A stretch of 64,000 nucleotides of DNA from contig NZ_JAHLME010000001.1 in NCBI RefSeq assembly GCF_018919395.1, positions 806,001 through 870,000 on the forward strand, read 5' to 3'. Origin of the DNA: Geomonas azotofigens (GTDB taxonomy: Bacteria > Desulfobacterota > Desulfuromonadia > Geobacterales > Geobacteraceae). Position numbers and translations under genes: made by a program. The stretch's first letter is position 1, and the number at the start of each line of letters is the position of its first letter. The notes under the pieces are model-generated. The model was not told the DNA's origin, searched no databases, and worked only from the letters and a program-made list of their open reading frames with translations. Shown in pieces: positions 1 through 64,000 of this stretch.

Positions 1-168
1 GATTTCCAGACGGTGACGGAGAGGCTGTTCAGGCTGGTGGGAGTCGCGCCCGATTTCGGGCCGCATGCGCTGCAGGAAGGAAAGCAGGCGACCGGGTTCC
101 TGGTCCAGCAGGATGACGCGGGCGGCAGGCGTGTCCTTATCACGAATACGGCGCCGCCCCCGGGGCAC
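1..168 (-). CDS. Possible 5' part of an unrecognised gene cut by the window edge
   Basis: A minus-strand frame runs without stops from a GTG at 168 to the left edge (56 codons). It lies 42 nt downstream of the lytic transglycosylase stop, which would suit an operon. It begins VPRGRRRIRD and contains a plausible ILLDQEP stretch, but I recognise no family and see no Shine-Dalgarno sequence before the GTG. The plus strand also has an open frame from position 1 to a stop at 202-204 with equally coding-like base composition, so strand and reality are both uncertain. Confidence 0.25.
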   Translation of the reverse strand, partial: MPRGRRRIRDKDTPAARVILLDQEPGRLLSFLQRMRPEIGRDSHQPEQPLRHRLEI

Positions 169-210
169 AAGTGGGTGCTGCCCGCCGGGTGCGGCGCCAG
201 ATAGGGTGGT

Positions 211-930
211 CTAGGGGATGGGGATCGCGGAGCGCTCCCCGTCCTCGGTATAGTAACCGATGTTGTCGTGGGAAATGGAATTGCTCGCCGGTGGTGCCGC
301 CGTGGGGAGCGCGCTCTTCGCGGTGGTTTCGGCGGGAGCGGTTTTTTGCTGCAGCACTTCCTTGGGAGTCGGCACGGTCCCTTTCACGTTCTCTTTGAAC
401 TCGTCAGCCTTTCCCTTCACCGCCTCGTCGACCCAGCCGTCCACCTTCTGCCGCACCAAGGCCTCGAGGTTTTCCTTGAGGGGCCTGTAGTCGGCTTCCT
501 GCCGCACCGGCTTCACTCGCTGCAACTGGTCGAATACCTTTTTAGAGTAGCGATCGCGCTTGTCGGGAGTCTGGCTGTTGTAGCAGCCGATCGCCTTCCA
601 GGTGTAACCGTACTTCTCCATGCACATGGAGAGGATCCAGGCGCCGGTCTTCACGCTGTTGCACGGGTCTCCCAGGGAGTTCCAGCGCTGCTTGCCGATA
701 GTGGGGGCCCAGCTCGAGTTGATCTGCATCAGTCCGAAGTCATAGGTGCCGTTGCTGTTGTGGTTGACGGCGGCGGGGTTGAAGTTGGATTCCACCTTGG
801 CGATCGCCCGCAGGATCTGCGGGTTGATACCATACTCCATGCCGGCTTCTTCAAAGCAGAACGCGGAAGCGTCGGTTGCCGCTGCGATCATCAGGGCGGC
901 GGCCGCGTAAAGCAGTCTGGCTTTACCCAT
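211..930 (-). CDS. Periplasmic lytic transglycosylase (SLT / IagB-type)
   Basis: Predicted to cleave the glycan strands of peptidoglycan between MurNAc and GlcNAc with 1,6-anhydro product formation. An N-terminal signal peptide is followed by an SLT lysozyme-like fold. The family motif AIAKVESNFNP carries the likely catalytic glutamate (about residue 47), followed by GLMQINSSW and the AIGCYNSQTP region. The last ~100 residues are a Lys/Ala/Pro-rich tail with no recognisable domain. I choose the ATG at 930 rather than the GTG at 933 because GAGGAA lies about 6 nt before it. Single SLT proteins of this IagB type often accompany secretion or pilus machines, but no such machine is adjacent. The enzyme class is secure; the partner is unknown. 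Confidence 0.85.
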   Translation of the reverse strand: MGKARLLYAAAALMIAAATDASAFCFEEAGMEYGINPQILRAIAKVESNFNPAAVNHNSNGTYDFGLMQINSSWAPTIGKQRWNSLGDPCNSVKTGAWILSMCMEKYGYTWKAIGCYNSQTPDKRDRYSKKVFDQLQRVKPVRQEADYRPLKENLEALVRQKVDGWVDEAVKGKADEFKENVKGTVPTPKEVLQQKTAPAETTAKSALPTAAPPASNSISHDNIGYYTEDGERSAIPIP

Positions 931-1036
931 CACGGGTTCCTCTTCGGGGGGGTGGGGTCATCCGCAGTCGGGGCGGGGTAGCGCGGGCGGATGCCGGCGG
1001 CGGGTACGGCTGCCGACCGGAACGCAATTCCGCTAC

Positions 1037-1065
1037 ATAATACATTTTCCGAATCGGCATGTCAT
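1037..1065 (-). promoter_or_regulatory. Sigma-70-like promoter of the lytic transglycosylase gene
   Basis: On the minus strand ATGACA (1065-1060) and TATTAT (1042-1037) are separated by exactly 17 nt, each matching consensus at 5 of 6 positions. Transcription would start near 1030, giving a leader of about 100 nt. Confidence 0.5.
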
Positions 1066-1144
1066 CTGATAAAGTACCGTGGCCGTCCGGAGCACCTGTG
1101 GCCGCGGTAGCGCCGGACGCGATTTTTTCGAAAAGGAGCAGCCG

Positions 1145-1804
1145 ATGAGAATGAATCTGAGCGACCTGGAGATCAGGGTCCTGGGGTGTCTGATGGAGAA
1201 GGAACTGGCCACGCCGGAGTCCTACCCGCTCACCTTGAACGCGCTCGCCGCCGCCTGCAACCAAAAGTCGAATCGGGATCCGGTGCTGAGCCTGTCCGAA
1301 GCGGAGCTGCAGCGCGGCCTGGAAGCCTTGGGCGGCCGCGGGTTGGCGCGCCTCACCACCACCGGTGGGCGGGTCGGCAAGTACGTTCACTCCATGGCTG
1401 ACAAGCTGGGGCTGGCTGCACCGGCCCGGGCGGTGCTCGCCGAGCTGATGCTGCGCGGGCCGCAGACGGCGGCGGAGCTGCGCGGTCGCTGCGAGCGCAT
1501 GGTCGAGGTCGGAGACCTGGCGGCGGTCGAGGATATCCTGCTCAAGCTGCAGCAGCATGGCCCTCCCCTGGTGGTGCGGCTGCCGCGCCAGCCCGGGCGC
1601 AAAGAGCCGCGCTACGCCCAGGTCTTCGCGGGGATGCCGGAGCTTCCCGAGGAGGAGCCGGAGCAGTGGAGCGCCGCCCCGGCGTCGCGACCCCGAGCGG
1701 GAAACGAGCGGCTGGAGCACCTGGAGCAAGAGGTTGGCGCCTTGCGTGACGAGATAGGCGAACTGCGCCGGGAAGTGGAGGAACTGCTGGCCGCCTTCTC
1801 GTAA
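1145..1804 (+). CDS. YceH-family (DUF480 / UPF0502) protein
   Basis: A 219-residue protein beginning MRMNLSDLEIRVLGCLMEKE, the typical start of the YceH family. These proteins are tandem winged-helix folds of unknown biochemical role. The family motif TPESYPLTLNAL and the following ACNQKSNRDPV are intact. The second winged helix (about residues 90-165) has the usual RGPQTAAELR. The C-terminal ~35 residues form a heptad-like Leu/Glu-rich coiled coil, as in relatives. The start is fixed by AGGAG about 7 nt before the ATG. The gene stands alone between the divergent transglycosylase and the convergent gdhA. Family assignment is firm; function is not known. Confidence 0.88.
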   Translation: MRMNLSDLEIRVLGCLMEKELATPESYPLTLNALAAACNQKSNRDPVLSLSEAELQRGLEALGGRGLARLTTTGGRVGKYVHSMADKLGLAAPARAVLAELMLRGPQTAAELRGRCERMVEVGDLAAVEDILLKLQQHGPPLVVRLPRQPGRKEPRYAQVFAGMPELPEEEPEQWSAAPASRPRAGNERLEHLEQEVGALRDEIGELRREVEELLAAFS

Positions 1805-1839
1805 GTCGGCTCGACACCTCCGACCAGGGCAAATCCCCC

Positions 1840-1861
1840 TGTCCCCCTTCCAAAAGGGGGA
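1840..1861. repeat. C-run/G-run inverted repeat
   Basis: GTCCCCCTT pairs with AAGGGGGAC across a 4-nt loop in the space between the YceH-family gene and the shared terminator. It belongs to the broad class of GC-rich palindromes scattered through this window. Confidence 0.4.
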
Positions 1862-1930
1862 CGCGCCACCTTCAGCAGCGCTTCGTGGACGGGTGTAGTG
1901 CAGGCTTTCATCGTCCACGAAGGAACAAAA

Positions 1931-1969
1931 AAGAAGGCTCGACCATCCGGTCGAGCCTTCTTCGTTTTT
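1931..1969. terminator. Bidirectional intrinsic terminator
   Basis: A 14-bp perfect stem (1931-1944 with 1949-1962) with an ATCC loop. It is followed by CGTTTTT on the plus strand and by a T6 run on the minus strand. It can terminate both the plus-strand YceH-family gene and the minus-strand gdhA. Confidence 0.85.
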
Positions 1970-1987
1970 GCAGATCCTACGGCGTGA

Positions 1988-3638
<1,651 letters not shown>

Positions 3639-3671
3639 AAAAAAAGGGACCACGGTGCGGGCCGTGATCCC
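3639..3671 (-). terminator. Intrinsic terminator of the PilT-like gene
   Basis: GGGA-CACGG pairs with CCGTG-TCCC (one internal mismatch), followed on the minus strand by a run of seven T (the A-run at 3639-3645). Confidence 0.7.
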
Positions 3672-3693
3672 CAGTTACTTTGGTGCCTGGGTT

Positions 3694-4764
3694 CTAGTTG
3701 GTGAACATGAGCTTGCGCTCCAGGTCCATGGAGTGGGACAGGCGTTTGGCCTCCTCCATGGTGATCTGCTCCTGCTCGTGCAGCTGGATCAGGTGCTGGT
3801 CGAGGGTCTGCATCTGGTACTGGCTGCGGCCGTTCTCCATGTGCGCCTCGATCTCGTCCAGGCGTCCCTCGCGGATGCAGCTCTGGATGGTCGTGGTGGC
3901 GCGCATGATCTCCAGCACCGGGATGATGGCCTCGCCGGTCTTGTTCATCACCAGGCGGATCGAGACGGTGGCCACCAGGATGTCGGCGAGCCGCTGCCTG
4001 ACGATCTCCTGCGCGTCGGGGGGGAAGTGGCCGACGATCCGGTTGATGGTGGAGACGGCCCCCTGGGTGTGCAGGGTGGACATCACCAGGTGCCCGGTTT
4101 CCGCGGCCATCAGGCAGGACTCGATGGTGTCGGTGTCGCGCATCTCGCCCACCATGATCAGGTCCGGGTCCATGCGCAGCGCCGCCTTCAGCGCCGAGCT
4201 GAAGCTGTCGGTGTCGAGGCCGACCTCGCGCTGGATGATGCAGCTCTTCTCCGACTGGAACAGGAACTCGATGGGGTCCTCGATGGTGATGCAGTTGTAG
4301 CTGAAGTTCTCGTTGATGTAGCGCAGCATGGAGGCGAGCGTGGTCGACTTGCCGTTGCCGGTCGGGCCGGTGACCAGGATGAGCCCGTTGGGGGCCTTGA
4401 CGATCTCACCCAGGACCGGCGGCAGGCGCAACTCATCGAAGGTGCCGATGTGCGCCGGGATGACCCTCATGATGATGCCGAAGTGGCCGCGCTGCTTGAA
4501 GATGCTGACGCGGAAGCGCGCACCGCTGGGGAGGGAGAAGGAGGTGTCGAACTCCTTTTGGTCCGGCTCCCAGCGCCGGCCGTTATGGGTCAGGATCTGT
4601 GCGGCGATGAATTCGGTGTCCTCGGGGCCGAGGTTGGGGAGCTTGGAACGGATGATCTGCCCCTTGCCGCGGAAAAAGGGAGGGTTGTCGACCTCGAAAT
4701 GCACGTCGGAAACCTTCTTGCTGAAGGCTATTTCCAGAATCTGGACGAAAATCTTGGCATCCAT
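3694..4764 (-). CDS. PilT-family ATPase (type IV pilus retraction paralogue)
   Basis: A cytoplasmic hexameric secretion-type ATPase of the PilT/PilU branch, expected to power pilus retraction or a related motor. From the 356-residue start: PAS-like N-terminal domain (about 1-105), Walker A GPTGNGKST at 133-141, Asp box IEDPIEF, Walker B DPDLIMVGEMRD at about 199-210, and His box TGHLVMSTLHT. The usual Walker A serine is an asparagine, a mild deviation that keeps the GK[ST] core. The ATG at 4764 is preferred over upstream starts because GAGAGGGA precedes it and the protein then begins like other PilT proteins. It follows the PATAN-domain gene by 88 nt on the same strand, so the two are probably co-transcribed. 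The more canonical PilT of this window is at 50756. Confidence 0.88.
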   Translation of the reverse strand: MDAKIFVQILEIAFSKKVSDVHFEVDNPPFFRGKGQIIRSKLPNLGPEDTEFIAAQILTHNGRRWEPDQKEFDTSFSLPSGARFRVSIFKQRGHFGIIMRVIPAHIGTFDELRLPPVLGEIVKAPNGLILVTGPTGNGKSTTLASMLRYINENFSYNCITIEDPIEFLFQSEKSCIIQREVGLDTDSFSSALKAALRMDPDLIMVGEMRDTDTIESCLMAAETGHLVMSTLHTQGAVSTINRIVGHFPPDAQEIVRQRLADILVATVSIRLVMNKTGEAIIPVLEIMRATTTIQSCIREGRLDEIEAHMENGRSQYQMQTLDQHLIQLHEQEQITMEEAKRLSHSMDLERKLMFTN

Positions 4765-4852
4765 GCTGTCCCTCTCTTGCTCCGGCAGATTGAAATGAAT
4801 GGCGGACGGCTCTTCTTGTCGGGGCGCCAAGCCCCCGCGTGGGGCGCGCGCC

Positions 4853-6571
4853 CTACTTCTGGGCGCAACGCTTGCGGTACAGGATGTTGTCGATCACCAG
4901 GCCGGCGTGCTGGGACAGGACCTCCAGCAGCGGCAGCTGCGGGTCGGTGCCGGTCCCCTGGCCGAAGTCGGCGTAGATGACGGCGATGACCCGGCCGAAA
5001 CTTTTCACCGGCAGGAGCAGCGCCTTGCTGCTCAACGGCGCCCCGATGGCCCCGTACATGGTGTCGCGCAGCGCCTCGTCCGCGTCGCCGTAGCAGATCT
5101 CGCCGTTGAGGGCGCGCTGGTACAGCGATTCGGCGGGTGGGGCCAGGCGCAGCTTCACGGAGGTGACGGTGCCGGCCGTGCCCACGCCGAGTGCCCGCTC
5201 GGCGATCAGTTCGGAGCGCACCACCACGAGGGTGACGCCCCGGCGGAAGACGCCGCAGGCGGCCTGCAGCAGCGCGAAGGTCACCTCGGGTGGGTCGCGC
5301 TGCTCGGCGAGGGTGAGGAACTGGTTGCGGAACTTGCCGGACTGGTCCTGCGCCGGCTTGCCGTGGTCACGGTCCAGGTAGGCGGCGAGCGCCCGGCAGC
5401 TGTCGATGGTATCGGAGATGAAGGTGTCGGGGCGCTGGTCGCGGCTGGGGCGGGGGAGCAGCGCGGATACCCCCTTTTCCTGGGCGGCGGCGGCCAGCGG
5501 ATAGTCCGCCGGGGTGACCAGCAGGGCGATGGGGAGGTCGGGGAAGCGCTCCCTGAGTCGACCCAGCAACGTGGCCAGGTCACGGCCGCCTCTCGCCGAG
5601 GGCTCTCCCGCGTCGAGCAGCAGCAGCGGGGACTTCTCCCGGGACAGGGCCTGGTCCAGGACGGGGTCGAGCTGGTCGGGGTCGTCGGTGGCGCAAATGA
5701 AGCGCGGTCCGCAGACCGCGGAGCAGCACTCGCGCATCAGCTTGGCCGAGGTCAAAAGGACGACGCCGAGGTTGCTCTCCGCTGACGGGGTCCGGCCGGA
5801 GAGTTGCTCGAGGTAGCGGAACAGCTCCTGTTGCTCGTTGGACGGGATCCCCGCCAGTTCCCCCTGCAGCCGGGTGGCGGCGGTATCAGCGACCTCCTCC
5901 TGGAGCGCCGAGAAGAAGGTGGGGATGCGGCGCTCCAGCCCCTCCAGTTCCTCCAGCCCCAGGTCGGCGGCGGAAATATCGGCTGCCGAGCCGCGCTGCG
6001 GCGCTTCGGGAGGGGCCATGTTGCCGAAGATGGACTCGGGGGTGAGGGTGCCGTCGCGTTTGCGCTCGTCGTAGATGCGCAGGGCGTCCATGAGGATGCT
6101 CTGCGTGTTCAGGTTGATCTGCTGGTTGTTTTTTTCAGGGAAGTAGCGGTACTCGTCGGAGACGACGATCTTGTCGACGTCGAGGCAGAAGGTCCCCCTG
6201 GTCCAGGTGAGCACCTCGACGATGGTCATCTCGATGAGCGCCTCGAGCCCCTGGTAGGCGGCCTGGGTCTGCACGGTGCCGTTCTCGATCAGCATCTGGA
6301 TGATCGGTTTGCGGTCCTCGCCGGCGTCGCGTTGCTCGATAAGGGTCTTCTCCAGCGCCTCGCGGCTCAAGAGGCCCATGTCCAGCATGACCTGGCCGAT
6401 GCGGATGGAATTGTTGACGTGGTTCGCGCTGACGATGAATCCGTCCCGGAAGACGAGCTGGCTCTCCCCCTTGGCGCCTTTCAGCGTGAGGGTGCCGGTC
6501 TTGCCGGTCTGGTGCAGCAGCTGGATGACATCCACTAAGGGAAGGTGCTCTAAATCGCCTTCAAAGGACAT
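4853..6571 (-). CDS. PATAN (DUF4388) domain protein with degenerate receiver and GAF-like regions
   Basis: A 572-residue soluble protein. Residues 1-165 are a PATAN/DUF4388 domain (start MSFEGDLEHLPLVDVIQLLH, then GTLTL, FRDGFIVSANH), common in deltaproteobacterial signalling proteins. Residues about 270-400 resemble a response-regulator fold (VVLLTSAKL, PLLLLDAGE, PIALLVTP) but lack a clear phosphorylation site. The last ~170 residues look GAF-like (VIAVIYADFGQG, VLSQHAGLVIDN). No catalytic domain is visible. It is the first gene of a likely two-gene operon with the PilT-family ATPase, which suggests a role in controlling a pilus or surface-motility motor; that link rests on context only. 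PATAN proteins elsewhere bind response regulators and modulate motility. Confidence 0.75.
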   Translation of the reverse strand: MSFEGDLEHLPLVDVIQLLHQTGKTGTLTLKGAKGESQLVFRDGFIVSANHVNNSIRIGQVMLDMGLLSREALEKTLIEQRDAGEDRKPIIQMLIENGTVQTQAAYQGLEALIEMTIVEVLTWTRGTFCLDVDKIVVSDEYRYFPEKNNQQINLNTQSILMDALRIYDERKRDGTLTPESIFGNMAPPEAPQRGSAADISAADLGLEELEGLERRIPTFFSALQEEVADTAATRLQGELAGIPSNEQQELFRYLEQLSGRTPSAESNLGVVLLTSAKLMRECCSAVCGPRFICATDDPDQLDPVLDQALSREKSPLLLLDAGEPSARGGRDLATLLGRLRERFPDLPIALLVTPADYPLAAAAQEKGVSALLPRPSRDQRPDTFISDTIDSCRALAAYLDRDHGKPAQDQSGKFRNQFLTLAEQRDPPEVTFALLQAACGVFRRGVTLVVVRSELIAERALGVGTAGTVTSVKLRLAPPAESLYQRALNGEICYGDADEALRDTMYGAIGAPLSSKALLLPVKSFGRVIAVIYADFGQGTGTDPQLPLLEVLSQHAGLVIDNILYRKRCAQK

Positions 6572-6703
6572 GCCGGTACCCTTGTCTGCCTGTGGTGGGT
6601 GAGGTGGAGCGGGTCAAGCGGGTCAAGCGGGGGAGATTCTAACATGCGCCCGGGGGTAAGTAAACCGGAATTGCTGGAGAAATGGAAGAGCGGGTAGCGG
6701 AGG

Positions 6704-7510
6704 CTAGGCGGCCTCCAGTTCCCCGGTGTGGCTGAGCCAGGCGAGGGCGAGGGCGAGCAGGCCGGCGACCCCTCCCATGGTGAGGCTGCGGCTCACGTAG
6801 TGGGCGTTGCGCTGGGCGAGGAAGGCAATGAAATCGTCGCGTTGCGCGACCATCCGTTCCAGGAGCCGTCCGTCCTCGCGTACCGTCTTCAGGCCGCTGC
6901 GGCCGCCGCTGCGCAGCGTGGTGCTGTCCTCCACCGTCTGCATCAGCCGTCCCATCATGGCGAAGACGGCGCTGCCGCGGTTGCCGCCGCCGGCCAGTTC
7001 GCGCCGGTAGACGGGGAGGGCTTCGTCGAAGAGGCTGGGCAGGCCCGCCAAGGCCTCCTCCCGGATCCCCCCTCCCTGGAAGCGGTTGCGTACCCGGTGT
7101 GCCGACCCCGGTTCGCCGTGCTCGAAGAAGAGCTCGGCCAGGCCGGCGATGGAGGAGCGCAGGCTCGCCTCGTCGCGGCCGGGGGCGCAGGCGCTGGCGC
7201 ACAGGACCAGGCCGCCCAGGAAGATGTACCCCTTGTGACAGCTGCTGCCCACCGCCCGCTGTACCGCGCGTTCCGCCGCGACGCCAAGGCGCACCCGCGC
7301 CGCCAGGTCTTCCCCCGAGAGGACCGCGTCGCAAAGATCCATGAGGTACAGGGAGACGATCTTCAGCGACGCTTCCATGCGGGGCACGGAGAGGTCGGGA
7401 TGGGCGCCGCAGTCGCAGAGGTCCACGAGACCCGGTTTCGGGGTCAGGTAGAGCTCCATGAAGGCGCCGCGCACGAGGTCTTTGGCGAGTCTGGGGAGGT
7501 AGCTGGTCAT
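6704..7510 (-). CDS. CitG/MdcB-family triphosphoribosyl-dephospho-CoA synthase-like protein
   Basis: A 268-residue protein. CitG/MdcB enzymes make 2'-(5''-triphosphoribosyl)-3'-dephospho-CoA, the prosthetic-group precursor of citrate or malonate lyases. Visible family features are TPKPGLVDLCDCGAHPDL near residue 25, the HKGYIFLGGLVLCA block near residue 95, and the C-terminal GGVAGLLALALAWL helix. No citrate-lyase, malonate-decarboxylase or CitX gene is nearby, so the substrate may differ. I choose the ATG at 7510, where the family similarity begins; the Shine-Dalgarno sequence is weak and further upstream starts are open. Family membership is likely and the exact reaction unproven. Confidence 0.7.
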   Translation of the reverse strand: MTSYLPRLAKDLVRGAFMELYLTPKPGLVDLCDCGAHPDLSVPRMEASLKIVSLYLMDLCDAVLSGEDLAARVRLGVAAERAVQRAVGSSCHKGYIFLGGLVLCASACAPGRDEASLRSSIAGLAELFFEHGEPGSAHRVRNRFQGGGIREEALAGLPSLFDEALPVYRRELAGGGNRGSAVFAMMGRLMQTVEDSTTLRSGGRSGLKTVREDGRLLERMVAQRDDFIAFLAQRNAHYVSRSLTMGGVAGLLALALAWLSHTGELEAA

Positions 7511-7594
7511 GTCTTGGGTCGGGCTCCCGGGGTCCGGTCGTGATAATGTCGGGGCATGATAGCATTTTTTGGCCGTGGAGGAGAATGTGTATAC

Positions 7595-7600
7595 ATTATA
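7595..7600 (-). promoter_or_regulatory. Possible -10 element for the CitG-like gene
   Basis: A perfect TATAAT on the minus strand (7600-7595), 85 nt upstream of the chosen ATG. No good -35 element is present at the expected distance, so activator dependence or chance are both possible. Confidence 0.3.
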
Positions 7601-7713
7601 AAGGGATAAAGCGGCTGGGGCGGCTCCCGCGCCGCGAGTCCGCGGCACGCCGGGGGGTGAAGGGGGCGGCCCCACGGGGAGCAGGGGGCGGGCCGGTATG
7701 AGCATAATAACCT

Positions 7714-7741
7714 TGAATTACTATAGCAATCTGGGATACTC
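7714..7741 (+). promoter_or_regulatory. Candidate promoter of the PBP1A gene
   Basis: TTGAAT (7714-7719) and GATACT (7736-7741) with a 16-nt spacer, about 180 nt upstream of the PBP1A start. The rest of the 7511-7919 intergenic region holds only the -10-like TATAAT at 7595 and no convincing gene. Confidence 0.35.
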
Positions 7742-7919
7742 TGCGTCTTGGCGCCCGGCTTCCGGGCGCGCCACAACCACGATGCACCGCAGATTCCCGT
7801 CCAGCTCTACCCTTGCCGCAGGGGCCCCAGGAGCTTCCCGCCTCCCCGACCATCGGCCTTCCGGGTATGCCAGGCCATGATCCAGCGCACGCATCAACCC
7901 GATTGGAGACCCTCTCGCA

Positions 7920-10418
7920 ATGGAAATTTACAAGGCGCAGCCGCGACAGCCGCAGCGCAGGTTGAAAAAAGCACCCATCCCGACCCTCAAGTACCTGCTC
8001 TGGGGCGCTGCCGGCGGCTCCACCCTCATGCTGTTGGCCTTTCTCGGTTACTTTTTCTACCTCCTGGGGGCGCTCCCCAAGGTCGACCGTCTGGCTGACT
8101 ACCGTCCCCCCATCCTGTCGCAGGTCTACGGCCAGGACGGAACCCTGGTCGGCGAGTTCTACCTGGAGCGGCGCACCGTGGTGCCGGTGGACAAGATGCC
8201 CAAGCGGCTGATCCAGGCCTTCGTGGCCGCCGAGGATTCCAACTTCTACCAGCACAAGGGGATCGACTACGTCGGCGTCGCCCGGGCCGCGGTGAAGAAC
8301 CTGATCTCCATGCGCAAGAAGGAAGGGGCCTCCACCATCACCCAGCAGGTGGCGAAGTCCATGCTGCTTACCCCGGAGAAGAAGTTCTCGAGGAAGCTCA
8401 AGGAGGCGATCCTCGCCAAGCGGATGGAGGAGCGACTCACCAAGGACGAGATCCTCTACATCTACCTGAACCAGATCTACCTCGGCGCCGGCGCCTACGG
8501 CGTGCAACTGGCGGCCGAGACCTACTTCGGCAAGGAAGTCGACAAGCTGAACCTGGCCGAGATGGCCATGCTGGCCGGGCTCCCCAAGGCCCCCAACAGC
8601 TACTCCCCGATCAAGCACCTGGAGCGGGCCAAGGAGCGCCAGGGGTACGTCCTGGAGCGGATGGTGAAGGAAGGGTACATCACCCAGGCGGAGGCGGACT
8701 ACGCCAAGGCCACCCCGATCGTGATCCAGCCCCTCAAGAAGGTGAACGCCGAGCAGTCGGCCTACTTCCTGGAGCAGGTCAGGCAGCAGCTGGTCGAGAA
8801 GTACGGCGAGGAGCGCCTGTACAAGGACGGCCTGAAAATCTACACCACCATGAACGCCGAGATGCAGAGGGCGGCTTACGACTCCGTGGTGAACGGCCTG
8901 AAAGCTGTGGACAAGCGCCAGGGTTTCCGCGGTGCCGCCAGGTACCTCGCCGAGGCGGAGGTGGAGCCCTTCTGCAAGAAGGTCGAGGATGACATCGACG
9001 AGCTCTCCCTGAAGCAGGGGGCGGTGTACCAGGGCGTGGTGACCGGGGTCGACCCGGCGAAGCACGAGCTCACCGTCCGCGTCGGCGACCGCACCGGGAC
9101 GCTTTCCAGGAAGAACATGGATTGGGCCGGCAAGGTGGAGCTCGTCAACAGCTACGGCAAGCCCCAGGCCAAGAGGGCGATCGGGCTGGGCGCGGTGCTC
9201 GAGCTGCAGGTGAAGGAGCCGGACAAGAACCGCACCGGCGCCGTGTTCGCGCTGGACCAGGTCCCCGAGGCGCAGGCGGCGCTGATCGCCATCGACCCGA
9301 TGACCGGCGGCGTGCGCGCCATGGTCGGCGGCTACGACTACAAGAAGAGCCAGTTCAACCGCGCCATGCAGGCGAAGAGGAACCCGGGCTCCGCCTTCAA
9401 GCCGATCATCTACGCGGCGGCCCTGGAGCACGGCATGACCACCGCGAGCATCATCGACGACTCCCAGGTGGAGTACGAAAGCGGCGGCGACAAGGCCTGG
9501 AAGCCCAAGAACTACGACAACGTCTACCGCGGGCCGGTCACCATGCGCGAGGCGCTCACCAACTCCATCAACGTGGTCAGCGTCAAGATCCTGGAGCAGA
9601 TCGGGGTCGGCACCGCCATCGACTACGCCAAGAAGCTCGGCATCACCTCGCCCCTGGCCAGCAACCTCACCCTGGCCCTGGGCTCGTCCAGCGTCACCCC
9701 GATGGAGCTGACCAGCGCCTACGCGGTCTTCGCCTCCGGCGGTTACCGCACCACCCCCTACTTCGTCACCAAGGTTCTGGACCGCGACGGCAACGTGCTG
9801 GAAGAGGTGCAGGAGCCCAAGGTGCCGGTGTTCGGCCAGATGTCCAGCGCCACCGCGACCGATGCGCCGGCGGAAGCGGAAGGGGAGGAAGGGAAGGTCC
9901 CGCCGGCCGTGCCGCAGCCGGGGCAGCCGGTACTCACCGAGGCGACCGGTGGCGTGATCCCGGTCATCCCCCCCGAGACCGCCTTCATCATGACCAACCT
10001 AATGCAAAGCGTCGTCTCCAGCGGGACCGGCGGCAGGGCGCGCGCCCTGGGACGCCCGGTGGCGGGCAAGACGGGGACCACGAACGACATGAAGGACGCC
10101 TGGTTCGTGGGGTACGTGCCGCAGCTGGTGGCGGGTGTCTGGGTGGGGTATGACCAGGAGCGCAGCCTCGGCGCCGGCGGTTCCGGCGGACAGGCGGCGG
10201 CTCCCATCTGGACCGAGTTCATGCAGCGGGCCCTGTCGGGCGTTCCGGTGAAGTCGTTCCCGACCCCGGGCAACGTCACTTTCGCCCTGATCGACCCGCG
10301 TAACGGGCACCTGGCCAAGGAAGGGACCCCGGGCGCGGTGCAGGAATGCTTCGTCTCGGGTACCGAGCCGACCAGTTACGGCGCGGAACCAGCGGCTGAG
10401 GCGGTTTCTGCACCGTAA
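7920..10418 (+). CDS. mrcA: Bifunctional penicillin-binding protein 1A
   Basis: An 832-residue class A PBP that polymerises and cross-links peptidoglycan at the outer face of the inner membrane. A short basic N-terminus is followed by one membrane anchor (about residues 24-50). The GT51 glycosyltransferase domain has catalytic Glu105 in EDSNFYQHKGID and the GASTITQQVAK motif. The transpeptidase domain has the SxxK nucleophile Ser491 (SAFK), an SIN motif and KTGTT starting at Lys717. An OB-like insert (about 375-435) lies between the two catalytic domains, as in other PBP1A proteins. A Pro/Glu/Ala-rich low-complexity loop of about 40 residues (PAEAEGEEGK region) interrupts the transpeptidase domain before KTGTT. 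GGAGA precedes the ATG. The gene appears monocistronic. Confidence 0.95.
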   Translation: MEIYKAQPRQPQRRLKKAPIPTLKYLLWGAAGGSTLMLLAFLGYFFYLLGALPKVDRLADYRPPILSQVYGQDGTLVGEFYLERRTVVPVDKMPKRLIQAFVAAEDSNFYQHKGIDYVGVARAAVKNLISMRKKEGASTITQQVAKSMLLTPEKKFSRKLKEAILAKRMEERLTKDEILYIYLNQIYLGAGAYGVQLAAETYFGKEVDKLNLAEMAMLAGLPKAPNSYSPIKHLERAKERQGYVLERMVKEGYITQAEADYAKATPIVIQPLKKVNAEQSAYFLEQVRQQLVEKYGEERLYKDGLKIYTTMNAEMQRAAYDSVVNGLKAVDKRQGFRGAARYLAEAEVEPFCKKVEDDIDELSLKQGAVYQGVVTGVDPAKHELTVRVGDRTGTLSRKNMDWAGKVELVNSYGKPQAKRAIGLGAVLELQVKEPDKNRTGAVFALDQVPEAQAALIAIDPMTGGVRAMVGGYDYKKSQFNRAMQAKRNPGSAFKPIIYAAALEHGMTTASIIDDSQVEYESGGDKAWKPKNYDNVYRGPVTMREALTNSINVVSVKILEQIGVGTAIDYAKKLGITSPLASNLTLALGSSSVTPMELTSAYAVFASGGYRTTPYFVTKVLDRDGNVLEEVQEPKVPVFGQMSSATATDAPAEAEGEEGKVPPAVPQPGQPVLTEATGGVIPVIPPETAFIMTNLMQSVVSSGTGGRARALGRPVAGKTGTTNDMKDAWFVGYVPQLVAGVWVGYDQERSLGAGGSGGQAAAPIWTEFMQRALSGVPVKSFPTPGNVTFALIDPRNGHLAKEGTPGAVQECFVSGTEPTSYGAEPAAEAVSAP

Positions 10419-10574
10419 CACCTCGTTATTGCACCATAATTTGGCAGCCGCCCTGCTTGTTTCGGCCGCCGAAACGGTTCGCCGTAAAGCCTTGCCAGGA
10501 GCGGATCGAGGCGTCAAAAACGGGCTAGAACCGCTCCAGTCGCGGATAAAATGGAGCCGGGTTCAAGAAAACCC

Positions 10575-10602
10575 TTGCAAATTACGAATATATGATTATA
10601 GT
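10575..10602 (+). promoter_or_regulatory. Promoter of the HU gene
   Basis: TTGCAA (10575-10580) and TATAGT (10597-10602) with a 16-nt spacer in a locally AT-rich stretch, about 35 nt upstream of the HU start. Confidence 0.5.
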
Positions 10603-10636
10603 GGCGTTAATTTAATCCAGCCAAGGAGGGTCTCAC

Positions 10637-10921
10637 ATGACTAAAGCAGAACTGGTCGAAGCAGTGGCGAAGTCCGCAAACATCCCCAAGGCCGCAGCCG
10701 AGAAGGCCGTCGGTGCATTCATCTCCACCGTGAGCGGTGCGCTGAAGAAGGGCGACAGGGTGACGCTGGTAGGCTTCGGCAGCTTTGAAGTGGCCAGCCG
10801 CCAGGCTCGTACCGGCAGGAACCCGCAGACCGGCAAGGAGATCAAGATCGCCGAAGCCAAGGTGCCCAAGTTCCGCCCGGGCAAGGCCCTGAAAGACGCC
10901 ATCGCGACCAAGAAGAAGTAG
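10637..10921 (+). CDS. hup: Nucleoid protein HU
   Basis: A 94-residue DNA-bending histone-like protein. It begins [18 protein letters not shown], has the [14 protein letters not shown] core and the DNA-binding arm signature [14 protein letters not shown]. It ends [14 protein letters not shown]-like followed by a short Lys tail. AAGGAGG sits 7 nt upstream of the ATG. HU is favoured over IHF by the arm sequence and ending. It is a single-gene unit with its own promoter and terminator. Confidence 0.95.
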
Positions 10922-10976
10922 TCTCGGACCAGCCAGCGACGTGCCCCTCCACGACTGTTGCTACGTCTCCGGCACG

Positions 10977-11013
10977 CAAGAGAACCCCGCCCCCAAAGCG
11001 GGGTTTTCTCTTG
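10977..11013 (+). terminator. Terminator of the HU gene
   Basis: CAAGAGAA-CCCCGC pairs with GCGGGG-TTTTCTCTTG around a short loop, giving a hairpin whose right arm carries the T-rich tail. Confidence 0.75.
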
Positions 11014-11372
11014 TAAACGTATACGTGAAAAGAAAAACTTGCCTTTGTCGGGCGCATGTAGTAAAGCTGTTCGCCTGACTGACATCAGTTGCACCGGGGC
11101 CAACGCCCCTCCCATCGATCCAACCCCTCGCATTCAGGTTTATCCCCACGAGAAATGCGGCAGCAGCTAATTGGTTGGCGACGATGTATGGTTTGCCGGT
11201 CATATGGCGTGTTGCCGAGTTTAATTTCAGCTAAGCCTGCGACAATCGTTGTCGCGGCGGGTTTGGCACGCCCCACATTTTAGCACCCTTGAGCAAAGAG
11301 CCGCGTCCGTCCCCTGGGGATGTCCGGGACGCGAGCGCGGCCTTATTTTGCCCGAGGGAGAAAAGGAAACAC
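11014..11372. other. Non-coding region before the DEAD-box helicase gene
   Basis: About 360 nt without a credible gene. It contains a perfect 7-bp inverted repeat GCGACAA-TCG-TTGTCGC at 11239-11255. A longer hairpin at about 11302-11334 (CGCGTCC with GGACGCG) lies in the expected 5' leader of the helicase mRNA. Structured leaders are common for cold-shock helicases, but no specific regulatory RNA family is recognisable. Confidence 0.35.
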
Positions 11373-12713
11373 ATGTCTTTTGAAACCCTGAACCTCTCCG
11401 CCCCCCTCATCAAAGCAATCAACGCCTGCGGCTACACCGAGCCGACCCCGATCCAGGCAGAGTCGATCCCGCTGGCGCTTTCCGGCCGCGACCTGATCGG
11501 CAGCGCCCAGACCGGCACCGGCAAGACCGCGTCTTTCGTCCTGCCCGCCCTGGAGCGCCTGCTGGTCCCCTCCCCGGTCCGCGGCAAGGGGCCGCGCATC
11601 CTGGTGCTGACGCCGACCCGCGAACTGGCCATCCAGGTGGTGGACGCGGTGAGGACCTACGGCAAGTTCATGCGGGTGCGCTGCGGCGCCATCCTGGGCG
11701 GGATGCCCTATCGCGACCAGATGATGCTCCTCTCCAGCCCGGTCGACATCATCGTGGCCACCCCCGGCCGACTGATCGACCACCTGGACCGCCGTTCCAT
11801 CAACTTCTCGCGCCTGGAGATGCTGGTGCTGGACGAGGCGGACCGCATGCTGGACATGGGCTTCTCCGAGGACGTGGACCGCATCGCCGCCGCCGCGCCG
11901 GCCGAGCGCCAGACCCTGCTCTTCACCGCCACCATGGACGACGCCATGGCGAAGCTCGCCCAGCGTCTTCTCAAGGACCCGGTCCGCGTCGCGGTGGACG
12001 TCCAGCAGGTGACCAGTCTCCAGATCGAGCAGCGTCTGCACGTGACCGACGACATGCGCCACAAGAACCGCATACTGCAGCACCTGGTTGCCGACGCCAG
12101 CGTCACCAAGGCGATCATCTTCTCGGCCACCAAGAAGGACGCCGACCAGCTCGCCTTCGAGCTCTACTCGCAGGGGCACGCCGCCGCCGCGCTGCACGGC
12201 GACATGTCGCAGGGGGCGCGCAACAAGACCATCACCAACATGCGCCGCGGCAAGGTGCGGCTCCTGGTCGCCACCGACGTCGCCGCCCGCGGCCTGGACG
12301 TCTCCGGCATCAGCCACGTGATCAACTTCGACCTCCCCAAGTTCGCCGAGGACTACGTGCACAGGATCGGCCGCACCGGCCGCGCCGGCGCTACCGGCAT
12401 CGCCATCTCGTTCTGCTCCATGAACGAGGTCGCCTACCTGGATCGCATCGAGCGCCTGACCGGCAAGCCGCTCCCCCAGCACGTCATCGAGGGGCTCGAG
12501 CCGACCCGCCCCCTGAGAAGGAACAACTCCGGCCCCGGCGCCCGCAAGGGACGCCCCGGCTTCGACCCGCGCAAGAAAGGGTTCGCTCCCAAGGGCCGTC
12601 CCGCCCAGGGTGGGCGCCCCGGCCAGAGCGGACGCCCGGGACCGGCCACCGGCCGGCGCGACGCCCAGCCGGTTGTCGAGTACCGTCGCGGCAGAGGCGG
12701 CGCGGGAAACTAG
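11373..12713 (+). CDS. DEAD-box ATP-dependent RNA helicase (RhlE-like)
   Basis: A 446-residue RNA helicase likely involved in RNA degradation, ribosome assembly or cold adaptation. In order: Q motif (GYTEPTPIQ), motif I AQTGTGKT, Ia PTRELA, II DEAD, III TAT, IV IFSATKKD-like, V TDVAARGLD, VI HRIGRTGR. The C-terminal ~60 residues are a basic Gly/Arg/Pro-rich RNA-binding tail (repeats such as [10 protein letters not shown]). The start at 11373 follows AAAAGGA and gives MSFETLNLSAPL, the normal family N-terminus; the in-frame extension to 11289 is not supported. RhlE is preferred over SrmB/DeaD from the short tail and overall pattern. Confidence 0.92.
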   Translation: MSFETLNLSAPLIKAINACGYTEPTPIQAESIPLALSGRDLIGSAQTGTGKTASFVLPALERLLVPSPVRGKGPRILVLTPTRELAIQVVDAVRTYGKFMRVRCGAILGGMPYRDQMMLLSSPVDIIVATPGRLIDHLDRRSINFSRLEMLVLDEADRMLDMGFSEDVDRIAAAAPAERQTLLFTATMDDAMAKLAQRLLKDPVRVAVDVQQVTSLQIEQRLHVTDDMRHKNRILQHLVADASVTKAIIFSATKKDADQLAFELYSQGHAAAALHGDMSQGARNKTITNMRRGKVRLLVATDVAARGLDVSGISHVINFDLPKFAEDYVHRIGRTGRAGATGIAISFCSMNEVAYLDRIERLTGKPLPQHVIEGLEPTRPLRRNNSGPGARKGRPGFDPRKKGFAPKGRPAQGGRPGQSGRPGPATGRRDAQPVVEYRRGRGGAGN

Positions 12714-12768
12714 CCTTTTCCTTGCTTTAAGTCGTTGGTTTTGGTATCGTTTGCACCTGTGTATACAA

Positions 12769-12798
12769 CGGCCCCCAGGCGTCCCGCCTCGGGGGCCG
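12769..12798 (+). terminator. Hairpin after the helicase gene
   Basis: CGGCCCCC pairs with GGGGGCCG around an inner AGGC/GCCT stem. It is strong but has no T-run, so it may act as a terminator or an mRNA-stabilising hairpin. Confidence 0.5.
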
Positions 12799-12856
12799 CT
12801 TGCGACTGAGCGCCGCCGGCTTCCGGCAGCCATGAGAGATACGAAGGGGGTAGCAG

Positions 12857-14044
12857 ATGTCTGCAGCAGTTGAACTTGGGAAGGGTCTCCACTGGATCGG
12901 GGTCAAGGACCCCAGCCTCACCGTCTTCGACGACCTCTTTCCCACACAGTACGGTACCACCTACAACTCGTACCTGGTGCAGGGCGAGTCCCACATCGCC
13001 ATCATCGACACGGTCAAGGCCAAGCGCTTCGACGAGTTCCTGGAAAAGATCCGCTCCATCACCGATCCGGCCAACGTCGACTACATCGTGGTGAACCATT
13101 CCGAGCCGGACCACTCCGGTTCCCTGGCCCAGCTCCTGAAGCACTGCCCGAAGGCGACCGTGGTCTCCAGCCAGGCGGCGCGCACCTTCCTGGGCAACCA
13201 GATCCACGTCCCGTTCGAGTCCCGCATCGTCAAGGACAACGACCGGATCGACCTGGGGGGGCGCACCCTGAGCTTCATCGCCGCTCCCTTTTTGCACTGG
13301 CCGGACACCATGTTCACGCTCTTGGAAGAGGACCAGGTCCTCTTCTCCTGCGACGCCTTCGGCTCGCACTACTCCCCGGAGGGGCTGTTTGCCGACGAGT
13401 GCCCCGACTTCTCCGGCGAGACCCGCTTCTACTTCGACTGCATCATGCGTCCCTTCAAGGAGCGCATCCTTCAGGCGGTGGCCAAGCTCGACGGCATCGA
13501 GCTGAAGATGCTCTGCCCGAGCCACGGCCCGGTCTACCGCAGCGATGCCAGGAAGGCCATCGAGCTGTACCAGAAGTGGTCCCAGCCCAAGGCCGCCGGG
13601 CGCCGTGTCGCCATCTTCTACATCTCCCCGCACGGCAACACCGAGCAGATGGCCGAGGCGGTGGCCAAGGGGGTCGGCGACGCCGGCGTCCACGTCACGC
13701 TGTGCCACATCAACCACGCCTCCGTCGCCGACATCCGGGACCTCATGGAGGAGTGCGACGGCCTCATCTTCGGCACGCCGACCATCAACCGTGACATCCC
13801 CAAGCCGATGTGGGACGTGCTCGCCTACCTCTCCACCGTGAGCCTCAAGGGGAACATCGGCGGTGTCTTCGGCAGCTACGGCTGGTCCGGCGAGGCCTGC
13901 CGCATGGCCGAGGAGCGGCTGAAGAGCATGAACTTCAAGCTCCCGGCGCCGCTGATCCGCTCCCCCTTCATGCCCAAGCCCGAGATTCTCGCCGAGTGCG
14001 AGGCGCTGGGGCGCGCCGTGGCCGAAGAGGTCCTGAAAAAGTAA
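12857..14044 (+). CDS. Flavodiiron protein (A-type flavoprotein, rubredoxin:oxygen oxidoreductase type)
   Basis: A 395-residue cytoplasmic enzyme that reduces O2 to water and/or NO to N2O. The N-terminal metallo-beta-lactamase-like domain (1-250) carries all expected di-iron ligands: His81, Glu83, Asp85, His86 in HSEPDH, His147 in FLHWPDT, Asp166 in SCDAFG and His223 in PSHGP. The C-terminal flavodoxin domain (about 255-395) shows the FMN-binding ISPHGNTEQMAEA loop and GSYGWSGEA. There is no fused rubredoxin, so an external electron donor is needed. A Shine-Dalgarno sequence (GGGGGTAGCAG) precedes the ATG. In an anaerobe this is an oxygen or NO detoxification enzyme. It stands as a single gene between the helicase and priA. 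Confidence 0.93.
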   Translation: MSAAVELGKGLHWIGVKDPSLTVFDDLFPTQYGTTYNSYLVQGESHIAIIDTVKAKRFDEFLEKIRSITDPANVDYIVVNHSEPDHSGSLAQLLKHCPKATVVSSQAARTFLGNQIHVPFESRIVKDNDRIDLGGRTLSFIAAPFLHWPDTMFTLLEEDQVLFSCDAFGSHYSPEGLFADECPDFSGETRFYFDCIMRPFKERILQAVAKLDGIELKMLCPSHGPVYRSDARKAIELYQKWSQPKAAGRRVAIFYISPHGNTEQMAEAVAKGVGDAGVHVTLCHINHASVADIRDLMEECDGLIFGTPTINRDIPKPMWDVLAYLSTVSLKGNIGGVFGSYGWSGEACRMAEERLKSMNFKLPAPLIRSPFMPKPEILAECEALGRAVAEEVLKK

Positions 14045-14054
14045 CGCCTGTCTT

Positions 14055-14110
14055 TACCCAGGCCCCTCTCCCGCCGGGAGAGGGTGCCCGCAGGGCGGGC
14101 GGGGGGCGGC
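14055..14110. repeat. GC-rich palindromic repeat (CCCTCTCCC / GGGAGAGGG)
   Basis: CCCTCTCCC-GCC-GGGAGAGGG followed by GCCCGCAGGGCGGGC-type inverted sequence in the gap before priA. It belongs to the dispersed family discussed in the findings. Confidence 0.6.
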
Positions 14111-14166
14111 GTTCGATCCCCCTCTGCTCTCCTGCCCCCCTCTCACCGTACCACCCACTCTACTCC

Positions 14167-16425
14167 ATGCAGACAATCAGCCAGCACATCGTAGAGGTTG
14201 CCATCCCCCTCCCCCTGGAGGGAAGCTTCCACTACCTGGTGCCCGAGCGTCTTTCCGCTGCGGCCCTGGCCGGCAAGCGCGTCCTGGTCCCCTTCGGGCG
14301 GCGCAAGGTGACCGGCTACCTCCTCGGCGACGCCGACGCGCCCGGCGCGGGCGAACTGAAGGAAGTACTCGAGATCCTCGACGAGGAGCCGCTCTTCACC
14401 GCCGCCGAGCTCGAATTCTACCGCTGGATCGCCGGCTACTACCTGCACCCGTTGGGCGAGGTGATCAAGATGGCGCTCCCGGCAGGGATCAACCTGGTGA
14501 GCCGCTACCGCTGTGAGCAGGCCGAGGACGGCACCCCCGTGCTCAAGGAGTACCTGGCCGGCGGCAAGAACGTGCGCACCGAGCGGGTCTACACGGCGGT
14601 CCCGGACTGCGCGTCGCGCCCCCGGGGCAAGGGGCTCGAGATCCTGGAATACCTCCTGGAGGTGGGGGAGTGCTCCGGCCCGCAGCTCAGGGAGCGTTTC
14701 GGCCCCTGCACGACTCAGCTCGGGCGCCTGGTCGAACTGGGCGCCGCGCGCCTTTCCCAGCGCGAGGTGTACCGCGATCCGTTCAAGGCCAAGGAGTACG
14801 GCCATGACGGCCCCTTACCCCTCAACCCGGCCCAGGCCGAGGCCCTGGCCAAGGTGACGACTGCACTCGCTACCGGGGAGTTCGCTCCGTTTCTGCTGCA
14901 CGGGGTCACCGGCAGCGGCAAGACCGAGGTCTACCTGCAGTCGATCGCGGTGGCGCTCGCGGCGGGTAAGAGCGCGTTGGTGCTGGTTCCGGAGATCGCC
15001 CTGACGCCGCAGTTGGTCGGGCGCTTCAAGCGGCGCTTCGACTGCGGCATCGCCGTGCTGCACTCCGGACTCTCCGACGGGGAGCGCTTCGACGAATGGC
15101 GCCGTATCCGGCGCGGCGAGGCCTCCATCGTCATCGGCGCCCGCTCCGCTTTGTTCGCACCGCTGGAACGCGTCGGGGTCATCGTCGTCGACGAGGAGCA
15201 CGAGGGGAGTTACAAGCAGTCCGAGGGGGTGCGCTACAACGCCCGCGACCTGGCGCTGGTGCGCGGCAAGCTCGGCAAGGCCGTTGTGCTTTTGGGGTCG
15301 GCGACGCCGCTCGTCACCAGCTACCATGCCGCCCAGACCGGACGCCTTGGCTATCTGAGCCTCCCGGACCGGGTGCGCGACCTCCCCATGCCGGAAACGA
15401 AGATGCTGGACGCGCGCAACCACAAGGGGGATATCTTCCTGCCGGAACTCGTCGAGGCGATGGGGGAGAACCTTGACGCCGGGGGGCAGACGCTGCTCTT
15501 CTTGAACCGGCGCGGCTTCGCCACCTACTTGGTCTGCGAGACCTGCGGCCACGTGCTCCGCTGCCCCAACTGCGCGGTCACCCTCACTTACCACCGCATC
15601 AAGGGAAAGCACGTCTGCCACTACTGCGACTTCACCATGCTCCCCCCGAGCAGCTGTCCCGACTGCCAAAGCGGCGCCATCACCCTCCTGGGGCGTGGCA
15701 CCGAGCGGGTCGAGGACCAGGTGCAGAAGCTCTTTCCCGACGCGCGGGTCTCCCGCATGGACCGCGACTCCACCCGGGGCAAGGGCGGCCACGCCCGGGT
15801 CCTGAAGGAGCTGGAGGAAGGGACGGTGGATATCCTGATCGGCACCCAGATGATCGCCAAGGGGCATGACTTTCCCGGCGTCACCCTGGTCGGGGTCCTT
15901 TCCGCCGATGCCTCGTTGCACCTCCCCGATTTTCGCAGCGCCGAGCGCACCTTCCAGCTGGTGACCCAGGTGATGGGGCGGGCCGGGCGCGGCGACAAGC
16001 CGGGGCGGGTACTGGTGCAGACGCTGGCGCCGGAGCACTACGCGCTGACCCACGCCGTGGCCCACGACTACCTCGGCTTCTACCGCGAGGAGATCGCCTT
16101 CCGCGAGGAGGTGGGGTACCCTCCCTTCGCGCACCTGGCGGCGCTCACCTTTTCGGCGGTGGCCGCCGGGCAGGGAGAGGGTGTCGCCGACGAGGCCGCG
16201 GCGCTGTTGCGCCGTATCAAGCGCGAGGCGCGGCTCCGGGTGGAAGTGCTCGGGCCGGTCACGGCCCCCTTGGGCAAGGTGCGCGGCCGCTTCCGCTGGC
16301 AGATCCTTTTGAAGGGGGTGGAGCGGGCCGACCTGCACCGGCTCCTGTTCCACTTCCGGGGCGGCTTCAGCCACCCCTCCACCGTCCGCCTCACCATCGA
16401 CGTCGATCCGGTGGATATGCTGTAG
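14167..16425 (+). CDS. priA: Primosomal replication restart helicase PriA
   Basis: A 752-residue superfamily 2 3'-5' DNA helicase that reloads the replisome at stalled forks. The N-terminal 3'-end-binding and winged-helix regions occupy about residues 1-210. Walker A is GVTGSGKT, motif II is DEEH followed by EGSYKQ. The zinc-binding insert has the expected cysteine pairs (CETCGHVLRCPNC, then CHYCDF and CPDC). The C-terminal helicase motifs include GTQMIAKGHDFP and QVMGRAGRGDKPG. The ATG at 14167 gives the normal family start, but no Shine-Dalgarno sequence is visible before it. The frame is open upstream to 13810 within the flavodiiron gene; that extension is rejected. Confidence 0.95.
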   Translation: MQTISQHIVEVAIPLPLEGSFHYLVPERLSAAALAGKRVLVPFGRRKVTGYLLGDADAPGAGELKEVLEILDEEPLFTAAELEFYRWIAGYYLHPLGEVIKMALPAGINLVSRYRCEQAEDGTPVLKEYLAGGKNVRTERVYTAVPDCASRPRGKGLEILEYLLEVGECSGPQLRERFGPCTTQLGRLVELGAARLSQREVYRDPFKAKEYGHDGPLPLNPAQAEALAKVTTALATGEFAPFLLHGVTGSGKTEVYLQSIAVALAAGKSALVLVPEIALTPQLVGRFKRRFDCGIAVLHSGLSDGERFDEWRRIRRGEASIVIGARSALFAPLERVGVIVVDEEHEGSYKQSEGVRYNARDLALVRGKLGKAVVLLGSATPLVTSYHAAQTGRLGYLSLPDRVRDLPMPETKMLDARNHKGDIFLPELVEAMGENLDAGGQTLLFLNRRGFATYLVCETCGHVLRCPNCAVTLTYHRIKGKHVCHYCDFTMLPPSSCPDCQSGAITLLGRGTERVEDQVQKLFPDARVSRMDRDSTRGKGGHARVLKELEEGTVDILIGTQMIAKGHDFPGVTLVGVLSADASLHLPDFRSAERTFQLVTQVMGRAGRGDKPGRVLVQTLAPEHYALTHAVAHDYLGFYREEIAFREEVGYPPFAHLAALTFSAVAAGQGEGVADEAAALLRRIKREARLRVEVLGPVTAPLGKVRGRFRWQILLKGVERADLHRLLFHFRGGFSHPSTVRLTIDVDPVDML

Positions 16426-16439
16426 GCTCCAGGCGGAGT

Positions 16440-16565
16440 CGCCGCTCCCTCGAGCTCTCCCTCGCCCTCCGGGAGAGGGCCGGGGTGAGGGCGCTGACCA
16501 GGAGTGACTTTGCTGCAGTCGGCAACACCCTCACCCCTTCCCCTCTCCCAAAGGGGGAGGGGTTT
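16440..16565. repeat. Pair of GC-rich palindromic repeats after priA
   Basis: Contains CTCCCTCGCCCTCCGGGAGAG-like and CCCCTCTCCC-AAAGGGGGAGGGG-like inverted repeats separated by about 50 nt, typical of the dispersed repeat family here. Confidence 0.6.
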
Positions 16566-16587
16566 TTACTGCCCGGCGCAAAAACGA

Positions 16588-16624
16588 AAAAAAGGGCCTC
16601 CCGAATCGGGAGGCCCTTTTTTGT
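16588..16624. terminator. Bidirectional terminator between priA and the cytochrome gene
   Basis: A long stem AAAAAGGGCCTCCCG / CGGGAGGCCCTTTTT with an AAT loop and T-runs on both strands, serving the convergent priA (+) and cytochrome (-) genes. Confidence 0.88.
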
Positions 16625-16642
16625 TGCTGGTTCAGCAGCCGC

Positions 16643-18493
16643 TTAGTGGTGCGGGTGCATGAAGGCGTAGATCATCAGCATCAGCAGGGTGATGCCGATG
16701 AACAGCGCGGTGAAGCCGAAGGCTTTCAGGCAGAAGTCGTAGAAGATGCCGGAAGACTTCTTGGCTGCGAACTTCTCGGTGATCCCTTCCTTCTCGTAAC
16801 GTGCCCACTGATCGCCACGCTCTTCGACGAACTCGTGCTTGGACATCTGGCCGTTGAAGATGACGAAGTCCATCGGGAACTTCTCCGGACGTCCGTGGGT
16901 GTTGAAGAAGTGGACCGAGAAGATGAAGCCGGTCGCCAGGAGCGCTTCGTCCGAGTGGATGATGGTGGCCACGTTGAAGGCCCAACCCGGCAGGAACATG
17001 CCGAAGAACTCGGGGAACCAGAGCATCAGGCCGGAGCCGCCGATGGCGAACATACCCCAGAAGACCGCGATGAAGTCGAATTTCTCCCAGTAGGTCCATC
17101 TCTCGAAGGCCGGCTTCGGCCCTTTGAAGAAGAACCAGCGGACCATGCCGATCACGTCGCTGATGTCGCGCAGGTTCGGGCAGAGGGAGTCAGGTCCGAA
17201 GAGCCTCTGCAGCGGGTTGCCCTTGATGTCCTTCCTGATGAACAGGAAGTGGATGCTCATGGACAGCGCCATGGCGAAGTATACGAAGGTGATGCCGGCG
17301 CAGACCCTGTGGAAGAAGCCCGCGTTCGGCGCGCCGCCGTAGAGATCCATGAGGAACTTGGCCCAGATCTGGTCGCTGAACTTCAGCGGCAGACCGGTGA
17401 GGGACAGGCCGAGGAAGCTGATGATGACCAGGAGGTGCATGAACACGTGGACCCTTCTGAAGCGGCGGTACTGCTTGTGCCCTTCGGGTACGTGGTGCAG
17501 GATGACGCCCTCTTCGAGAGCCGCCGCCTTCTCACGGTTCTCCACGAAGCCGCGGATCATCCAGAGCAGGGTGTGGATCCAGAACACGGTGAAGGTGCCG
17601 ACCAGCAGGCCGGTCATCGCGATGAAGGTGTAGAACAGGATCGGGTAACGCTCGCGGTCGTTGTGCTCACCGTGGGCGTAGAACTTGGTGAAGAGCATGC
17701 TCCCCTTGGCGTGGCACTTGGAGCAGGACTTGACCAGGTTGGCCGGGTTGACCGAGGAATTCGGATCCTTGGACGGCAGGATGGCGTGCGCGGTGTGGCA
17801 GTCGGCGCAGCCGGCGACCTTTTCCGGGTAGCCCAGGCGATAGTTCTTGCCGTGGTAGCTCTCCATGTAGCTCTTGACGGCGACTTCGGAGATGTGGTTG
17901 CGCTCGACCAGTTTCGCGTCGGCGTGGCAGCGGAGGCAGACCTTGGTGTGGAACTCCCGGTTTTCCTTGGAGTTCGGATCGCCAAGCGCCTTGATCTCGT
18001 GCAGGTTGTGGCAGTCGTTGCAAGCCGCCGAATCCTGGTTCCCGGCGAGGACGCCCTTGCCGTGTACCGACTGGCTGAAGCCGCGCTCGTCCTTGTGGCA
18101 CTGGGTGCACTTGACGATGACCCTACGCTTGTCCTTGTTCCAGTAGGTGTGGCTGTGCATGTCGGTGTGGCACTGTGCGCACCCGATGCCCTTCTCGCTG
18201 TGGATACTCTTGGCGTGCTCGGCCGCTTCCTTCTTGTGGCAGCGAACGCACTGTACCTTGCCCACCTTGATCTCGCCCCTCATGTGCTTGGCGAGCTCTA
18301 CGATCTCGATGTGGCAGCTGGTGCAACCGTTTTTGCCGTGTACGGAATTGGCCATCTGCTCGGCGGAAATCTTGTTGCCGTGGCAGCCCAGGCAGGTTGC
18401 CGGGTCGATGGCCAGGCCCTGTGCGGCGAAACCGGGCCGGGCTAGTGCTAGGAGCAGTAGCAGCGGGATGAGGCGTGTGAAGACTTGAACCAT
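16643..18493 (-). CDS. cbcL: Inner-membrane multihaem c-/b-type cytochrome, CbcL type
   Basis: A 616-residue quinol-oxidoreductase-type protein. A signal peptide is followed by a periplasmic domain with nine CxxCH haem c sites (CLGCH, CTSCH, CVRCH, CAQCH, CTQCH, CNDCH, CLRCH, CADCH, CSKCH) within about the first 280 residues. A membrane domain with several hydrophobic helices and His residues suited to b haems follows (WIHTLLW, VHVFMHLLVIIS, FFHRVCAG, IHSDEALLATGFIFSVHFF). This nine-haem plus membrane-domain fusion is the known layout of Geobacter CbcL, which passes electrons from the menaquinone pool to periplasmic cytochromes during Fe(III) respiration at low potential. AGGAG precedes the ATG. 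It is a single gene with its own terminator. CbcL is inferred from architecture; a close paralogue cannot be excluded. Confidence 0.82.
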   Translation of the reverse strand: MVQVFTRLIPLLLLLALARPGFAAQGLAIDPATCLGCHGNKISAEQMANSVHGKNGCTSCHIEIVELAKHMRGEIKVGKVQCVRCHKKEAAEHAKSIHSEKGIGCAQCHTDMHSHTYWNKDKRRVIVKCTQCHKDERGFSQSVHGKGVLAGNQDSAACNDCHNLHEIKALGDPNSKENREFHTKVCLRCHADAKLVERNHISEVAVKSYMESYHGKNYRLGYPEKVAGCADCHTAHAILPSKDPNSSVNPANLVKSCSKCHAKGSMLFTKFYAHGEHNDRERYPILFYTFIAMTGLLVGTFTVFWIHTLLWMIRGFVENREKAAALEEGVILHHVPEGHKQYRRFRRVHVFMHLLVIISFLGLSLTGLPLKFSDQIWAKFLMDLYGGAPNAGFFHRVCAGITFVYFAMALSMSIHFLFIRKDIKGNPLQRLFGPDSLCPNLRDISDVIGMVRWFFFKGPKPAFERWTYWEKFDFIAVFWGMFAIGGSGLMLWFPEFFGMFLPGWAFNVATIIHSDEALLATGFIFSVHFFNTHGRPEKFPMDFVIFNGQMSKHEFVEERGDQWARYEKEGITEKFAAKKSSGIFYDFCLKAFGFTALFIGITLLMLMIYAFMHPHH

Positions 18494-18560
18494 TGTAATC
18501 TCCTGTATTTAGGATCGTTTTAGAACGCTTTAATCTATTGGGGCGCTCGCAACGGCGCCT

Positions 18561-18589
18561 ACTTTAATACGCGCGGCTTCATAAATCAA
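18561..18589 (-). promoter_or_regulatory. Candidate promoter of the CbcL-type gene
   Basis: On the minus strand TTGATT (18589-18584) and TAAAGT (18566-18561) are separated by 17 nt, about 70 nt upstream of the start codon, in an AT-rich stretch. Confidence 0.35.
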
Positions 18590-18693
18590 CTGAAAAAGCG
18601 TCAATTAATAAGCAGGATACAACTTTGCTAACGCTGTTTTGCTGAGTTCTCTATCTGGCGTGGCTCTGTGGTGGCTTAGGTGTGACCTGGTTA

Positions 18694-18721
18694 ATAAAAC
18701 AAAGGCAACGCCTTGTTTTAT
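18694..18721 (-). terminator. Hairpin downstream of the radical SAM gene
   Basis: TAAAACAA and TTGTTTTA flank GGC-AAC-GCC (one bulged A), making an A/T-ended hairpin that can act as a terminator on the minus strand, about 165 nt after the radical SAM stop. The rest of 18494-18885 is AT-rich non-coding DNA holding the CbcL promoter candidate. Confidence 0.5.
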
Positions 18722-18885
18722 ATTGATAATGATATGGCCACACGGCGGGGCGTTATCAAGTATTTATTAAATTACGACAGCGACGTGGGGCGTAGATGAG
18801 TGTCGGTTGACTATTAATATCGTGTATACGGGATTTGTGACAGGCTGCGGTAGGGTGGGTTGTGAAGAGGAGTAAAAGGGTCTTA

Positions 18886-20739
18886 TTAATTCTGTGTCGC
18901 CGGCTGCACTATCCCTTCGGCGAGGGCGAATTCCAGGAACTCGTGCGCTTCATCGTCGGAAAGGCCGATGCCGCGGCAGAGGATCCTGGCTTCCCGCTTC
19001 CCGTCCAGCGCCTGCAAAAGCTCGAAATAGGCAGGAGAGACCGATTCGGTGCAGACTTCGCCGTGGGCGGGGTAGATGACGGCGCAGGACCCCGAGGGGT
19101 TGAAACAGGCGGTGAACTCCGCCAGGTCCGGTTCGCCCGCGTCCAGGATCTCCAGCACCTCGTAGTTGAAGCGCGCCAGCGTCGTGCTCGCGGCGAGGGA
19201 CAGCGGCTGCGTGAGCGGGTCGAGCTTGCGCAGCTGTTTGGGCGACGGGGGCGTCGGCGGGGTCGCCATGAGCGCCGCGGCGTAATGATGGTGGTAGTCG
19301 GCGAGGTCGAGCGCGAGCGGCAGCAGTTTCACCTTCTTCCGTTCCTTGAAGATGCGCTCGAGGAACGTTCGCTGCAGCCCCCAGATCTCCTCCTCGGCGA
19401 TGTCCGCTTCGGCGCGTTCACCAAGGAACGCGGCGAAGGAGGCCAGGAAGTCGCTCGGGGTCATCCTGAGAGCGGCCACCACGGAGTTGAACCAGGCGAC
19501 CGCCTTGCCCCGGCTGTAAAAGACGTCGCAGGCGGCGGCGAGCCTGCCGGCCTGGGCCAACTCTTCCGGGGTGTAACCGGAAGTGGCGACGACGGTGTAG
19601 GGGGGTGCCGCCAGGTGCCGCACCCCGAGTGCCTGCGCCTTCCCGTGGAGCCTCGTTCCGGGCAGCACCGCCAGGGGGAAGATGTCCAGGTGGTTCGGGT
19701 AGAGCGAGAGGGCGAAGTCGAGCGAGGCGCGGAACAGCTGCGGCGTGTCGCCGGGGAGCCCGTAGATCAGGTCGAAGCCGAAGATCGCGCCGCTTTGGTT
19801 CAAAAGGAAGGCGCGGTTCACGAAGTCGTCGCGGTCGAAGCCGCGCCCGACACCGCGCAGCACGGCGGCGTCGGCACTTTGCAGGCCGATCTGCAGCGAG
19901 CAAGTGACGGAGGCGAAGAGCTCCGCCATCTCGGCGTCGATGAACTCGCTGCGTACCTCGAAGTGGAAGTGGATCCCCGGGGCCACCTTCCGGATCAGGC
20001 GCAGGATCTCCTTGGCCCTCCTGGCGTCCTTGTTGAAGGTGGAGTCGAGCACGAAGACCTGGGGAACCTTGACTCGCGCGAACAGGCGCAGTTCCGCCTC
20101 GACGCGCTCCATGGAGAAACGGCGTACCCCGCCGCTCCCCTTGTGGTCGAAGCAGAAGGAGCAGGCGAAGTCGCAGCCGCGCGAGAGCTGCCAGAGGGCG
20201 CCGCCGGCACTTCTCGGGTCGAGCCGCCCGGACAGGTAGGGGGATGGGATCGAGTCGAGGTGCAGCGAAGCGGGCAGGGACGCCGCCGGTTCTCCCGGCA
20301 GCACGACGCCGGGAACGCCCGCCGGTTTCCTGCCCGTGGCTAGCGACCGGACCGCCTGCACCAGGGACCCTTCCCCCTCGCCGCGTACGAGGAAGTCGAA
20401 GAGCCCCTCGTCGAGGAGCCCCTCCGGGTTGGCGGTCGGCTCTGCGCCGCCGGCGCACAGGACAACGCCAGGAAGCAGCGCGCGCAGCTCCCTTGCCACG
20501 GCCACGGCGTGGTCGCGACTCCAGACGTAGATGGAGAAGGCGACCAGGTCGGGAGCGGTCCGGGCAATCTCCTCGGCGCAGCGGGCGGGGTCGTCCTGCA
20601 GGAAGAACTCGGCGATCCGGGGCTCGACGCTCCCTTGCAGCGCGCTATCGGCGAGGAGCGCCTCCTGCAGAAAGGCACAGGCCAACGGCACCGCTTGCGG
20701 AGAAGGGTGGGGATGAATGGCAATGAGGGTGATTTTCAT
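18886..20739 (-). CDS. B12-binding-domain radical SAM protein (DUF4080-like C-terminus)
   Basis: A 617-residue protein. Residues 1-140 look like a B12-binding fold (FSIYVWSRDHAVAVA, VVLCAGGAEPTA), without an obvious lower-ligand DxHxxG motif. The radical SAM core has Cys189, Cys193 and Cys196 (GCDFACSFCF) coordinating the [4Fe-4S] cluster. The region after about residue 400 resembles the DUF4080 domain that commonly follows this core. The substrate is unknown. The ATG at 20739 overlaps the stop of the upstream gene (ATGA), indicating translational coupling. The in-frame extension to 21072 is an out-of-frame copy of that neighbour and is rejected. Radical SAM identity is firm; function is unassigned. 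Confidence 0.82.
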   Translation of the reverse strand: MKITLIAIHPHPSPQAVPLACAFLQEALLADSALQGSVEPRIAEFFLQDDPARCAEEIARTAPDLVAFSIYVWSRDHAVAVARELRALLPGVVLCAGGAEPTANPEGLLDEGLFDFLVRGEGEGSLVQAVRSLATGRKPAGVPGVVLPGEPAASLPASLHLDSIPSPYLSGRLDPRSAGGALWQLSRGCDFACSFCFDHKGSGGVRRFSMERVEAELRLFARVKVPQVFVLDSTFNKDARRAKEILRLIRKVAPGIHFHFEVRSEFIDAEMAELFASVTCSLQIGLQSADAAVLRGVGRGFDRDDFVNRAFLLNQSGAIFGFDLIYGLPGDTPQLFRASLDFALSLYPNHLDIFPLAVLPGTRLHGKAQALGVRHLAAPPYTVVATSGYTPEELAQAGRLAAACDVFYSRGKAVAWFNSVVAALRMTPSDFLASFAAFLGERAEADIAEEEIWGLQRTFLERIFKERKKVKLLPLALDLADYHHHYAAALMATPPTPPSPKQLRKLDPLTQPLSLAASTTLARFNYEVLEILDAGEPDLAEFTACFNPSGSCAVIYPAHGEVCTESVSPAYFELLQALDGKREARILCRGIGLSDDEAHEFLEFALAEGIVQPATQN

Positions 20740-21293
20740 GTAGTCTTGGGGCGCGCCTTCAGGGTGGGCTTGCCCCCCTCGATCACCACGACGAAGTCGA
20801 CGTCGCGGCAACCGTACTTCTGCATCAGGACGGGCTTTTGCCGGTTGATCGCCTCGGCCACCTTCTCCTTGGTCACGTTCTCCACCGGGAGGTTGCAGGC
20901 GAGGCGCGCGTTGACGTACTGCTTGAAGACGGAGTCGATCTGGGAGTCCTGTGCAGCGGGCGGGGTTTTGGCCTTGCTGCCTTTGTCGGCCTGTTGGGCC
21001 TGGTGCAACGACATGCGGAAGCGGTCCCTCTGAAACTTCCCCTCCTCGATCAGGCGGTTGGTGCGGGTCCACTTCTGCTTGTGCACGCTCAGCGTGGCGA
21101 CCAGGGAGTCGTACTTGAACCTCTGGCTGGTGTTCGGGATGCTCACGTTCTGGTAGCGTCGCACCGCGCGCTCCACCGCGTCGAGCAGGCGCAGCGGTTC
21201 CCGCTTCTCGATTCCGAAGAAGTACTGCTCGTACTTGATGACAAGTTCGCGCAGGTCAAGCTCGAGCTTGGCTATGTCCTCGGCGACACCCAT
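20736..21293 (-). CDS. Uncharacterised protein, MXAN_5187-like C-terminal domain
   Basis: A 185-residue soluble protein with a helical, charged N-terminal half (MGVAEDIAKLELDLRELVIK, FFGIEKREPLRL) and a C-terminal half ending VDFVVVIEGGKPTLKARPK. The IEKREP and VENVTKEKVAEAI patterns resemble the C-terminal domain named after Myxococcus MXAN_5187, found in deltaproteobacteria; I assign this from memory with moderate confidence. It is the first gene of a coupled pair with the radical SAM protein (4-nt overlap). GGAGG lies 4 nt before the ATG. No catalytic motif is visible. Confidence 0.6.
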   Translation of the reverse strand: MGVAEDIAKLELDLRELVIKYEQYFFGIEKREPLRLLDAVERAVRRYQNVSIPNTSQRFKYDSLVATLSVHKQKWTRTNRLIEEGKFQRDRFRMSLHQAQQADKGSKAKTPPAAQDSQIDSVFKQYVNARLACNLPVENVTKEKVAEAINRQKPVLMQKYGCRDVDFVVVIEGGKPTLKARPKTT

Positions 21294-21310
21294 GAAACCT
21301 CCACCGGAGG

Positions 21311-21339
21311 ACTATAGCGGTAAGTCACGGTTTAGTAAA
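21311..21339 (-). promoter_or_regulatory. Candidate promoter of the radical SAM pair
   Basis: Minus-strand TTTACT (21339-21334) and TATAGT (21316-21311), 17-nt spacer. The predicted start near 21304 gives a leader of only about 11 nt. Confidence 0.35.
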
Positions 21340-21383
21340 CGGTAAAAAGCCATCCGCGACGCGGAAACGGGGAGTGAAACAGC

Positions 21384-21412
21384 TTGACCTCACCAGGCAT
21401 TATTGTTAAAAA
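21384..21412 (+). promoter_or_regulatory. Candidate promoter of glmU-glmS
   Basis: TTGACC (21384-21389) and TAAAAA (21407-21412) with a 17-nt spacer, about 33 nt before the glmU start. The -35 is good and the -10 is poor. Confidence 0.3.
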
Positions 21413-21445
21413 AGAGCAATTTGCTCAGCGGCAAGGGGGACGACG

Positions 21446-22819
21446 ATGAAGAAGATATCCGCAATAGTGCTGGCAGCCGGCATGGGAACCAGGATGAAAT
21501 CCGACCTGGTCAAGGTGATGCACCCGGTGGCCGGCCCGCCCATGATAGAGTGGCCCGTCGCGGCGGCGTTCGCCGCGGGAGTCGAGCGCTGCGTTTTGGT
21601 GGTGGGGCACCAGCAGGAGAAGGTGCGTGAATATTTCGCCGGGCGCGCCGAGGTCGGCTTCGCGCTGCAGGCCGAGCAGCTCGGCACCGGGCACGCGGTG
21701 CGCTGTGCCATGCCCGAGATCGATGCGGCCGCGGAAACCGTCCTCATCCTCTGCGGTGACACGCCGCTCCTTACCGCGGAGAGTCTGCGCGCCATGCTCG
21801 ATGCCCATCAGCGGAGCGGTGCGTGCGTGACGGTGATGACGGCGACCTTCGACAACCCCTTCGGCTACGGCCGCATCGTCAAGGACGCGGAGGGCAAGGT
21901 GGTCGCCATCACCGAGCAAAAGGATGCCAGCGAGGCGGAGCGGCTCATCCGCGAGGTGAATGCCGGCGTCTACTGCGTCGACCGCGCCTTCCTCGCCGAG
22001 GCGGTGGAGAGGCTTGACAACGACAATGCCCAGAAGGAGTACTACCTGACCGACGTGGTGCGCCAGGCCAACGCCCGCGGGCTCGCCTGCCGCAGCTACC
22101 CGGTCGCCGACGCCGTCGAAATTTCCGGCGTCAACGACCGCGCCCAGATGGCCGAGGCGGCGGCGGTGCTGCGCCGGCGCATCAACCGTGAGCTGATGCT
22201 CTCCGGCGTCACCATGATCGACCCCACCGTGGTCTACATCGACGGCGGCGTCAAGATCGGCCGCGACAGCGTCGTCTACCCGGGGGCCGTCATCAAGGGG
22301 AACACCGTGATCGGCGAGCGCTGCAAGATTGGCCAGAACGCGTTGATCGAGGATTGCGATATCGCCGATGACGTCGTGGTCAAGGCCGGGAGCGTGCTGG
22401 AGGATTCCAAGGTAGGCCCCGAGGCCGCCATCGGCCCGATGGCGCACCTGCGCCCCGGCACCGTCCTCTCGGCTCAGGTGAAGATCGGCAACTTCGTCGA
22501 GACCAAGAAGGCCTTCATGGGCGAGGGGTCCAAGGCCTCGCACCTCACCTACCTGGGCGACGCGACCATCGGCCGCGACGTCAACATCGGCTGCGGCACC
22601 ATCACCTGCAACTACGACGGCGTCAGGAAACACAATACCGTCATCGAGGACGGCGTCTTCGTGGGGAGCGACGTACAGCTGGTCGCCCCGGTCACGGTCG
22701 GGAAGAACTCCCTGATCGCGGCGGGTACCACCGTCACCAAGGACGTTCCCGCGGACTCCCTGGCCATCGCCCGCTCGCCCCAGGTGAACAAGGAAGGGTG
22801 GACCCTCAGGAAAAAATAA
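21446..22819 (+). CDS. glmU: Bifunctional N-acetylglucosamine-1-phosphate uridyltransferase / glucosamine-1-phosphate acetyltransferase
   Basis: Makes UDP-GlcNAc for peptidoglycan and lipopolysaccharide. The 457-residue length is standard. The N-terminal nucleotidyltransferase domain (about 1-225) has LAAGMGTRMKS, EQLGTGHAV and LCGDTPLL. The C-terminal left-handed beta-helix (about 250-440) is built of hexapeptide repeats and ends in the acetyltransferase region NIGCGTITCNYDG and the VGSD(V)QLVAPVTVG segment. The motif after GTRMKS reads DLVKVMH where many relatives have LPKVLH, a mild variant. A weak GGGGG sequence precedes the ATG. glmS follows 89 nt downstream, so the two steps of amino-sugar synthesis are probably co-expressed. 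Confidence 0.95.
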   Translation: MKKISAIVLAAGMGTRMKSDLVKVMHPVAGPPMIEWPVAAAFAAGVERCVLVVGHQQEKVREYFAGRAEVGFALQAEQLGTGHAVRCAMPEIDAAAETVLILCGDTPLLTAESLRAMLDAHQRSGACVTVMTATFDNPFGYGRIVKDAEGKVVAITEQKDASEAERLIREVNAGVYCVDRAFLAEAVERLDNDNAQKEYYLTDVVRQANARGLACRSYPVADAVEISGVNDRAQMAEAAAVLRRRINRELMLSGVTMIDPTVVYIDGGVKIGRDSVVYPGAVIKGNTVIGERCKIGQNALIEDCDIADDVVVKAGSVLEDSKVGPEAAIGPMAHLRPGTVLSAQVKIGNFVETKKAFMGEGSKASHLTYLGDATIGRDVNIGCGTITCNYDGVRKHNTVIEDGVFVGSDVQLVAPVTVGKNSLIAAGTTVTKDVPADSLAIARSPQVNKEGWTLRKK

Positions 22820-22908
22820 CTGTCGCCCGTCCGGCCAAGATGGTATCCTGTAACGTCTTGGCGCCTAGCCAGGTTATTAATTAACAAATTGACGAAACGG
22901 AGTCATAC

Positions 22909-24738
<1,830 letters not shown>

Positions 24739-24750
24739 GCTCTGTCGCAG

Positions 24751-25038
24751 GTGAACTTAAGGGGAGGTAGCTTACGCTATCTCCCTTTTCTTGTAGGTGA
24801 AGGGGCTGCGGAGATGTTTAACAACGAGTTCGCCGGAAGATGCCTGCCTTTTGATGAAAATGGTGCGGACCGCTATGCCCAGGTTGTATCCGGAAGACGC
24901 AGTGCCGGCTTCGCCACATCGACCGAAGACGCGCTCATAGCGGCAACGGCTCTGGCCCACGGCTGTTCTCTTGCCACTCGCAACACTAAAGACTTTGAAC
25001 AAATAGAGGGGCTGATCCTTCACAACCCTTGGACATGA
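24751..25038 (+). pseudogene. Remnant of a VapC/FitB-type PIN-domain toxin (C-terminal half)
   Basis: From about 24810 the frame encodes FNNEFAGRCLPFDENGADRY, then an EDALIAATALAHGCSLATRNTKDF segment and HNPW, which is the C-terminal half of a PIN-domain ribonuclease with two of its acidic active-site residues. The first ~60 residues, including the initial catalytic aspartate, are missing; the frame's GTG start at 24751 is only 12 nt after glmS and the first ~20 residues do not match. No antitoxin gene is adjacent. It is best read as a decayed toxin-antitoxin locus. Confidence 0.7.
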
Positions 25039-25074
25039 AGCCGGCGTGATCAAGTCACGACAGGTGATAAAAAG

Positions 25075-25112
25075 AAAGCGCCGGCCGCGATCATCGTGGC
25101 CGGCGCTTTGTT
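25075..25112 (+). terminator. Terminator after glmS / VapC remnant
   Basis: AAAGCGCCGGCC pairs perfectly with GGCCGGCGCTTT across an 11-nt loop, followed by GTTGTT. The other non-coding DNA between 24739 and 25218 shows nothing else of note. Confidence 0.75.
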
Positions 25113-25218
25113 GTTCGGGAACTTTAATCTCCTGGTTGAATGCTTCCGGCACGTTAACGAGTACACTATTGAAACGCTGCAACATCCCACAGCTTCATGA
25201 GCACTGACGAGGTGGAAC

Positions 25219-25737
25219 ATGCCGGTTTTGATAGGGCAGGAAATAAAGGATGCGCTTGCTCGCGGTGAAATAGGCGTCGATCCGCTGGAGGAGTCTCAGA
25301 TCGGCCCGGGATCGCTCGATTTAACCTTGGGCAACGAATTCAGAATCTTCAAGAAAGAGTCTGGGGTCTGCCATGTGCACAACGAGTCAGACTTTGCCGA
25401 TGTAACGGAAGCGGTCACGGTGGCGGACGGCGAGTTCATCACCATCGCCCCCTGCGAGATGATCCTCGGCATCACCAGGGAGCGGATCACGCTGGCCGAA
25501 ACCATGGCCGGCTGGCTGGAGGGACGCAGCCGCTTCGCCCGTTTCGGCCTGGCGGTCCACGTTACCGCCGGATTCATGCAGCCGGGGATCTCCAACCAGC
25601 AGGTGCTGGAAATCGTGAACCTGGGGCACAAGACCCTGGCGCTCTACCCGGGAACACGCATCTGCCAGTTCGTTTTCGAACGCTGCCTGGGGGCTGCAAA
25701 ATATGAAGGGAGGTTCGCGGACCAGGCGAAACCTTGA
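25219..25737 (+). CDS. dcd: dCTP deaminase / dUTPase-superfamily protein
   Basis: Deaminates dCTP to dUTP (or makes dUMP in bifunctional members), feeding dTTP synthesis. The 172-residue protein has IGPGSLDLTLGNEF near residue 28, the core EGRSRFARFGLAVHVTAGF near residue 98, and GTRICQFVFE near the C-terminus, matching Dcd trimers. The usual GRSSLARLGL is GRSRFARFGL here. I cannot tell mono- from bifunctional forms from this alone. The start is ATG with upstream GAGGTGG. It is monocistronic with its own terminator. Confidence 0.88.
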   Translation: MPVLIGQEIKDALARGEIGVDPLEESQIGPGSLDLTLGNEFRIFKKESGVCHVHNESDFADVTEAVTVADGEFITIAPCEMILGITRERITLAETMAGWLEGRSRFARFGLAVHVTAGFMQPGISNQQVLEIVNLGHKTLALYPGTRICQFVFERCLGAAKYEGRFADQAKP

Positions 25738-25781
25738 CGCTGCAACCGAGGCAATCGAACTTCGAACAGCCGAGGCAGGAG

Positions 25782-25815
25782 TGGCCGCTGGGAGGTATCC
25801 CCAGCGGCCATTTTT
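25782..25815 (+). terminator. Terminator of dcd
   Basis: TGGCCGCTGGG pairs with CCCAGCGGCCA, followed by TTTTTG. Confidence 0.85.
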
Positions 25816-25845
25816 GTGACTCTACAGGCTGAATAGGCGTTCAGC

Positions 25846-27570
25846 TCAGGCCGCGGTCCACCTTTGAATCAGCTCCTGGAGCTGCCCCAGCTTGAAGGGC
25901 TTGCTGAGAAAATCGTCCATGCCGGCGCTCAGGCAGGTTTCGCGCGATCCGGCCATGGCGTGGGCGGTGAGGGCGATGATGGGGGTGTGCCGGCCGGAAT
26001 CGCGTTCCCGCTCCCTGATGGCGCGGGTCGCCTCATAGCCGTCCAGCTCCGGCATCTGGCAGTCCATGAAGACGAGGTCGTAGCTCTTGCGCGCCAGGGC
26101 CGACACCGCCTGCGCCCCGTTTTGCGCCACGTCCACCTGGCACCCCAGGGCGGTCATCATGGCGTGGGCCACTTCGCAGTTAACCGGGTTGTCCTCGGCC
26201 AGGAGCACGCGGGCGTGGCACTGGGCCGCAAGGGTCTCTTCGCATTCGTTGTCAAGCTCTATCGGGTCGTCTTCCACGTCCGATTCCGCGTCCGGCGCGG
26301 CGTTCACATAGACGATGAAGGTGAAGGTGGAACCGCGCCCCGGCTCGCTCTCCACCCCGATCTCGCCTCCCATCAGCTCCACGAGTTGCTTGGCGATGGC
26401 CAGCCCCAGGCCGGTCCCGCCGTACCTGCGCGTCGCGGAGCCGTCCACCTGGGTGAAGAGCTCGAAGATGCCGCCGACCGACTCGGCGGGGATGCCGATG
26501 CCGGTGTCCCGCACCTCGAAGCCGACGTAGTGGCCGTTGCCGCTTTTCTCGACCAGGCATGCCGACACCGTTACCGAACCATGCTCGGTGAACTTGAGGG
26601 CGTTGTTGACGATGTTGATCAGCACCTGGCGCAGCCGGTTCGGGTCGCCCAGCGCGCGCCGGGGGAGGTCCGGCCCGATCTCCAGCTCGAGCGCCACCCC
26701 CTTGCGCCGCCCCACCTCGCGGTACAGGTCCACCGCTCCCCGCACGATCTCGTGCAGGTCGAACGGGATCTTCTCGATTTCCAGCTTCCCCGCCTCGATC
26801 CTGGAGATGTTGAGGATGTCGTTGATGATGCCCAAAAGCGACTCGCCGGACTGGTGCAGCATCTCGACGTAGCCGCGCTGCTTCTGGTCCAGCTCCGTGT
26901 GCAGCAGCAGTTCCGCCATCCCGAGCACACCGTTCATCGGGGTGCGGATCTCGTGGCTCATGTTGGCGAGAAACTGCGACTTCGCGCGGTTGGCCGCCTC
27001 GGCGGCTTCCTTGGCCCCCTTCAACTCGACGATGATCGCCTTTTGCTGCAGGTTGGCCTTGGTGATCTCGGCGGTCCGCTGGGCGACCTTTTCCTCCAGG
27101 TCGCTGTTGGCCGAACGCAGTTCGGCGAGGATCCGGGTGTTCTCGATGGCGAGATCGGCCAGGATGCGTATCAGCTGCTCGCGCTGCTCCATCAGGCGAC
27201 GCCGCTCCAGCGCCCGGTTCACGGTCGCCACCACCATCTCGAGGTCGTCGAACGGTTTGAACAGGTAGTCCTGGGCTCCCAGCCGGATCGCCTGGACGGC
27301 GGTCTCCAGGGAGACGTGGCTGGTCATGATGATCACGTCGGTCCGGGGATGGTCGTCCCCGATGGCGCGCAGGACGTCGATGCCGCTGATGCCGGGGAGG
27401 CGCACGTCGAGCATCACCAGTTTCCAGGGAGTCCGCCCGAGCTCTTCCAGGCACTCCTCACCGGTGGCGACGCCCGCGCTGTCGTACCCTTCCCTGCGGA
27501 AAAGATCGACCAGGACCCCGGTGACCACCTCGTTGTCGTCGACGATCAGTATGTCGCGTCCCGCTGCCAT
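25846..27570 (-). CDS. Hybrid histidine kinase with N- and C-terminal receiver domains
   Basis: A 574-residue cytoplasmic signalling protein with no membrane segment. REC1 (about 1-125, phospho-acceptor Asp55 in VMLDVRLPG) is followed by a coiled coil (130-190), HisKA with [13 protein letters not shown] (phospho-His about residue 206), HATPase_c ([25 protein letters not shown]), and REC2 (about 450-570, acceptor Asp near residue 502 in [15 protein letters not shown] lysine conserved). The architecture suggests a phosphorelay component responding to an upstream kinase. AGGAG lies 6 nt before the ATG. No output gene is adjacent, and the divergent pentahaem cytochrome gene is the nearest plausible partner only by position. 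Confidence 0.92.
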
Positions 27571-27602
27571 AGTTCACTCCTGGTTCAAAAAAGTATTAGT
27601 CG

Positions 27603-27630
27603 ATATTAACAAAAACGATGATTGCTACAA
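27603..27630 (-). promoter_or_regulatory. Candidate promoter of the hybrid kinase gene
   Basis: Minus-strand TTGTAG (27630-27625) and TAATAT (27608-27603), 16-nt spacer, about 33 nt upstream of the start codon. Confidence 0.3.
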
Positions 27631-27742
27631 GTGGACGATAGAAAGGCATCGTTGCAGGCTGCCGCCCACAGCGGTGGTTCGGCAGCGGCTCTGAACTGGT
27701 GTCGGCGTGACGGGTTTTAAGAGTCGGACCTCGCGGCCGTTC

Positions 27743-27758
27743 TGTCAGCACATGGACA
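27743..27758 (+). promoter_or_regulatory. CooA-type operator candidate upstream of the pentahaem cytochrome
   Basis: TGTCA-GCACAT-GGACA has the TGTCA-N6-CGACA form of the R. rubrum CooA site with one mismatch. A -10-like TTTACT begins 24 nt after it (27782), close to the geometry of the coo operon site at 30346. Site and spacing are seen; regulation is inferred. The remaining 27571-27931 DNA is a ~150-nt leader with local inverted repeats (such as TACCCC-C-GGGGTA near 27895) and no recognised RNA family. Confidence 0.4.
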
Positions 27759-27931
27759 ATTGCATATCCCGTTTCCGGTGTTTTACTTCTGCTGTTGCCA
27801 AGCCAGCCACAGGGAATTCACGATCACGGGGCTGGGATGACTGTGACAGCCATTCCGGCTTCTTTGTCAGGACGACTCCGCACTCTTACCCCCGGGGTAC
27901 CAAAGGCGGCCAGGCCGCTACAGGAGGAAAC

Positions 27932-29155
27932 ATGAAGATAGCCATCATCTCAGGATGCACGGGAGCGATTGCCATGCTGTTGGCCGGAGCGGCGCTGACC
28001 GCGGGGATGGAGTTCCCGCAGGGGACGGCCACTCCCTCCGAGACCTGCGGCACGTGTCACAAGGCGATCTACCGCGAGTTCGCCTTCGGCTTCGGCAGCG
28101 ACCTGCACTACCAGCCGACGACGATCCCGCAGAAGGAGGGGGAGGCGATCCCGATGCCGGCGGGCGTTTCGGCGACTGCTACCGCGCACGCCTTTGCCGG
28201 CGCTGAAAGGTACCCGGTGCACGCCCGGGAGGCCGAGGAGGAGGGACGCTCCTGCAACGCCTGCCACTATCCCGAACCGTTCGCCATCCCCGACATCAAC
28301 GTGGTCGAGATGACCAAGCCCAAGGCACGCGGCAAGGACAAGGAGGCGGTCGGCATCACCTGTGCGAGCTGCCACCTCACCCCGGAAGGAAAGATCCGTT
28401 CCGCCCATGCCGTCTACGCCCCGCACGCAACGGTGGTCGATCTCGGCATTCAGACCTCGGCGATGTGCGCCTACTGCCACAGCATGGGCAAACGGGTGGT
28501 CGGCAAGCAGACGCAGACCTTCCTTGAGTGGCGCGAGGACTTCTTAAAGCCGGGGCTGGGGAGACTGCAATGCCAGGACTGCCACATGCCGCGCACCATG
28601 CGCAAGGTGGCCGAGGATTTCGACAACCCGGAGCGTCCGGTGGCGCGGCACCTGTGGACCGGTGGACGTTCGCAGCAGCGGCTGGCCAGCGCGCTCAGCA
28701 TGGCGATCAGCCAGCCCGCCGAAGGGAAGGCCGATCTCGCCTTCCACCTGATCAACATCGGTGCCGGGCACTCGGTGCCCACCGGCTCCAACCGGCGGGC
28801 GATCTACTTGAACGTCGTGGTGTCCGATCAGATGGGCAAGCCGGTGGCGACCAGGGAATGGATGTTCGCCCCCTCCTACGGTCCCCGCCCGGATGACAGG
28901 AAATTCCTGGAAGAGGACAAGAAGCGTCCCGACGCGGTGGCGGCGAGCCAGGCCGACGCGCAGGGGCCGCATGAGGCCATCATCAGGGCCGGCGAGGAGC
29001 GCATCCTCACCTGGACCCCCGCGCTGCCCAGCGGCAGCTACACCGTCAAGGCGCGCCTGATCTACGACCTGAACCGCTACAACAGCCGTTCCTTCACCGA
29101 CGACCAGACCGATATGAACGGGGCGACCCTGACCCTGAAGATCAAGAAGAGCTGA
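27932..29155 (+). CDS. Secreted pentahaem c-type cytochrome
   Basis: A 407-residue exported protein with five CxxCH haem sites (CGTCH, CNACH, CASCH, CAYCH, CQDCH) in the first ~215 residues after a signal peptide. A C-terminal half without haem motifs looks like a beta-rich domain (ADLAFHLINIGAGHSVPTG, YTVKARLIYDLNRYN). The GAGHSVPTG segment recurs in cytochrome c554/NrfB-like families with a beta-sandwich. Expected location is the periplasm or outer surface, in electron transfer. AGGAGG lies 5 nt before the ATG at 27932; upstream in-frame codons are not supported. It lies directly upstream of cooA on the same strand and carries a CooA-like operator, so it may be the electron outlet of CO oxidation (inference). 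Confidence 0.85.
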   Translation: MKIAIISGCTGAIAMLLAGAALTAGMEFPQGTATPSETCGTCHKAIYREFAFGFGSDLHYQPTTIPQKEGEAIPMPAGVSATATAHAFAGAERYPVHAREAEEEGRSCNACHYPEPFAIPDINVVEMTKPKARGKDKEAVGITCASCHLTPEGKIRSAHAVYAPHATVVDLGIQTSAMCAYCHSMGKRVVGKQTQTFLEWREDFLKPGLGRLQCQDCHMPRTMRKVAEDFDNPERPVARHLWTGGRSQQRLASALSMAISQPAEGKADLAFHLINIGAGHSVPTGSNRRAIYLNVVVSDQMGKPVATREWMFAPSYGPRPDDRKFLEEDKKRPDAVAASQADAQGPHEAIIRAGEERILTWTPALPSGSYTVKARLIYDLNRYNSRSFTDDQTDMNGATLTLKIKKS

Positions 29156-29160
29156 GCCCT

Positions 29161-29195
29161 GGGCGCCGGGAGCCGATGCGTGTCTCCCGGCGCCC
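29161..29195. terminator. Strong hairpin after the pentahaem cytochrome gene
   Basis: GGGCGCCGGGAG pairs perfectly with CTCCCGGCGCCC 5 nt after the stop codon. There is no T-run, so it may be a terminator or an RNA-stabilising hairpin. The rest of 29156-29541 is non-coding and holds the cooA promoter. Confidence 0.5.
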
Positions 29196-29483
29196 GGAAC
29201 GGACCGGACTGCATGAGTACCGGCGGGAGAGTGACAGATGAGCCAGGTTGGAGATAGCGGCAGGACGATGGTGTTGTTTTTGGCGGTGGTAACGCGGCGC
29301 AATTGCTGGGCGGGCTGGAGCGCTACCGTTACTTCCCGCCTCGGTATTTTCACCAGTTAACTTCAATTGTCCGGTGCGGCGCGCGGCTCGGTGGGGTCGC
29401 TTCAGCCAGTCGGCGGGGTGGGCGGGATGGACGGGGAAAGCGCCGAAGTGTCCAGTGTATACGGATTTCCGGCGTTTGCCGCC

Positions 29484-29513
29484 TTGCCATTTGCAGAGGC
29501 GCTGCGGCATAAT
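29484..29513 (+). promoter_or_regulatory. Promoter of the cooA-like gene
   Basis: TTGCCA (29484-29489) and CATAAT (29508-29513) with an 18-nt spacer. The predicted start near 29520 gives a short leader to the ATG at 29542. No CooA-like site overlaps it, so the regulator itself is probably not CO-induced. Confidence 0.45.
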
Positions 29514-29541
29514 GCCCCGGTACCCCAAGAAGGAGCCAGTG

Positions 29542-30201
29542 ATGCCGAACAAGATGAAGTTGCACGATGCGGACCTCCTCTCGCTCTTCCACGCCGATTC
29601 CGACTTCCAGGCGCACTTCACGCCGCGGCACTACGCCCGCAAGACCCTGGTCTATTCCCCGTTCGAGGAGAAGAACCTTGTCTTCGTGGTGAGAAGCGGG
29701 CGTCTCCGCATCTACCTCAGTTACGAGGACAAGGAGTTCACCCTGGCCCTGCTGGAAAAGGGGGACGTCTTCAGCACCCATACCCCCGCGTTCGTGCAGG
29801 CGCTGGAGGGGACGGAGATCCTGGTCTGCAGTACCGCCACCTTCCGCGAGGCGCTCGCCCGTTGTCCGGAACTCTCCCTCACCATGGTGAAGGTGCTCGG
29901 GGAGTTGTTGCAGAGCTCCATCCAGACCATTGAGGGGCTTGCCTTCAAGGACGTCCGGCTGCGCCTGGTCGATTTCCTGGTTGGCGCAGCGGCGGACCGC
30001 GGACGGGTGACCGCCGACGGGACCGTGGTGCAGCTGGGTCTTGGTACCGAGGACATCGCCCTGCTGATCGGTACCACCCGCCAGACCATCTCCCAGATCA
30101 TCAACGATTTCATCAAGTCCGACCTGCTGGTGAAGATTGACCGCAAGACCCTGCTCATCAAGGATCTGGATGCCCTCAAGGAGATGAAGGAACTTCCGTG
30201 A
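29542..30201 (+). CDS. cooA: CooA-type CO-sensing transcription regulator (CRP/FNR family)
   Basis: A 219-residue homodimeric regulator close in length to the 222-residue R. rubrum CooA. The effector domain (1-130) has VVRSGRLRIYLSYEDKEF and GDVFSTHTPAF, which align with CooA VVVDGRLRVYL and GDMFCMH: haem ligand His77 is kept (His80 here), while Cys75 is Ser78. The N-terminus after the start is Met-Pro, placing Pro2 as in R. rubrum CooA where Pro2 is a haem ligand. The dimer helix has QSSIQTIEGLAFKDVR, and the helix-turn-helix is TEDIALLIGTTRQTISQIIND. The start is set by AAGGAG 7 nt before the ATG. Context is decisive: it directly precedes a coo operon that carries a CooA-form operator. Haem binding is inferred. 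Confidence 0.85.
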   Translation: MPNKMKLHDADLLSLFHADSDFQAHFTPRHYARKTLVYSPFEEKNLVFVVRSGRLRIYLSYEDKEFTLALLEKGDVFSTHTPAFVQALEGTEILVCSTATFREALARCPELSLTMVKVLGELLQSSIQTIEGLAFKDVRLRLVDFLVGAAADRGRVTADGTVVQLGLGTEDIALLIGTTRQTISQIINDFIKSDLLVKIDRKTLLIKDLDALKEMKELP

Positions 30202-30345
30202 GCGCGCTTCCCCTTGGTCGATAGCCTCGCCTCTCGCCTCAATTTCCTAAAGTATCCCCCTCCTCACAAATCCACGCGCCTCGCAAGGTGAACCGGTCCG
30301 CACTCCCTCTCCCCCTGGGAGAGAATTCACAAAAAAATCCCCAAT

Positions 30346-30361
30346 TGTCGGCTCCCCGACA
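30346..30361. promoter_or_regulatory. CooA operator of the coo operon
   Basis: TGTCG-GCTCCC-CGACA, a perfect 5-bp inverted repeat with 6-nt spacer. It differs from the R. rubrum TGTCA-N6-CGACA form at one position. Its centre (30353.5) lies about 41.5 nt upstream of the start predicted from the -10 at 30383, the class II activation geometry. Confidence 0.75.
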
Positions 30362-30382
30362 GACCGCGCGCCGTTTTTCTCC

Positions 30383-30388
30383 TACATT
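30383..30388 (+). promoter_or_regulatory. -10 element of the coo operon promoter
   Basis: TACATT matches TATAAT at 4 of 6 positions. The CooA operator covers the place where a -35 element would be, as expected for an activator-dependent promoter. Predicted start is about 30395, giving a ~34-nt leader. Confidence 0.5.
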
Positions 30389-30428
30389 GCCGGCCATGCT
30401 GCAACGTGTCCGCAACGAGGAGAGAACG

Positions 30429-31340
30429 ATGGCTATCCACGAACCAGGAAGCGCGGCCGAGCCGGTAGGGCTGTTTCGCATCAACACCGGGTCCTGCAAC
30501 GGCTGCGACGTCGAGCTGGCGGTGACCTCGGCGGTGGCCGAATTCGACGTGGAACAACTGGGCTGCCGCTACACGGAGTCGGCGCACGAGGCGGACATCG
30601 TCCTCGTCACCGGCCCGCTCACCGTCCGCGCCAGGGAAGAGGTGCTGCGCCTCCACGCTGCGACGCCGCGGGACAAGGTCACCGTCGCCGTGGGCGTCTG
30701 CCCGGTATCCGGGGGCGTCTTCCGCGACAGCTACGCGGTGGACGGCCCGCTCGAGCGGCACCTGCCGGTCGACGTGAACGTCCCGGGCTGCCCGCCGCGC
30801 CCGCAGGCCCTGCTGGAGGGGATCCGCGAAGCACTGGAGATCCGGCGCGCCCGCCGCGAGGGGTCGGAGCCGACTCGGCTGCCGGGTGACCGGAAGCAAC
30901 CCGGCAAACCAGGTACCGACAACTTTCCCGCCCGGGGCAGGCTCAGCTTTGACGCCGCCGCCTGCGTGGACTGCCGCATGTGCCGCCACGTCTGCGCCGC
31001 TGGGGCCATCCGCTTCGAGGAACGAGACGAAAGCGTCCGCCTCACCCTCTGGCACAACAGCTGCGTCTTCTGCGGCCTGTGCAGCCACTACTGCCCCACC
31101 GGCGCCCTCTCCGTCACCGGCGACTGGCGCCTCGACCACCGCGCCACCGACGCCTTCCGCCAGATCGAGCGGGGCGAGGTTCCCTACGCGCCCTGCGCCG
31201 GCTGCGGCGAACCCATCATCCCGGCCGCCCCGCAGCTCCTGCACGCCGCCTTCCGCCGCCCCAACCCCGAGATCGAGAAACTGAAAAACCTCTGCCCGAC
31301 CTGCCGGCAGCGCATGAGCATAGGAGTGCCCAGACGATGA
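30429..31340 (+). CDS. [NiFe]-hydrogenase small subunit fused to a 2x[4Fe-4S] ferredoxin (CooL-CooX-like)
   Basis: A 303-residue soluble protein. Residues 1-145 are a NuoB/CooL/EchC-type small subunit: GSCNGCDVELAV near residue 20, GVCPVSGGVF near 98 and NVPGCPPRPQALLEGI near 120 carry the four proximal-cluster cysteines. A linker of about 35 residues leads to a NuoI/CooX-like ferredoxin with CVDCRMCRHVC and CVFCGLCSHYC, each followed by a distant Pro or Ala. The last ~45 residues add CAGC and CPTC pairs that may form a zinc ribbon or extra cluster. In R. rubrum CooL and CooX are separate proteins. AGGAG precedes the ATG at 30429. It is the first gene of the operon, with a 4-nt ATGA overlap with the next. 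The fusion is clear; its electron path is inferred. Confidence 0.85.
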   Translation: MAIHEPGSAAEPVGLFRINTGSCNGCDVELAVTSAVAEFDVEQLGCRYTESAHEADIVLVTGPLTVRAREEVLRLHAATPRDKVTVAVGVCPVSGGVFRDSYAVDGPLERHLPVDVNVPGCPPRPQALLEGIREALEIRRARREGSEPTRLPGDRKQPGKPGTDNFPARGRLSFDAAACVDCRMCRHVCAAGAIRFEERDESVRLTLWHNSCVFCGLCSHYCPTGALSVTGDWRLDHRATDAFRQIERGEVPYAPCAGCGEPIIPAAPQLLHAAFRRPNPEIEKLKNLCPTCRQRMSIGVPRR

Positions 31341-32008
31341 GCGACCGCACCAGTCCCGCGAGCGACAATCTCCCGTTACCCCTCTCCACCCGGGAGAGGG
31401 GACCCGAAACTTCCCCTCACCCTGACCCTCTCCCGGAGGGAAAGGGGATTGTGGACGCCGGTGGTGGAAGATTGTACCCCGACCAATTTATCCATAATGT
31501 TGCCGCCGCCCTGGCGGGCGCTGCAGGGGAGCAGACCGAGGTGGCGTGGCGCCGGGACCGGAAGGGAGTCTTGACCGGCTGGTGCCGGCTTCCTTCCGGC
31601 GTGGCGCTGCTTCCGGCGGCGCGTGCCGTGGCGGAACTGCAGGGGCGGCTCGCCATGGTCACCGCCTACCTGCCGGAACGGGCCCAGGAGAAGGGCGAAC
31701 GCGAGATCGCCTACCACTTCGACCTGGACGGCGCCACGCTGACCCTCACCGTCATCCTCCCGTTGGAGTGGTCGCGCGTCCCGTCGCTTACCCCCATCTT
31801 CCGCAACTGCGACTGGCAGGAGCGGGAGCTGATGGAGCTCTACGACGTGCAGGTGGTGGGGCACCCCGACCCGAGGCGCCTGTTCCTCGATCACTCGCTC
31901 CCCCACGCCCCGTTCGAGCGCCTGGTCCCGTACTCGACATTCACCAACGCGGCCACCAGCAAGGCACTCTGGGACAAGGTCATGGCCGGCGCACGGGAGG
32001 ACGCATGA
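31337..32008 (+). CDS. NuoC-like hydrogenase subunit (CooU/EchD-like) with a repeat-derived N-terminus
   Basis: A 223-residue soluble subunit. The C-terminal half has the NuoC 30-kDa signature TPIFRNCDWQERELMELYDV followed by VVGHPDPRRLFLD, corresponding to CooU/EchD/HycE-N. These subunits join the large and small subunits of group 4 hydrogenases and complex I. Residues about 14-37 are translated from a GC-rich palindromic repeat (31376-31447; LPLPLSTRERGPETSPHPDP), and homology begins only near residue 45 (RLYPDQFIHNVA). The start overlaps the upstream stop by ATGA and the downstream gene start overlaps its stop in the same way, so translation is coupled. An alternative internal start in good context is not obvious. 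Subunit identity is confident; the status of the N-terminal insert is not. Confidence 0.8.
   Translation: MSDRTSPASDNLPLPLSTRERGPETSPHPDPLPEGKGIVDAGGGRLYPDQFIHNVAAALAGAAGEQTEVAWRRDRKGVLTGWCRLPSGVALLPAARAVAELQGRLAMVTAYLPERAQEKGEREIAYHFDLDGATLTLTVILPLEWSRVPSLTPIFRNCDWQERELMELYDVQVVGHPDPRRLFLDHSLPHAPFERLVPYSTFTNAATSKALWDKVMAGAREDA
31376..31447. repeat. GC-rich palindromic repeat inside the NuoC-like gene
   Basis: CCCCTCTCC-ACCC-GGGAGAGGGG and then CCCTCACCCTGACCCTCTCCC-type sequence with a GGAGGGAAAGGGG arm. It is the same dispersed family found in intergenic spaces here, but read in frame. Confidence 0.75.
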
Positions 32009-33087
32009 GCACGAAGATCATCGAACTGGGGTCGCACCAGCTGGCCCTCGAGGAGCCGATGTACTTCCGGGTGCAACTGGAAGGGGACCGGGTGGCCGAC
32101 CTCGACGTCATGCCGGGTCAGGTGCACCGCGGCATGGAGCACCTGGTGATGCGCCGAAACCTCTACCAGAACATCACCCTCCTGGAGCGCCTCTGCTCGC
32201 TTTGCTCCAACAGCCATCCCAGCACCTTCTGCGCGGCGGTCGAGGACGTCGCCGGCATCGCCATCCCCGAGCGGGCCGAGTACCTGCGCGCCGTGGCCGA
32301 CGAGATCAAGCGCATCGCCTCGCACCTCTTCTGCTGCGCGGTGCAGGCCAACGTGATCGGCGAGACCACGCTCTTTCGGCGCGTCATGGAGATCCGGGAG
32401 ATCATGCAGCGCGCCAAGGAGGCGATCTACGGCAACCGGATGGACCTGGCCGCCAACGTCATCGGTGGGGTGCGCTACGACCTCGATGCCGACTCCGCCG
32501 CCTACCTGGCCGGGCGGATGGAAGAGATGAAGAAGCCGCTGGACGAGCTCTACCTGCAATACGAGAACAATCCCGCCATCATGGCGCGCACCGCCGGTGT
32601 AGGGGTGCTGACGCGCGAGGCGGCTCGTGAGTGGGCCGTGGTGGGGCCGGTGGCGCGCGCCTGCGGCATCGACTACGACGTGCGCAAAAAGAGCCCCTAC
32701 GGCGCCTACGACCGCCTGGAGTTCGAGGTGGCGCTGCAAACGGCGGGGGACGTCCGGGCGCGCAACCTGGTGCGGCTTGCCGAGGCGCGCCAGTCGGTGT
32801 CCCTCATCGAACAGTGCCTGGACGGGCTCCCGGCCGGGCCGCTGTGCGCCGACACGCTCCCCGAGATCCCGGCGGGGGAGGCGATCGCCAAGTCGGAAGC
32901 GCCGCGCGGAGAGCTCATGTACTACCTGCGCACCGACGGCTCGGACTTCCCGGTGCGCCTTAAGTGGCGCGTCCCGTCCTACATGAACTGGGATGCCCTC
33001 AAGGTGATGCTGAAAGGGGAGCCGGTTGCCAACATCCCGCTCATCGTGAACAGCATCGATCCCTGCATCGCCTGTACGGACCGCTAG
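32005..33087 (+). CDS. cooH: [NiFe]-hydrogenase large subunit, CooH-like (group 4 type)
   Basis: A 360-residue large subunit that binds the Ni-Fe active site for proton reduction or H2 oxidation. The four cysteine ligands are present: Cys64 and Cys67 in ERLCSLCSNSH, and Cys354 and Cys357 in DPCIACTDR. The NuoD-like fold is seen in GQVHRGMEHL, LYQNITLLERLC and EIKRIASHL. The protein ends three residues after the last cysteine (TDR), so there is no C-terminal peptide for a maturation endopeptidase to remove, as reported for some CooH-like enzymes. The start overlaps the upstream stop (ATGA). Its partners are the fused small subunit/ferredoxin and the NuoC-like subunit. Membrane subunits equivalent to CooM and CooK are not encoded in this cluster. 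Confidence 0.88.
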   Translation: MSTKIIELGSHQLALEEPMYFRVQLEGDRVADLDVMPGQVHRGMEHLVMRRNLYQNITLLERLCSLCSNSHPSTFCAAVEDVAGIAIPERAEYLRAVADEIKRIASHLFCCAVQANVIGETTLFRRVMEIREIMQRAKEAIYGNRMDLAANVIGGVRYDLDADSAAYLAGRMEEMKKPLDELYLQYENNPAIMARTAGVGVLTREAAREWAVVGPVARACGIDYDVRKKSPYGAYDRLEFEVALQTAGDVRARNLVRLAEARQSVSLIEQCLDGLPAGPLCADTLPEIPAGEAIAKSEAPRGELMYYLRTDGSDFPVRLKWRVPSYMNWDALKVMLKGEPVANIPLIVNSIDPCIACTDR

Positions 33088-33095
33088 GGGGCGCC

Positions 33096-33656
33096 ATGCA
33101 CGAGATCACCCTGGTGACGGGGCTCTTCGAGATCATCAACGAGCAGGTGGCGGCCCAGGGGATCACCTCCATCTCCAAGGTGCGCCTCAAGGTGGGGGAG
33201 CTGGCGGCGGTGGAGCCGATGACGCTGGCGGCCTGCTTCGAGGTGGTGGCGGAGGGGACCGTGGCCCAAGGGGCGCAACTGGAGATCGTGGAGGTGCCGC
33301 TTGCCGGGCGCTGCCGCGGCTGCGGGGAGCGTTTCAGGATCGTGAATTTCAGCTTTAGCTGCCCTGCCTGCGGGGGAGAGGACGTGGATTTGGTTGGCGG
33401 TCGGGAACTGTACTTGGAGAGCCTCGATGCGACATGCAGGCCAATAAGTTGCGCCCCCGCGAACCGGCGCCATGCCAGTGAGGACGCGGTCGTTTCGGCG
33501 CCCCTCCCCCAGGAGGGGGGAGGCCGGGAGGGGGGATCAGATGCTGCGCTCCCCCTCCCTGACCCTCCCCCTCCGGGGGCGGGGACGTGGACGGGTGGAG
33601 GGAAGACGATGAGTAATCTGGATATGCAAAGGAGACCACATGAAGCGACAACGTGA
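33096..33656 (+). CDS. hypA: Hydrogenase/urease nickel chaperone HypA with a repeat-derived C-terminal tail
   Basis: HypA delivers nickel to [NiFe] hydrogenase and carries a structural zinc site. The first ~111 residues are a complete HypA: Met-His2-Glu3 nickel-binding start (MHEITLVTGLFEI), KVRLKVGELAAVEPM, and zinc cysteines 73, 76, 89 and 92 (CRGC, CPAC). It should end near residue 111-118, but the frame continues for about 75 residues through a GC-rich palindromic repeat (33500-33600) coding Pro/Gly-rich sequence such as PLPDPPPPGAGTWTGGG. It ends only after overlapping the cooF start by 17 nt. The gene starts 8 nt after cooH. Whether the tail is tolerated or marks a lost stop codon cannot be told from sequence. 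Confidence 0.85.
   Translation: MHEITLVTGLFEIINEQVAAQGITSISKVRLKVGELAAVEPMTLAACFEVVAEGTVAQGAQLEIVEVPLAGRCRGCGERFRIVNFSFSCPACGGEDVDLVGGRELYLESLDATCRPISCAPANRRHASEDAVVSAPLPQEGGGREGGSDAALPLPDPPPPGAGTWTGGGKTMSNLDMQRRPHEATT
33500..33600. repeat. GC-rich palindromic repeat pair inside the 3' part of hypA
   Basis: CCCCTCCCCC-AGGAGGGGGGAGG followed by CCCTCCCTGACCCTCCCCC-TCCGGGGGCGGGG and ACGTGGAC. A near-identical copy lies at 36125-36232, including the ACGTGGAC end. Confidence 0.8.
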
Positions 33657-34206
33657 AAATGCCATCGTATTTGCCGACCCCGAGCGCTGTCTCGGCTGCC
33701 ACGGCTGCGAGCTCGCCTGTGCGGTGGCCCATTCCGGGACCGGCCTCTACCAGGCGGCGCTCTCGGGGCTGACCCTGAGGCCGCGCAACCGCGTGGTGGC
33801 GGCGGGCGGCGTGATGATGCCGGTGCAGTGCCGCCAGTGCGAGGACGCCCCCTGCGCCGCGGCCTGCCCCACCGGCGCCATGCTGCAGGAGAGCGGGCAG
33901 GTCGGGGTGCGCGAGAAGAACTGCGTCGGGTGCAAGGTCTGCGTCATGGTCTGCCCCTTCGGCGCCATCAGCGTGAAGCACGAGGGGGCCGAACCCGAAA
34001 GCTGCCGCACCAACGGCGGTATCGCGCGCAAGTGCGACCTCTGCGCCGGCACCGGCCGCGACATCCCCGCCTGCGTCGAGGCCTGCCCGACCAAGGCGCT
34101 CACCCTCGTGGACCTGGAAGAGTACCGTCAGACCCTGATCGAGGCGCGGGCCGCCGAGCTGGCCCAATCGCTCCAACATCTCAAATCAAGGAAGGCAAGG
34201 ATATGA
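33640..34206 (+). CDS. cooF: CooF-type ferredoxin subunit with four [4Fe-4S] clusters
   Basis: A 188-residue iron-sulfur protein of the HycB/DmsB-like family that carries electrons from CO dehydrogenase to the hydrogenase. Four cysteine groups are visible: CLGCHGCELAC near residue 17, CRQCEDAPCAAACP near 65, CVGCKVCVMVCP near 97, and CDLC...CVEACP near 130-150. AAAGGAG lies 5 nt before the ATG at 33640. Its start lies inside the extended hypA frame, and its stop overlaps the cooS start (ATGA), so cooF and cooS are translationally coupled, as expected for direct partners. Assignment is firm from neighbourhood and motif order. Confidence 0.92.
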   Translation: MKRQRENAIVFADPERCLGCHGCELACAVAHSGTGLYQAALSGLTLRPRNRVVAAGGVMMPVQCRQCEDAPCAAACPTGAMLQESGQVGVREKNCVGCKVCVMVCPFGAISVKHEGAEPESCRTNGGIARKCDLCAGTGRDIPACVEACPTKALTLVDLEEYRQTLIEARAAELAQSLQHLKSRKARI

Positions 34207-36110
34207 CCATGAAGCTCAGCACCGATCCGTCCGCGGCGACCCTGTTGCCCATCGCCAAAAAAGAAGGCATCTCCACCGTCTGGGACCGCCATCGCGCCAT
34301 GCAGCCCCAGTGCGGCTTCGGCCAGTTGGGCGTCTGCTGCCGCATCTGCTGGAAAGGACCCTGCCGCATCGACCCGTTCGGGGACGGCCCCCAGCGCGGC
34401 ATCTGCGGCGCCGATGCCGACACCATCGTGGCCAGGAACGTGATCCGTATGATCGCCGCCGGCGCCGCCGGGCACTCCGAGCACGGCCGCCACGTGGCGC
34501 TCGCCCTGCAGGGCGTGGCGGAGGGGAGGCTCCCCGCCTACCAGATCCGCGACGAGGCCAAGCTGCGCGCGGTCGCGGCCAAACTGGGCATCTGCACCGA
34601 GGGGCGGGACATCCCGGCCATCGCCGCCGCGGTGGCCAAGGCGACCCTGGAGGACTTCCAGAACCAGGATCACGACGCCCCCTGCAACTGGATCGAGGCC
34701 ACCCTCACCAAGAAGCGCCTGGAGCGCCTGCAGGCCCTGCACGTCCTGCCGCACAATATCGACGCCGTCATCACCCAGATCATGGGGCGCACCCTGGTCG
34801 GGTGCGACGCCGACCCCGTCAACCTGATCCTCGGCGGCATCAAGGGGGCGCTGGCCGACTTCGACGGCATGTGCCTCGCCACCGAACTCTCCGACGCCCT
34901 CTTCGGGACCCCGAGCCCGGTGGTTACCGCCGCCAACCTCGGCGTCATCAAGCCGGACGCGGTCAACATCGCGGTGCACGGCCACAACCCGCTTTTAAGC
35001 GAGGTGGTTTGCGAGGTCGCCGGGCAGATGGACGAGGAGGCCAGGAAGGCAGGGGCGAAGGACGGCATCAACATCGTCGGCATCTGCTGCACCGGCAACG
35101 AGGTCATGGTGCGCCACGGCATTCCGCTCGCCGCGAACTACCTGTCCCAGGAACTGGCGCTGGTGACCGGCGCGGTCGACGCCATGGTGGTCGACGTGCA
35201 GTGCATCATGCCCTCGGTGAGCGAGATCGGCGCCTGCTTCCACACCGCCGTCATCACCACCATGGCCGAAAACAAGATCCCCGGGGCCACCCACGTCGAC
35301 TTCAAGGAGGAGACCGCCCTGGAGAGCGCGCGCCGCATCGTGGCCACCGCCATCGAGGCGTACAAGCGCCGCGACCCGCGCCGGGTCAACATACCGGACT
35401 TCAAGCAGACCGCCATCGTCGGTTTCGGCGTCGAGTCCGTGGTGGCGGCGCTGGCGACCCTGAACCCGGAGGATCCGCTCCAGCCGCTCATCGAGAACAT
35501 CGCCAACGGCAACATCCGCGGCATCGCCCTCTTCGCCGGCTGCAACTCGACCCAGGTGGCGCAGGACAGCAGCTTCGTCACCATGGCCAAGAAGCTCGCC
35601 GCCAACAACGTGCTCATGCTCGCCACCGGCTGCGGCGCCGGCTCCTTCGCCAAGCATGGCCTGATGACCCAGGAGGCGACGCTCGAGTACGCCGGGGACA
35701 CCCTCAAGGCGGTCATGACTGCCATCGGCACTTCCGCCGGGCTGAACGGGCCGCTGCCGCTCGTTCTGCACATGGGCTCCTGCGTGGACAACAGCCGCGC
35801 CGTCCAGGTGGCGGTGGCCGTGGCCGACAAGCTCGGCGTCGATCTCGACCAGCTCCCGCTGGTGGCGTCCGCGCCCGAGGCGATGTCGGAGAAGGCGGTC
35901 GCCATCGGCACCTGGAGCGTGGCGCTCGGCATCCCGACCCACCTGGGCACCATGCCGCAGGTGACAGGCTCGGCCAAGGTGACCGAGCTCCTGACCCAGA
36001 CGGCCAAGGACCTCTTGGGCGGGTACTTCCTGGTGGAGCTCGACCCGAATCTCGCCGCCGACAAGCTCCTGGAGGTCATCGAGGAGCGCAGGAAGGGACT
36101 GGGGATCTGA
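34203..36110 (+). CDS. cooS: Nickel-iron carbon monoxide dehydrogenase, catalytic subunit
   Basis: Oxidises CO to CO2 at a Ni-4Fe-4S C-cluster. At 635 residues it matches the 639-residue R. rubrum enzyme. The N-terminal cysteine cluster (CGFGQLGVCCRICWKGPCRI, then GICGAD) binds the D- and B-clusters. C-cluster residues are in HGHNPLLSE (His), GICCTGNE, DVQCIMPS, FAGCNSTQ, ATGCGAGSF and MGSCVDN. I choose the ATG at 34203, overlapping the cooF stop; a second ATG two codons later is also possible. It is a stand-alone CODH with no acetyl-CoA synthase subunit nearby. With CooF and the hydrogenase subunits it could couple CO oxidation to H2 formation, or pass electrons on to the respiratory cytochromes. 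Confidence 0.96.
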   Translation: MTMKLSTDPSAATLLPIAKKEGISTVWDRHRAMQPQCGFGQLGVCCRICWKGPCRIDPFGDGPQRGICGADADTIVARNVIRMIAAGAAGHSEHGRHVALALQGVAEGRLPAYQIRDEAKLRAVAAKLGICTEGRDIPAIAAAVAKATLEDFQNQDHDAPCNWIEATLTKKRLERLQALHVLPHNIDAVITQIMGRTLVGCDADPVNLILGGIKGALADFDGMCLATELSDALFGTPSPVVTAANLGVIKPDAVNIAVHGHNPLLSEVVCEVAGQMDEEARKAGAKDGINIVGICCTGNEVMVRHGIPLAANYLSQELALVTGAVDAMVVDVQCIMPSVSEIGACFHTAVITTMAENKIPGATHVDFKEETALESARRIVATAIEAYKRRDPRRVNIPDFKQTAIVGFGVESVVAALATLNPEDPLQPLIENIANGNIRGIALFAGCNSTQVAQDSSFVTMAKKLAANNVLMLATGCGAGSFAKHGLMTQEATLEYAGDTLKAVMTAIGTSAGLNGPLPLVLHMGSCVDNSRAVQVAVAVADKLGVDLDQLPLVASAPEAMSEKAVAIGTWSVALGIPTHLGTMPQVTGSAKVTELLTQTAKDLLGGYFLVELDPNLAADKLLEVIEERRKGLGI

Positions 36111-36124
36111 TCGGATAGGGACGA

Positions 36125-36232
36125 CAGCTCCTCCCCCCGGAGGGGGGAGGTTGGGAGGGGGGAGCCTGAACTGGAACTGGACCTGCCCCCTCCCTAACCC
36201 TCCCCCTCCGGGGGCGGGGACGTGGACCGGGC
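36125..36232. repeat. GC-rich palindromic repeat pair between cooS and cooC
   Basis: Same two-part element as at 33500-33600 (CTCCCCCCGGAGGGGGGAGG, then CCCTCCCTAACCCTCCCCC and GGGGGCGGGGACGTGGAC). It fills most of the 145-nt gap between cooS and cooC, so it may affect relative expression of cooC. Confidence 0.8.
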
Positions 36233-36255
36233 GAAGCAATAAAGGAGCAGCAATT

Positions 36256-37203
36256 ATGTGCGACCATCACAACCACGCGCATCATCACGACCATGACCAC
36301 GACCATGACCATGACCATGACCATGACCATGACCACGGCCATGACCACGGCCATGACCACGGCCATGATCATCACCACCATCACCCCCACCTCCACGCCG
36401 TCCCCCAGCGCGGGCCGGGACTGAAGATCGCCATCACCGGCAAGGGGGGCGTGGGCAAGACCACCTTCGCGAGCCTCCTCTGCCGCGCCTTCGCCAATGA
36501 CGGCGCCAGGGTGCTCGCCGTCGACGCGGACCCGGACGCCAACCTGGCCGCGGCGCTCGGGATCCCGGCCGAACGCGCCGCGGAACTCCAGCCGGTGGCA
36601 CGCATGAAGGAACTCGCCGAGGAGCGCACCGGCGCGAGCGGCGGCTACGGCTCCTTCTTCAAGCTGAACCCGAAGGTGAGCGACCTGCCGGAGCAGTTCT
36701 GCCTGGAGCAGGACGGCATCAGGTTCCTCTGGATGGGAACCCTGGAACAGGGGGGAGGCGGCTGCGCCTGCCCGGAAAGCACCCTGGTCAAGCGGTTGAT
36801 GGGGCACCTCCTCCTGGAGCGGGACGAGGTGGTGGTCATGGACATGGAGGCGGGGCTCGAGCACCTCGGGCGCCGTACGGCGGAATCCGTGGACGCCCTG
36901 GTGGTCGTGGTGGAACCGGGCCAGCGCAGCCTGCAGACGGCCCGCCAGATCACGCGGCTGGCCGCCGATCTCGGCATCGATGAGGTCTTCGTGGTGGGAA
37001 GCAAGATCCGCGACGATGACGACCGGCGCCTTGTCGAGGAGGAGATCCCCCAGCGGCAGCTGCTGGGGACCATCTCCTTCTGCGAGGAGGTGCGGCGGGC
37101 CGACCGCGAGAACCGCGCGCCGGACCGGCTCAGCGCGCAGGCGCTCCGGGAGGTGCGCGCCATCAAGGACCGCATGCTCGCGCTGCGTGGGAACGCCAAG
37201 TAG
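36256..37203 (+). CDS. cooC: CooC nickel-insertion ATPase with an N-terminal His-rich metal-binding tract
   Basis: CooC is a MinD/SIMIBI-class dimeric ATPase that inserts nickel into CODH. From the 315-residue start, residues 4-47 hold about 26 histidines, mostly as His-Asp and His-Gly-His-Asp repeats. The ATPase domain starts at about 55 with P-loop GKGGVGKTT at 62-70, VDADPDANL near 89-97, the CxC nickel-binding pair Cys170-x-Cys172 (GGCACPE), and VVVVEPGQRS. R. rubrum uses a separate His-rich protein, CooJ, as nickel store, so this gene appears to combine both roles. AAAGGAG precedes the ATG at 36256. It is the last gene of the operon, followed by a hairpin. The codon repeat (CAT/CAC-GAC) suggests expansion by slippage. 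Confidence 0.93.
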   Translation: MCDHHNHAHHHDHDHDHDHDHDHDHDHGHDHGHDHGHDHHHHHPHLHAVPQRGPGLKIAITGKGGVGKTTFASLLCRAFANDGARVLAVDADPDANLAAALGIPAERAAELQPVARMKELAEERTGASGGYGSFFKLNPKVSDLPEQFCLEQDGIRFLWMGTLEQGGGGCACPESTLVKRLMGHLLLERDEVVVMDMEAGLEHLGRRTAESVDALVVVVEPGQRSLQTARQITRLAADLGIDEVFVVGSKIRDDDDRRLVEEEIPQRQLLGTISFCEEVRRADRENRAPDRLSAQALREVRAIKDRMLALRGNAK

Positions 37204-37266
37204 TCAGGCTGGAGACCCCTCCCGCCGAGGGCGACGAAGCGACGTTGAGTCACTTTCCCCGTCTCG

Positions 37267-37301
37267 AATGGGCCGCACATCGATTGATGGCGGCCCATTT
37301 C
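37267..37301 (+). terminator. Probable terminator of the coo operon
   Basis: AATGGGCCGC pairs with GCGGCCCATT around an inner CATCGATTGATG, followed by a short T stretch. It is 64 nt after the cooC stop. Confidence 0.6.
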
Positions 37302-37343
37302 AGTTCGCGCTCGCACTTGCCGAAAAGGGGTATACCTGTGACC

Positions 37344-37372
37344 TTGACTTGAGGGGCGGCAACGCGTATTTT
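37344..37372 (+). promoter_or_regulatory. Promoter of the REC-PilZ gene
   Basis: TTGACT (37344-37349) and TATTTT (37367-37372) with a 17-nt spacer, about 50 nt before the proposed start codon. Confidence 0.5.
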
Positions 37373-37425
37373 ATTCCAAAACCACTATATTCATTAAATT
37401 GAAAAAGCTTGACGGGAGGCGGCCT

Positions 37426-38103
37426 TTGCAACCCACCATACTGCTCGTAGACGACCTGCAGATGTTTCTCGAGATCGAGAAGGACTTCTTCAAACATACC
37501 GATGTGAACATCGTGACGGCGCGCGACGGCGTCGAGGCCTTCGAGGCGGTCAAGAGCGAGAAGCCGGCGCTGGTCTTCATGGACCTGCAGATGCCCAACA
37601 TGGACGGGGCGGCCTGCTGCCGGGCCATCCGCTCCCATCCGGACCACGCCGAGCTGCCGGTGGTGATCATTTCGTCGACGTCGGTGCAGCAGGATAAGGA
37701 CGACTGCCTTGCCGCCGGCTGCAACTACTTCCTCACCAAGCCAGCCGGCCGGGAACGGTTCCTCGAGATCGCGCGGGAGTTCATCCCCGGCATCGACCGG
37801 CGCGAGAGGCGCCTCCCCTGCAACCTGACCGCGACCCTGCAGCTCAACGGCGAGGCTTTCCCCTGTACGCTGCACGACCTGGGGGTGGATGGGGCCTACG
37901 TGGTGACCGACCGCCCCGCCAATTCCGGCAACGTGGTCAATCTCTCCTTCACCCTTCCCGACGGCACAGTGGTGGATTCCCCCTGCAAGGTGATCTGGTC
38001 CGGCGACAGTACCGCCCTCCGCCCCAAGGGGCTGGGGCTGAAGTTCGCCCTGCTCCCCAAACCGGTCCGCTCCGCGCTGGCCCACGCCCTGGAAAAGCTG
38101 TGA
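37426..38103 (+). CDS. Response regulator with receiver and PilZ-like domains
   Basis: A 225-residue protein: a receiver domain (about 1-118; acidic pocket VDD, acceptor Asp53 in FMDLQMPNMDG, TKPAG lysine) followed by a PilZ-like domain (about 122-220). The PilZ part has the Arg-rich start RRERRLPC, but the second c-di-GMP motif, normally [D/N]xSxxG, reads DLGVDG, so c-di-GMP binding may be weak. Output is presumably protein-protein control of motility or the cell envelope. I choose a TTG start at 37426 because GGGAGG lies 6 nt upstream and the protein then begins MQPTILLVDD; a TTG at 37399 is an alternative. It stands alone after the coo operon. Confidence 0.82.
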   Translation: MQPTILLVDDLQMFLEIEKDFFKHTDVNIVTARDGVEAFEAVKSEKPALVFMDLQMPNMDGAACCRAIRSHPDHAELPVVIISSTSVQQDKDDCLAAGCNYFLTKPAGRERFLEIAREFIPGIDRRERRLPCNLTATLQLNGEAFPCTLHDLGVDGAYVVTDRPANSGNVVNLSFTLPDGTVVDSPCKVIWSGDSTALRPKGLGLKFALLPKPVRSALAHALEKL

Positions 38104-38198
38104 GACAGATTCCCTTTTGACCTCGCTGGGGCTAAGTGATATAACTAGGCGCTCGGCACCCCGCGGCGCCTAAGCCCCGGCAGGCCTTAAGGAAAATC

Positions 38199-40406
38199 AT
38201 GAAACTGCTCCACAAACTGAACCCTCCCCAGCAGGAGGCCGTGCTGCACGGCGAGGGACCGCTCCTGGTCCTGGCCGGCGCCGGCTCCGGCAAGACCCGC
38301 GTCATCGTGCACCGCATCGCCTACCTGATCCACGAGCGGGGCGTCCCTCCCTGGCAGATCCTGGCCGTCACCTTCACCAACAAGGCCGCCGGAGAGATGC
38401 GCGAGCGCATCCAGCACATGCTGGGAGATGGGGAAATCCCGCTGGTCTCCACTTTCCATTCCACCTGCGCCCGCATCCTGAGAAGCGACATCAGGAGCCT
38501 CGGCTACGACTCCAACTTCGCCATCTACGACGACAAGGACTGCGAACGCCTGTTGAAGGACTGCGCCGCCGAGATGAACCTCGACGAGAAGCGCTACCCG
38601 GTGAAGATGCTCGGGAGCGCCATCGACGAGTTCAAGAACCAGGGGATGAGTCCCTTCGACGTCCCCGCCGATTCCCCCTACCAGGCGACCCTGGCCCGGG
38701 TCTACCGCTGCTACCAGGAGCGCCTCAAGCGCTGCAACGCGGTCGACTTCGGCGACCTGCTCCTGTTGACCGTGCAGCTCTTCGAGGAGCACAAGGAGGT
38801 GCTGGACAAGTACCTGAAGCGCTGGCGCTGGCTCCTGGTGGACGAGTACCAGGACACCAACCCCGTGCAGTACCGCCTGGTGCAGCTTCTGGCCGGCGCG
38901 CAGCAGAACCTCTGCGTGGTGGGCGACGACGACCAGTCCATCTACGGCTGGCGCGGCGCGGACATCCGCAACATACTGGAATTCGAGAAGGATTTTCCGG
39001 GCGTCAAGGTGGTGAAGCTGGAGCAGAACTACCGCTCCACCAAGACCATCCTGGACGGCGCCTGGCACGTGGTGCAGAAGAACAAGGGGAGAAAGCCCAA
39101 GCGTCTCTGGACCGATAACCCCGAGGGGGAGCGCATCGTGTACCGCACGCTCCCCAACGAATGGGAGGAGGGGCGCACCGTCTGCCGCGAGATCGAGCGT
39201 TTCCTGGCCGAGGGGGGCGACCTCTCCGAGGTGGCGGTCTTCTACCGCACCAACGCCCAGTCCCGCGTCATCGAGGAGGCGCTCGTGGGTGCCCAGATCC
39301 CGCACCACATGGTCGGCGGCGTCCGCTTCTACGCCCGGCTCGAGGTGAAGGACATCCTCGCCTACCTGAAGGTGCTGGACAACCCTTCCGACGACGTGGC
39401 GGTGAAGCGGATCATCAATACCCCTCCGCGCGGCATCGGCAACACGACGGTCCAGAAGATCGCCGATTTCGCCAACGAGAAGGGGCTCCCCTTCTACGAC
39501 GCCATGCTGGAGGGGGCCTACGGGCCGCTGCTCCCCGCCGCCGCGCGCGGCAAGGTGGCCGCCTTCGTCAACGAGTTGGAAGGATACAAGACCCTCAGCG
39601 AGAAGCTGCCGCTGTCCGAGCTTACCGCCGCCGTCATCAACGATTCCGGCTACTACGCCCGGCTGAAGGCCCAGCGGACCGAGGAGGCCCAGGAACGGAT
39701 CGACAACCTCCAGGAATTGGTGACCGCCATGCAGACCTACGAGAGCATGCCGGGCGAGCACGGGCTGGCCGACTTCCTGGAGCGGGTGGCGCTGGTGTCC
39801 GACCTGGAGCACGAGGGGGAGGGTAAGAAGGCGTCGGCGACGCTGATGACCCTGCACTCGGCCAAGGGGCTGGAATTCCAGCTGGTTTTCATGATCGGCA
39901 TGGAGGAGAAACTCTTCCCGCACGTGCGCGCCCTGGAAAACCCGGACCAGATGGAAGAGGAAAGAAGGCTCTGCTACGTGGGGATGACCCGCGCCAAGAA
40001 GCGGCTGTTCCTTTTGAACGTGCGCCGGCGCCACATCTTCGGCCAGGAGCAGATGAACGCCCCGGCCCGTTTCATCGCCGACATCCCGAGGGAACTTTTG
40101 GACAGCGGCGACCTGTGGCAGCGCCCGGAGCCCTCCCGCGACTTCTCCTCGTCCTCCCACAACCTCGCCTCCCTGTTCGAGGAGGAGATCGAGCCGGAGT
40201 TCGATGACAACGAGGTGCGCATGGTCCCCGACGACGAGGACGACGGCATCTGGGTGGGCATGAAGGTGCGCCACGCCCAGTTCGGGCCGGGGACCATCAG
40301 GAAGATCGAAGGGGAGGGGGACAACCAGAAGGTGATCGTCTGGTTCAACTCGCTGGGCGGGCCGAAGAAGCTCCTGGTCCGCTTCGCCGGCCTTGAGCGG
40401 GCTTGA
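38199..40406 (+). CDS. pcrA: UvrD/PcrA-type 3'-5' DNA helicase
   Basis: A superfamily 1A helicase of 735 residues for DNA repair and replication-fork processing. Motifs: Q-tip LNPPQQEAV, Walker A AGAGSGKT (about 26-33), FTNKAAGEM, VDEYQDTN (motif II), GDDDQSIYGWRGA (III), QNYRS (IV), LMTLHSAKGLEF (V), and RRLCYVGMTRAKK (VI). The C-terminal ~60 residues (VRHAQFGPGTIRKIEGEG) are the PcrA-type Tudor-like domain that contacts RNA polymerase. The ATG at 38199 gives the normal start. The next gene's promoter lies across this gene's stop codon. Confidence 0.95.
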   Translation: MKLLHKLNPPQQEAVLHGEGPLLVLAGAGSGKTRVIVHRIAYLIHERGVPPWQILAVTFTNKAAGEMRERIQHMLGDGEIPLVSTFHSTCARILRSDIRSLGYDSNFAIYDDKDCERLLKDCAAEMNLDEKRYPVKMLGSAIDEFKNQGMSPFDVPADSPYQATLARVYRCYQERLKRCNAVDFGDLLLLTVQLFEEHKEVLDKYLKRWRWLLVDEYQDTNPVQYRLVQLLAGAQQNLCVVGDDDQSIYGWRGADIRNILEFEKDFPGVKVVKLEQNYRSTKTILDGAWHVVQKNKGRKPKRLWTDNPEGERIVYRTLPNEWEEGRTVCREIERFLAEGGDLSEVAVFYRTNAQSRVIEEALVGAQIPHHMVGGVRFYARLEVKDILAYLKVLDNPSDDVAVKRIINTPPRGIGNTTVQKIADFANEKGLPFYDAMLEGAYGPLLPAAARGKVAAFVNELEGYKTLSEKLPLSELTAAVINDSGYYARLKAQRTEEAQERIDNLQELVTAMQTYESMPGEHGLADFLERVALVSDLEHEGEGKKASATLMTLHSAKGLEFQLVFMIGMEEKLFPHVRALENPDQMEEERRLCYVGMTRAKKRLFLLNVRRRHIFGQEQMNAPARFIADIPRELLDSGDLWQRPEPSRDFSSSSHNLASLFEEEIEPEFDDNEVRMVPDDEDDGIWVGMKVRHAQFGPGTIRKIEGEGDNQKVIVWFNSLGGPKKLLVRFAGLERA

Positions 40407-40421
40407 AAAGCGGTATATAGT
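40393..40421 (+). promoter_or_regulatory. Candidate promoter of the lipoprotein gene
   Basis: TTGAGC (40393-40398) and TATAGT (40416-40421) with a 17-nt spacer, overlapping the end of the helicase gene. Confidence 0.45.
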
Positions 40422-40461
40422 TGCCATGTATCGTTAATGAAATTATCAAGGAGGCCTTCCC

Positions 40462-41196
40462 ATGAGAAAACTAGCCGTCTTCATGATAGCGATGCTGCTG
40501 TTCTCCGGCTGCACCCACTATAAGAGTCAGTACGTTTCCTTCCGGCCGCCCGAGGCGTACCAGAACCACCTTGAGCAGTCCGGCGTCTCATTGGGCGGCG
40601 AGGCGTACGCGACCCCGGAGGCGGCCGAGCAGGCCTTCGGCTTCGACATCAAGGGGGCCGGTCTGTTGCCGGTGATGCTGGTCATGGACAACAAGAGCGG
40701 CAAGACCCTTGAGATAATGGGGGGGCAGACCTTCCTGGTGGACGAGGGGGGCAACTACTGGCCGCTGGTCACCAACAAGGTGGCCTTCGACCGGCTGGAG
40801 AGCTCGACCCAGTTCGCTTCCTTCTTCGGCAAGGGTGCCGGCAAGGGGGCGCTGCTGGGCGCGGCGGCCGGGACCGTGCTGGGTGCGGCGCTCGGCATCG
40901 TTTCCGGCAAGAGCGTGGCGGGGTCCCTGGGCAAGGGTGCCGCTCTCGGCGCCGCCGGGGGCGCCATCATCGGCGGGACCCAGGAGGGTACCTCCAACGA
41001 CCGTGCGAACCGCATCTCGGACGACCTGAGGAGCAAGGGGCTGGAGGGGCGTCCCCTCCCGGCCGACAGCCTTTCCAACGGCTTCATCTTCTTCCCGGGC
41101 GAGGCCCCGAGCGCCAAGGAGCTGAGGCTGCAGTGGCGCGAGAAGGAAACCGGCCAGGTGCAGAAGCTGATCCTGCCGCTCAACGTGCGCAAGTAG
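40462..41196 (+). CDS. Lipoprotein with glycine-zipper segment, function unknown
   Basis: A 244-residue secreted protein. The signal peptide ends in lipobox LFSGC with the lipidated cysteine at position 17. Residues about 55-110 look like a beta-sandwich (LLPVMLVMDNKSGKTLEIMG). Residues about 122-165 are a Gly/Ala-rich zipper (GKGAGKGALLGAAAGTVLG) able to insert in a membrane or self-associate. The C-terminal part returns to beta-type sequence (FIFFPGEAPSAKELRLQW). AAGGAGG lies upstream of the ATG. I know no precise family; residue 18 is Thr rather than Asp, so the outer membrane is the likely destination. Confidence 0.75.
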   Translation: MRKLAVFMIAMLLFSGCTHYKSQYVSFRPPEAYQNHLEQSGVSLGGEAYATPEAAEQAFGFDIKGAGLLPVMLVMDNKSGKTLEIMGGQTFLVDEGGNYWPLVTNKVAFDRLESSTQFASFFGKGAGKGALLGAAAGTVLGAALGIVSGKSVAGSLGKGAALGAAGGAIIGGTQEGTSNDRANRISDDLRSKGLEGRPLPADSLSNGFIFFPGEAPSAKELRLQWREKETGQVQKLILPLNVRK

Positions 41197-41299
41197 GCGT
41201 TTCGGCCGCAAGGGGGCTGCGAGGGGGCTGGCTCCGTCCGGTGCCTGTCCCCCTCCGGTTAGATGCTGAATAGGGGCTCGACGGCCCCTATTGCTTTGT

Positions 41300-41425
41300 G
41301 AGCACTTCCCCCCTCCCGACCTCCCCCCTCCGGGGGGAGGAGCTGGCCCTGTCGTCCCCCCGGTGGGGAGAGTATCCGACTTTTCGTCCCCTCCCCCGGA
41401 GGGGGAGGGACAGGGAGGGGGAAGC
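41300..41425. repeat. GC-rich palindromic repeats upstream of pdxA
   Basis: CCCGACCTCCCCCCTCCGGG-type and CCCCTCCCCCGGAGGGGGAG-type hairpins. They are the same two modules as at 33500 and 36125 but in inverted orientation. Confidence 0.75.
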
Positions 41426-41453
41426 TTTTGTGCCACAACTGAAGGAGTTCCGT

Positions 41454-42449
41454 TTGGAAAAACCGATCATAGCCGTCACCATGGGGGACCCGAGCGGCAT
41501 CGGGCCTGAGATCATCGCGGCGGCGCTCGCCGACCCCGCCGTCACCGCGCTTTGCCGGCCGCTGGTGCTGGGCGACCGCGCCGCCATCGAGCGCGGCATC
41601 GCCGTGGCGGGTGCCAGGCTCTCCGTCGTCTCGGCCCCGGAGCTCATCCCCGCCACGGAACCGGCTCCGAAAACCCTCTACCTGCGCGAACTCTCCACCC
41701 TCCAACCGGACCAGATGGTCTACGGCCGCCCCGGCCCTGCCGGCGGCGACGCCTGTTACCGCTACATCTGCGCGGCGGCACAGCTCTGCATGGACGGAAC
41801 GGTGGCGGCCATGGCCACCGCCCCCATCAACAAGGAGTCGCTGAACAGCGCCGGGCACCGTTTCCCGGGACACACGGAACTGCTGGCGGAGCTGACCGGC
41901 GGGCACGAGGTGGTGATGATGCTCGCCGGCGACCGGCTCCGGGTCACCCTGGTCACCATCCACGAGGCGCTCGCCGACGTCCCGAAACTGGTTACCTTCG
42001 ACCGGGTCCTCTCCACCATCAGGATCACCAACGATTCGCTCTCGCGCTGGTTCTGCAAGGCGCCGCGCCTGGCTGTCCTGGCGCTCAACCCGCACTGCGG
42101 CGAGGGGGGGATGTTCGGCGACGAGGAGAGCCGCATCATCGCCCCGGCGGTGGCCGCGGCGCGAGCAGAGGGGATCGACGCGGTGGGACCGCTTTCCGCC
42201 GACACCCTGTTCCACTTCGCCGCGCACGGGGGGTACGACGCCGTGGTCTGCATGTACCACGACCAGGGGCTCATCCCGCTCAAGCTTTTGCACTTCGATG
42301 ACGGGGTGAACGTAACGCTCGGCCTCCCCATCATCCGCACCTCGGTCGACCACGGCACCGCCTACGACCTCGCCGGCACCGGCAAGGCGAGCCCCGCCAG
42401 CATGAAGGCTGCCCTAATCATGGCGGCGCAGATGGCGCGCCCGCGATGA
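41454..42449 (+). CDS. pdxA: 4-hydroxythreonine-4-phosphate dehydrogenase
   Basis: An NAD-dependent enzyme of the DXP-dependent pyridoxal phosphate pathway. The 331-residue length from the TTG start matches the family. It begins LEKPIIAVTMGDPSGIGPEI and has TAPINKESL, AGHRFPGHTELLAELTG (metal-binding His), LNPHCGEGGMFGDEE, MYHDQGLIPLK and RTSVDHGTAYDLAG. The TTG at 41454 is chosen because GGAG lies 7 nt before it and the frame upstream runs through a GC-rich repeat. An in-frame GTG at 41430 is less likely. It may form an operon with the transglycosylase gene downstream, though a repeat separates them. Confidence 0.92.
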   Translation: MEKPIIAVTMGDPSGIGPEIIAAALADPAVTALCRPLVLGDRAAIERGIAVAGARLSVVSAPELIPATEPAPKTLYLRELSTLQPDQMVYGRPGPAGGDACYRYICAAAQLCMDGTVAAMATAPINKESLNSAGHRFPGHTELLAELTGGHEVVMMLAGDRLRVTLVTIHEALADVPKLVTFDRVLSTIRITNDSLSRWFCKAPRLAVLALNPHCGEGGMFGDEESRIIAPAVAAARAEGIDAVGPLSADTLFHFAAHGGYDAVVCMYHDQGLIPLKLLHFDDGVNVTLGLPIIRTSVDHGTAYDLAGTGKASPASMKAALIMAAQMARPR

Positions 42450-42454
42450 ACCAC

Positions 42455-42590
42455 GTCCCCCCTCCCCAGTCCCCTCTCCCAGGGGGAGAGGGGGACGGAC
42501 CGGTGTGGGGATAGCCGGAAAGGCCGATCGCTCACCGCGGCACCTGCCCCACCCCCCCTGACCTCCTGCCGCGAGGGTAGGGGGATTATA
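42455..42590. repeat. GC-rich palindromic repeats between pdxA and mtgA
   Basis: CCCTCCCCAGTCCCCTCTCCC-like with GGGGGAGAGGGGGAC, then CCCCCCCTGACCTCCTGCC with CGAGGGTAGGGGG. It is a diverged copy of the family. Confidence 0.6.
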
Positions 42591-42608
42591 CGTAAAGGAA
42601 TCGCTGCT

Positions 42609-43580
42609 ATGAAATTGAAGAAATACCTCCTCTGGGGTGCCGGTCTCTGCGCCATCTACGCTGTCTATGTCGTCGTCTCGCTCTTTTTCGTCCCGCCGGT
42701 CACGGTGCTCAAGGACAAGAAGATGAACATGACCATCCAGGTCAAGGACTGGCAGGGGAACTACCACCCGCTGGTGGTCGGCCCCAAGAACCGCTACTGG
42801 ACCCCCCTGTCCCAGATTCCCTCGGAGATGAAGTGGGCGGTGATCCTTGCCGAGGACGCCTCCTTCTACAAGCACGAGGGGATCGACGTCAAGGCGATCA
42901 AGGAGGCGATCAAGTACGACCTCGAGAAGCAGAGCTTCGCCCGCGGCGCCTCCACCATCACCCAGCAGGTGGCCAAGAACCTGTTCCTCTCCCGGGAGAA
43001 GACCCTGACCCGCAAGGCGAAAGAGCTGTACCTGGCCAAGCGCATGGAGCAGGAGATCACCAAGGGGCGCATCATCGAGCTCTACCTGAACGTGATCGAA
43101 CTGGGGCCCATGGTGCACGGCATCGGCCACGGCGCGCGCTACTACTTCGGCAAGTCGCCGGCCGCGCTCACCCCGCGCGAGTGCGCCTTCCTCGCCGCGA
43201 TGCTGCCGGGGCCACGCGTCGCGTACAACCCGTACAAGAACCTGGACAAGGTGCTCAAGCGCTCCAACATGATCCTGAGGCTTTTGGCCAACAAGGGGGT
43301 GCTCTCCTCGGGCGAATACCAAGCGGCGCTGGCCGAGATGCCCAACATCGGCCGGATGCAGAAGAAGGTCGACGAGAGCATCAAGCAGGTCGAGGTCATG
43401 GCGAACCACACCAGCGCCACCGTGCCGCAGGGGCTCGCTACCGAGCCGGAGAAGGGGCAGGCCGAGCCCGGCGCGCCCCCGGCCGAGCAGCATCCGGCCG
43501 CCGCCGAACCTGCCCCGGAGAAGCCCCAGGAAGGCGCCGCCCCCGCCAAGGAGGGTGCCCCGGCGCAGGACAAGCAGTAG
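42609..43580 (+). CDS. mtgA: Monofunctional peptidoglycan glycosyltransferase (GT51)
   Basis: A 323-residue membrane-anchored enzyme that polymerises lipid II glycan chains without cross-linking. One N-terminal membrane helix (about 7-28) is followed by a GT51 domain with catalytic Glu82 in AEDASFYKHEGID, GASTITQQVAKNL, RKAKELYLAKRME and ELYLNVIELG. No transpeptidase domain follows. Residues about 270-323 are a Pro/Ala/Glu-rich tail (AEPAPEKPQEGAAPAKEG), longer than in typical MtgA. A weak AAAGGA precedes the ATG. It complements the bifunctional PBP1A at 7920. Confidence 0.9.
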   Translation: MKLKKYLLWGAGLCAIYAVYVVVSLFFVPPVTVLKDKKMNMTIQVKDWQGNYHPLVVGPKNRYWTPLSQIPSEMKWAVILAEDASFYKHEGIDVKAIKEAIKYDLEKQSFARGASTITQQVAKNLFLSREKTLTRKAKELYLAKRMEQEITKGRIIELYLNVIELGPMVHGIGHGARYYFGKSPAALTPRECAFLAAMLPGPRVAYNPYKNLDKVLKRSNMILRLLANKGVLSSGEYQAALAEMPNIGRMQKKVDESIKQVEVMANHTSATVPQGLATEPEKGQAEPGAPPAEQHPAAAEPAPEKPQEGAAPAKEGAPAQDKQ

Positions 43581-43589
43581 CCGCGAGAC

Positions 43590-43640
43590 GACGACCGCTC
43601 CCCCCCTCCCTCTCCCCCTCTTCCGGGGGGCGAGGGGGAC
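43590..43640. repeat. GC-rich palindromic repeat after mtgA
   Basis: CCCCCTCCCTCTCCCCCTC with GGGGGGCGAGGGGGAC, a hairpin of the dispersed family. It begins the 571-nt stretch 43581-44151, which has no credible gene and is largely built of repeats. Confidence 0.6.
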
Positions 43641-43691
43641 CGGGCACAGGGTTTTTGCCCCTTCGGCGAGTGCACCTGAGAACGCGGTCCA

Positions 43692-43801
43692 CCTGTAGGG
43701 GCGAATAAACATTCGCCCCCCTTGATCGCGCCTCCACCCCTGTTGCCAAGATCGGGGGCGGGGCACCGGCGGCTGGGCGAATGATTATTCGCCCCTACAG
43801 G
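43692..43801. repeat. Inverted repeat doublet of the TGTAGGGGCGAAT type
   Basis: Two 27-bp arms at the ends of a 110-bp unit (left arm CCTGTAGGGGCGAATAAAC onward; right arm its inverse) match at 26 of 27 positions. Each arm is itself a small palindrome (GGCGAAT with ATTCGCC). It resembles a REP/BIME-like doublet or tiny non-autonomous element. Confidence 0.75.
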
Positions 43802-43829
43802 ATGTAGGAGTGACGCGGCGTGCAAGGAA

Positions 43830-43865
43830 GCCCTCACCCCTACCCCTCTCCCAGAGGGCGAGGGG
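43830..43865. repeat. Short GC-rich palindrome
   Basis: CCCTCACCCCTACCCCTCTCCC with AGAGGGCGAGGGG just before the 9-bp tandem repeat; a further member of the dispersed family. Confidence 0.5.
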
Positions 43866-43893
43866 ATATCGCCGCCACCGTTCCCTCCCCAGC

Positions 43894-44028
43894 CATCACT
43901 CCCATCACTCCCATCACTCCCATCACTCCCATCACTCCCATCACCCCCATCACCCCCATCACCCCCATCACCCCCATCACCCCCATCACCCCCATCACCC
44001 CCATCACCCCCATCACTCCCATCACTCC
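43894..44028. repeat. Tandem repeat, 15 units of 9 bp
   Basis: Five units CATCACTCC, eight units CATCACCCC and two units CATCACTCC, without interruption. Every frame is open through it (His-His-Ser/Pro, Ile-Thr-Pro, Gly-Asp-Gly), but no start signal, codon bias or homology supports translation. It ends about 120 nt before the HD-GYP gene. Confidence 0.9.
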
Positions 44029-44052
44029 CCCGCCGGCTTTTCCCCGACCCCG

Positions 44053-44068
44053 CTAAGACTTGTCTTAG
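44053..44068. promoter_or_regulatory. Perfect palindrome upstream of the HD-GYP gene
   Basis: CTAAGAC-TT-GTCTTAG, a 7-bp perfect inverted repeat about 85 nt before the start. It is a plausible operator; the regulator is unknown. Confidence 0.4.
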
Positions 44069-44151
44069 AATTCTCCTCCTCAAGTTCCCATTAAATCTGC
44101 CGAAAACAACGAAGAAGACGAATGAGCGTCTCAAGCTACTGGAGAAGTGTG

Positions 44152-45225
44152 ATGGAAACAGCTATATCAGGCCGCGTCATCCTCGTAGACGACGACCCTT
44201 ATGTCTTGGAAAGTGTCGCCTTGCTCCTCTCTGTGAGCGGCTTCGAGGTGCATCCGTGCTCAAATGGCATGGACGCGCTGGAGCTTTTGCGCCAGTCGCC
44301 TCCCGATGTCGTGCTCACCGACGTGAACATGCCGCAGATGTCGGGCATCGAGCTCCTGGAGCAGATCCACGACCTCGACAAGGACATCCCGGTCATCCTG
44401 ATGACGGCGTACGCTGAACTGGAGATGGCGGTGTCCGCCATCAAGAAGGGGGCCTTCGACTTCATCATCAAGCCTTTCAAAACCCCCTACCTGATCTACG
44501 CCGTGGAAAAGGGGATCAACTACCAGAGACTGCTGCTGGTGGAGAAGAACTACAAGGCGGAGCTGGAGCGCCAGGTGCTGGACCGGACCCGGGAACTGGG
44601 CGAGGCGCTGGTGCAGATGCGCAGCATGAGCCGCGAAACCATCGAGAGGCTCACCGCCGCAGCCGAATTGAGGGACGAGGATACCGGCAAGCACATCGCC
44701 CGCATCGGCCTCTACGCCAAGCGGCTGGCGGAACAGCTGGCAATGCCGCGCGAGTTCGTGGACGGCATCGCCATGGCGGCGCCGATGCACGACGTCGGCA
44801 AGATCGGCATCCCGGACGCCATTCTCCTAAAGGCGGGGCCGCTCACCAACGAGGAGTTCGGCATCATGAAGAGCCACACCTCCATCGGGGGCAAAATTCT
44901 GGCCGGCTCCAACCACCTGGTGCTGCAGATGGCGGCGTCCATCGCCAACACGCACCACGAACGCTGGGACGGCGGCGGTTATCCGCGCGGGCTGGCCGGG
45001 GACGTGACCCCCATGGAGGGACGTATCGTCATGCTGGTGGACCAGTACGACGCGTTGAGGAGCAAGCGGGTCTACAAACCGGCGTTGAGCCACGAAAGGA
45101 CCATGGAGATCATCACCCAGGGGGATGGCAGGACCATGCCCGACCATTTCGATCCCCAGGTGCTGCGGGCCTTTGAAGCGGTGGCAGCCGATTTCGCGAC
45201 CATTTACGCCACCCACAACGACTAA
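44152..45225 (+). CDS. Response regulator with HD-GYP phosphodiesterase domain (RpfG type)
   Basis: A 357-residue cytoplasmic protein predicted to hydrolyse cyclic di-GMP. Its receiver domain (about 1-120; VDDDPYVLE, acceptor Asp in VVLTDVNMPQMSG, KPF lysine) is joined by a coiled coil (about 125-175) to an HD-GYP domain with HD at about residue 212 (MHDVGKIGIPD) and the GYP signature HHERWDGGGYPRGL near 268-280. Metal-ligand histidines appear conserved. I favour the ATG at 44152 because GGAGAA lies 7 nt upstream; an ATG at 44122 would add ten residues. The GGDEF gene starts 12 nt after the stop, so opposing c-di-GMP enzymes are probably made from one transcript. Confidence 0.92.
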   Translation: METAISGRVILVDDDPYVLESVALLLSVSGFEVHPCSNGMDALELLRQSPPDVVLTDVNMPQMSGIELLEQIHDLDKDIPVILMTAYAELEMAVSAIKKGAFDFIIKPFKTPYLIYAVEKGINYQRLLLVEKNYKAELERQVLDRTRELGEALVQMRSMSRETIERLTAAAELRDEDTGKHIARIGLYAKRLAEQLAMPREFVDGIAMAAPMHDVGKIGIPDAILLKAGPLTNEEFGIMKSHTSIGGKILAGSNHLVLQMAASIANTHHERWDGGGYPRGLAGDVTPMEGRIVMLVDQYDALRSKRVYKPALSHERTMEIITQGDGRTMPDHFDPQVLRAFEAVAADFATIYATHND

Positions 45226-45237
45226 CCCCGACAAGCG

Positions 45238-47703
45238 ATGCCCAGGTTCAGCCTGAAAATAAAACTGGCGCTGGTGGTCTTTCTCCTGATCGGAACCGTG
45301 AGCACGGGAGTCGCCGGGCTGGGACTCATGTTCTTCATCAAGGAGTTCAAGGCCAGCATGGCCAGCCGCCAGTTCTCCGTGGTCAGCGCCACGGCCGCGG
45401 ATCTCGACGACCGCATCGCGTCCGCGCAGCGCGAACTGGTCGCGGTGGCGATGAGCATCCCTCCCTCGCTGGCGGCCGACCCGCAGCGCCTGCAACACTT
45501 CCTCGACTCCCGCCTCGACCTGCACCAGGTCTTCAGCGACGGCACCGGTTTCTATTCACCCAAGGGGGTACTGCTCGCCTCGGCCCCGGGCCAGAGCCTC
45601 TTCATCGGCAAGGACTTCTCCAGCCGGGAATACTTCATCCGCACCATCGGCTCGGCCAAGCCCTACATCTCGGAACCCCTCCTCTCGGTGCGGGGAAGGC
45701 TCCTGGTGGTGTTCACCGCACCGGTGCTGGGAACCGACGGCTCACTGATCGGGGTGCTGGGGGGGAGGGTGGAGCTCGGGGAGGAAAATTTCCTGAGCCG
45801 GCTGGGCCGGCTGCGCGTCGGTGACGGCGGCAACTTCTTCCTTTTCAACGACCAGCGGCGCCTCATCGTGCATCCGAACCGGGACCGGCTCCAACTCCCG
45901 CTCGCGCCACAGGGGCAGCAGGAACTTCTGGACCGGGTCATCGGCGGCTACGAGGGGAGCGGCGAGATGGTCGGCCCCTCGGGCGTACCCGGCATCTATT
46001 CCTTCAAGAGGCTGCAGGCGACCAGGTGGATCCTCGCGGCGGAGCGCCCGCTGGCCGAGGCCTACGAGCCGATCTACCGGGCCCGGTCCCTGGTGCTCTC
46101 CAGCCTTGCCGCGCTCCTCCCCGTCGCGCTGCTCCTGGTCTGGCTTTTCACCGGACGCCTGACCGCCCCGCTCCTGATGTTCGCCGCGCGGGTGCGCAGC
46201 ATGGGGGAAGGGACCTCCTTCGAACCGATGCCGCTGCCAAGCCGGGACGAGATCGGCGAGCTGGTGCAGGCGTTCAACGCGATGATGCAGGAACTGGCCG
46301 GCCAGCGGCGACGGCTGGAACATGAGAAGAGCTTCGCCGTGCAGCTCTTGCAGCACAGCGCGCTCCCCTGCTTCGTGATCGACGCGGAGCATCGGGTCAT
46401 CATCTGGAACAAGGCCCTCGAGGAGTTGACCGGAATGGCCGCTGAGGACCAGGTGGGGAAGGCGGAGGCGTGGCGGGCGTTCTATACGGAACAGCGCCGG
46501 GTGCTGGCCGACGTGGTGGTGGACGGATCCCTGCAGGAGATGGCGGACCTGTACGGCTGCTACGCGGACTCCGAGCTGATTCCCAACGGGCTGCGCGCCG
46601 AGGGATGGTACCGGCTCAAGGGAAAGCAGCGCTACCTTTGCTTCGACGCGGCGCCCATCAAGGACAGCGAGGGGCAGGTGGTGGCTGCCATCCAGACCCT
46701 GCAGGACGTGACCGTCAAGGCCAAGACCGAGGAGCGCCTCACCAACATGGTGGCGGCCATCGGCGAGAGCGAGGAGCGCTTCCGGCGCCTGGTGGAACTC
46801 TCGCTGGACGGCATCGCCATCCTGGTCGGCCGCCGTTTCGTCTTCATCAACCCCGCCGGCAGCGAGCTGCTGGGGTGCCAGTCAACGGACCAGCTCATGG
46901 GGCGGGAGATGCTGGAATTCATCGAGCGGGAATCGGCGGAACTTTTCCTGGAGCAGGTGACCTACGCGGAACAGGGGGACAGCAGCGCGCCCTGGATCGA
47001 GGAGCGGCTGTTGCGCAACGACCGGACCAGTATCGAGGTGGAGCTCGGGGTGGGACCCTTCGTCTATCGCGGCGAACGCGCGCTGCAGGTGATCTTCCGG
47101 GACATTACCGAGCGCAAGCTGGCCAAGGCGCGGCTGGAGACCTTGGCGCACTACGATTCGCTCACCTCGCTGCCGAACCGGGTGCTGTTCTTCGATCGGC
47201 TGAAACATGCGCTTTCCGAGGCGAAGCGCTACCACCACCCGATGGCGCTCATGTATCTCGACCTGGACTGCTTCAAGGAGATCAACGACCGCTTCGGCCA
47301 CGCCGCCGGGGATGCCGTGCTCCTGGAGGCGGGACAGCGGCTCAAGGATTGTGTGCGCGCCTGCGACATGGTGGCGCGCATGGGTGGGGACGAGTTCACC
47401 ATCATCCTGACCAAGATGGCGGAACCCCAGGACGCGGCGGTGGTGGCGGGGAGGATCATCGAGGCCTTCGCCCCCCCGTTCCTGGTGGAGGGGGAGGAGG
47501 CCGGCGTCGGCGTGAGTATCGGGGTCTGCATCTACCCCGCCTGCGGGGACGACCTGGACGGCATGGTGCGCTCCGCGGACGGGGCCATGTACCGAGCCAA
47601 GCAGGACGGCAAGAACGTGTACCGCTTCCACCCCCCGGCTGAGGGGGGCGCAAGCGGTACCACGGAAGGGGCTACGGGAGGCGCCGCGGAGAGCGCCGTG
47701 TAA
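45238..47703 (+). CDS. Membrane diguanylate cyclase with periplasmic sensor, HAMP, two PAS and GGDEF domains
   Basis: An 821-residue inner-membrane protein that should make c-di-GMP. Membrane helix 1 (about 10-33), a periplasmic dCache-like sensor (about 35-275), membrane helix 2 (about 283-305), HAMP (306-358), PAS1 (about 365-495), PAS2 (about 505-635) and a GGDEF domain (about 640-800). The active site is intact (MGGDEF near residue 716), and RACD five residues before it forms an inhibitory I-site, so product feedback is expected. The last ~25 residues are low-complexity Gly/Ala/Glu. The start ATG is 12 nt after the HD-GYP stop. The sensed ligand is unknown. Confidence 0.93.
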   Translation: MPRFSLKIKLALVVFLLIGTVSTGVAGLGLMFFIKEFKASMASRQFSVVSATAADLDDRIASAQRELVAVAMSIPPSLAADPQRLQHFLDSRLDLHQVFSDGTGFYSPKGVLLASAPGQSLFIGKDFSSREYFIRTIGSAKPYISEPLLSVRGRLLVVFTAPVLGTDGSLIGVLGGRVELGEENFLSRLGRLRVGDGGNFFLFNDQRRLIVHPNRDRLQLPLAPQGQQELLDRVIGGYEGSGEMVGPSGVPGIYSFKRLQATRWILAAERPLAEAYEPIYRARSLVLSSLAALLPVALLLVWLFTGRLTAPLLMFAARVRSMGEGTSFEPMPLPSRDEIGELVQAFNAMMQELAGQRRRLEHEKSFAVQLLQHSALPCFVIDAEHRVIIWNKALEELTGMAAEDQVGKAEAWRAFYTEQRRVLADVVVDGSLQEMADLYGCYADSELIPNGLRAEGWYRLKGKQRYLCFDAAPIKDSEGQVVAAIQTLQDVTVKAKTEERLTNMVAAIGESEERFRRLVELSLDGIAILVGRRFVFINPAGSELLGCQSTDQLMGREMLEFIERESAELFLEQVTYAEQGDSSAPWIEERLLRNDRTSIEVELGVGPFVYRGERALQVIFRDITERKLAKARLETLAHYDSLTSLPNRVLFFDRLKHALSEAKRYHHPMALMYLDLDCFKEINDRFGHAAGDAVLLEAGQRLKDCVRACDMVARMGGDEFTIILTKMAEPQDAAVVAGRIIEAFAPPFLVEGEEAGVGVSIGVCIYPACGDDLDGMVRSADGAMYRAKQDGKNVYRFHPPAEGGASGTTEGATGGAAESAV

Positions 47704-47719
47704 GGTACTACCTAAGGGG

Positions 47720-48724
47720 CTACAGCCTGAGGGCCTCGACGGCGGCCTCGTCCAGGGCGTTGGTGGTGCCGAACTCGGTCTCGGCGCCGTCGCAGGTCAC
47801 GGCGATGGTCGCCGCGGCGCCGGGCTCGGCCTTGGTGTAGCGCAAAAGGATCTGCGCCGCGCGCTCCAAAAGCTCCGGCGAACTCTCCCCCATGACCGCC
47901 GCCAGCGGGCTCTTGCCGTCCTTCCAGCGCAGGGCGGCCTCGCCGGCCTGGATTGCCCGCTCCAGCAGTTCGTTCTCGGCCTCGTTTCTCCCCATGACCA
48001 CCTTGGTGCGCCGGCCGATCCTGAAGTGCCGGCCCAGTTTCAGCATCCTGAAGTCCCTGAGGTTCAACTGGTCCGAGTGGTCGAAGACGTCGCGGATCTT
48101 GCCGACAAAGGAAAGCTCGGTCAACAGGCACCCCCCGGCCGGGCAGGGGTAGTTCTTCACGTCCAGTTCCTCGGCCAGCTCGAACTGCTCCTTGCGGGAG
48201 CGACCCGAGATGGAGAGGAGCTTCTCGCGGTCCACCCACCCCTGCTGTTCCGGGATGGTCGGGTTGAAGTGTTTGGCGGAAAGGGGGCGCAACAGGAGCC
48301 CCTCCAGGCCGCTTTCCCGCTCGATGATGCGCAGGGTGTCGCGGCGCTGGCTCATGGGGCGCTGTCCGAGCACCTCGCCGGTGATGACGAAGTCGGCGCC
48401 CGATTCCTCCATGTACTCCTTCGCCTTTTTCAACAGGTAGATGCGGCAGTCGATGCAGGGGTTCATCCCCTTGCCGTGGCCGTGCTTGGGGTTCCTGATG
48501 ATCTCCAGGTAGTCGGCCCCCTTGTGCATCACCTTGATGGGGATCTTGAATTCCTCCGCCACCCGCACCGCCTCCGACTTGCAGCCGGCGTTCTTGCCGG
48601 TGCAGGTGCAGAAGGGGGAGGTGAAGTTGAGCGCCTCCACGGCGATCCCCTGTTCCAGGAGCACCTTGACGGCGAGGGTTGAATCAAGTCCGCCCGAGAG
48701 CAGGGCGATGGCTTTTCTTTGCAT
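47720..48724 (-). CDS. PP-loop tRNA thiolation-like protein (ThiI/MnmA-related)
   Basis: A 334-residue ATP-pyrophosphatase. The PP-loop SGGLDST is at residues 10-16. Cysteine motifs CTCTGKNAGC near 40-49, CIDC near 93-96 and CPAGGCLL near 195 suggest sulfur transfer or Fe-S binding. TGEVLGQRPMSQR resembles the substrate-loop region of tRNA 2-thiouridine and 4-thiouridine synthases. A C-terminal ~100-residue extension (about 230-334) has no recognised catalytic motif. Substrate tRNA position is not assignable. AAGGAG lies 5 nt before the ATG. It converges with the diguanylate cyclase gene with only 16 nt between stops. Confidence 0.78.
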   Translation of the reverse strand: MQRKAIALLSGGLDSTLAVKVLLEQGIAVEALNFTSPFCTCTGKNAGCKSEAVRVAEEFKIPIKVMHKGADYLEIIRNPKHGHGKGMNPCIDCRIYLLKKAKEYMEESGADFVITGEVLGQRPMSQRRDTLRIIERESGLEGLLLRPLSAKHFNPTIPEQQGWVDREKLLSISGRSRKEQFELAEELDVKNYPCPAGGCLLTELSFVGKIRDVFDHSDQLNLRDFRMLKLGRHFRIGRRTKVVMGRNEAENELLERAIQAGEAALRWKDGKSPLAAVMGESSPELLERAAQILLRYTKAEPGAAATIAVTCDGAETEFGTTNALDEAAVEALRL

Positions 48725-48737
48725 GCAAACTCCTTAT

Positions 48738-48963
48738 TCAATTGACAATTGGCAATTGGCGATTGACAATGGGTGATCTTTTTCTGTAATGATGGCAGTT
48801 ACTTGCAACGCGACTGACAGATAAGCGGGAAGGGACTGCGTTGAGGTTCTGCTTAGTCGAGGTATCGCATCCGGGGCTTCGTTGCCTTTGGCAGCGCGGA
48901 CCACTGTTCACTGGTCCTGCCGCCTCGGGCATTGTCAATTGTCCATTGCCAATTGTCAATTGA
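48738..48963. repeat. AATTG-rich inverted repeat pair (MITE-like) of 226 bp
   Basis: A 36-bp left arm (48738-48773, starting TCAATTGACAATTGGCAATT) and right arm (48928-48963, ending CCAATTGTCAATTGA) are inverted copies with about five mismatches, bracketing ~154 bp without a gene. Each arm is built of TTGACAATTG-like subrepeats. Confidence 0.7.
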
Positions 48964-48977
48964 TTTGTCTCTTGCAC

Positions 48978-49026
48978 GGTCAATTGTCAATTGATTGGAC
49001 TGCTCCATTGTCAATTGTCAATCGAG
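48978..49026. repeat. Further AATTG-type repeat copies
   Basis: GGTCAATTGTCAATTGATTG and CCATTGTCAATTGTCAATCG lie just downstream of the inverted pair and end about 60 nt before the PilB-like gene. Together with 48738-48963 they fill most of the 360-nt gap. Confidence 0.65.
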
Positions 49027-49084
49027 GGGTTTTCGGGTACATTTCCCCTGGCACCGCCATCTGCAGCATCCTGGAGGTTATGCA

Positions 49085-50743
49085 ATGAACGGGCTTGTCA
49101 AGGAAGGGTCCATCGGTGAGGTACTCTTCAAATCCCAGATCATCACCGAGCACGAGTTGAGGGCCGCCCTCGAGGCGCAGAAGGTCTCGGGATGCCGGGT
49201 CGGCGAGGCGCTGGTCCGGATGGGGGTGGTCACCCAGGAGGACATCGACTGGGCGCTCGCCAACCAGTTGAACATCCCTTACGTACGGCTCAAGAAAGAA
49301 AACATCGACCCCGCCGCCGTGGAGAAGGTCCCCGGCCAGCTGGCCAGGCGCCACAGCCTCTGCCCGGTGGTGCTCACCGGCAGCGAGCTCTCCGTGGCCA
49401 TGGCCGACCCGCTTAACAAGGAGGCGATCGAGGAACTCTCGCGCGTCTCCGGCTGCCACATCAACATCTCGGTGGGCCTCATCCGCGAGATCAGGGAGAT
49501 GCACGAGACCCTGTACGGCCCGGACATCACCCAGCCGGAGCTGGGCTTCTCCTCGGGGCAGTTCAGCGCCAACGTCCTCGCCGCGGTGAACGCGGACCTC
49601 ACCGGCGCCATGCTCCTGAACCACCTGCTCCTGCGCGTGGTACAGCAAAAGTACGCGGCGCTCGCCCTGCAGCCCCTGGGGGACCAGGTGCGCGTGCTGG
49701 TGCGCAGCGGCCACAAGAGCACCGAGCTCGGTCGGTTGGCCATCACCCACTACGCCCGCCTGACCGAGCGCGTCCGGCGCCTCTCCGGTCTCGCCACCGA
49801 GGGAGAGGGGGCGGCCAGCGGCGTGCTGAAGTTCCTGTGGCAGGGGAAGAAGATCCCCTTCCAGGCGCTTTTGATGCCCGGCGACGGCGGCCAGTACGTG
49901 ACGCTCAGGCTGCACGCCGTCTCGCCCCAGGTGAACACCATGGACGACCTGGGGCTCACCCCGCGCCAGCGCGACGACCTGGCGACCCTCGCCGCCGCCA
50001 AGCAGGGGCTGATACTCTTCGCCGGGCGCTCCCCGGAGGAGCGCAGCCGCCTCATCGACCTGTTCGTCGACTCCAGCGACCATTCCGGGCGTACCGTGCT
50101 GCTGATCGGTGAGCGGCTGGGCCGGGGCAGGAGCAAGTTCCCCCGTATCCCCAGCTCCCGCTGCTGCGCCGACGACAGCGCCGCCGTGATCGCGACCGCC
50201 ATGGAGCACGACCCCGACACGCTGGTGATCGAGGACGTCACCGATCTGCCCACCTTCATCGCCGCCAGCAAGGCCGCCATGCGCGGCAAGCTGGTGGTGG
50301 CGGGGATATCCCACGGGAGCAAGGGAGAGGTGCTGAAACAGCTCATCTACCTGATCCAGAAGAACTACCTGATCCCCACCCATGTCAGGGGAATCGTGTC
50401 GAGCCGCTGTGTGCTGCTCTTGTGCCCCGAGTGCAAGGAGCGCTACACCCCGGCACCCGAGGAGCTGGCGGCGCTCAGGCTGGCGTCCGGCGAGCGGGCG
50501 TTTTACCGGCCGGCGGGGTGCCCCGCCTGCGACCAGACCGGCTACCGGGGCAAGAAGTACCTTCTGGACGTGATCCGGTTCGACGCGGAGCTCCTGGAGG
50601 CGTTGGAGATGATCCGCGACAGCGACGGGGTGGTCCGTTACCTTAGGGAGAACGGCTTCCGCGGCATCGCGGAGGAAGGGGCGGAACTTCTGGAGCGGGG
50701 CGAAATCGCCCCCGGTGAGTACGTCGCTTCAATAATACTGTGA
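49085..50743 (+). CDS. PilB/GspE-like protein with a degenerate nucleotide-binding site
   Basis: A 552-residue homologue of type II secretion / type IV pilus assembly ATPases. The N-terminal MshEN-type domain is clear (IGEVLFKSQIITEHELRAAL, VTQEDIDWALANQLNIPYV). The core follows the GspE layout (DDLGLTPRQRDDL before the P-loop position), but the Walker A site, normally GPTGSGKT, reads AGRSPEERSR (about 311-320), and the Walker B region reads DTLVIEDVTDL (about 377-387). The zinc-site cysteines remain (CPECKERY near 446, CPACDQTGYRG near 479). It therefore looks like a pseudo-ATPase. GGAGG precedes the ATG at 49085. pilT follows 12 nt downstream. A role as a regulatory or scaffold partner of PilT is inferred. 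Confidence 0.82.
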   Translation: MNGLVKEGSIGEVLFKSQIITEHELRAALEAQKVSGCRVGEALVRMGVVTQEDIDWALANQLNIPYVRLKKENIDPAAVEKVPGQLARRHSLCPVVLTGSELSVAMADPLNKEAIEELSRVSGCHINISVGLIREIREMHETLYGPDITQPELGFSSGQFSANVLAAVNADLTGAMLLNHLLLRVVQQKYAALALQPLGDQVRVLVRSGHKSTELGRLAITHYARLTERVRRLSGLATEGEGAASGVLKFLWQGKKIPFQALLMPGDGGQYVTLRLHAVSPQVNTMDDLGLTPRQRDDLATLAAAKQGLILFAGRSPEERSRLIDLFVDSSDHSGRTVLLIGERLGRGRSKFPRIPSSRCCADDSAAVIATAMEHDPDTLVIEDVTDLPTFIAASKAAMRGKLVVAGISHGSKGEVLKQLIYLIQKNYLIPTHVRGIVSSRCVLLLCPECKERYTPAPEELAALRLASGERAFYRPAGCPACDQTGYRGKKYLLDVIRFDAELLEALEMIRDSDGVVRYLRENGFRGIAEEGAELLERGEIAPGEYVASIIL

Positions 50744-50755
50744 CGGAGAAAAGAC

Positions 50756-51829
50756 ATGGCAAGGATTGATGCGCTGTTCAAGCTGATGCACGACGCCGGG
50801 GCCTCCGATTTGCACCTCTCCGCAGGTTCCCCTCCGATATTCCGGCTGCGCGGCGAGATGGAGCGCCAGAACTTCAAGACCCTGACGCACGAGGAGCTGA
50901 AGGCGATCCTGTACGAGATACTGACCCCCAAGCAGCGCGAGCACTTCGAGGAGAAGCATGACCTCGACTTCGCCTACTCGGTTCCGGGGCTGGCCCGTTT
51001 CCGCGGCAACTACATGATGCAGCATCGCGGCATCGCGGCCGTGTTCCGCATCATCCCGAGCAAGATCCTGTCCGCCGACGACCTCGGTCTTCCCGAGGGG
51101 ATCCGTAACATGACCAAGCTGAGGAAGGGGATGGTGCTGGTGACCGGCCCCACCGGGAGCGGCAAGTCGACCACGCTGGCCGCCATGATCGACCTGATCA
51201 ACAGTACGCGCCGGGAGCACATCCTGACCCTGGAGGACCCGCTCGAGTTCATCCACGAGAACAAGATGTCGCTGTTCAACCAGCGCCAGATCGGCGAGCA
51301 CTCCGAGAGCTTCGCCAGCGCCCTGCGCGCGGCCCTCAGGGAGGACCCGGACGTGATCCTGGTGGGCGAGATGCGCGACCTTGAGACCATCGGCCTCGCC
51401 ATGAGCGCCGCCGAGACCGGCCACCTGGTCTTCGGCACCCTGCACACGAGCTCGGCGGCCAAGACCGTGGACCGCATCATCGACGTCTTTCCCAAGGACG
51501 CCCAGGAACAGGTGCGCGCCATCCTCTCCGAGTCGCTGAGGGGGGTGGTCTGCCAGCAGCTTCTGAAGACGGCGGACGGCAAGGGTCGCGCCGCCGCGCA
51601 GGAGATCATGGTCTGGAACCCGGCCATCGGCAACCTGATCCGTGAAGGGAAGACGTTCCAGATCCCCTCCATCATGCAGACCGGCAGAAAGGACGGCATG
51701 CAGCTCATGGACCAGCACATCCTTGATCTTTTGAAGACCAAGAAGGTGTCGCCGGAGGAGGCGTACCGCTGCTGCCAGGACAAGCGGCAGTTCGAGCAGT
51801 ACCTCACCGCGCCGCCGCAGGAGCACTGA
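50756..51829 (+). CDS. pilT: Type IV pilus retraction ATPase PilT
   Basis: A 357-residue hexameric motor that depolymerises type IV pili for twitching motility. It begins MARIDALFKLMHDAGASDLHLSAG, typical of PilT. Walker A GPTGSGKST is at 131-139, Asp box TLEDPLEFIH, Walker B DPDVILVGEMRD, His box TGHLVFGTLHT, and the PilT C-terminal region AAQEIMVWNPAIGNLIREGK that resembles the AIRNLIRE retraction motif. A Shine-Dalgarno-like GGAGAAA precedes the ATG. It forms a tight pair with the upstream PilB-like pseudo-ATPase. Confidence 0.94.
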   Translation: MARIDALFKLMHDAGASDLHLSAGSPPIFRLRGEMERQNFKTLTHEELKAILYEILTPKQREHFEEKHDLDFAYSVPGLARFRGNYMMQHRGIAAVFRIIPSKILSADDLGLPEGIRNMTKLRKGMVLVTGPTGSGKSTTLAAMIDLINSTRREHILTLEDPLEFIHENKMSLFNQRQIGEHSESFASALRAALREDPDVILVGEMRDLETIGLAMSAAETGHLVFGTLHTSSAAKTVDRIIDVFPKDAQEQVRAILSESLRGVVCQQLLKTADGKGRAAAQEIMVWNPAIGNLIREGKTFQIPSIMQTGRKDGMQLMDQHILDLLKTKKVSPEEAYRCCQDKRQFEQYLTAPPQEH

Positions 51830-51839
51830 GGGGAAAGGC

Positions 51840-51933
51840 AAAACCATTAGCCACGCTTGCGGACCGTAGCGCTACGGCGCGTGGGTCTGGAGGAAATCTG
51901 AGAACTTCGGAGAAAACCTAAGGCTATAACGAC
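51840..51933. repeat. Interrupted partial copy of the MITE-like element
   Basis: The left end AAAACCATTAGCCACG (51840-51855) is followed by an unrelated palindrome (CCGTAGCGCTACGG), then by AAATCTGAGAACTTCGGAGA, which continues the element as in the 53256 copy. It looks like a copy split by a small insertion. Confidence 0.6.
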
Positions 51934-52058
51934 AAAACCATTGGCAGGAGAACATCTGACGACATCTTAGAAGCGACCAAAGCTTTTGGGTTTAACCCAA
52001 AGCCTTGTTTTTCGCCTCTCTCAGGTTTCCTCAGATTTTCTCCGTGGCCAATGGTTTT
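51934..52058. repeat. MITE-like element, copy 1
   Basis: It begins AAAACCATTGGC and ends GGCCAATGGTTTT, with inverted internal arms (ATCTGA near the left, CTCAGATTTTCTCCGTGG at the right). Its right end lies 22 nt upstream of the aminotransferase start, just before the ribosome-binding site. Confidence 0.75.
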
Positions 52059-52080
52059 TAGCTTTTTAGGAGGGAATTGG

Positions 52081-53250
52081 ATGAAGTTTCCTGTTTCGGA
52101 ACTGATTGAGAGGGTCCACCCGCCGCCGATCTCCGAGGTCAAGGGATGGCTGGCGGGCGCCAACCAAAAGCTTTCACTGATCGACCTGTGCCAGGCGATC
52201 CCGGATTACCCGCCCCCCCCCGAACTGATCGACCACCTGGAACAGGTGATGCGCGACCCTCTCACCTCGCGCTACAGCATCGACGAGGGGCTCCTCGAGG
52301 TGCGCGAGGCGGTCTGCCGCGGCTACCGGGCGCTCTACGACGCCTGCATCGACCCCTCCCAGATCTGTCTCACCATCGGGGCGAGCCAGGCGCTCTGGCT
52401 CGCGATGGTGACCCTGTGCCGAGCCGGCGACGAGGTCATCGTGCAGTTGCCCGCTTACTTCGACCACCCCATGGCGCTCGCCGTCCTCGGGATACGGGCC
52501 GTGTTCGCACCCTTTGACGAATCGACCGGCGGCCTTCCCGACGTTGCCGCCATCGCCGGGCTGATCTCCGAGAAGACCCGGGCCATCCTCCTGGTCACCC
52601 CCAGTAACCCCACCGGCGCCGTCATCCCGCCGGAGACCATACGGGAGCTCCACCAGCTGGCCCGGCGGCGCGACGTCGCCTTGGTGCTGGACGAAACCTA
52701 CAACAGCTTCATCACCGGAGGTGTGCGGCCGCACGATCTCTTTCGGGCCCCCTGCTGGGGGGATCACTTCGTCCACATCGCGTCCTTCGGCAAGACCTTC
52801 GCGCTCACCGGGTACCGCGCGGGGATGCTGGCCGCTTCGAGCAAGTTCATCGAGCACGCCCTGAAGGCCCAGGACACCATGGCGGTCTGCCAGCCCCGGG
52901 TCACCCAGCACGCGGTGCAGTACGGCTTCGAGCATCTTTCCGGGTGGGTGGCGCGCAACCGGGTCATGATGGAGCGGCGCCACGAGGTGTTCCGGGCCGA
53001 GATGGCGAAGCCGGGCAACCCGTTCCGGCTGGTGGCGAGCGGACCCTTCTTCGGCTGGGTGGCGCACCCCTGTGCCGGGAAGAGCGGCCGGGAGGTGGCG
53101 AAGCGGCTGGTCGAGGAATCGGGGATGCTGCTGCTCCCCGGCGAGGTGTTCGGGCCGGGGCTGGAAGGGTATCTGAGGCTGGCGTTTGGGAACATCACCG
53201 AGGAAACCATCCCGGAGGCGGTGCGGCGGTTCAGGGCGTTGAACCCCTGA
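52081..53250 (+). CDS. PLP-dependent aminotransferase (class I/II)
   Basis: A 389-residue fold-type I aminotransferase. TSRYSIDEGLLEVREAVCRG near residue 60, the TPSNPTGAVIPPE segment, LDETYNSF with the PLP-nitrogen-binding Asp, ASFGKTFALTGYRAG with the Schiff-base lysine at about residue 238, and a C-terminal LRLAFGN with the substrate-carboxylate Arg are all visible. Substrate is not assignable from motifs; aspartate- or kynurenine-aminotransferase-like members share these features. AGGAGGG lies 6 nt before the ATG at 52081. The gene is bracketed by two copies of the same MITE-like element, which suggests the unit could move or rearrange as a block. Confidence 0.88.
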   Translation: MKFPVSELIERVHPPPISEVKGWLAGANQKLSLIDLCQAIPDYPPPPELIDHLEQVMRDPLTSRYSIDEGLLEVREAVCRGYRALYDACIDPSQICLTIGASQALWLAMVTLCRAGDEVIVQLPAYFDHPMALAVLGIRAVFAPFDESTGGLPDVAAIAGLISEKTRAILLVTPSNPTGAVIPPETIRELHQLARRRDVALVLDETYNSFITGGVRPHDLFRAPCWGDHFVHIASFGKTFALTGYRAGMLAASSKFIEHALKAQDTMAVCQPRVTQHAVQYGFEHLSGWVARNRVMMERRHEVFRAEMAKPGNPFRLVASGPFFGWVAHPCAGKSGREVAKRLVEESGMLLLPGEVFGPGLEGYLRLAFGNITEETIPEAVRRFRALNP

Positions 53251-53255
53251 AAACT

Positions 53256-53389
53256 AAAACCATTAGCCACGGAGAACATCTGAGAACTTCGCAGAAAACA
53301 AAAACGGGAGAACAGCTTTTGGGTTAGACCAATTTCTCGTTTTTCGCTTTCTCAGATTTCCTCAGATTTTCTCCGTGGCCAATGGTTTT
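53256..53389. repeat. MITE-like element, copy 2
   Basis: A 134-bp unit with ~28-bp terminal inverted repeats (AAAACCATTAGCCACGGAGA at the left; its inverse ending GGCCAATGGTTTT at the right). It starts 5 nt after the aminotransferase stop and ends 17 nt before the stop of the convergent hydrolase, so it may also act as a terminator hairpin. Confidence 0.8.
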
Positions 53390-53406
53390 GTTTTTGCCGT
53401 CAGGTT

Positions 53407-54246
53407 TTACAGCGCTTCCTGGAGGAAATCGATCAACCCGTCATTGACCTCCTCGGCGTGGGTCCAGTTGAGGCCGTGGGGGGCGCCGGCGACGACGATG
53501 AGGCGGCTGCCTTCGACGGCTTCGTGGGTTCGGCTCCCGGTGGCGGCGAAGGGGAGGATGCGGTCGTCGTCCCCGTGGATGACGAGGGTCGGGATCTTGA
53601 TGCTCAAGAGGTCGTCGCGGAAATCGGTAAGCCACGAGTAAACGCAGGACAGCGTCGCGATGGGCGAGGCCTGCGCCGCGATGTTCCAGCTAAGCCTAAG
53701 CACCTCTTCGCTCACCTTCTTCCCCCCGAAAGCGTGCTGGTTGTAGAAGTTGCCGAGAAAGCTGGTCAAAAAGGAGAGCCGGTCGCTCCTTATCCCCTGT
53801 CGGATCCCTTGGAAGATGTCGCCATCAAGTCCCGCCTCGTTATCCGGCCTCTTCAGGAGAAACGGCGTCACCGCCGCCATGAACACCGCCTTCTGGATCC
53901 GCTCGCAACCGTAGCGCCCGAGGTAGCGCGCCACCTCCCCGCCTCCCATCGAGAATCCAACCAAAACCGCGTCGCGCAGGTCGAGGGTGTTCAAAAGCGT
54001 GTTGAGATCGGCCGCCAGCGTGTCGTAGTCGTAGCCGGTGGAGGGCCGGCCCGACTGGCCGAAGCCGCGCCGGTCGTAGGTCACCACCCGGTACCCCGCC
54101 TCCAGCAGGGGGGGCACCTGCCGCTCCCACGACCTGCCGCTGAGCGGCCAGCCGTGGATCAGCACCACCGGCTGTCCTTCCCCGAGATCCTCGTAGTACA
54201 GGTCGATGTTGCAGGAGTTCTCTTTCCCCACAGTGATGTAGCTCAT
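53407..54246 (-). CDS. Alpha/beta hydrolase (non-haem haloperoxidase / esterase type)
   Basis: A 279-residue enzyme of the AB_hydrolase_1 family. Oxyanion-hole region LIHGWPLSGRSW near residue 30, TYDRRGFGQSGRP near 57, nucleophile Ser99 in GFSMGG, acid in HGDDDRILP near 225, and catalytic His in APHGLNWTH near 258. The DRRGFGQS and GFSMGGGEVARYL motifs are typical of cofactor-free chloroperoxidase-like esterases. Natural substrate unknown. AAAGGAG lies 5 nt before the ATG. It converges with the aminotransferase gene. Confidence 0.9.
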   Translation of the reverse strand: MSYITVGKENSCNIDLYYEDLGEGQPVVLIHGWPLSGRSWERQVPPLLEAGYRVVTYDRRGFGQSGRPSTGYDYDTLAADLNTLLNTLDLRDAVLVGFSMGGGEVARYLGRYGCERIQKAVFMAAVTPFLLKRPDNEAGLDGDIFQGIRQGIRSDRLSFLTSFLGNFYNQHAFGGKKVSEEVLRLSWNIAAQASPIATLSCVYSWLTDFRDDLLSIKIPTLVIHGDDDRILPFAATGSRTHEAVEGSRLIVVAGAPHGLNWTHAEEVNDGLIDFLQEAL

Positions 54247-54566
54247 CGCATCTCCTTTGCTGGAGCACCCAGGGTGGGTGCTGGACAGCGGTTCTCCGGC
54301 GGCCGAATCCTGCGCAAGGTGTTCAGATACAACATTTTAGGGACAAGTCAACCTGCCAATTGGCGATGGCTGCGTGAGCGGTTGTGCCGCCCTTGCCTGG
54401 CCGCGACCGCCGGTCGGCGAGTGGCCGGCCCGCGTTCGGTCGGGGCGCGACCGCGTTGGTTGTGGGCTGTGCTGGGTGGGGAGCGAAAGGGGGAGGGGCT
54501 GGGGCTGCGACTGGCGAGATCCCGGCTCCGCCCGGGCAGGTGAACAGGGCGGAGCCGGGGAGGCGG
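54247..54566. other. Non-coding region between two minus-strand genes
   Basis: It holds a strong GC hairpin, CCCGGCTCCGCCC (54521-54533) with GGGCGGAGCCGGG (54547-54559), just after the lipoprotein stop. The hairpin has no T-run and probably protects or ends that transcript. A smaller AGCACCC/GGGTGCT hairpin lies near 54265. No gene and no clear hydrolase promoter is seen. Confidence 0.45.
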
Positions 54567-55172
54567 TTAGCTCTTGGAAGCGTCCAGGAGCGCGGCGATG
54601 AAGGCGGGATCGGCGAAGAGCTTCTGCATCCCTTGGGCGAGGGCCTGCTCCAGGGCGAGGCGCGCATTGTCTCCGCCGGCGATCATGGCGTTACGCTCGG
54701 CTCCCTCGGTCATGTACTGACGGGAGAAGAGCAGGTTCCCTTTCTTTCCTTTCACCGTGACGCCGAGGCTGCATTCCGCGAGGGCGTCCACGGAGACGAA
54801 GCCCATCTTGAAGTCGCTGTAGAACTTGTTCAGTTCGGCATCGACGGTGACCAGGGCCTCAGGCCCGATGGCGAATCCGCGCGCCTTCAGCTCCTGCTCC
54901 AGCGCCTTCTTGAACGTGACGCTTACATCCTCGGCAGTTATGATGCGCGCCATTTCCATTCCGAAGCCGTTCTTCTTGCAGCTGACCTTGTCCTGGATGA
55001 GCCGGTTGTCCTTCACCTTCACGTCCACCACCACCGACTGGGCGCCCTGCAACGCGGTCACCCCCGACTGCGGCTGGTAGTTCAACGCGATGGTGTCCGT
55101 GGTAATGGCGCACCCGGAAACAGACAGGACGGCGATAGCCGCCAACCCCAGTGCTACTAACCTCTTTTTCAT
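54567..55172 (-). CDS. YajG-like lipoprotein
   Basis: A 201-residue predicted lipoprotein. MKKRLVALGLAAIAVLSVSG ends in a lipobox with Cys21. The mature part resembles the YajG family (TDTIALNYQPQSG, VVVDVKVKDNRLIQDKVSCKKNGFGMEMA, FKKALEQELKARGF, VTVDAELNKFYSDF), whose function is unknown. GGAGGG lies 3-4 nt before the ATG at 55172; the in-frame extension to 55226 is not supported. No operon partner is evident. Confidence 0.8.
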   Translation of the reverse strand: MKKRLVALGLAAIAVLSVSGCAITTDTIALNYQPQSGVTALQGAQSVVVDVKVKDNRLIQDKVSCKKNGFGMEMARIITAEDVSVTFKKALEQELKARGFAIGPEALVTVDAELNKFYSDFKMGFVSVDALAECSLGVTVKGKKGNLLFSRQYMTEGAERNAMIAGGDNARLALEQALAQGMQKLFADPAFIAALLDASKS

Positions 55173-55691
55173 GTTCCCTCCTCCGTATCGAATGTTGCTG
55201 CTCGCCGTATGTGGCCGCCGGCTCAAAACCCGCCAAGGGATAATGATTCCCGGCGCTTATGGCGGGCATATTAACCTTCCATCTCATCAAAGTGAAGAAG
55301 AAACTCACACAGTCCGAAAATCCTGAGCAGCGCCGGCACTCCGCCGCGACAACATCCCGATGGCCAGCGTTCTCACGCGAACATCCACTGGCGCGAAGGG
55401 GTGCGAAAAAACATTCACCTGTCTCTGAATGTGAATGGTACCCGCGGATCTATGACTGGAGCGGCGCCGCATCCACGCAAGCTTCGGCGGCACCTTCAAT
55501 TCGCGACACCACTCACTATTGGGTATGGCATCGCGTTGGGCTGTAAGTGTTTGATTGTCTGATGGAAAAAATTTTCTGACTTCTGGCATGGTCTCTGTAA
55601 ATAGATGTGCATTGGTTCAGTCAACACTGGCTGGAGCTGTGATCAAAAAACGGCGACACGACAACTACAGGGCGTAAGGGAGGAAAAGATT
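55173..55691. other. Divergent intergenic region before the multicopper oxidase locus
   Basis: 519 nt without a credible gene. It must hold the promoters of both divergent genes. The best plus-strand candidate is the sigma-54-like site at 55584-55599, listed separately. Confidence 0.4.
55584..55599 (+). promoter_or_regulatory. Weak sigma-54 (RpoN)-like promoter
   Basis: TGGCATG-GTCT-CTGTA resembles TGGCACG-N4-TTGCA with the right GG-N10 spacing, but the -12 GC is GT. It lies about 95 nt upstream of the small basic protein gene. Confidence 0.25.
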
Positions 55692-55910
55692 ATGAGGCGA
55701 TTAATTACGATGACAGCAGGGATGATGCTGACCCTGGCCTTGGCGGTAGCCGCGAATGCTGCTCCGGCCGGGAAGGGAACGGCTCCAAAGACAGGGAAGG
55801 GCATCCAGAATGCGAAAAAGGTGGCACAAGCCAAGATGGAACGGAGCAAGAAAATGCAGGACGTGGAGAAAAGAGGACACGCCAAGAGACAGCAGGCGAT
55901 GAAGAAGTAA
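55692..55910 (+). CDS. Small secreted basic protein upstream of the multicopper oxidase
   Basis: A 72-residue product: signal peptide MRRLITMTAGMMLTLALAVA cleaved after ANA, leaving about 49 residues that are very rich in Lys, Ala, Gln and Met (KKVAQAKMERSKKMQDVEKR). The mature part is probably a single amphipathic helix. GGGAGG precedes the ATG at 55692. It lies 42 nt before the multicopper oxidase gene on the same strand, so co-transcription is likely. No family recognised; it could be a periplasmic or surface helper of the oxidase, by position only. Confidence 0.65.
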   Translation: MRRLITMTAGMMLTLALAVAANAAPAGKGTAPKTGKGIQNAKKVAQAKMERSKKMQDVEKRGHAKRQQAMKK

Positions 55911-55952
55911 ACCAGCAAAGCAGCGACCTTGATATGTAAAAAGGAGGAAGTT

Positions 55953-58900
55953 ATGGACAGGCTGAGAACAACATTGGTGGCGTGCCTGGCAACGCTGGTG
56001 ATCACGCTGTGGGGACTGGCTCCCCCACCGGCACAGGCCATCGACGAAACGAAAGTACCTCACTATTTCGGACCGGCTCCCAACTGGGCGCTGAGCCCGC
56101 TGCCGACGGTCGACCCGGTTACCGGTGCGGTCTCCGGCGGTATAAAGAAGTTCGTCAACCGCTTGCCCGGCCTGGGTGAGGGGAATGCCAACGACCTTGG
56201 GCAATACCTCCCGGTCGCCGTGGCCGACACCACCACCTATCCCGGCTCGGACTACTACGAAATCGGCGTGGTGCAGTACCGCCAGAAGATGCACTCCGAC
56301 CTGCCGCCGACCCTGTTGCGCGGCTACGTGCAGCTTTCCACGGCGGTGGTCCCCGGCAGCCAGGTCGCCCTTACCAACGCCCTCGTTGACGGCACCACGG
56401 TGCCCGTCGCCGGCTACACCGGCGTGACCCCCCCCAACTACCTCGGACCTGTCATCGTGGCCCAGAAGGACCGTCCGGTCAGGATCCTGTTCCGCAACCT
56501 GCTCCCCAACGGCGCAGGCGGCGACCTGTTCCTCCCCGTCGATGCGACCATGATGGGCTCCGGCATGGGGCCGATGACGATGACCTCCCCGACCGACGCC
56601 GGTACGGTCACCGACAGCGTGCGCAACCCGCTGTGCACCGCCAACCCCAAATCCGACATGTGCTTCAAGGACAACAGGGCGACCCTGCACCTCCACGGCG
56701 GCGTGACCCCCTGGATCAGCGACGGTACCCCGCACCAGTGGACCACCCCGAAAGACGAGATGACCCCCTGGCCTGCAGGCGTCAGCGTGAAGAACGTTCC
56801 CGACATGCCCGATCCGGGCCCCGGCGCCATTACCTTCTTCTACACCAACCAGCAGAGCGCACGCCTCATGTTCTATCACGACCATGCCTGGGGCATCACC
56901 CGCTTGAACGTGTACGCCGGTGAGGCTGCCGGTTACGTGATCCAGGACCAGACCGAGCAGGCGCTGATCACCAAGGGGCTCATCCCCGACGGCAACAGCA
57001 CCATTCCGCTCATCATTCAGGACCGCACTTTCGTGCCGCAGGGCGACAAGGTTGCCCGCACCGGCCAGCTCTACGACCAGGATCCGACCTGGGATGCCGA
57101 TCGCTGGGGCGGCTTCGGCAACCTCTGGTACCACCACGTTTACATGCCGGCGCAAAACCCGAGCGATCCGAGCGGCATGAGCGCCTTCGGCCGCTGGATG
57201 TACGGCCCCTGGTTCTGGCCCCCGGCAAAGCCGATGTACCCGCCGATCAAGAACCCGCGTTACAACATGGACCCGGCGACCGCCTTCACCACGCCGCTTG
57301 CCGTGCCGTGCAACCTGAGCGACCCGGCGACCTGGCAGTACCAGACCGACCCGTTCTGCGAGCCTGAGCTGATCCCGGGCACCCCGAACATCTCGGTGGG
57401 GATGGAGCAGTTCAACGACACCCCGGTGGTGAACGGCACGGTTTACCCGTACACCACGGTCGATCCGAAGGCGTACCGCCTGCGCATCCTGAACGCGGCC
57501 AACGACCGTTTCTTCAACCTGCACATGTACGTCGCCGACCCCAACACCGCAAGTACCTCCCTCAATGCCGATGGCAACCCCATTGGCGGCACCGAGGTTG
57601 CTTTCAAGGCGGCCGAACTCGCGGCGGCTCAGCTTGACCCGAACGCGTTCCCGACCCCGGACACCAACATCTCCCTGAAGGGGCCGGACTGGATCCAGAT
57701 CGGCAGCGAGGGGGGCTTCCTCCCGGCACCGGCGGTAATCCCGCCGCAGCCCATCACCTGGATCGTCGATCCTACCCGGTTCGACGTGGGTAACGTGGAC
57801 CAGCACTCACTGGCGCTGGCACCGGCAGAGAGGGCCGACGTGATCGTCGACTTCTCCAAGTACGCCGGCCAGACGCTGATCCTCTACAACGACGCCCCGG
57901 CCGCCTACCCGGCACGCGTGGCGAGCTACGACTACTACACCGGCGCCCCCGACCTCTCTCCGGTCGGCGCCCCGGGCGTACTCCCCGGCTACGGCCCGAA
58001 CACCAGGACCGTGATGCAGATCCGGGTCAACCCGCTGCCCGACCCGACCGTTACTCCGACACCGTTCGACCTCGCTTCGCTGCAGGCAGCGTTCGCGCAC
58101 CAGGCCGACGGCTCCGGCGTCTTCGAATCCGGCCAGCATCCGATCATCGTAGGCCAGGCCGCCTACAACTCGGCCTACGGCACCAACTTCTCGGCCGCCA
58201 GCTGGTGCAACGCCCCTGGCAGCACCAACCAGTCTTGCGACGGCTTCGCCCGCATCTCTGACCAGGGCGGCGACCTGTTCGGCTTCAACACGCTGCTCGG
58301 CCCGGCCACCAAGCTCCAGATCCCGCTGCAGCCGAAAGCACTGCACGACGAGATGAACGCGGTTGCCTTCGACGAATTCGGCAGGATGACCGCCAACATG
58401 GGTCTCGAGGCGGTTCCGGCCGCTCCGGGCGCACAGAACGTGATCCTCTACCCGTACGTCAACCCGGCCACCGAGCTGATCGACGGTACCAACCTGCCCA
58501 AGGGCGACGTGAACGTCACCGCGATCACGGACGCCAAGGACGGCACCCAGATCTGGAAGATCACCCATAACGGCGTGGACACCCATCCGATCCACTTCCA
58601 CCTCTACGACGTGCAGGTGCTGAACCGCGTGACCTGGGACAACATCATCATCCCGCCGGACGCCAACGAGCTCGGCTGGAAAGACACCGTGCGCATCAGC
58701 CCGCTGGAAGACACCATCGTCGCCCTGAGGCCGATCGTCCCGTCGCTGCCGTTCGAGATCCCGAACAGCGTGAGGATGCTCAACCCGATGATGCCGGCCG
58801 GCTCCACCGCGATGTTCGAGCCCACCGACGTCTCCGGCAACCCGACCAACCCGATCATCAACCAGCTGGTCAACTTCGGGTGGGAATACGTATGGCATTG

Positions 58901-59888
58901 CCACATCCTGAGCCACGAAGAGATGGACATGATGCGTCCGGTATCGCTGGCTCTGCCGCCGAAGCAGGCTGACGGCCTCGCCTTCACCATCTCCGGCAAC
59001 GGCACCAAGGCGCGACTCACCCTGAACTGGAACGACAACTCGATCAGCGAGACCTCGTTCGTGGTTAGGAAAACCACCGACGGCACCACCTGGACCACCG
59101 TGGGGACCATCCCCTCACCGCTGGACCAGGTCAACACCACCGGACCGAAGACCATGCAGGACCCGGCCGTCTACAACCCGAACGTGGTGACGGAGTACCA
59201 GGTGCTGGCACTGAACACCGTGGGCTACGGCGGGCAGATGCCGAGCCTGACCGTGCAGTCGGCCTCGGCACCGCTCTTCACCGGCGGCGTACCGGTTGAC
59301 CCGACCAACATGAACGCGGTTCTGGCAGCCGGGCCGAAGGTGACCATCACCTTCACCGACAACGCGACCACCGAGACCGGCTTCGTCCTCGAGCGCTCCG
59401 TGAACGGCGGTGCCTTCACCCTGCTGGCCAAACTTCCGGCCCGCAGCAACACCGGCAGCGTGAGCTACACCGACAACCTGACCCTCTCGGCCACCGACGC
59501 CACCTACACGTACCGCGTCGCCGCCGTGAACGTCGCCGGCCTCTCCGGCTACGCGGTGTCCCCGACCATCCTGCTCCCGGCACAGCCGGCCGCCCCGGGG
59601 AACTTCACCGCTGCCAACGGCCAGAACAACGGCAACAACAGGAGCGTGGTCCTCAATTGGCAGGATCTCTCCAGCAACGAAACCGGCTTCACCATCCAGA
59701 GAGCCACCGACTCGGCCTTCACCAAGAACCTGAACAGCGTCACCGTCAATGCCGGGGTGACCACCCTGACCCAGACCGGGCTCTCCCGCAACACCAAGTA
59801 CTGGTACCGGATCAGGTCCAACAACGGCACCATCGTTTCCTCCGGATGGGTGAACGCTATTCCGTTCCCCATCACCACCAACCCGTAG
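55953..59888 (+). CDS. Very large secreted multicopper oxidase with fibronectin type III-like C-terminus (OmpB/OmpC type)
   Basis: A 1,311-residue exported protein. The signal peptide ends PPPAQA. All four copper-ligand groups are present in order: LHLHGG near residue 246, FYHDHAWG near 307, HPIHFHLYD near 877 and WHCHILSHEEMDM near 981-993, where the final M is suited to a type 1 site. A long insertion between the second and third groups makes it far longer than laccases. Residues about 1005-1305 contain three repeats of FnIII-like sequence (LTLNWNDNSISETSFVV, VTITFTDNATTETGFVL, VVLNWQDLSSNETGFTI). Geobacter OmpB and OmpC, needed for insoluble Fe(III)/Mn(IV) oxide reduction, have this size and copper motifs. 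AAAGGAGG lies before the ATG at 55953. Codon use is uniform and very GC3-rich. Confidence 0.92.
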   Translation: MDRLRTTLVACLATLVITLWGLAPPPAQAIDETKVPHYFGPAPNWALSPLPTVDPVTGAVSGGIKKFVNRLPGLGEGNANDLGQYLPVAVADTTTYPGSDYYEIGVVQYRQKMHSDLPPTLLRGYVQLSTAVVPGSQVALTNALVDGTTVPVAGYTGVTPPNYLGPVIVAQKDRPVRILFRNLLPNGAGGDLFLPVDATMMGSGMGPMTMTSPTDAGTVTDSVRNPLCTANPKSDMCFKDNRATLHLHGGVTPWISDGTPHQWTTPKDEMTPWPAGVSVKNVPDMPDPGPGAITFFYTNQQSARLMFYHDHAWGITRLNVYAGEAAGYVIQDQTEQALITKGLIPDGNSTIPLIIQDRTFVPQGDKVARTGQLYDQDPTWDADRWGGFGNLWYHHVYMPAQNPSDPSGMSAFGRWMYGPWFWPPAKPMYPPIKNPRYNMDPATAFTTPLAVPCNLSDPATWQYQTDPFCEPELIPGTPNISVGMEQFNDTPVVNGTVYPYTTVDPKAYRLRILNAANDRFFNLHMYVADPNTASTSLNADGNPIGGTEVAFKAAELAAAQLDPNAFPTPDTNISLKGPDWIQIGSEGGFLPAPAVIPPQPITWIVDPTRFDVGNVDQHSLALAPAERADVIVDFSKYAGQTLILYNDAPAAYPARVASYDYYTGAPDLSPVGAPGVLPGYGPNTRTVMQIRVNPLPDPTVTPTPFDLASLQAAFAHQADGSGVFESGQHPIIVGQAAYNSAYGTNFSAASWCNAPGSTNQSCDGFARISDQGGDLFGFNTLLGPATKLQIPLQPKALHDEMNAVAFDEFGRMTANMGLEAVPAAPGAQNVILYPYVNPATELIDGTNLPKGDVNVTAITDAKDGTQIWKITHNGVDTHPIHFHLYDVQVLNRVTWDNIIIPPDANELGWKDTVRISPLEDTIVALRPIVPSLPFEIPNSVRMLNPMMPAGSTAMFEPTDVSGNPTNPIINQLVNFGWEYVWHCHILSHEEMDMMRPVSLALPPKQADGLAFTISGNGTKARLTLNWNDNSISETSFVVRKTTDGTTWTTVGTIPSPLDQVNTTGPKTMQDPAVYNPNVVTEYQVLALNTVGYGGQMPSLTVQSASAPLFTGGVPVDPTNMNAVLAAGPKVTITFTDNATTETGFVLERSVNGGAFTLLAKLPARSNTGSVSYTDNLTLSATDATYTYRVAAVNVAGLSGYAVSPTILLPAQPAAPGNFTAANGQNNGNNRSVVLNWQDLSSNETGFTIQRATDSAFTKNLNSVTVNAGVTTLTQTGLSRNTKYWYRIRSNNGTIVSSGWVNAIPFPITTNP

Positions 59889-59902
59889 TATCAGTCGTCC
59901 TG

Positions 59903-59944
59903 CCTGGGGAGGAGGTGCTGGTCCTCCTCCCCGGGGATTTTTTT
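59903..59944 (+). terminator. Terminator of the multicopper oxidase gene
   Basis: A 13-bp stem (CCTGGGGAGGAGG with its complement) and 7-nt loop, followed by a seven-T run. Confidence 0.88.
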
Positions 59945-59960
59945 CCCAACCAGCGGCAAT

Positions 59961-59998
59961 GCAAAAGGCCCCCTGGCAGAAGCAAGGGGGCCTTCGCT
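59961..59998. terminator. Terminator of the chemoreceptor gene
   Basis: AAGGCCCCCT pairs with AGGGGGCCTT. On the minus strand the stem is followed by TTTTGC, and the plus side also carries T-rich sequence. Confidence 0.7.
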
Positions 59999-60019
59999 TT
60001 TTTAGATCGCAGATCGATG

Positions 60020-62443
60020 TCAGACCCTGAACCACTCCACCATCCCTTTCAGTTCCCCGGCCAGGCAGGAAAGTCCGGCGGAGGATTCCCGGATCCCGCT
60101 GCAGGCGGAACGGAGTTCCCGGGTGAGCCCCGCGATCTCGTCCACGTTCTGGCCGACCTCGATACTGGTCGCCGATTGCTCCTCGGTCGCGACCGCGATG
60201 CGCCGGACCATCTCGTGCACCTGCTCCACGTAGGTGGCGATCCGGTCTATGGCCTCTTCGGTCCCCTGCACCCGGTTCATGATGGTGTCGACCGAGGTGC
60301 GTTCCTCGCTCATCTTGCGCACCGACCGGTTCACGCTGTCCTGCATGGCTCTCACGGTGTGGTCGATTTCGGCGGTGGCCGCCGCGGTCCGTTCGGCGAG
60401 TTCCCTGACGTTGTCGGCGACCACGGCGAAGCCCCTCCCCTGCTCCCCGGCGCGCGCCGCCTCGATGGCCGCGTTGAGCGCCAGGAGGTTGGTCTGGTCG
60501 GCGATGTCCCGGATCAGCACCCCGATTTCGCAGATCTGCGCCGACTGGCCGCTCAGCTGTTCCACCATACCCGCGGTTTCGGCGAAGGTCTCCGCGAAGC
60601 GCTGCAGCTGCTCGGTGGTCTGCTGCATCGCCTGCTTCCCGGCAACCGCGATCTCCTTCATGGTGTCGGCGGCGCCGGCGGTGGCCGAGGCGTTCTGGGC
60701 CATGTCGACGGTGGTGGCCGTCATCTGGGACATGGAGAGCGCCGACTCCTCCACCCGGTGCGCCTGGCGTGCCGCTCCGTCCTCAAGGACACCCGCCGTG
60801 GCGGCCATCTGCTCGGAACTGCTGGCGAGGGTGCTGGTGGCGTCGCCGATCTTCCCCACCACGTTCCTAAGGCTCGCCAGCATGCGCGACATGGCAATCT
60901 GGACGCGCCCGATTTCGTCCTTGCGGTCCGCGGCGATGCTGACGGCCAGGTTCCCTTCCGCCGCCTGTTCCGCCAGGGCGGTCAGCTGCTGAATGGGACG
61001 GGAGATGCTCCGGAAGATCCACATGCCGACCAGGTTGCCCAAAAGGCCGGTGCACACCGCGATGACGAGGATCAGGGTCATGCTGAAGCGTATGGTCCGG
61101 TTCACGGTCCCGATCGCCTGTTCCTGCCCCTCCTGCGCTGTGGAAACGGTCTTCTTCCCCATCTCCGCCTGCTTCGCCACCACCTCCCGCAGTCGGGCCG
61201 ATCCCCGTTCCGCCTTCTCCTGGAACTGCATCTTCTGGCGCAGCTTGGCCAGGATACCGTCTTGTGCGAACACCGTGGCGCGTATGCCGGCCAGGGAGGC
61301 GGTCACGCCGCTTAGTATGCGCAGTTCGCTTTGGGCCCCCGCCGCCTTCAGTTGCGCGGCAACCGATTTCTCTACCTGCACCAAGCGCGCGTAGCGCTGA
61401 TCGAATTCAGCGGCGACCGCATCGAGTTCCCCGGGGGTGTTGGCGAAGAACAGGCGCCCGGAGAGCCCCTCGAGCGACTTGCCCAGTGAGACCAGTTCGG
61501 TGTTGATGGAGAGGACGTCGACCGCGGCGTTGGCGCGGGACAGGTAGCCGGGGAGTTTGCCCGATAGTTTCCCCACCTGCAGTTGTGCCTTGTCCACCTC
61601 GTCCTCGATCTCGTCGTCCACCTCGCTCAGGGCATCGAGCGCCTCCTTCAGTTGTGCTTCCCCCCGGCGCGGGTCGCCTCCTTCGGCCAGGGTCTTGGTC
61701 AGCGACTCCGCCTTCGCTGTGAAATTGGCGAACTGGCCGCCGATCCGCTTGTTGTGGCGGATGTTGCTGTTTTGCTGGACTTTCTTCAGCGTGCTCGCGT
61801 ACAGGCTGAAGATCTGCTTCTTCTCCGGGGCCCGCTGCATGTCGTAGAGGAGGAACCTCAGCTCCTTGAGGGAGACCTTGAGCGTCTCGATGCTGGCGAT
61901 ATTCTTCGAGGTCTTGTCCGCCTCGTCGTTGGCGCTGGCGTAGGCGGACGAACTGGAGCGCTGCAGCACGCTGACCTTGGTCTCCAAATCCTGGAGCCGG
62001 GTGCTCGTCTCCTGCCCTTTTTGCAGGATCAGGGTGTGGGCCTGCGCCGATTCCCGCTCCGTAGCCAAGCGCCCGGTCATAACGGTGTAGAGTTCCTGGG
62101 CGATGCTGCCGAATTCCGCCGACGCCTCCAGCTTCTCACCGGAGACGGCCTCCAGTTTCTCCTGCGCGCCTTGTACCTCGGCCAGCGCTTTTTCCGCCTC
62201 TTTCTTCGCCACGGCAAATTCCGCCTCGTTACGGGCCGCGGCCACTTTGACCAGGTCTGCCGTCGCCCCCTGCAGCGCCCGCTGGAACTCCATGGTGCGC
62301 AGCTGGAACGGGGTGCTTTTCTCGGTGAGGTAGGAGAGCTTTCCCCTGATGGAGCTCATGCTGAGGAAGCTGGCGACGGAGACAGCGGCGACTGCCAACA
62401 GGATAATGCCGGCGTTGAGGATCAACTTCGATTTGATGGTCAT
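60020..62443 (-). CDS. Methyl-accepting chemotaxis protein
   Basis: An 807-residue inner-membrane chemoreceptor. Membrane helix 1 (about 8-30), a long helical periplasmic domain (about 35-440, many heptad-like Ala/Leu/Glu segments), membrane helix 2 (about 455-478, [20 protein letters not shown]), HAMP, then a signalling domain with the highly conserved hairpin tip [20 protein letters not shown] followed by [20 protein letters not shown]. No C-terminal CheR-tethering pentapeptide is present. The periplasmic domain is unusually long and I recognise no ligand-binding family. AAGGAG lies 7 nt before the ATG at 62443; the frame extends upstream only as an antisense shadow of ppc. Confidence 0.93.
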
Positions 62444-62616
62444 GCTAAGGCTCCTTGTCCGCGCGGCAAAAAAAGTTAGTGAGAAGCTGGATATTGTCGC
62501 ACAGGCAATACGGCTATTCGGCATAACCCGCTGGTTTCTTGAGGTATGGTCGTCACATGTTTGATGGGTAATAAAGACGGGGCTGGTGCGGATTCTCCCT
62601 AGGGGGGAGGGAAGGG

Positions 62617-64000
62617 TCAGCCGGTGGTGCCAAGCCCGGCGGCGATGGCGTTCACCGTTTCCAGGAGCCGGAACAAGAGCCCGCCCGAGATCGCGGTGTC
62701 CTGTCGGCCGGAGTCCTGGCGCCACTGGCGCAGCAGGGCGATCTGGCGTTCGTGCAGTACCTTGAGCGCGTCCTCGCGGCGGGCCAGCGAGCTGTGCACG
62801 GCGGCCCGCCGCTCGGCCAGGGAACCGCCGTAGATCTCCTCCAGCATCCTGACGGTGCGTTGGTACTCGTCGCTGATGGCGGAGAAGACCGGCTCCCGGA
62901 TCGCCTCGTCGCGTACCAGCTCGGCGTAGCTGCGCATGATCTGCAGGTTGGCGCTGGCGACGCTGGTGGCTGCGTTGCTGATGATGTAGTGGAGCACGGT
63001 CCAGCTCTGGCAGTTGCGCACCAACTCGCCGAACAGGGGTGCGTCCTGGTGCATGAGCTCTTCGAGGGCGAAACCGATGCCGTACCAGCCGGAGAGGAAG
63101 TAGCGCGCCTGGCTCCAGCTGAAGACCCAGGGGATGGCGCGGAGGTCCCCCAGGGTCGCCTGGGCGGTGCGGCGCGCGGGGCGGGAGCCTATGCTGCTGG
63201 CCTCGATGACGTCGATCGGGGTGGCCTGCCGGAAAAAGTCGAGGAACCCCGGGCGGTTGAGTAGCTGCTGGTAGGCCGTGCGGCTTCGCTCGGCGAGGCG
63301 GTCCATGACCGGTTCGAGCGGGTGTCCCGGACCGGGGCCGCCGCGCTGGGGGATGCTGACTCCGGCGGTCCCCGCCAGCAACAGTTCGAGGTGGTAGGCG
63401 GCGTTGAGCGGGTTGGAGTACTTTTGCGAGATCACCTCGCCCTGTTCGGTCAGGCGCAGGTCCCCCGCGGCCGACCCCTCGGGCAGGCCGCGCAGGAAGC
63501 GGCTGGTGGGGCCCGCCCCCCGGCTGATGGTGCCCCCTCGGCCGTGGAAGAAGCGCAGCCGCACCCCCTGGCGCCGCCCGACCGCCACCATCGCCTCCTG
63601 TGCCCGGTAGAGGCCCCACAGGCTCGCCATGATCCCGCCGTCCTTGTTGCTGTCGCTGTAGCCTACCATGACCTGCTGCACCGGCCGCTCCCCGCACAGG
63701 TGCGCCAGGGTGCGCCGGGTCACCGGATGTTCGAGAAAATCGTTGAGGATGGCGGCGCTGCCGGTCAGGTCGTCGATGGTCTCGAAGAGGGGGACCACGG
63801 GGAGCTGGCAGACCAGTCCCTGCGCCGTCGGCAGCACCAGGCCCGCCTCCCGCGCCAGGAGGTAGACCACCAGGAGGTCAGAGAGCGAGCGGGTCATGCT
63901 GACGATGAGGGCACCCAGCGATTCGGGCCCGTAGTTCTGGATCTGGGTCGCCAGCACCCGGTAGCAGCTGATCACGCTTTGCGCTTCCCTGCCGGGCCTG
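62617..64000 (-). CDS. ppc: Phosphoenolpyruvate carboxylase, C-terminal part (runs off the window)
   Basis: Carboxylates PEP to oxaloacetate for anaplerosis. The 460 residues seen are the C-terminal half of a ~900-residue enzyme. [17 protein letters not shown] and the [14 protein letters not shown] loop (catalytic His and PEP/bicarbonate-binding Arg/Gly residues) are present, as is [11 protein letters not shown]. The ending reads [16 protein letters not shown], where the usual C-terminal NTG is TTG. The reading frame is open to the right edge; the apparent GTG start at 63975 is internal. It lies upstream of the chemoreceptor gene on the same strand, 173 nt apart, but the two are probably separate units. 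Confidence 0.94.

Follow-up and report, generated by a model that had tools for sequence, protein, structure and literature searches.

How does a carbon monoxide (CO)-linked hydrogenase operate when the genes for its membrane arm are missing? The question is raised by a gene block of Geomonas azotofigens, located in a window (the whole stretch of DNA that was analyzed, 64,000 nucleotides) on contig C1 of a draft genome (4.97 Mb, 18 contigs, completeness rated 100%). The block occupies positions 29542-37203, is tightly packed and lies entirely on the + strand, and the nearest kin of this coo locus are found in Geomonas species. Like the CooMKLXUH and CooFSC systems of R. rubrum, Carboxydothermus, and Carboxydocella, it combines CooA control with CooL, CooX, CooU, CooH, HypA, CooF, CooS, and CooC. 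Unlike them, it has no CooM or CooK, its CooL and CooX are fused, the N-terminal helix of CooX is gone, and the beta1-beta2 and NDUFS7-type loops are changed. General background is available elsewhere (PMC6344411, PMC4257681, PMC6349859). We consider it probable that the block encodes a CooA-controlled cytoplasmic CO:proton oxidoreductase, non-pumping and descended from a membrane-bound CODH/energy-converting hydrogenase (cooMKLXUH + cooFSC). Its features are as follows.

29542..30201, + strand: cooA, CO-sensing CRP-family regulator, 219 aa, with Crp-type HTH and cNMP-like domains
30346..30361, + strand: CooA-type palindrome TGTCGGCTCCCCGACA, 83 bp upstream of cooLX, exact match to TGTCRN6YGACA
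30429..31340, + strand: cooL-cooX fusion, 303 aa, PF01058 at 23-134 and Fer4 at about 173-227
31337..32008, + strand: cooU, NuoC-like subunit, 223 aa, PF00329 (62.5 bits)
32005..33087, + strand: cooH, [NiFe] large subunit, 360 aa, PF00346 and PF00374
33096..33656, + strand: hypA, Ni insertion protein, TIGR00100 (96.4 bits, cut-off 88.1)
33640..34206, + strand: cooF, Fe-S electron carrier, 188 aa, several 4Fe-4S domain matches
34203..36110, + strand: cooS, Ni-CO dehydrogenase, 635 aa, TIGR01702 (780 bits, cut-off 478)
36256..37203, + strand: cooC, Ni-insertion ATPase with a His-rich N-terminus, 315 aa, P-loop CbiA-type domain

The first-pass annotation had read the block as an eight-gene CO island, and family matches and exact reading frames bear out every gene. 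Among solved structures, CooA best matches CooA-1 (2fmy, E 1e-65, and 2hkx); being a CRP-family protein closest to CooA, with a predicted site before the operon, it is classed as a CO sensor. The fused product joins a hydrogenase small subunit to a two-cluster ferredoxin with a C-terminal Cys quartet, and its solved matches are MbhJ/HycG and, more weakly, MbhN/HycF. CooH matches the formate hydrogenlyase (FHL) subunit HycE (7z0s) and MbhL (6cfw), is 63% identical to CooH of Carboxydocella, and is assigned to the CO-induced hydrogenase family. The top solved match of CooS is 1jqk (E 1e-278); matched at the equivalog level and adjoined by CooF and CooC, it has the marks of a CooS-type Ni-CODH. 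Among relatives, CooF is 41-98% identical where present, and cooC accompanies the coo genes. The C-terminal tail of hypA is repeat-derived, with repeat copies D2 and D3 in the 3' part of the gene.

That no multi-helix membrane protein is encoded between 29542 and 37203, as the annotation had also stated, was confirmed by a Kyte-Doolittle scan of the eight proteins: six had no membrane segment, and CooF and CooS had one weak segment each. In the Carboxydocella control, the scan gave 27 segments in CooM and 8 in CooK.

The same arrangement recurs in other genomes. A one-genome-per-species scan yielded 105 confirmed relatives, of which 80 loci were compared (CooH identity 52-92%). With Carboxydocella CooM and CooK as queries, both subunits were present in 66 of the 80 and neither in ten (L058-L067), from six Geomonas, Citrifermentans bremense, Pelotalea chapellei, and two Deltaproteobacteria MAGs. 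Conservation counts use these 66 membrane-bearing and 10 membrane-less loci; four others were set aside, three for contig ends (L103 shows CooK and then ends, and L092 and L130 end before CooM or CooK could show) and L131, from Consotaella, as a distal case in which CooM and CooK are both missing nearby. The membrane-less set comprises 18 genomes, i.e., L058-L067 plus eight further loci including the window, and cooM and cooK are missing beside cooL in all 18. C. bremense carries the membrane-less cluster in both L064 and G030. Loci L141-L143 repeat L065-L067, L174 repeats L068, and none of these was counted; L160, L161, L172, and L173 were found later and stand outside the fusion, position, and residue-loss counts. 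In an order-level search, 33 of 141 genomes matched CooH at E 1e-60 or better: 18 of them, at an identity of at least 67%, are the membrane-less 18, and the other 15 hold only group 4 relatives (35-39%).

At the locus, the hydrophilic subunits CooL, CooX, and CooU are all present, CooL being fused to CooX. The two lie in one open frame in 17 of the 18 membrane-less loci, versus 0 of 69 others; in the exception, L144, a frameshift divides cooLX. In the membrane-less loci, a linker takes the place of the N-terminal helix of CooX (MFSFLKILVRNLIQGPSTDPFPFGE in L068), in a comparison that covered about a third of the membrane-bearing ones; the FHL counterpart of the helix is described as lying near the membrane surface (PMC9474812). 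A CooA-consensus palindrome (consensus as quoted in PMC6085454) is found 82-122 bp before cooL; 17 of the 18 loci match exactly, and L065 differs at one position. Genome-wide, the pattern by itself occurs no more often than expected by chance (6 places, and likewise 6 for the reversed control), so the weight of the site rests on its place and its conservation. A hidden partner under CooA control was also considered and rejected: the five other exact matches are at chance level, and inspection by eye of the 3 kb around each revealed no NuoL/NuoH-like gene.

Could the arm be encoded elsewhere? The annotation had proposed looking for CooM/CooK-like genes in the remaining genome, and the genome-wide search found no CooK orthologue here. 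A CooK query returned matches at the NuoH level only, the best at 84 bits and 33% identity, and no CooK orthologue appeared in any of the 18 membrane-less genomes (best match 97 bits, again at the NuoH level); true positives scored 345-425 bits in two other CooK genomes, and 447 and 269 in two later ones. Proton_antipo_M has nine matches in the genome, in three loci (C1 432-437 kb, C1 752-756 kb, and C11 1040-1050 kb), and the three NADHdh (NuoH/CooK-type) matches fall in the same three. Both C1 loci are complex I-like, with NuoD-type matches. The C11 locus is called Ehr-like because its NuoD-like subunit is unmatched by NiFeSe_Hases and paired cysteines were not seen by eye; the Ehr large subunit lacks Ni-binding cysteines, whereas CooH here keeps all four. 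Three NADHdh matches occur in 18 of 19 Geomonas genomes (G044 has a fourth, fragmentary one) but cooH in only 14, being missing from five, so the NADHdh number is independent of cooH. For CooM, genome-wide absence was judged within the genus from the Proton_antipo_M counts, which are 9-12 per genome, with and without cooH, among the matches listed. An assembly gap can be rejected because 18 genomes, including four one-contig ones (G030, G037, G045, and G055), share the arrangement, and no CooK orthologue was found in any of them. Distal placement of cooMK, as in Consotaella, was ruled out for CooK in the 18 membrane-less genomes by the CooK query.

Residues that correspond to arm-facing positions in FHL have changed as well. 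At CooH position 12, the membrane-bearing loci have His (62 of 66) or Asn (4 of 66), and all 18 membrane-less loci have Gln. This position aligns with HycE His188 in the beta1-beta2 loop, if the solved chain is taken as 12 ahead of the protein, an offset adopted because CooH Glu16, Glu17, and Cys354 then match HycE Asp192, Glu193, and Cys531; His188 is placed in a pocket for HycC Cys537 (PMC9474812). CooL 45-56 aligns with HycG 69-80, the NDUFS7-type loop, described as an interface loop in the same source. Here, positions 49, 50, and 54 are Cys, Gly, and His in 66, 65, and 66 of the 66 membrane-bearing loci, and mostly Thr, Glu, and Glu in the membrane-less ones. By its interface loops, then, the locus departs from CooMKLXUH: CooH His12 and CooL Cys49, Gly50, and His54 are lost. 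Enrichment of losses in both loops is marginal (Fisher p 0.040 and 0.045; narrowing the CooH window gives 0.074), and of the 11 CooH, 7 CooL, and 1 CooX positions that pass the loss filter, the majority fall outside the loops. Exceptions to the signature exist, namely the four Asn residues at CooH 12 and a Thr at CooL 49 in the membrane-bearing L160. The linked changes all map to a single stem branch; the locus counts are therefore not independent events.

The catalytic core is retained. In 18 of 18 membrane-less loci, CooH keeps the Ni cysteines 64, 67, 354, and 357 together with Glu16, Glu17, Ser106, His107, Arg218, Glu260, Arg301, and Asp352; CooL keeps the cluster cysteines 23, 26, 91, and 121; and CooX keeps twelve cysteines including the C-terminal quartet, whose FHL counterpart is located beside the electron-input side (PMC9474812). 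Ser106 aligns with HycE Ser283, a residue linked to H2 production (PMC9474812). Ratios of dN/dS across five genes and seven pairs are 0.02-0.28 (cooH, 0.04-0.13 in seven pairs; cooS, 0.02-0.10), and the locus is under purifying selection.

In each of three trees, the membrane-less CooH proteins fall into a single clade within membrane-bearing CooH, with 18 rows and a support of 100 (SH-aLRT) in the first, 14 rows and 100/100 in the second (34 rows in total, hand-picked from a larger set), and 14 rows including L172 and 100/100 in the third (31 rows, likewise hand-picked). Because the clade is nested among membrane-bearing CooH, the membrane-less state is derived; an ancestral soluble hydrogenase is ruled out by the same nesting. 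The annotation had offered grouping of the large subunit with a complete membrane-bound type as an argument against its own reading. To the letter this grouping is what the trees give, yet the arm itself is still absent: taken with the other results, the nesting shows descent from the membrane-bound type, not the presence of an arm. Consotaella L131 was dismissed as a second membrane-less lineage; it keeps the ancestral loops and the helix, and CooK is encoded at two other places in its genome (350 and 345 bits), each with CooM.

Additional cases came from the same class and from elsewhere in the phylum. L159, of the same class, carries cooA-cooMKLXUH-hypA-cooFSC in the same order and with ancestral loops, and CooM and CooK are also present in L160 and L161, which come from other parts of the phylum. 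In a class-level search, 22 of 277 genomes matched CooLX, and two new informative cases emerged. L172 has fused CooLX, Gln at CooH 12, a changed CooL loop, and the CooA site, and no cooMK was found within its 20 kb stretch. L173 has unfused cooL and cooX, ancestral loops, and CooK (44% identity) directly after cooA; no CooM was found in its 19 kb, though expected from the unfused genes. Its CooK is changed at 29 of 82 near-invariant positions, including Glu150, Asp216, and Glu219, and it groups with L068 (100/99), apart from the membrane-less clade. We tentatively propose, as a possibility on which we would not yet insist, that Desulfuromonadia are losing, step by step, the pumping arm of an enzyme of the complex I family, that the armless enzyme carries out an uncoupled cytoplasmic water-gas shift, and that the cell recovers the energy when the H2 is oxidized across the membrane, with H2 cycling in place of pumping. 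In this proposal, the full form would be represented by L159 and L068 (the latter on a short contig); an anchor-only form, with CooK and no adjoining CooM, apparently by L173 in a separate lineage; and the final step by the armless clade with fused CooLX and altered interface loops.

Other explanations were weighed against these data. The CooLX-CooU-CooH module might dock on the membrane arm of complex I or of the Ehr-like complex in the same cell and still pump, and the genome does encode all membrane subunits at its two complex I-like loci and its Ehr-like locus. However, the lost residues sit in loops common to FHL and complex I (PMC9474812), the membrane-surface helix of CooX is gone, each of those complexes has its own large subunit, and genome G087 (90% complete) has two NADHdh matches only (425 and 422 bits, the complex I level), with no Ehr-type found. 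Because of the loss of residues shared across the superfamily and the state of G087, we regard docking, which the annotation had listed as one option, as rather improbable. Its other option, wiring to cytochromes, found no support and was dropped, since none of the eight related loci compared contains a homologue of the upstream cytochrome gene at 27932-29155.

It is also conceivable that H2 is not the product: ferredoxin or NAD(P) might collect the CO electrons as they leave CooX, or the module might work backward and supply the cytoplasm with electrons taken from H2. In G. sulfurreducens, CO is used without H2 and serves as a reductant of NADP+, although the CODH cluster there is of another kind, lacks a hydrogenase, and includes RcoM as well as an FAD-NAD(P) oxidoreductase (PMC4703632); the ferredoxin-CooL fusion could favor exchange with soluble carriers. 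Such a route is nevertheless unlikely, as the tested [NiFe] ligands and proton-path residues, including Ser106, are kept under purifying selection, and domain and family profiles recognized no NAD(P) oxidoreductase gene between cooA and cooC. A decaying remnant, in which loss of the arm came first and the remaining genes are drifting, would accommodate the cooLX frameshift in L144, the failure of the search used to find hypA in L139, L140, and L172, and the membrane-less CooH-like enzyme of S. multivorans, for which non-function was considered possible (PMC5357620). Set against the low dN/dS of cooH and cooS, the ligands kept in all 18 loci, the retained CooA site, and the presence of the locus in 14 of 19 genomes of the genus, decay appears very improbable.

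The reading we favor is the soluble, non-pumping oxidoreductase. Of the three options in the first-pass annotation, 'soluble' seems to fit best, and its suggestion of a compact, possibly non-pumping system is consistent with every sequence test made (no cooM or cooK, fusion, loss of the helix and the interface, catalytic residues kept). In the proposed mechanism, CooS would oxidize CO, and electrons would pass via CooF to the CooX domain and then to the CooL domain of a single fused chain, reaching CooH, which would reduce protons to H2. The CooS-CooF-CooLX-CooU-CooH complex is predicted to be soluble in the cytoplasm; since the CooM/CooK arm and the docking surfaces are gone, the reaction would not be coupled to ion transport by this enzyme. 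H2 may then be re-oxidized by uptake-type hydrogenases of the same genome, which has three strong NiFeSe_Hases loci of this type (686-798 bits). By eye, hydrogenase locus L019 has a short membrane protein and a small subunit whose signal is twin-arginine-like, L020 a multi-helix membrane protein, and L021 a small subunit. Energy would come from respiration or H2 cycling, and H2 made inside and oxidized outside would still separate charge; CO removal would be a compatible second role. In E. coli FHL, HycD mutations lower H2 production by 98-99% (PMC9474812), which by analogy hints at possibly poor turnover in an enzyme without the arm.

Certain parts of this picture are already known. The same kind of cluster is present, by its published gene list, in Geobacter (now Citrifermentans) bemidjiensis (cooLUH-hypA-cooFSC, Gbem_0067-0074); it was described in 2010 with a proton gradient assumed, in a main text that does not contain the words cooM or cooK (PMC2996986). 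G. bemidjiensis is also listed as an owner of CODH-ECH, defined by large and small subunit genes (PMC6687684); surveys that use this definition alone would therefore count armless loci as energy-converting. Geobacter has been mentioned with CODH/ECH and a CO-responsive regulator (PMC13077300). S. multivorans EchEDFC is similarly a CooH-like hydrogenase reported without membrane subunit genes, but it has no CODH gene and almost no transcript, the likeness being by description only; in Sulfurospirillum sp. SCADC, the CODH is described as still neighboring it (PMC5357620). What is known thus includes the cluster kind and a membrane-less CooH-like hydrogenase without CODH. E. coli FHL (HycBCDEFG + FdhF), whose HycE, HycG, and HycF are homologous to CooH, CooL, and CooX, differs in having the membrane subunits HycC and HycD and a formate dehydrogenase in place of CODH (PMC9474812). 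A partial literature search, outside subscription papers, recognized no published report of CooM/CooK loss in Geobacterales.

By its title, a 2015 report by McTernan is said to concern an engineered cytoplasmic subcomplex of the P. furiosus membrane-bound hydrogenase that is active without the membrane part; it is likewise a group 4 catalytic module, but man-made. The locus described here is probably a natural, uncoupled, soluble version of an energy-conserving machine. With the arm and the arm-facing loops lost and the active site kept, it provides a ready-made natural test, and it may represent a compact soluble catalyst from CO to H2. For Geomonas, Citrifermentans, and Pelotalea, the predicted energetics of CO use would be altered relative to the published reading, which assumed a proton gradient (PMC2996986).

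The coo genes of Consotaella salsifontis are spread over three loci (L131, L148 and L149), and in this organism cooMK is not adjacent to one of the CooLXUH sets. A second contig carries a cooMKL set and a third a complete cooMKLXUH; the system is both duplicated and split. Among the loci lacking the membrane subunits, a frameshift at the linker splits cooLX in L144 (11334-12409), in the one-contig genome G045, and may represent either early decay or a sequencing error.

Upstream of cooA in the window lies a multihaem cytochrome gene (27932-29155). A homologue is absent from all eight related loci compared, and the gene is perhaps a strain-specific insertion. At the other end of the operon, the N-terminus of CooC (36256-36390) contains a long run of His-Asp/His-Gly repeats that resembles a nickel store built into the protein. 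A G+C-rich repeat pair was also observed, and it occurs twice:

window 33500-33604, copy 1, within the 3' part of hypA
window 36127-36239, copy 2, upstream of cooC

An intragenic multicopy sequence is also mentioned for the G. bemidjiensis coo cluster in the 2010 report (PMC2996986).

Contig C11 of the Geomonas azotofigens genome encodes an Ehr-like complex (L010, 2187-14612) with NuoD-, NuoH- and NuoL-like subunits; by eye, paired Ni-binding cysteines were not found in its NuoD-like subunit. One of five CooA-like sites besides the cooLX site also lies on this contig (C11:637851-637866; about position 1501 of locus L156), directly preceding a gene whose product resembles a hybrid-cluster protein, which is related to CooS. 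CooA-like site counts in this genome are at chance level.

Within the same class, Desulfuromonadia, one coo operon (L173, 8582-9547; G628 C1) has CooK, and CooM was not found within 19 kb. This CooK (44% identity) is changed at 29 of 82 near-invariant positions, Glu150, Asp216 and Glu219 among them. The system is perhaps a non-pumping intermediate that is still anchored.
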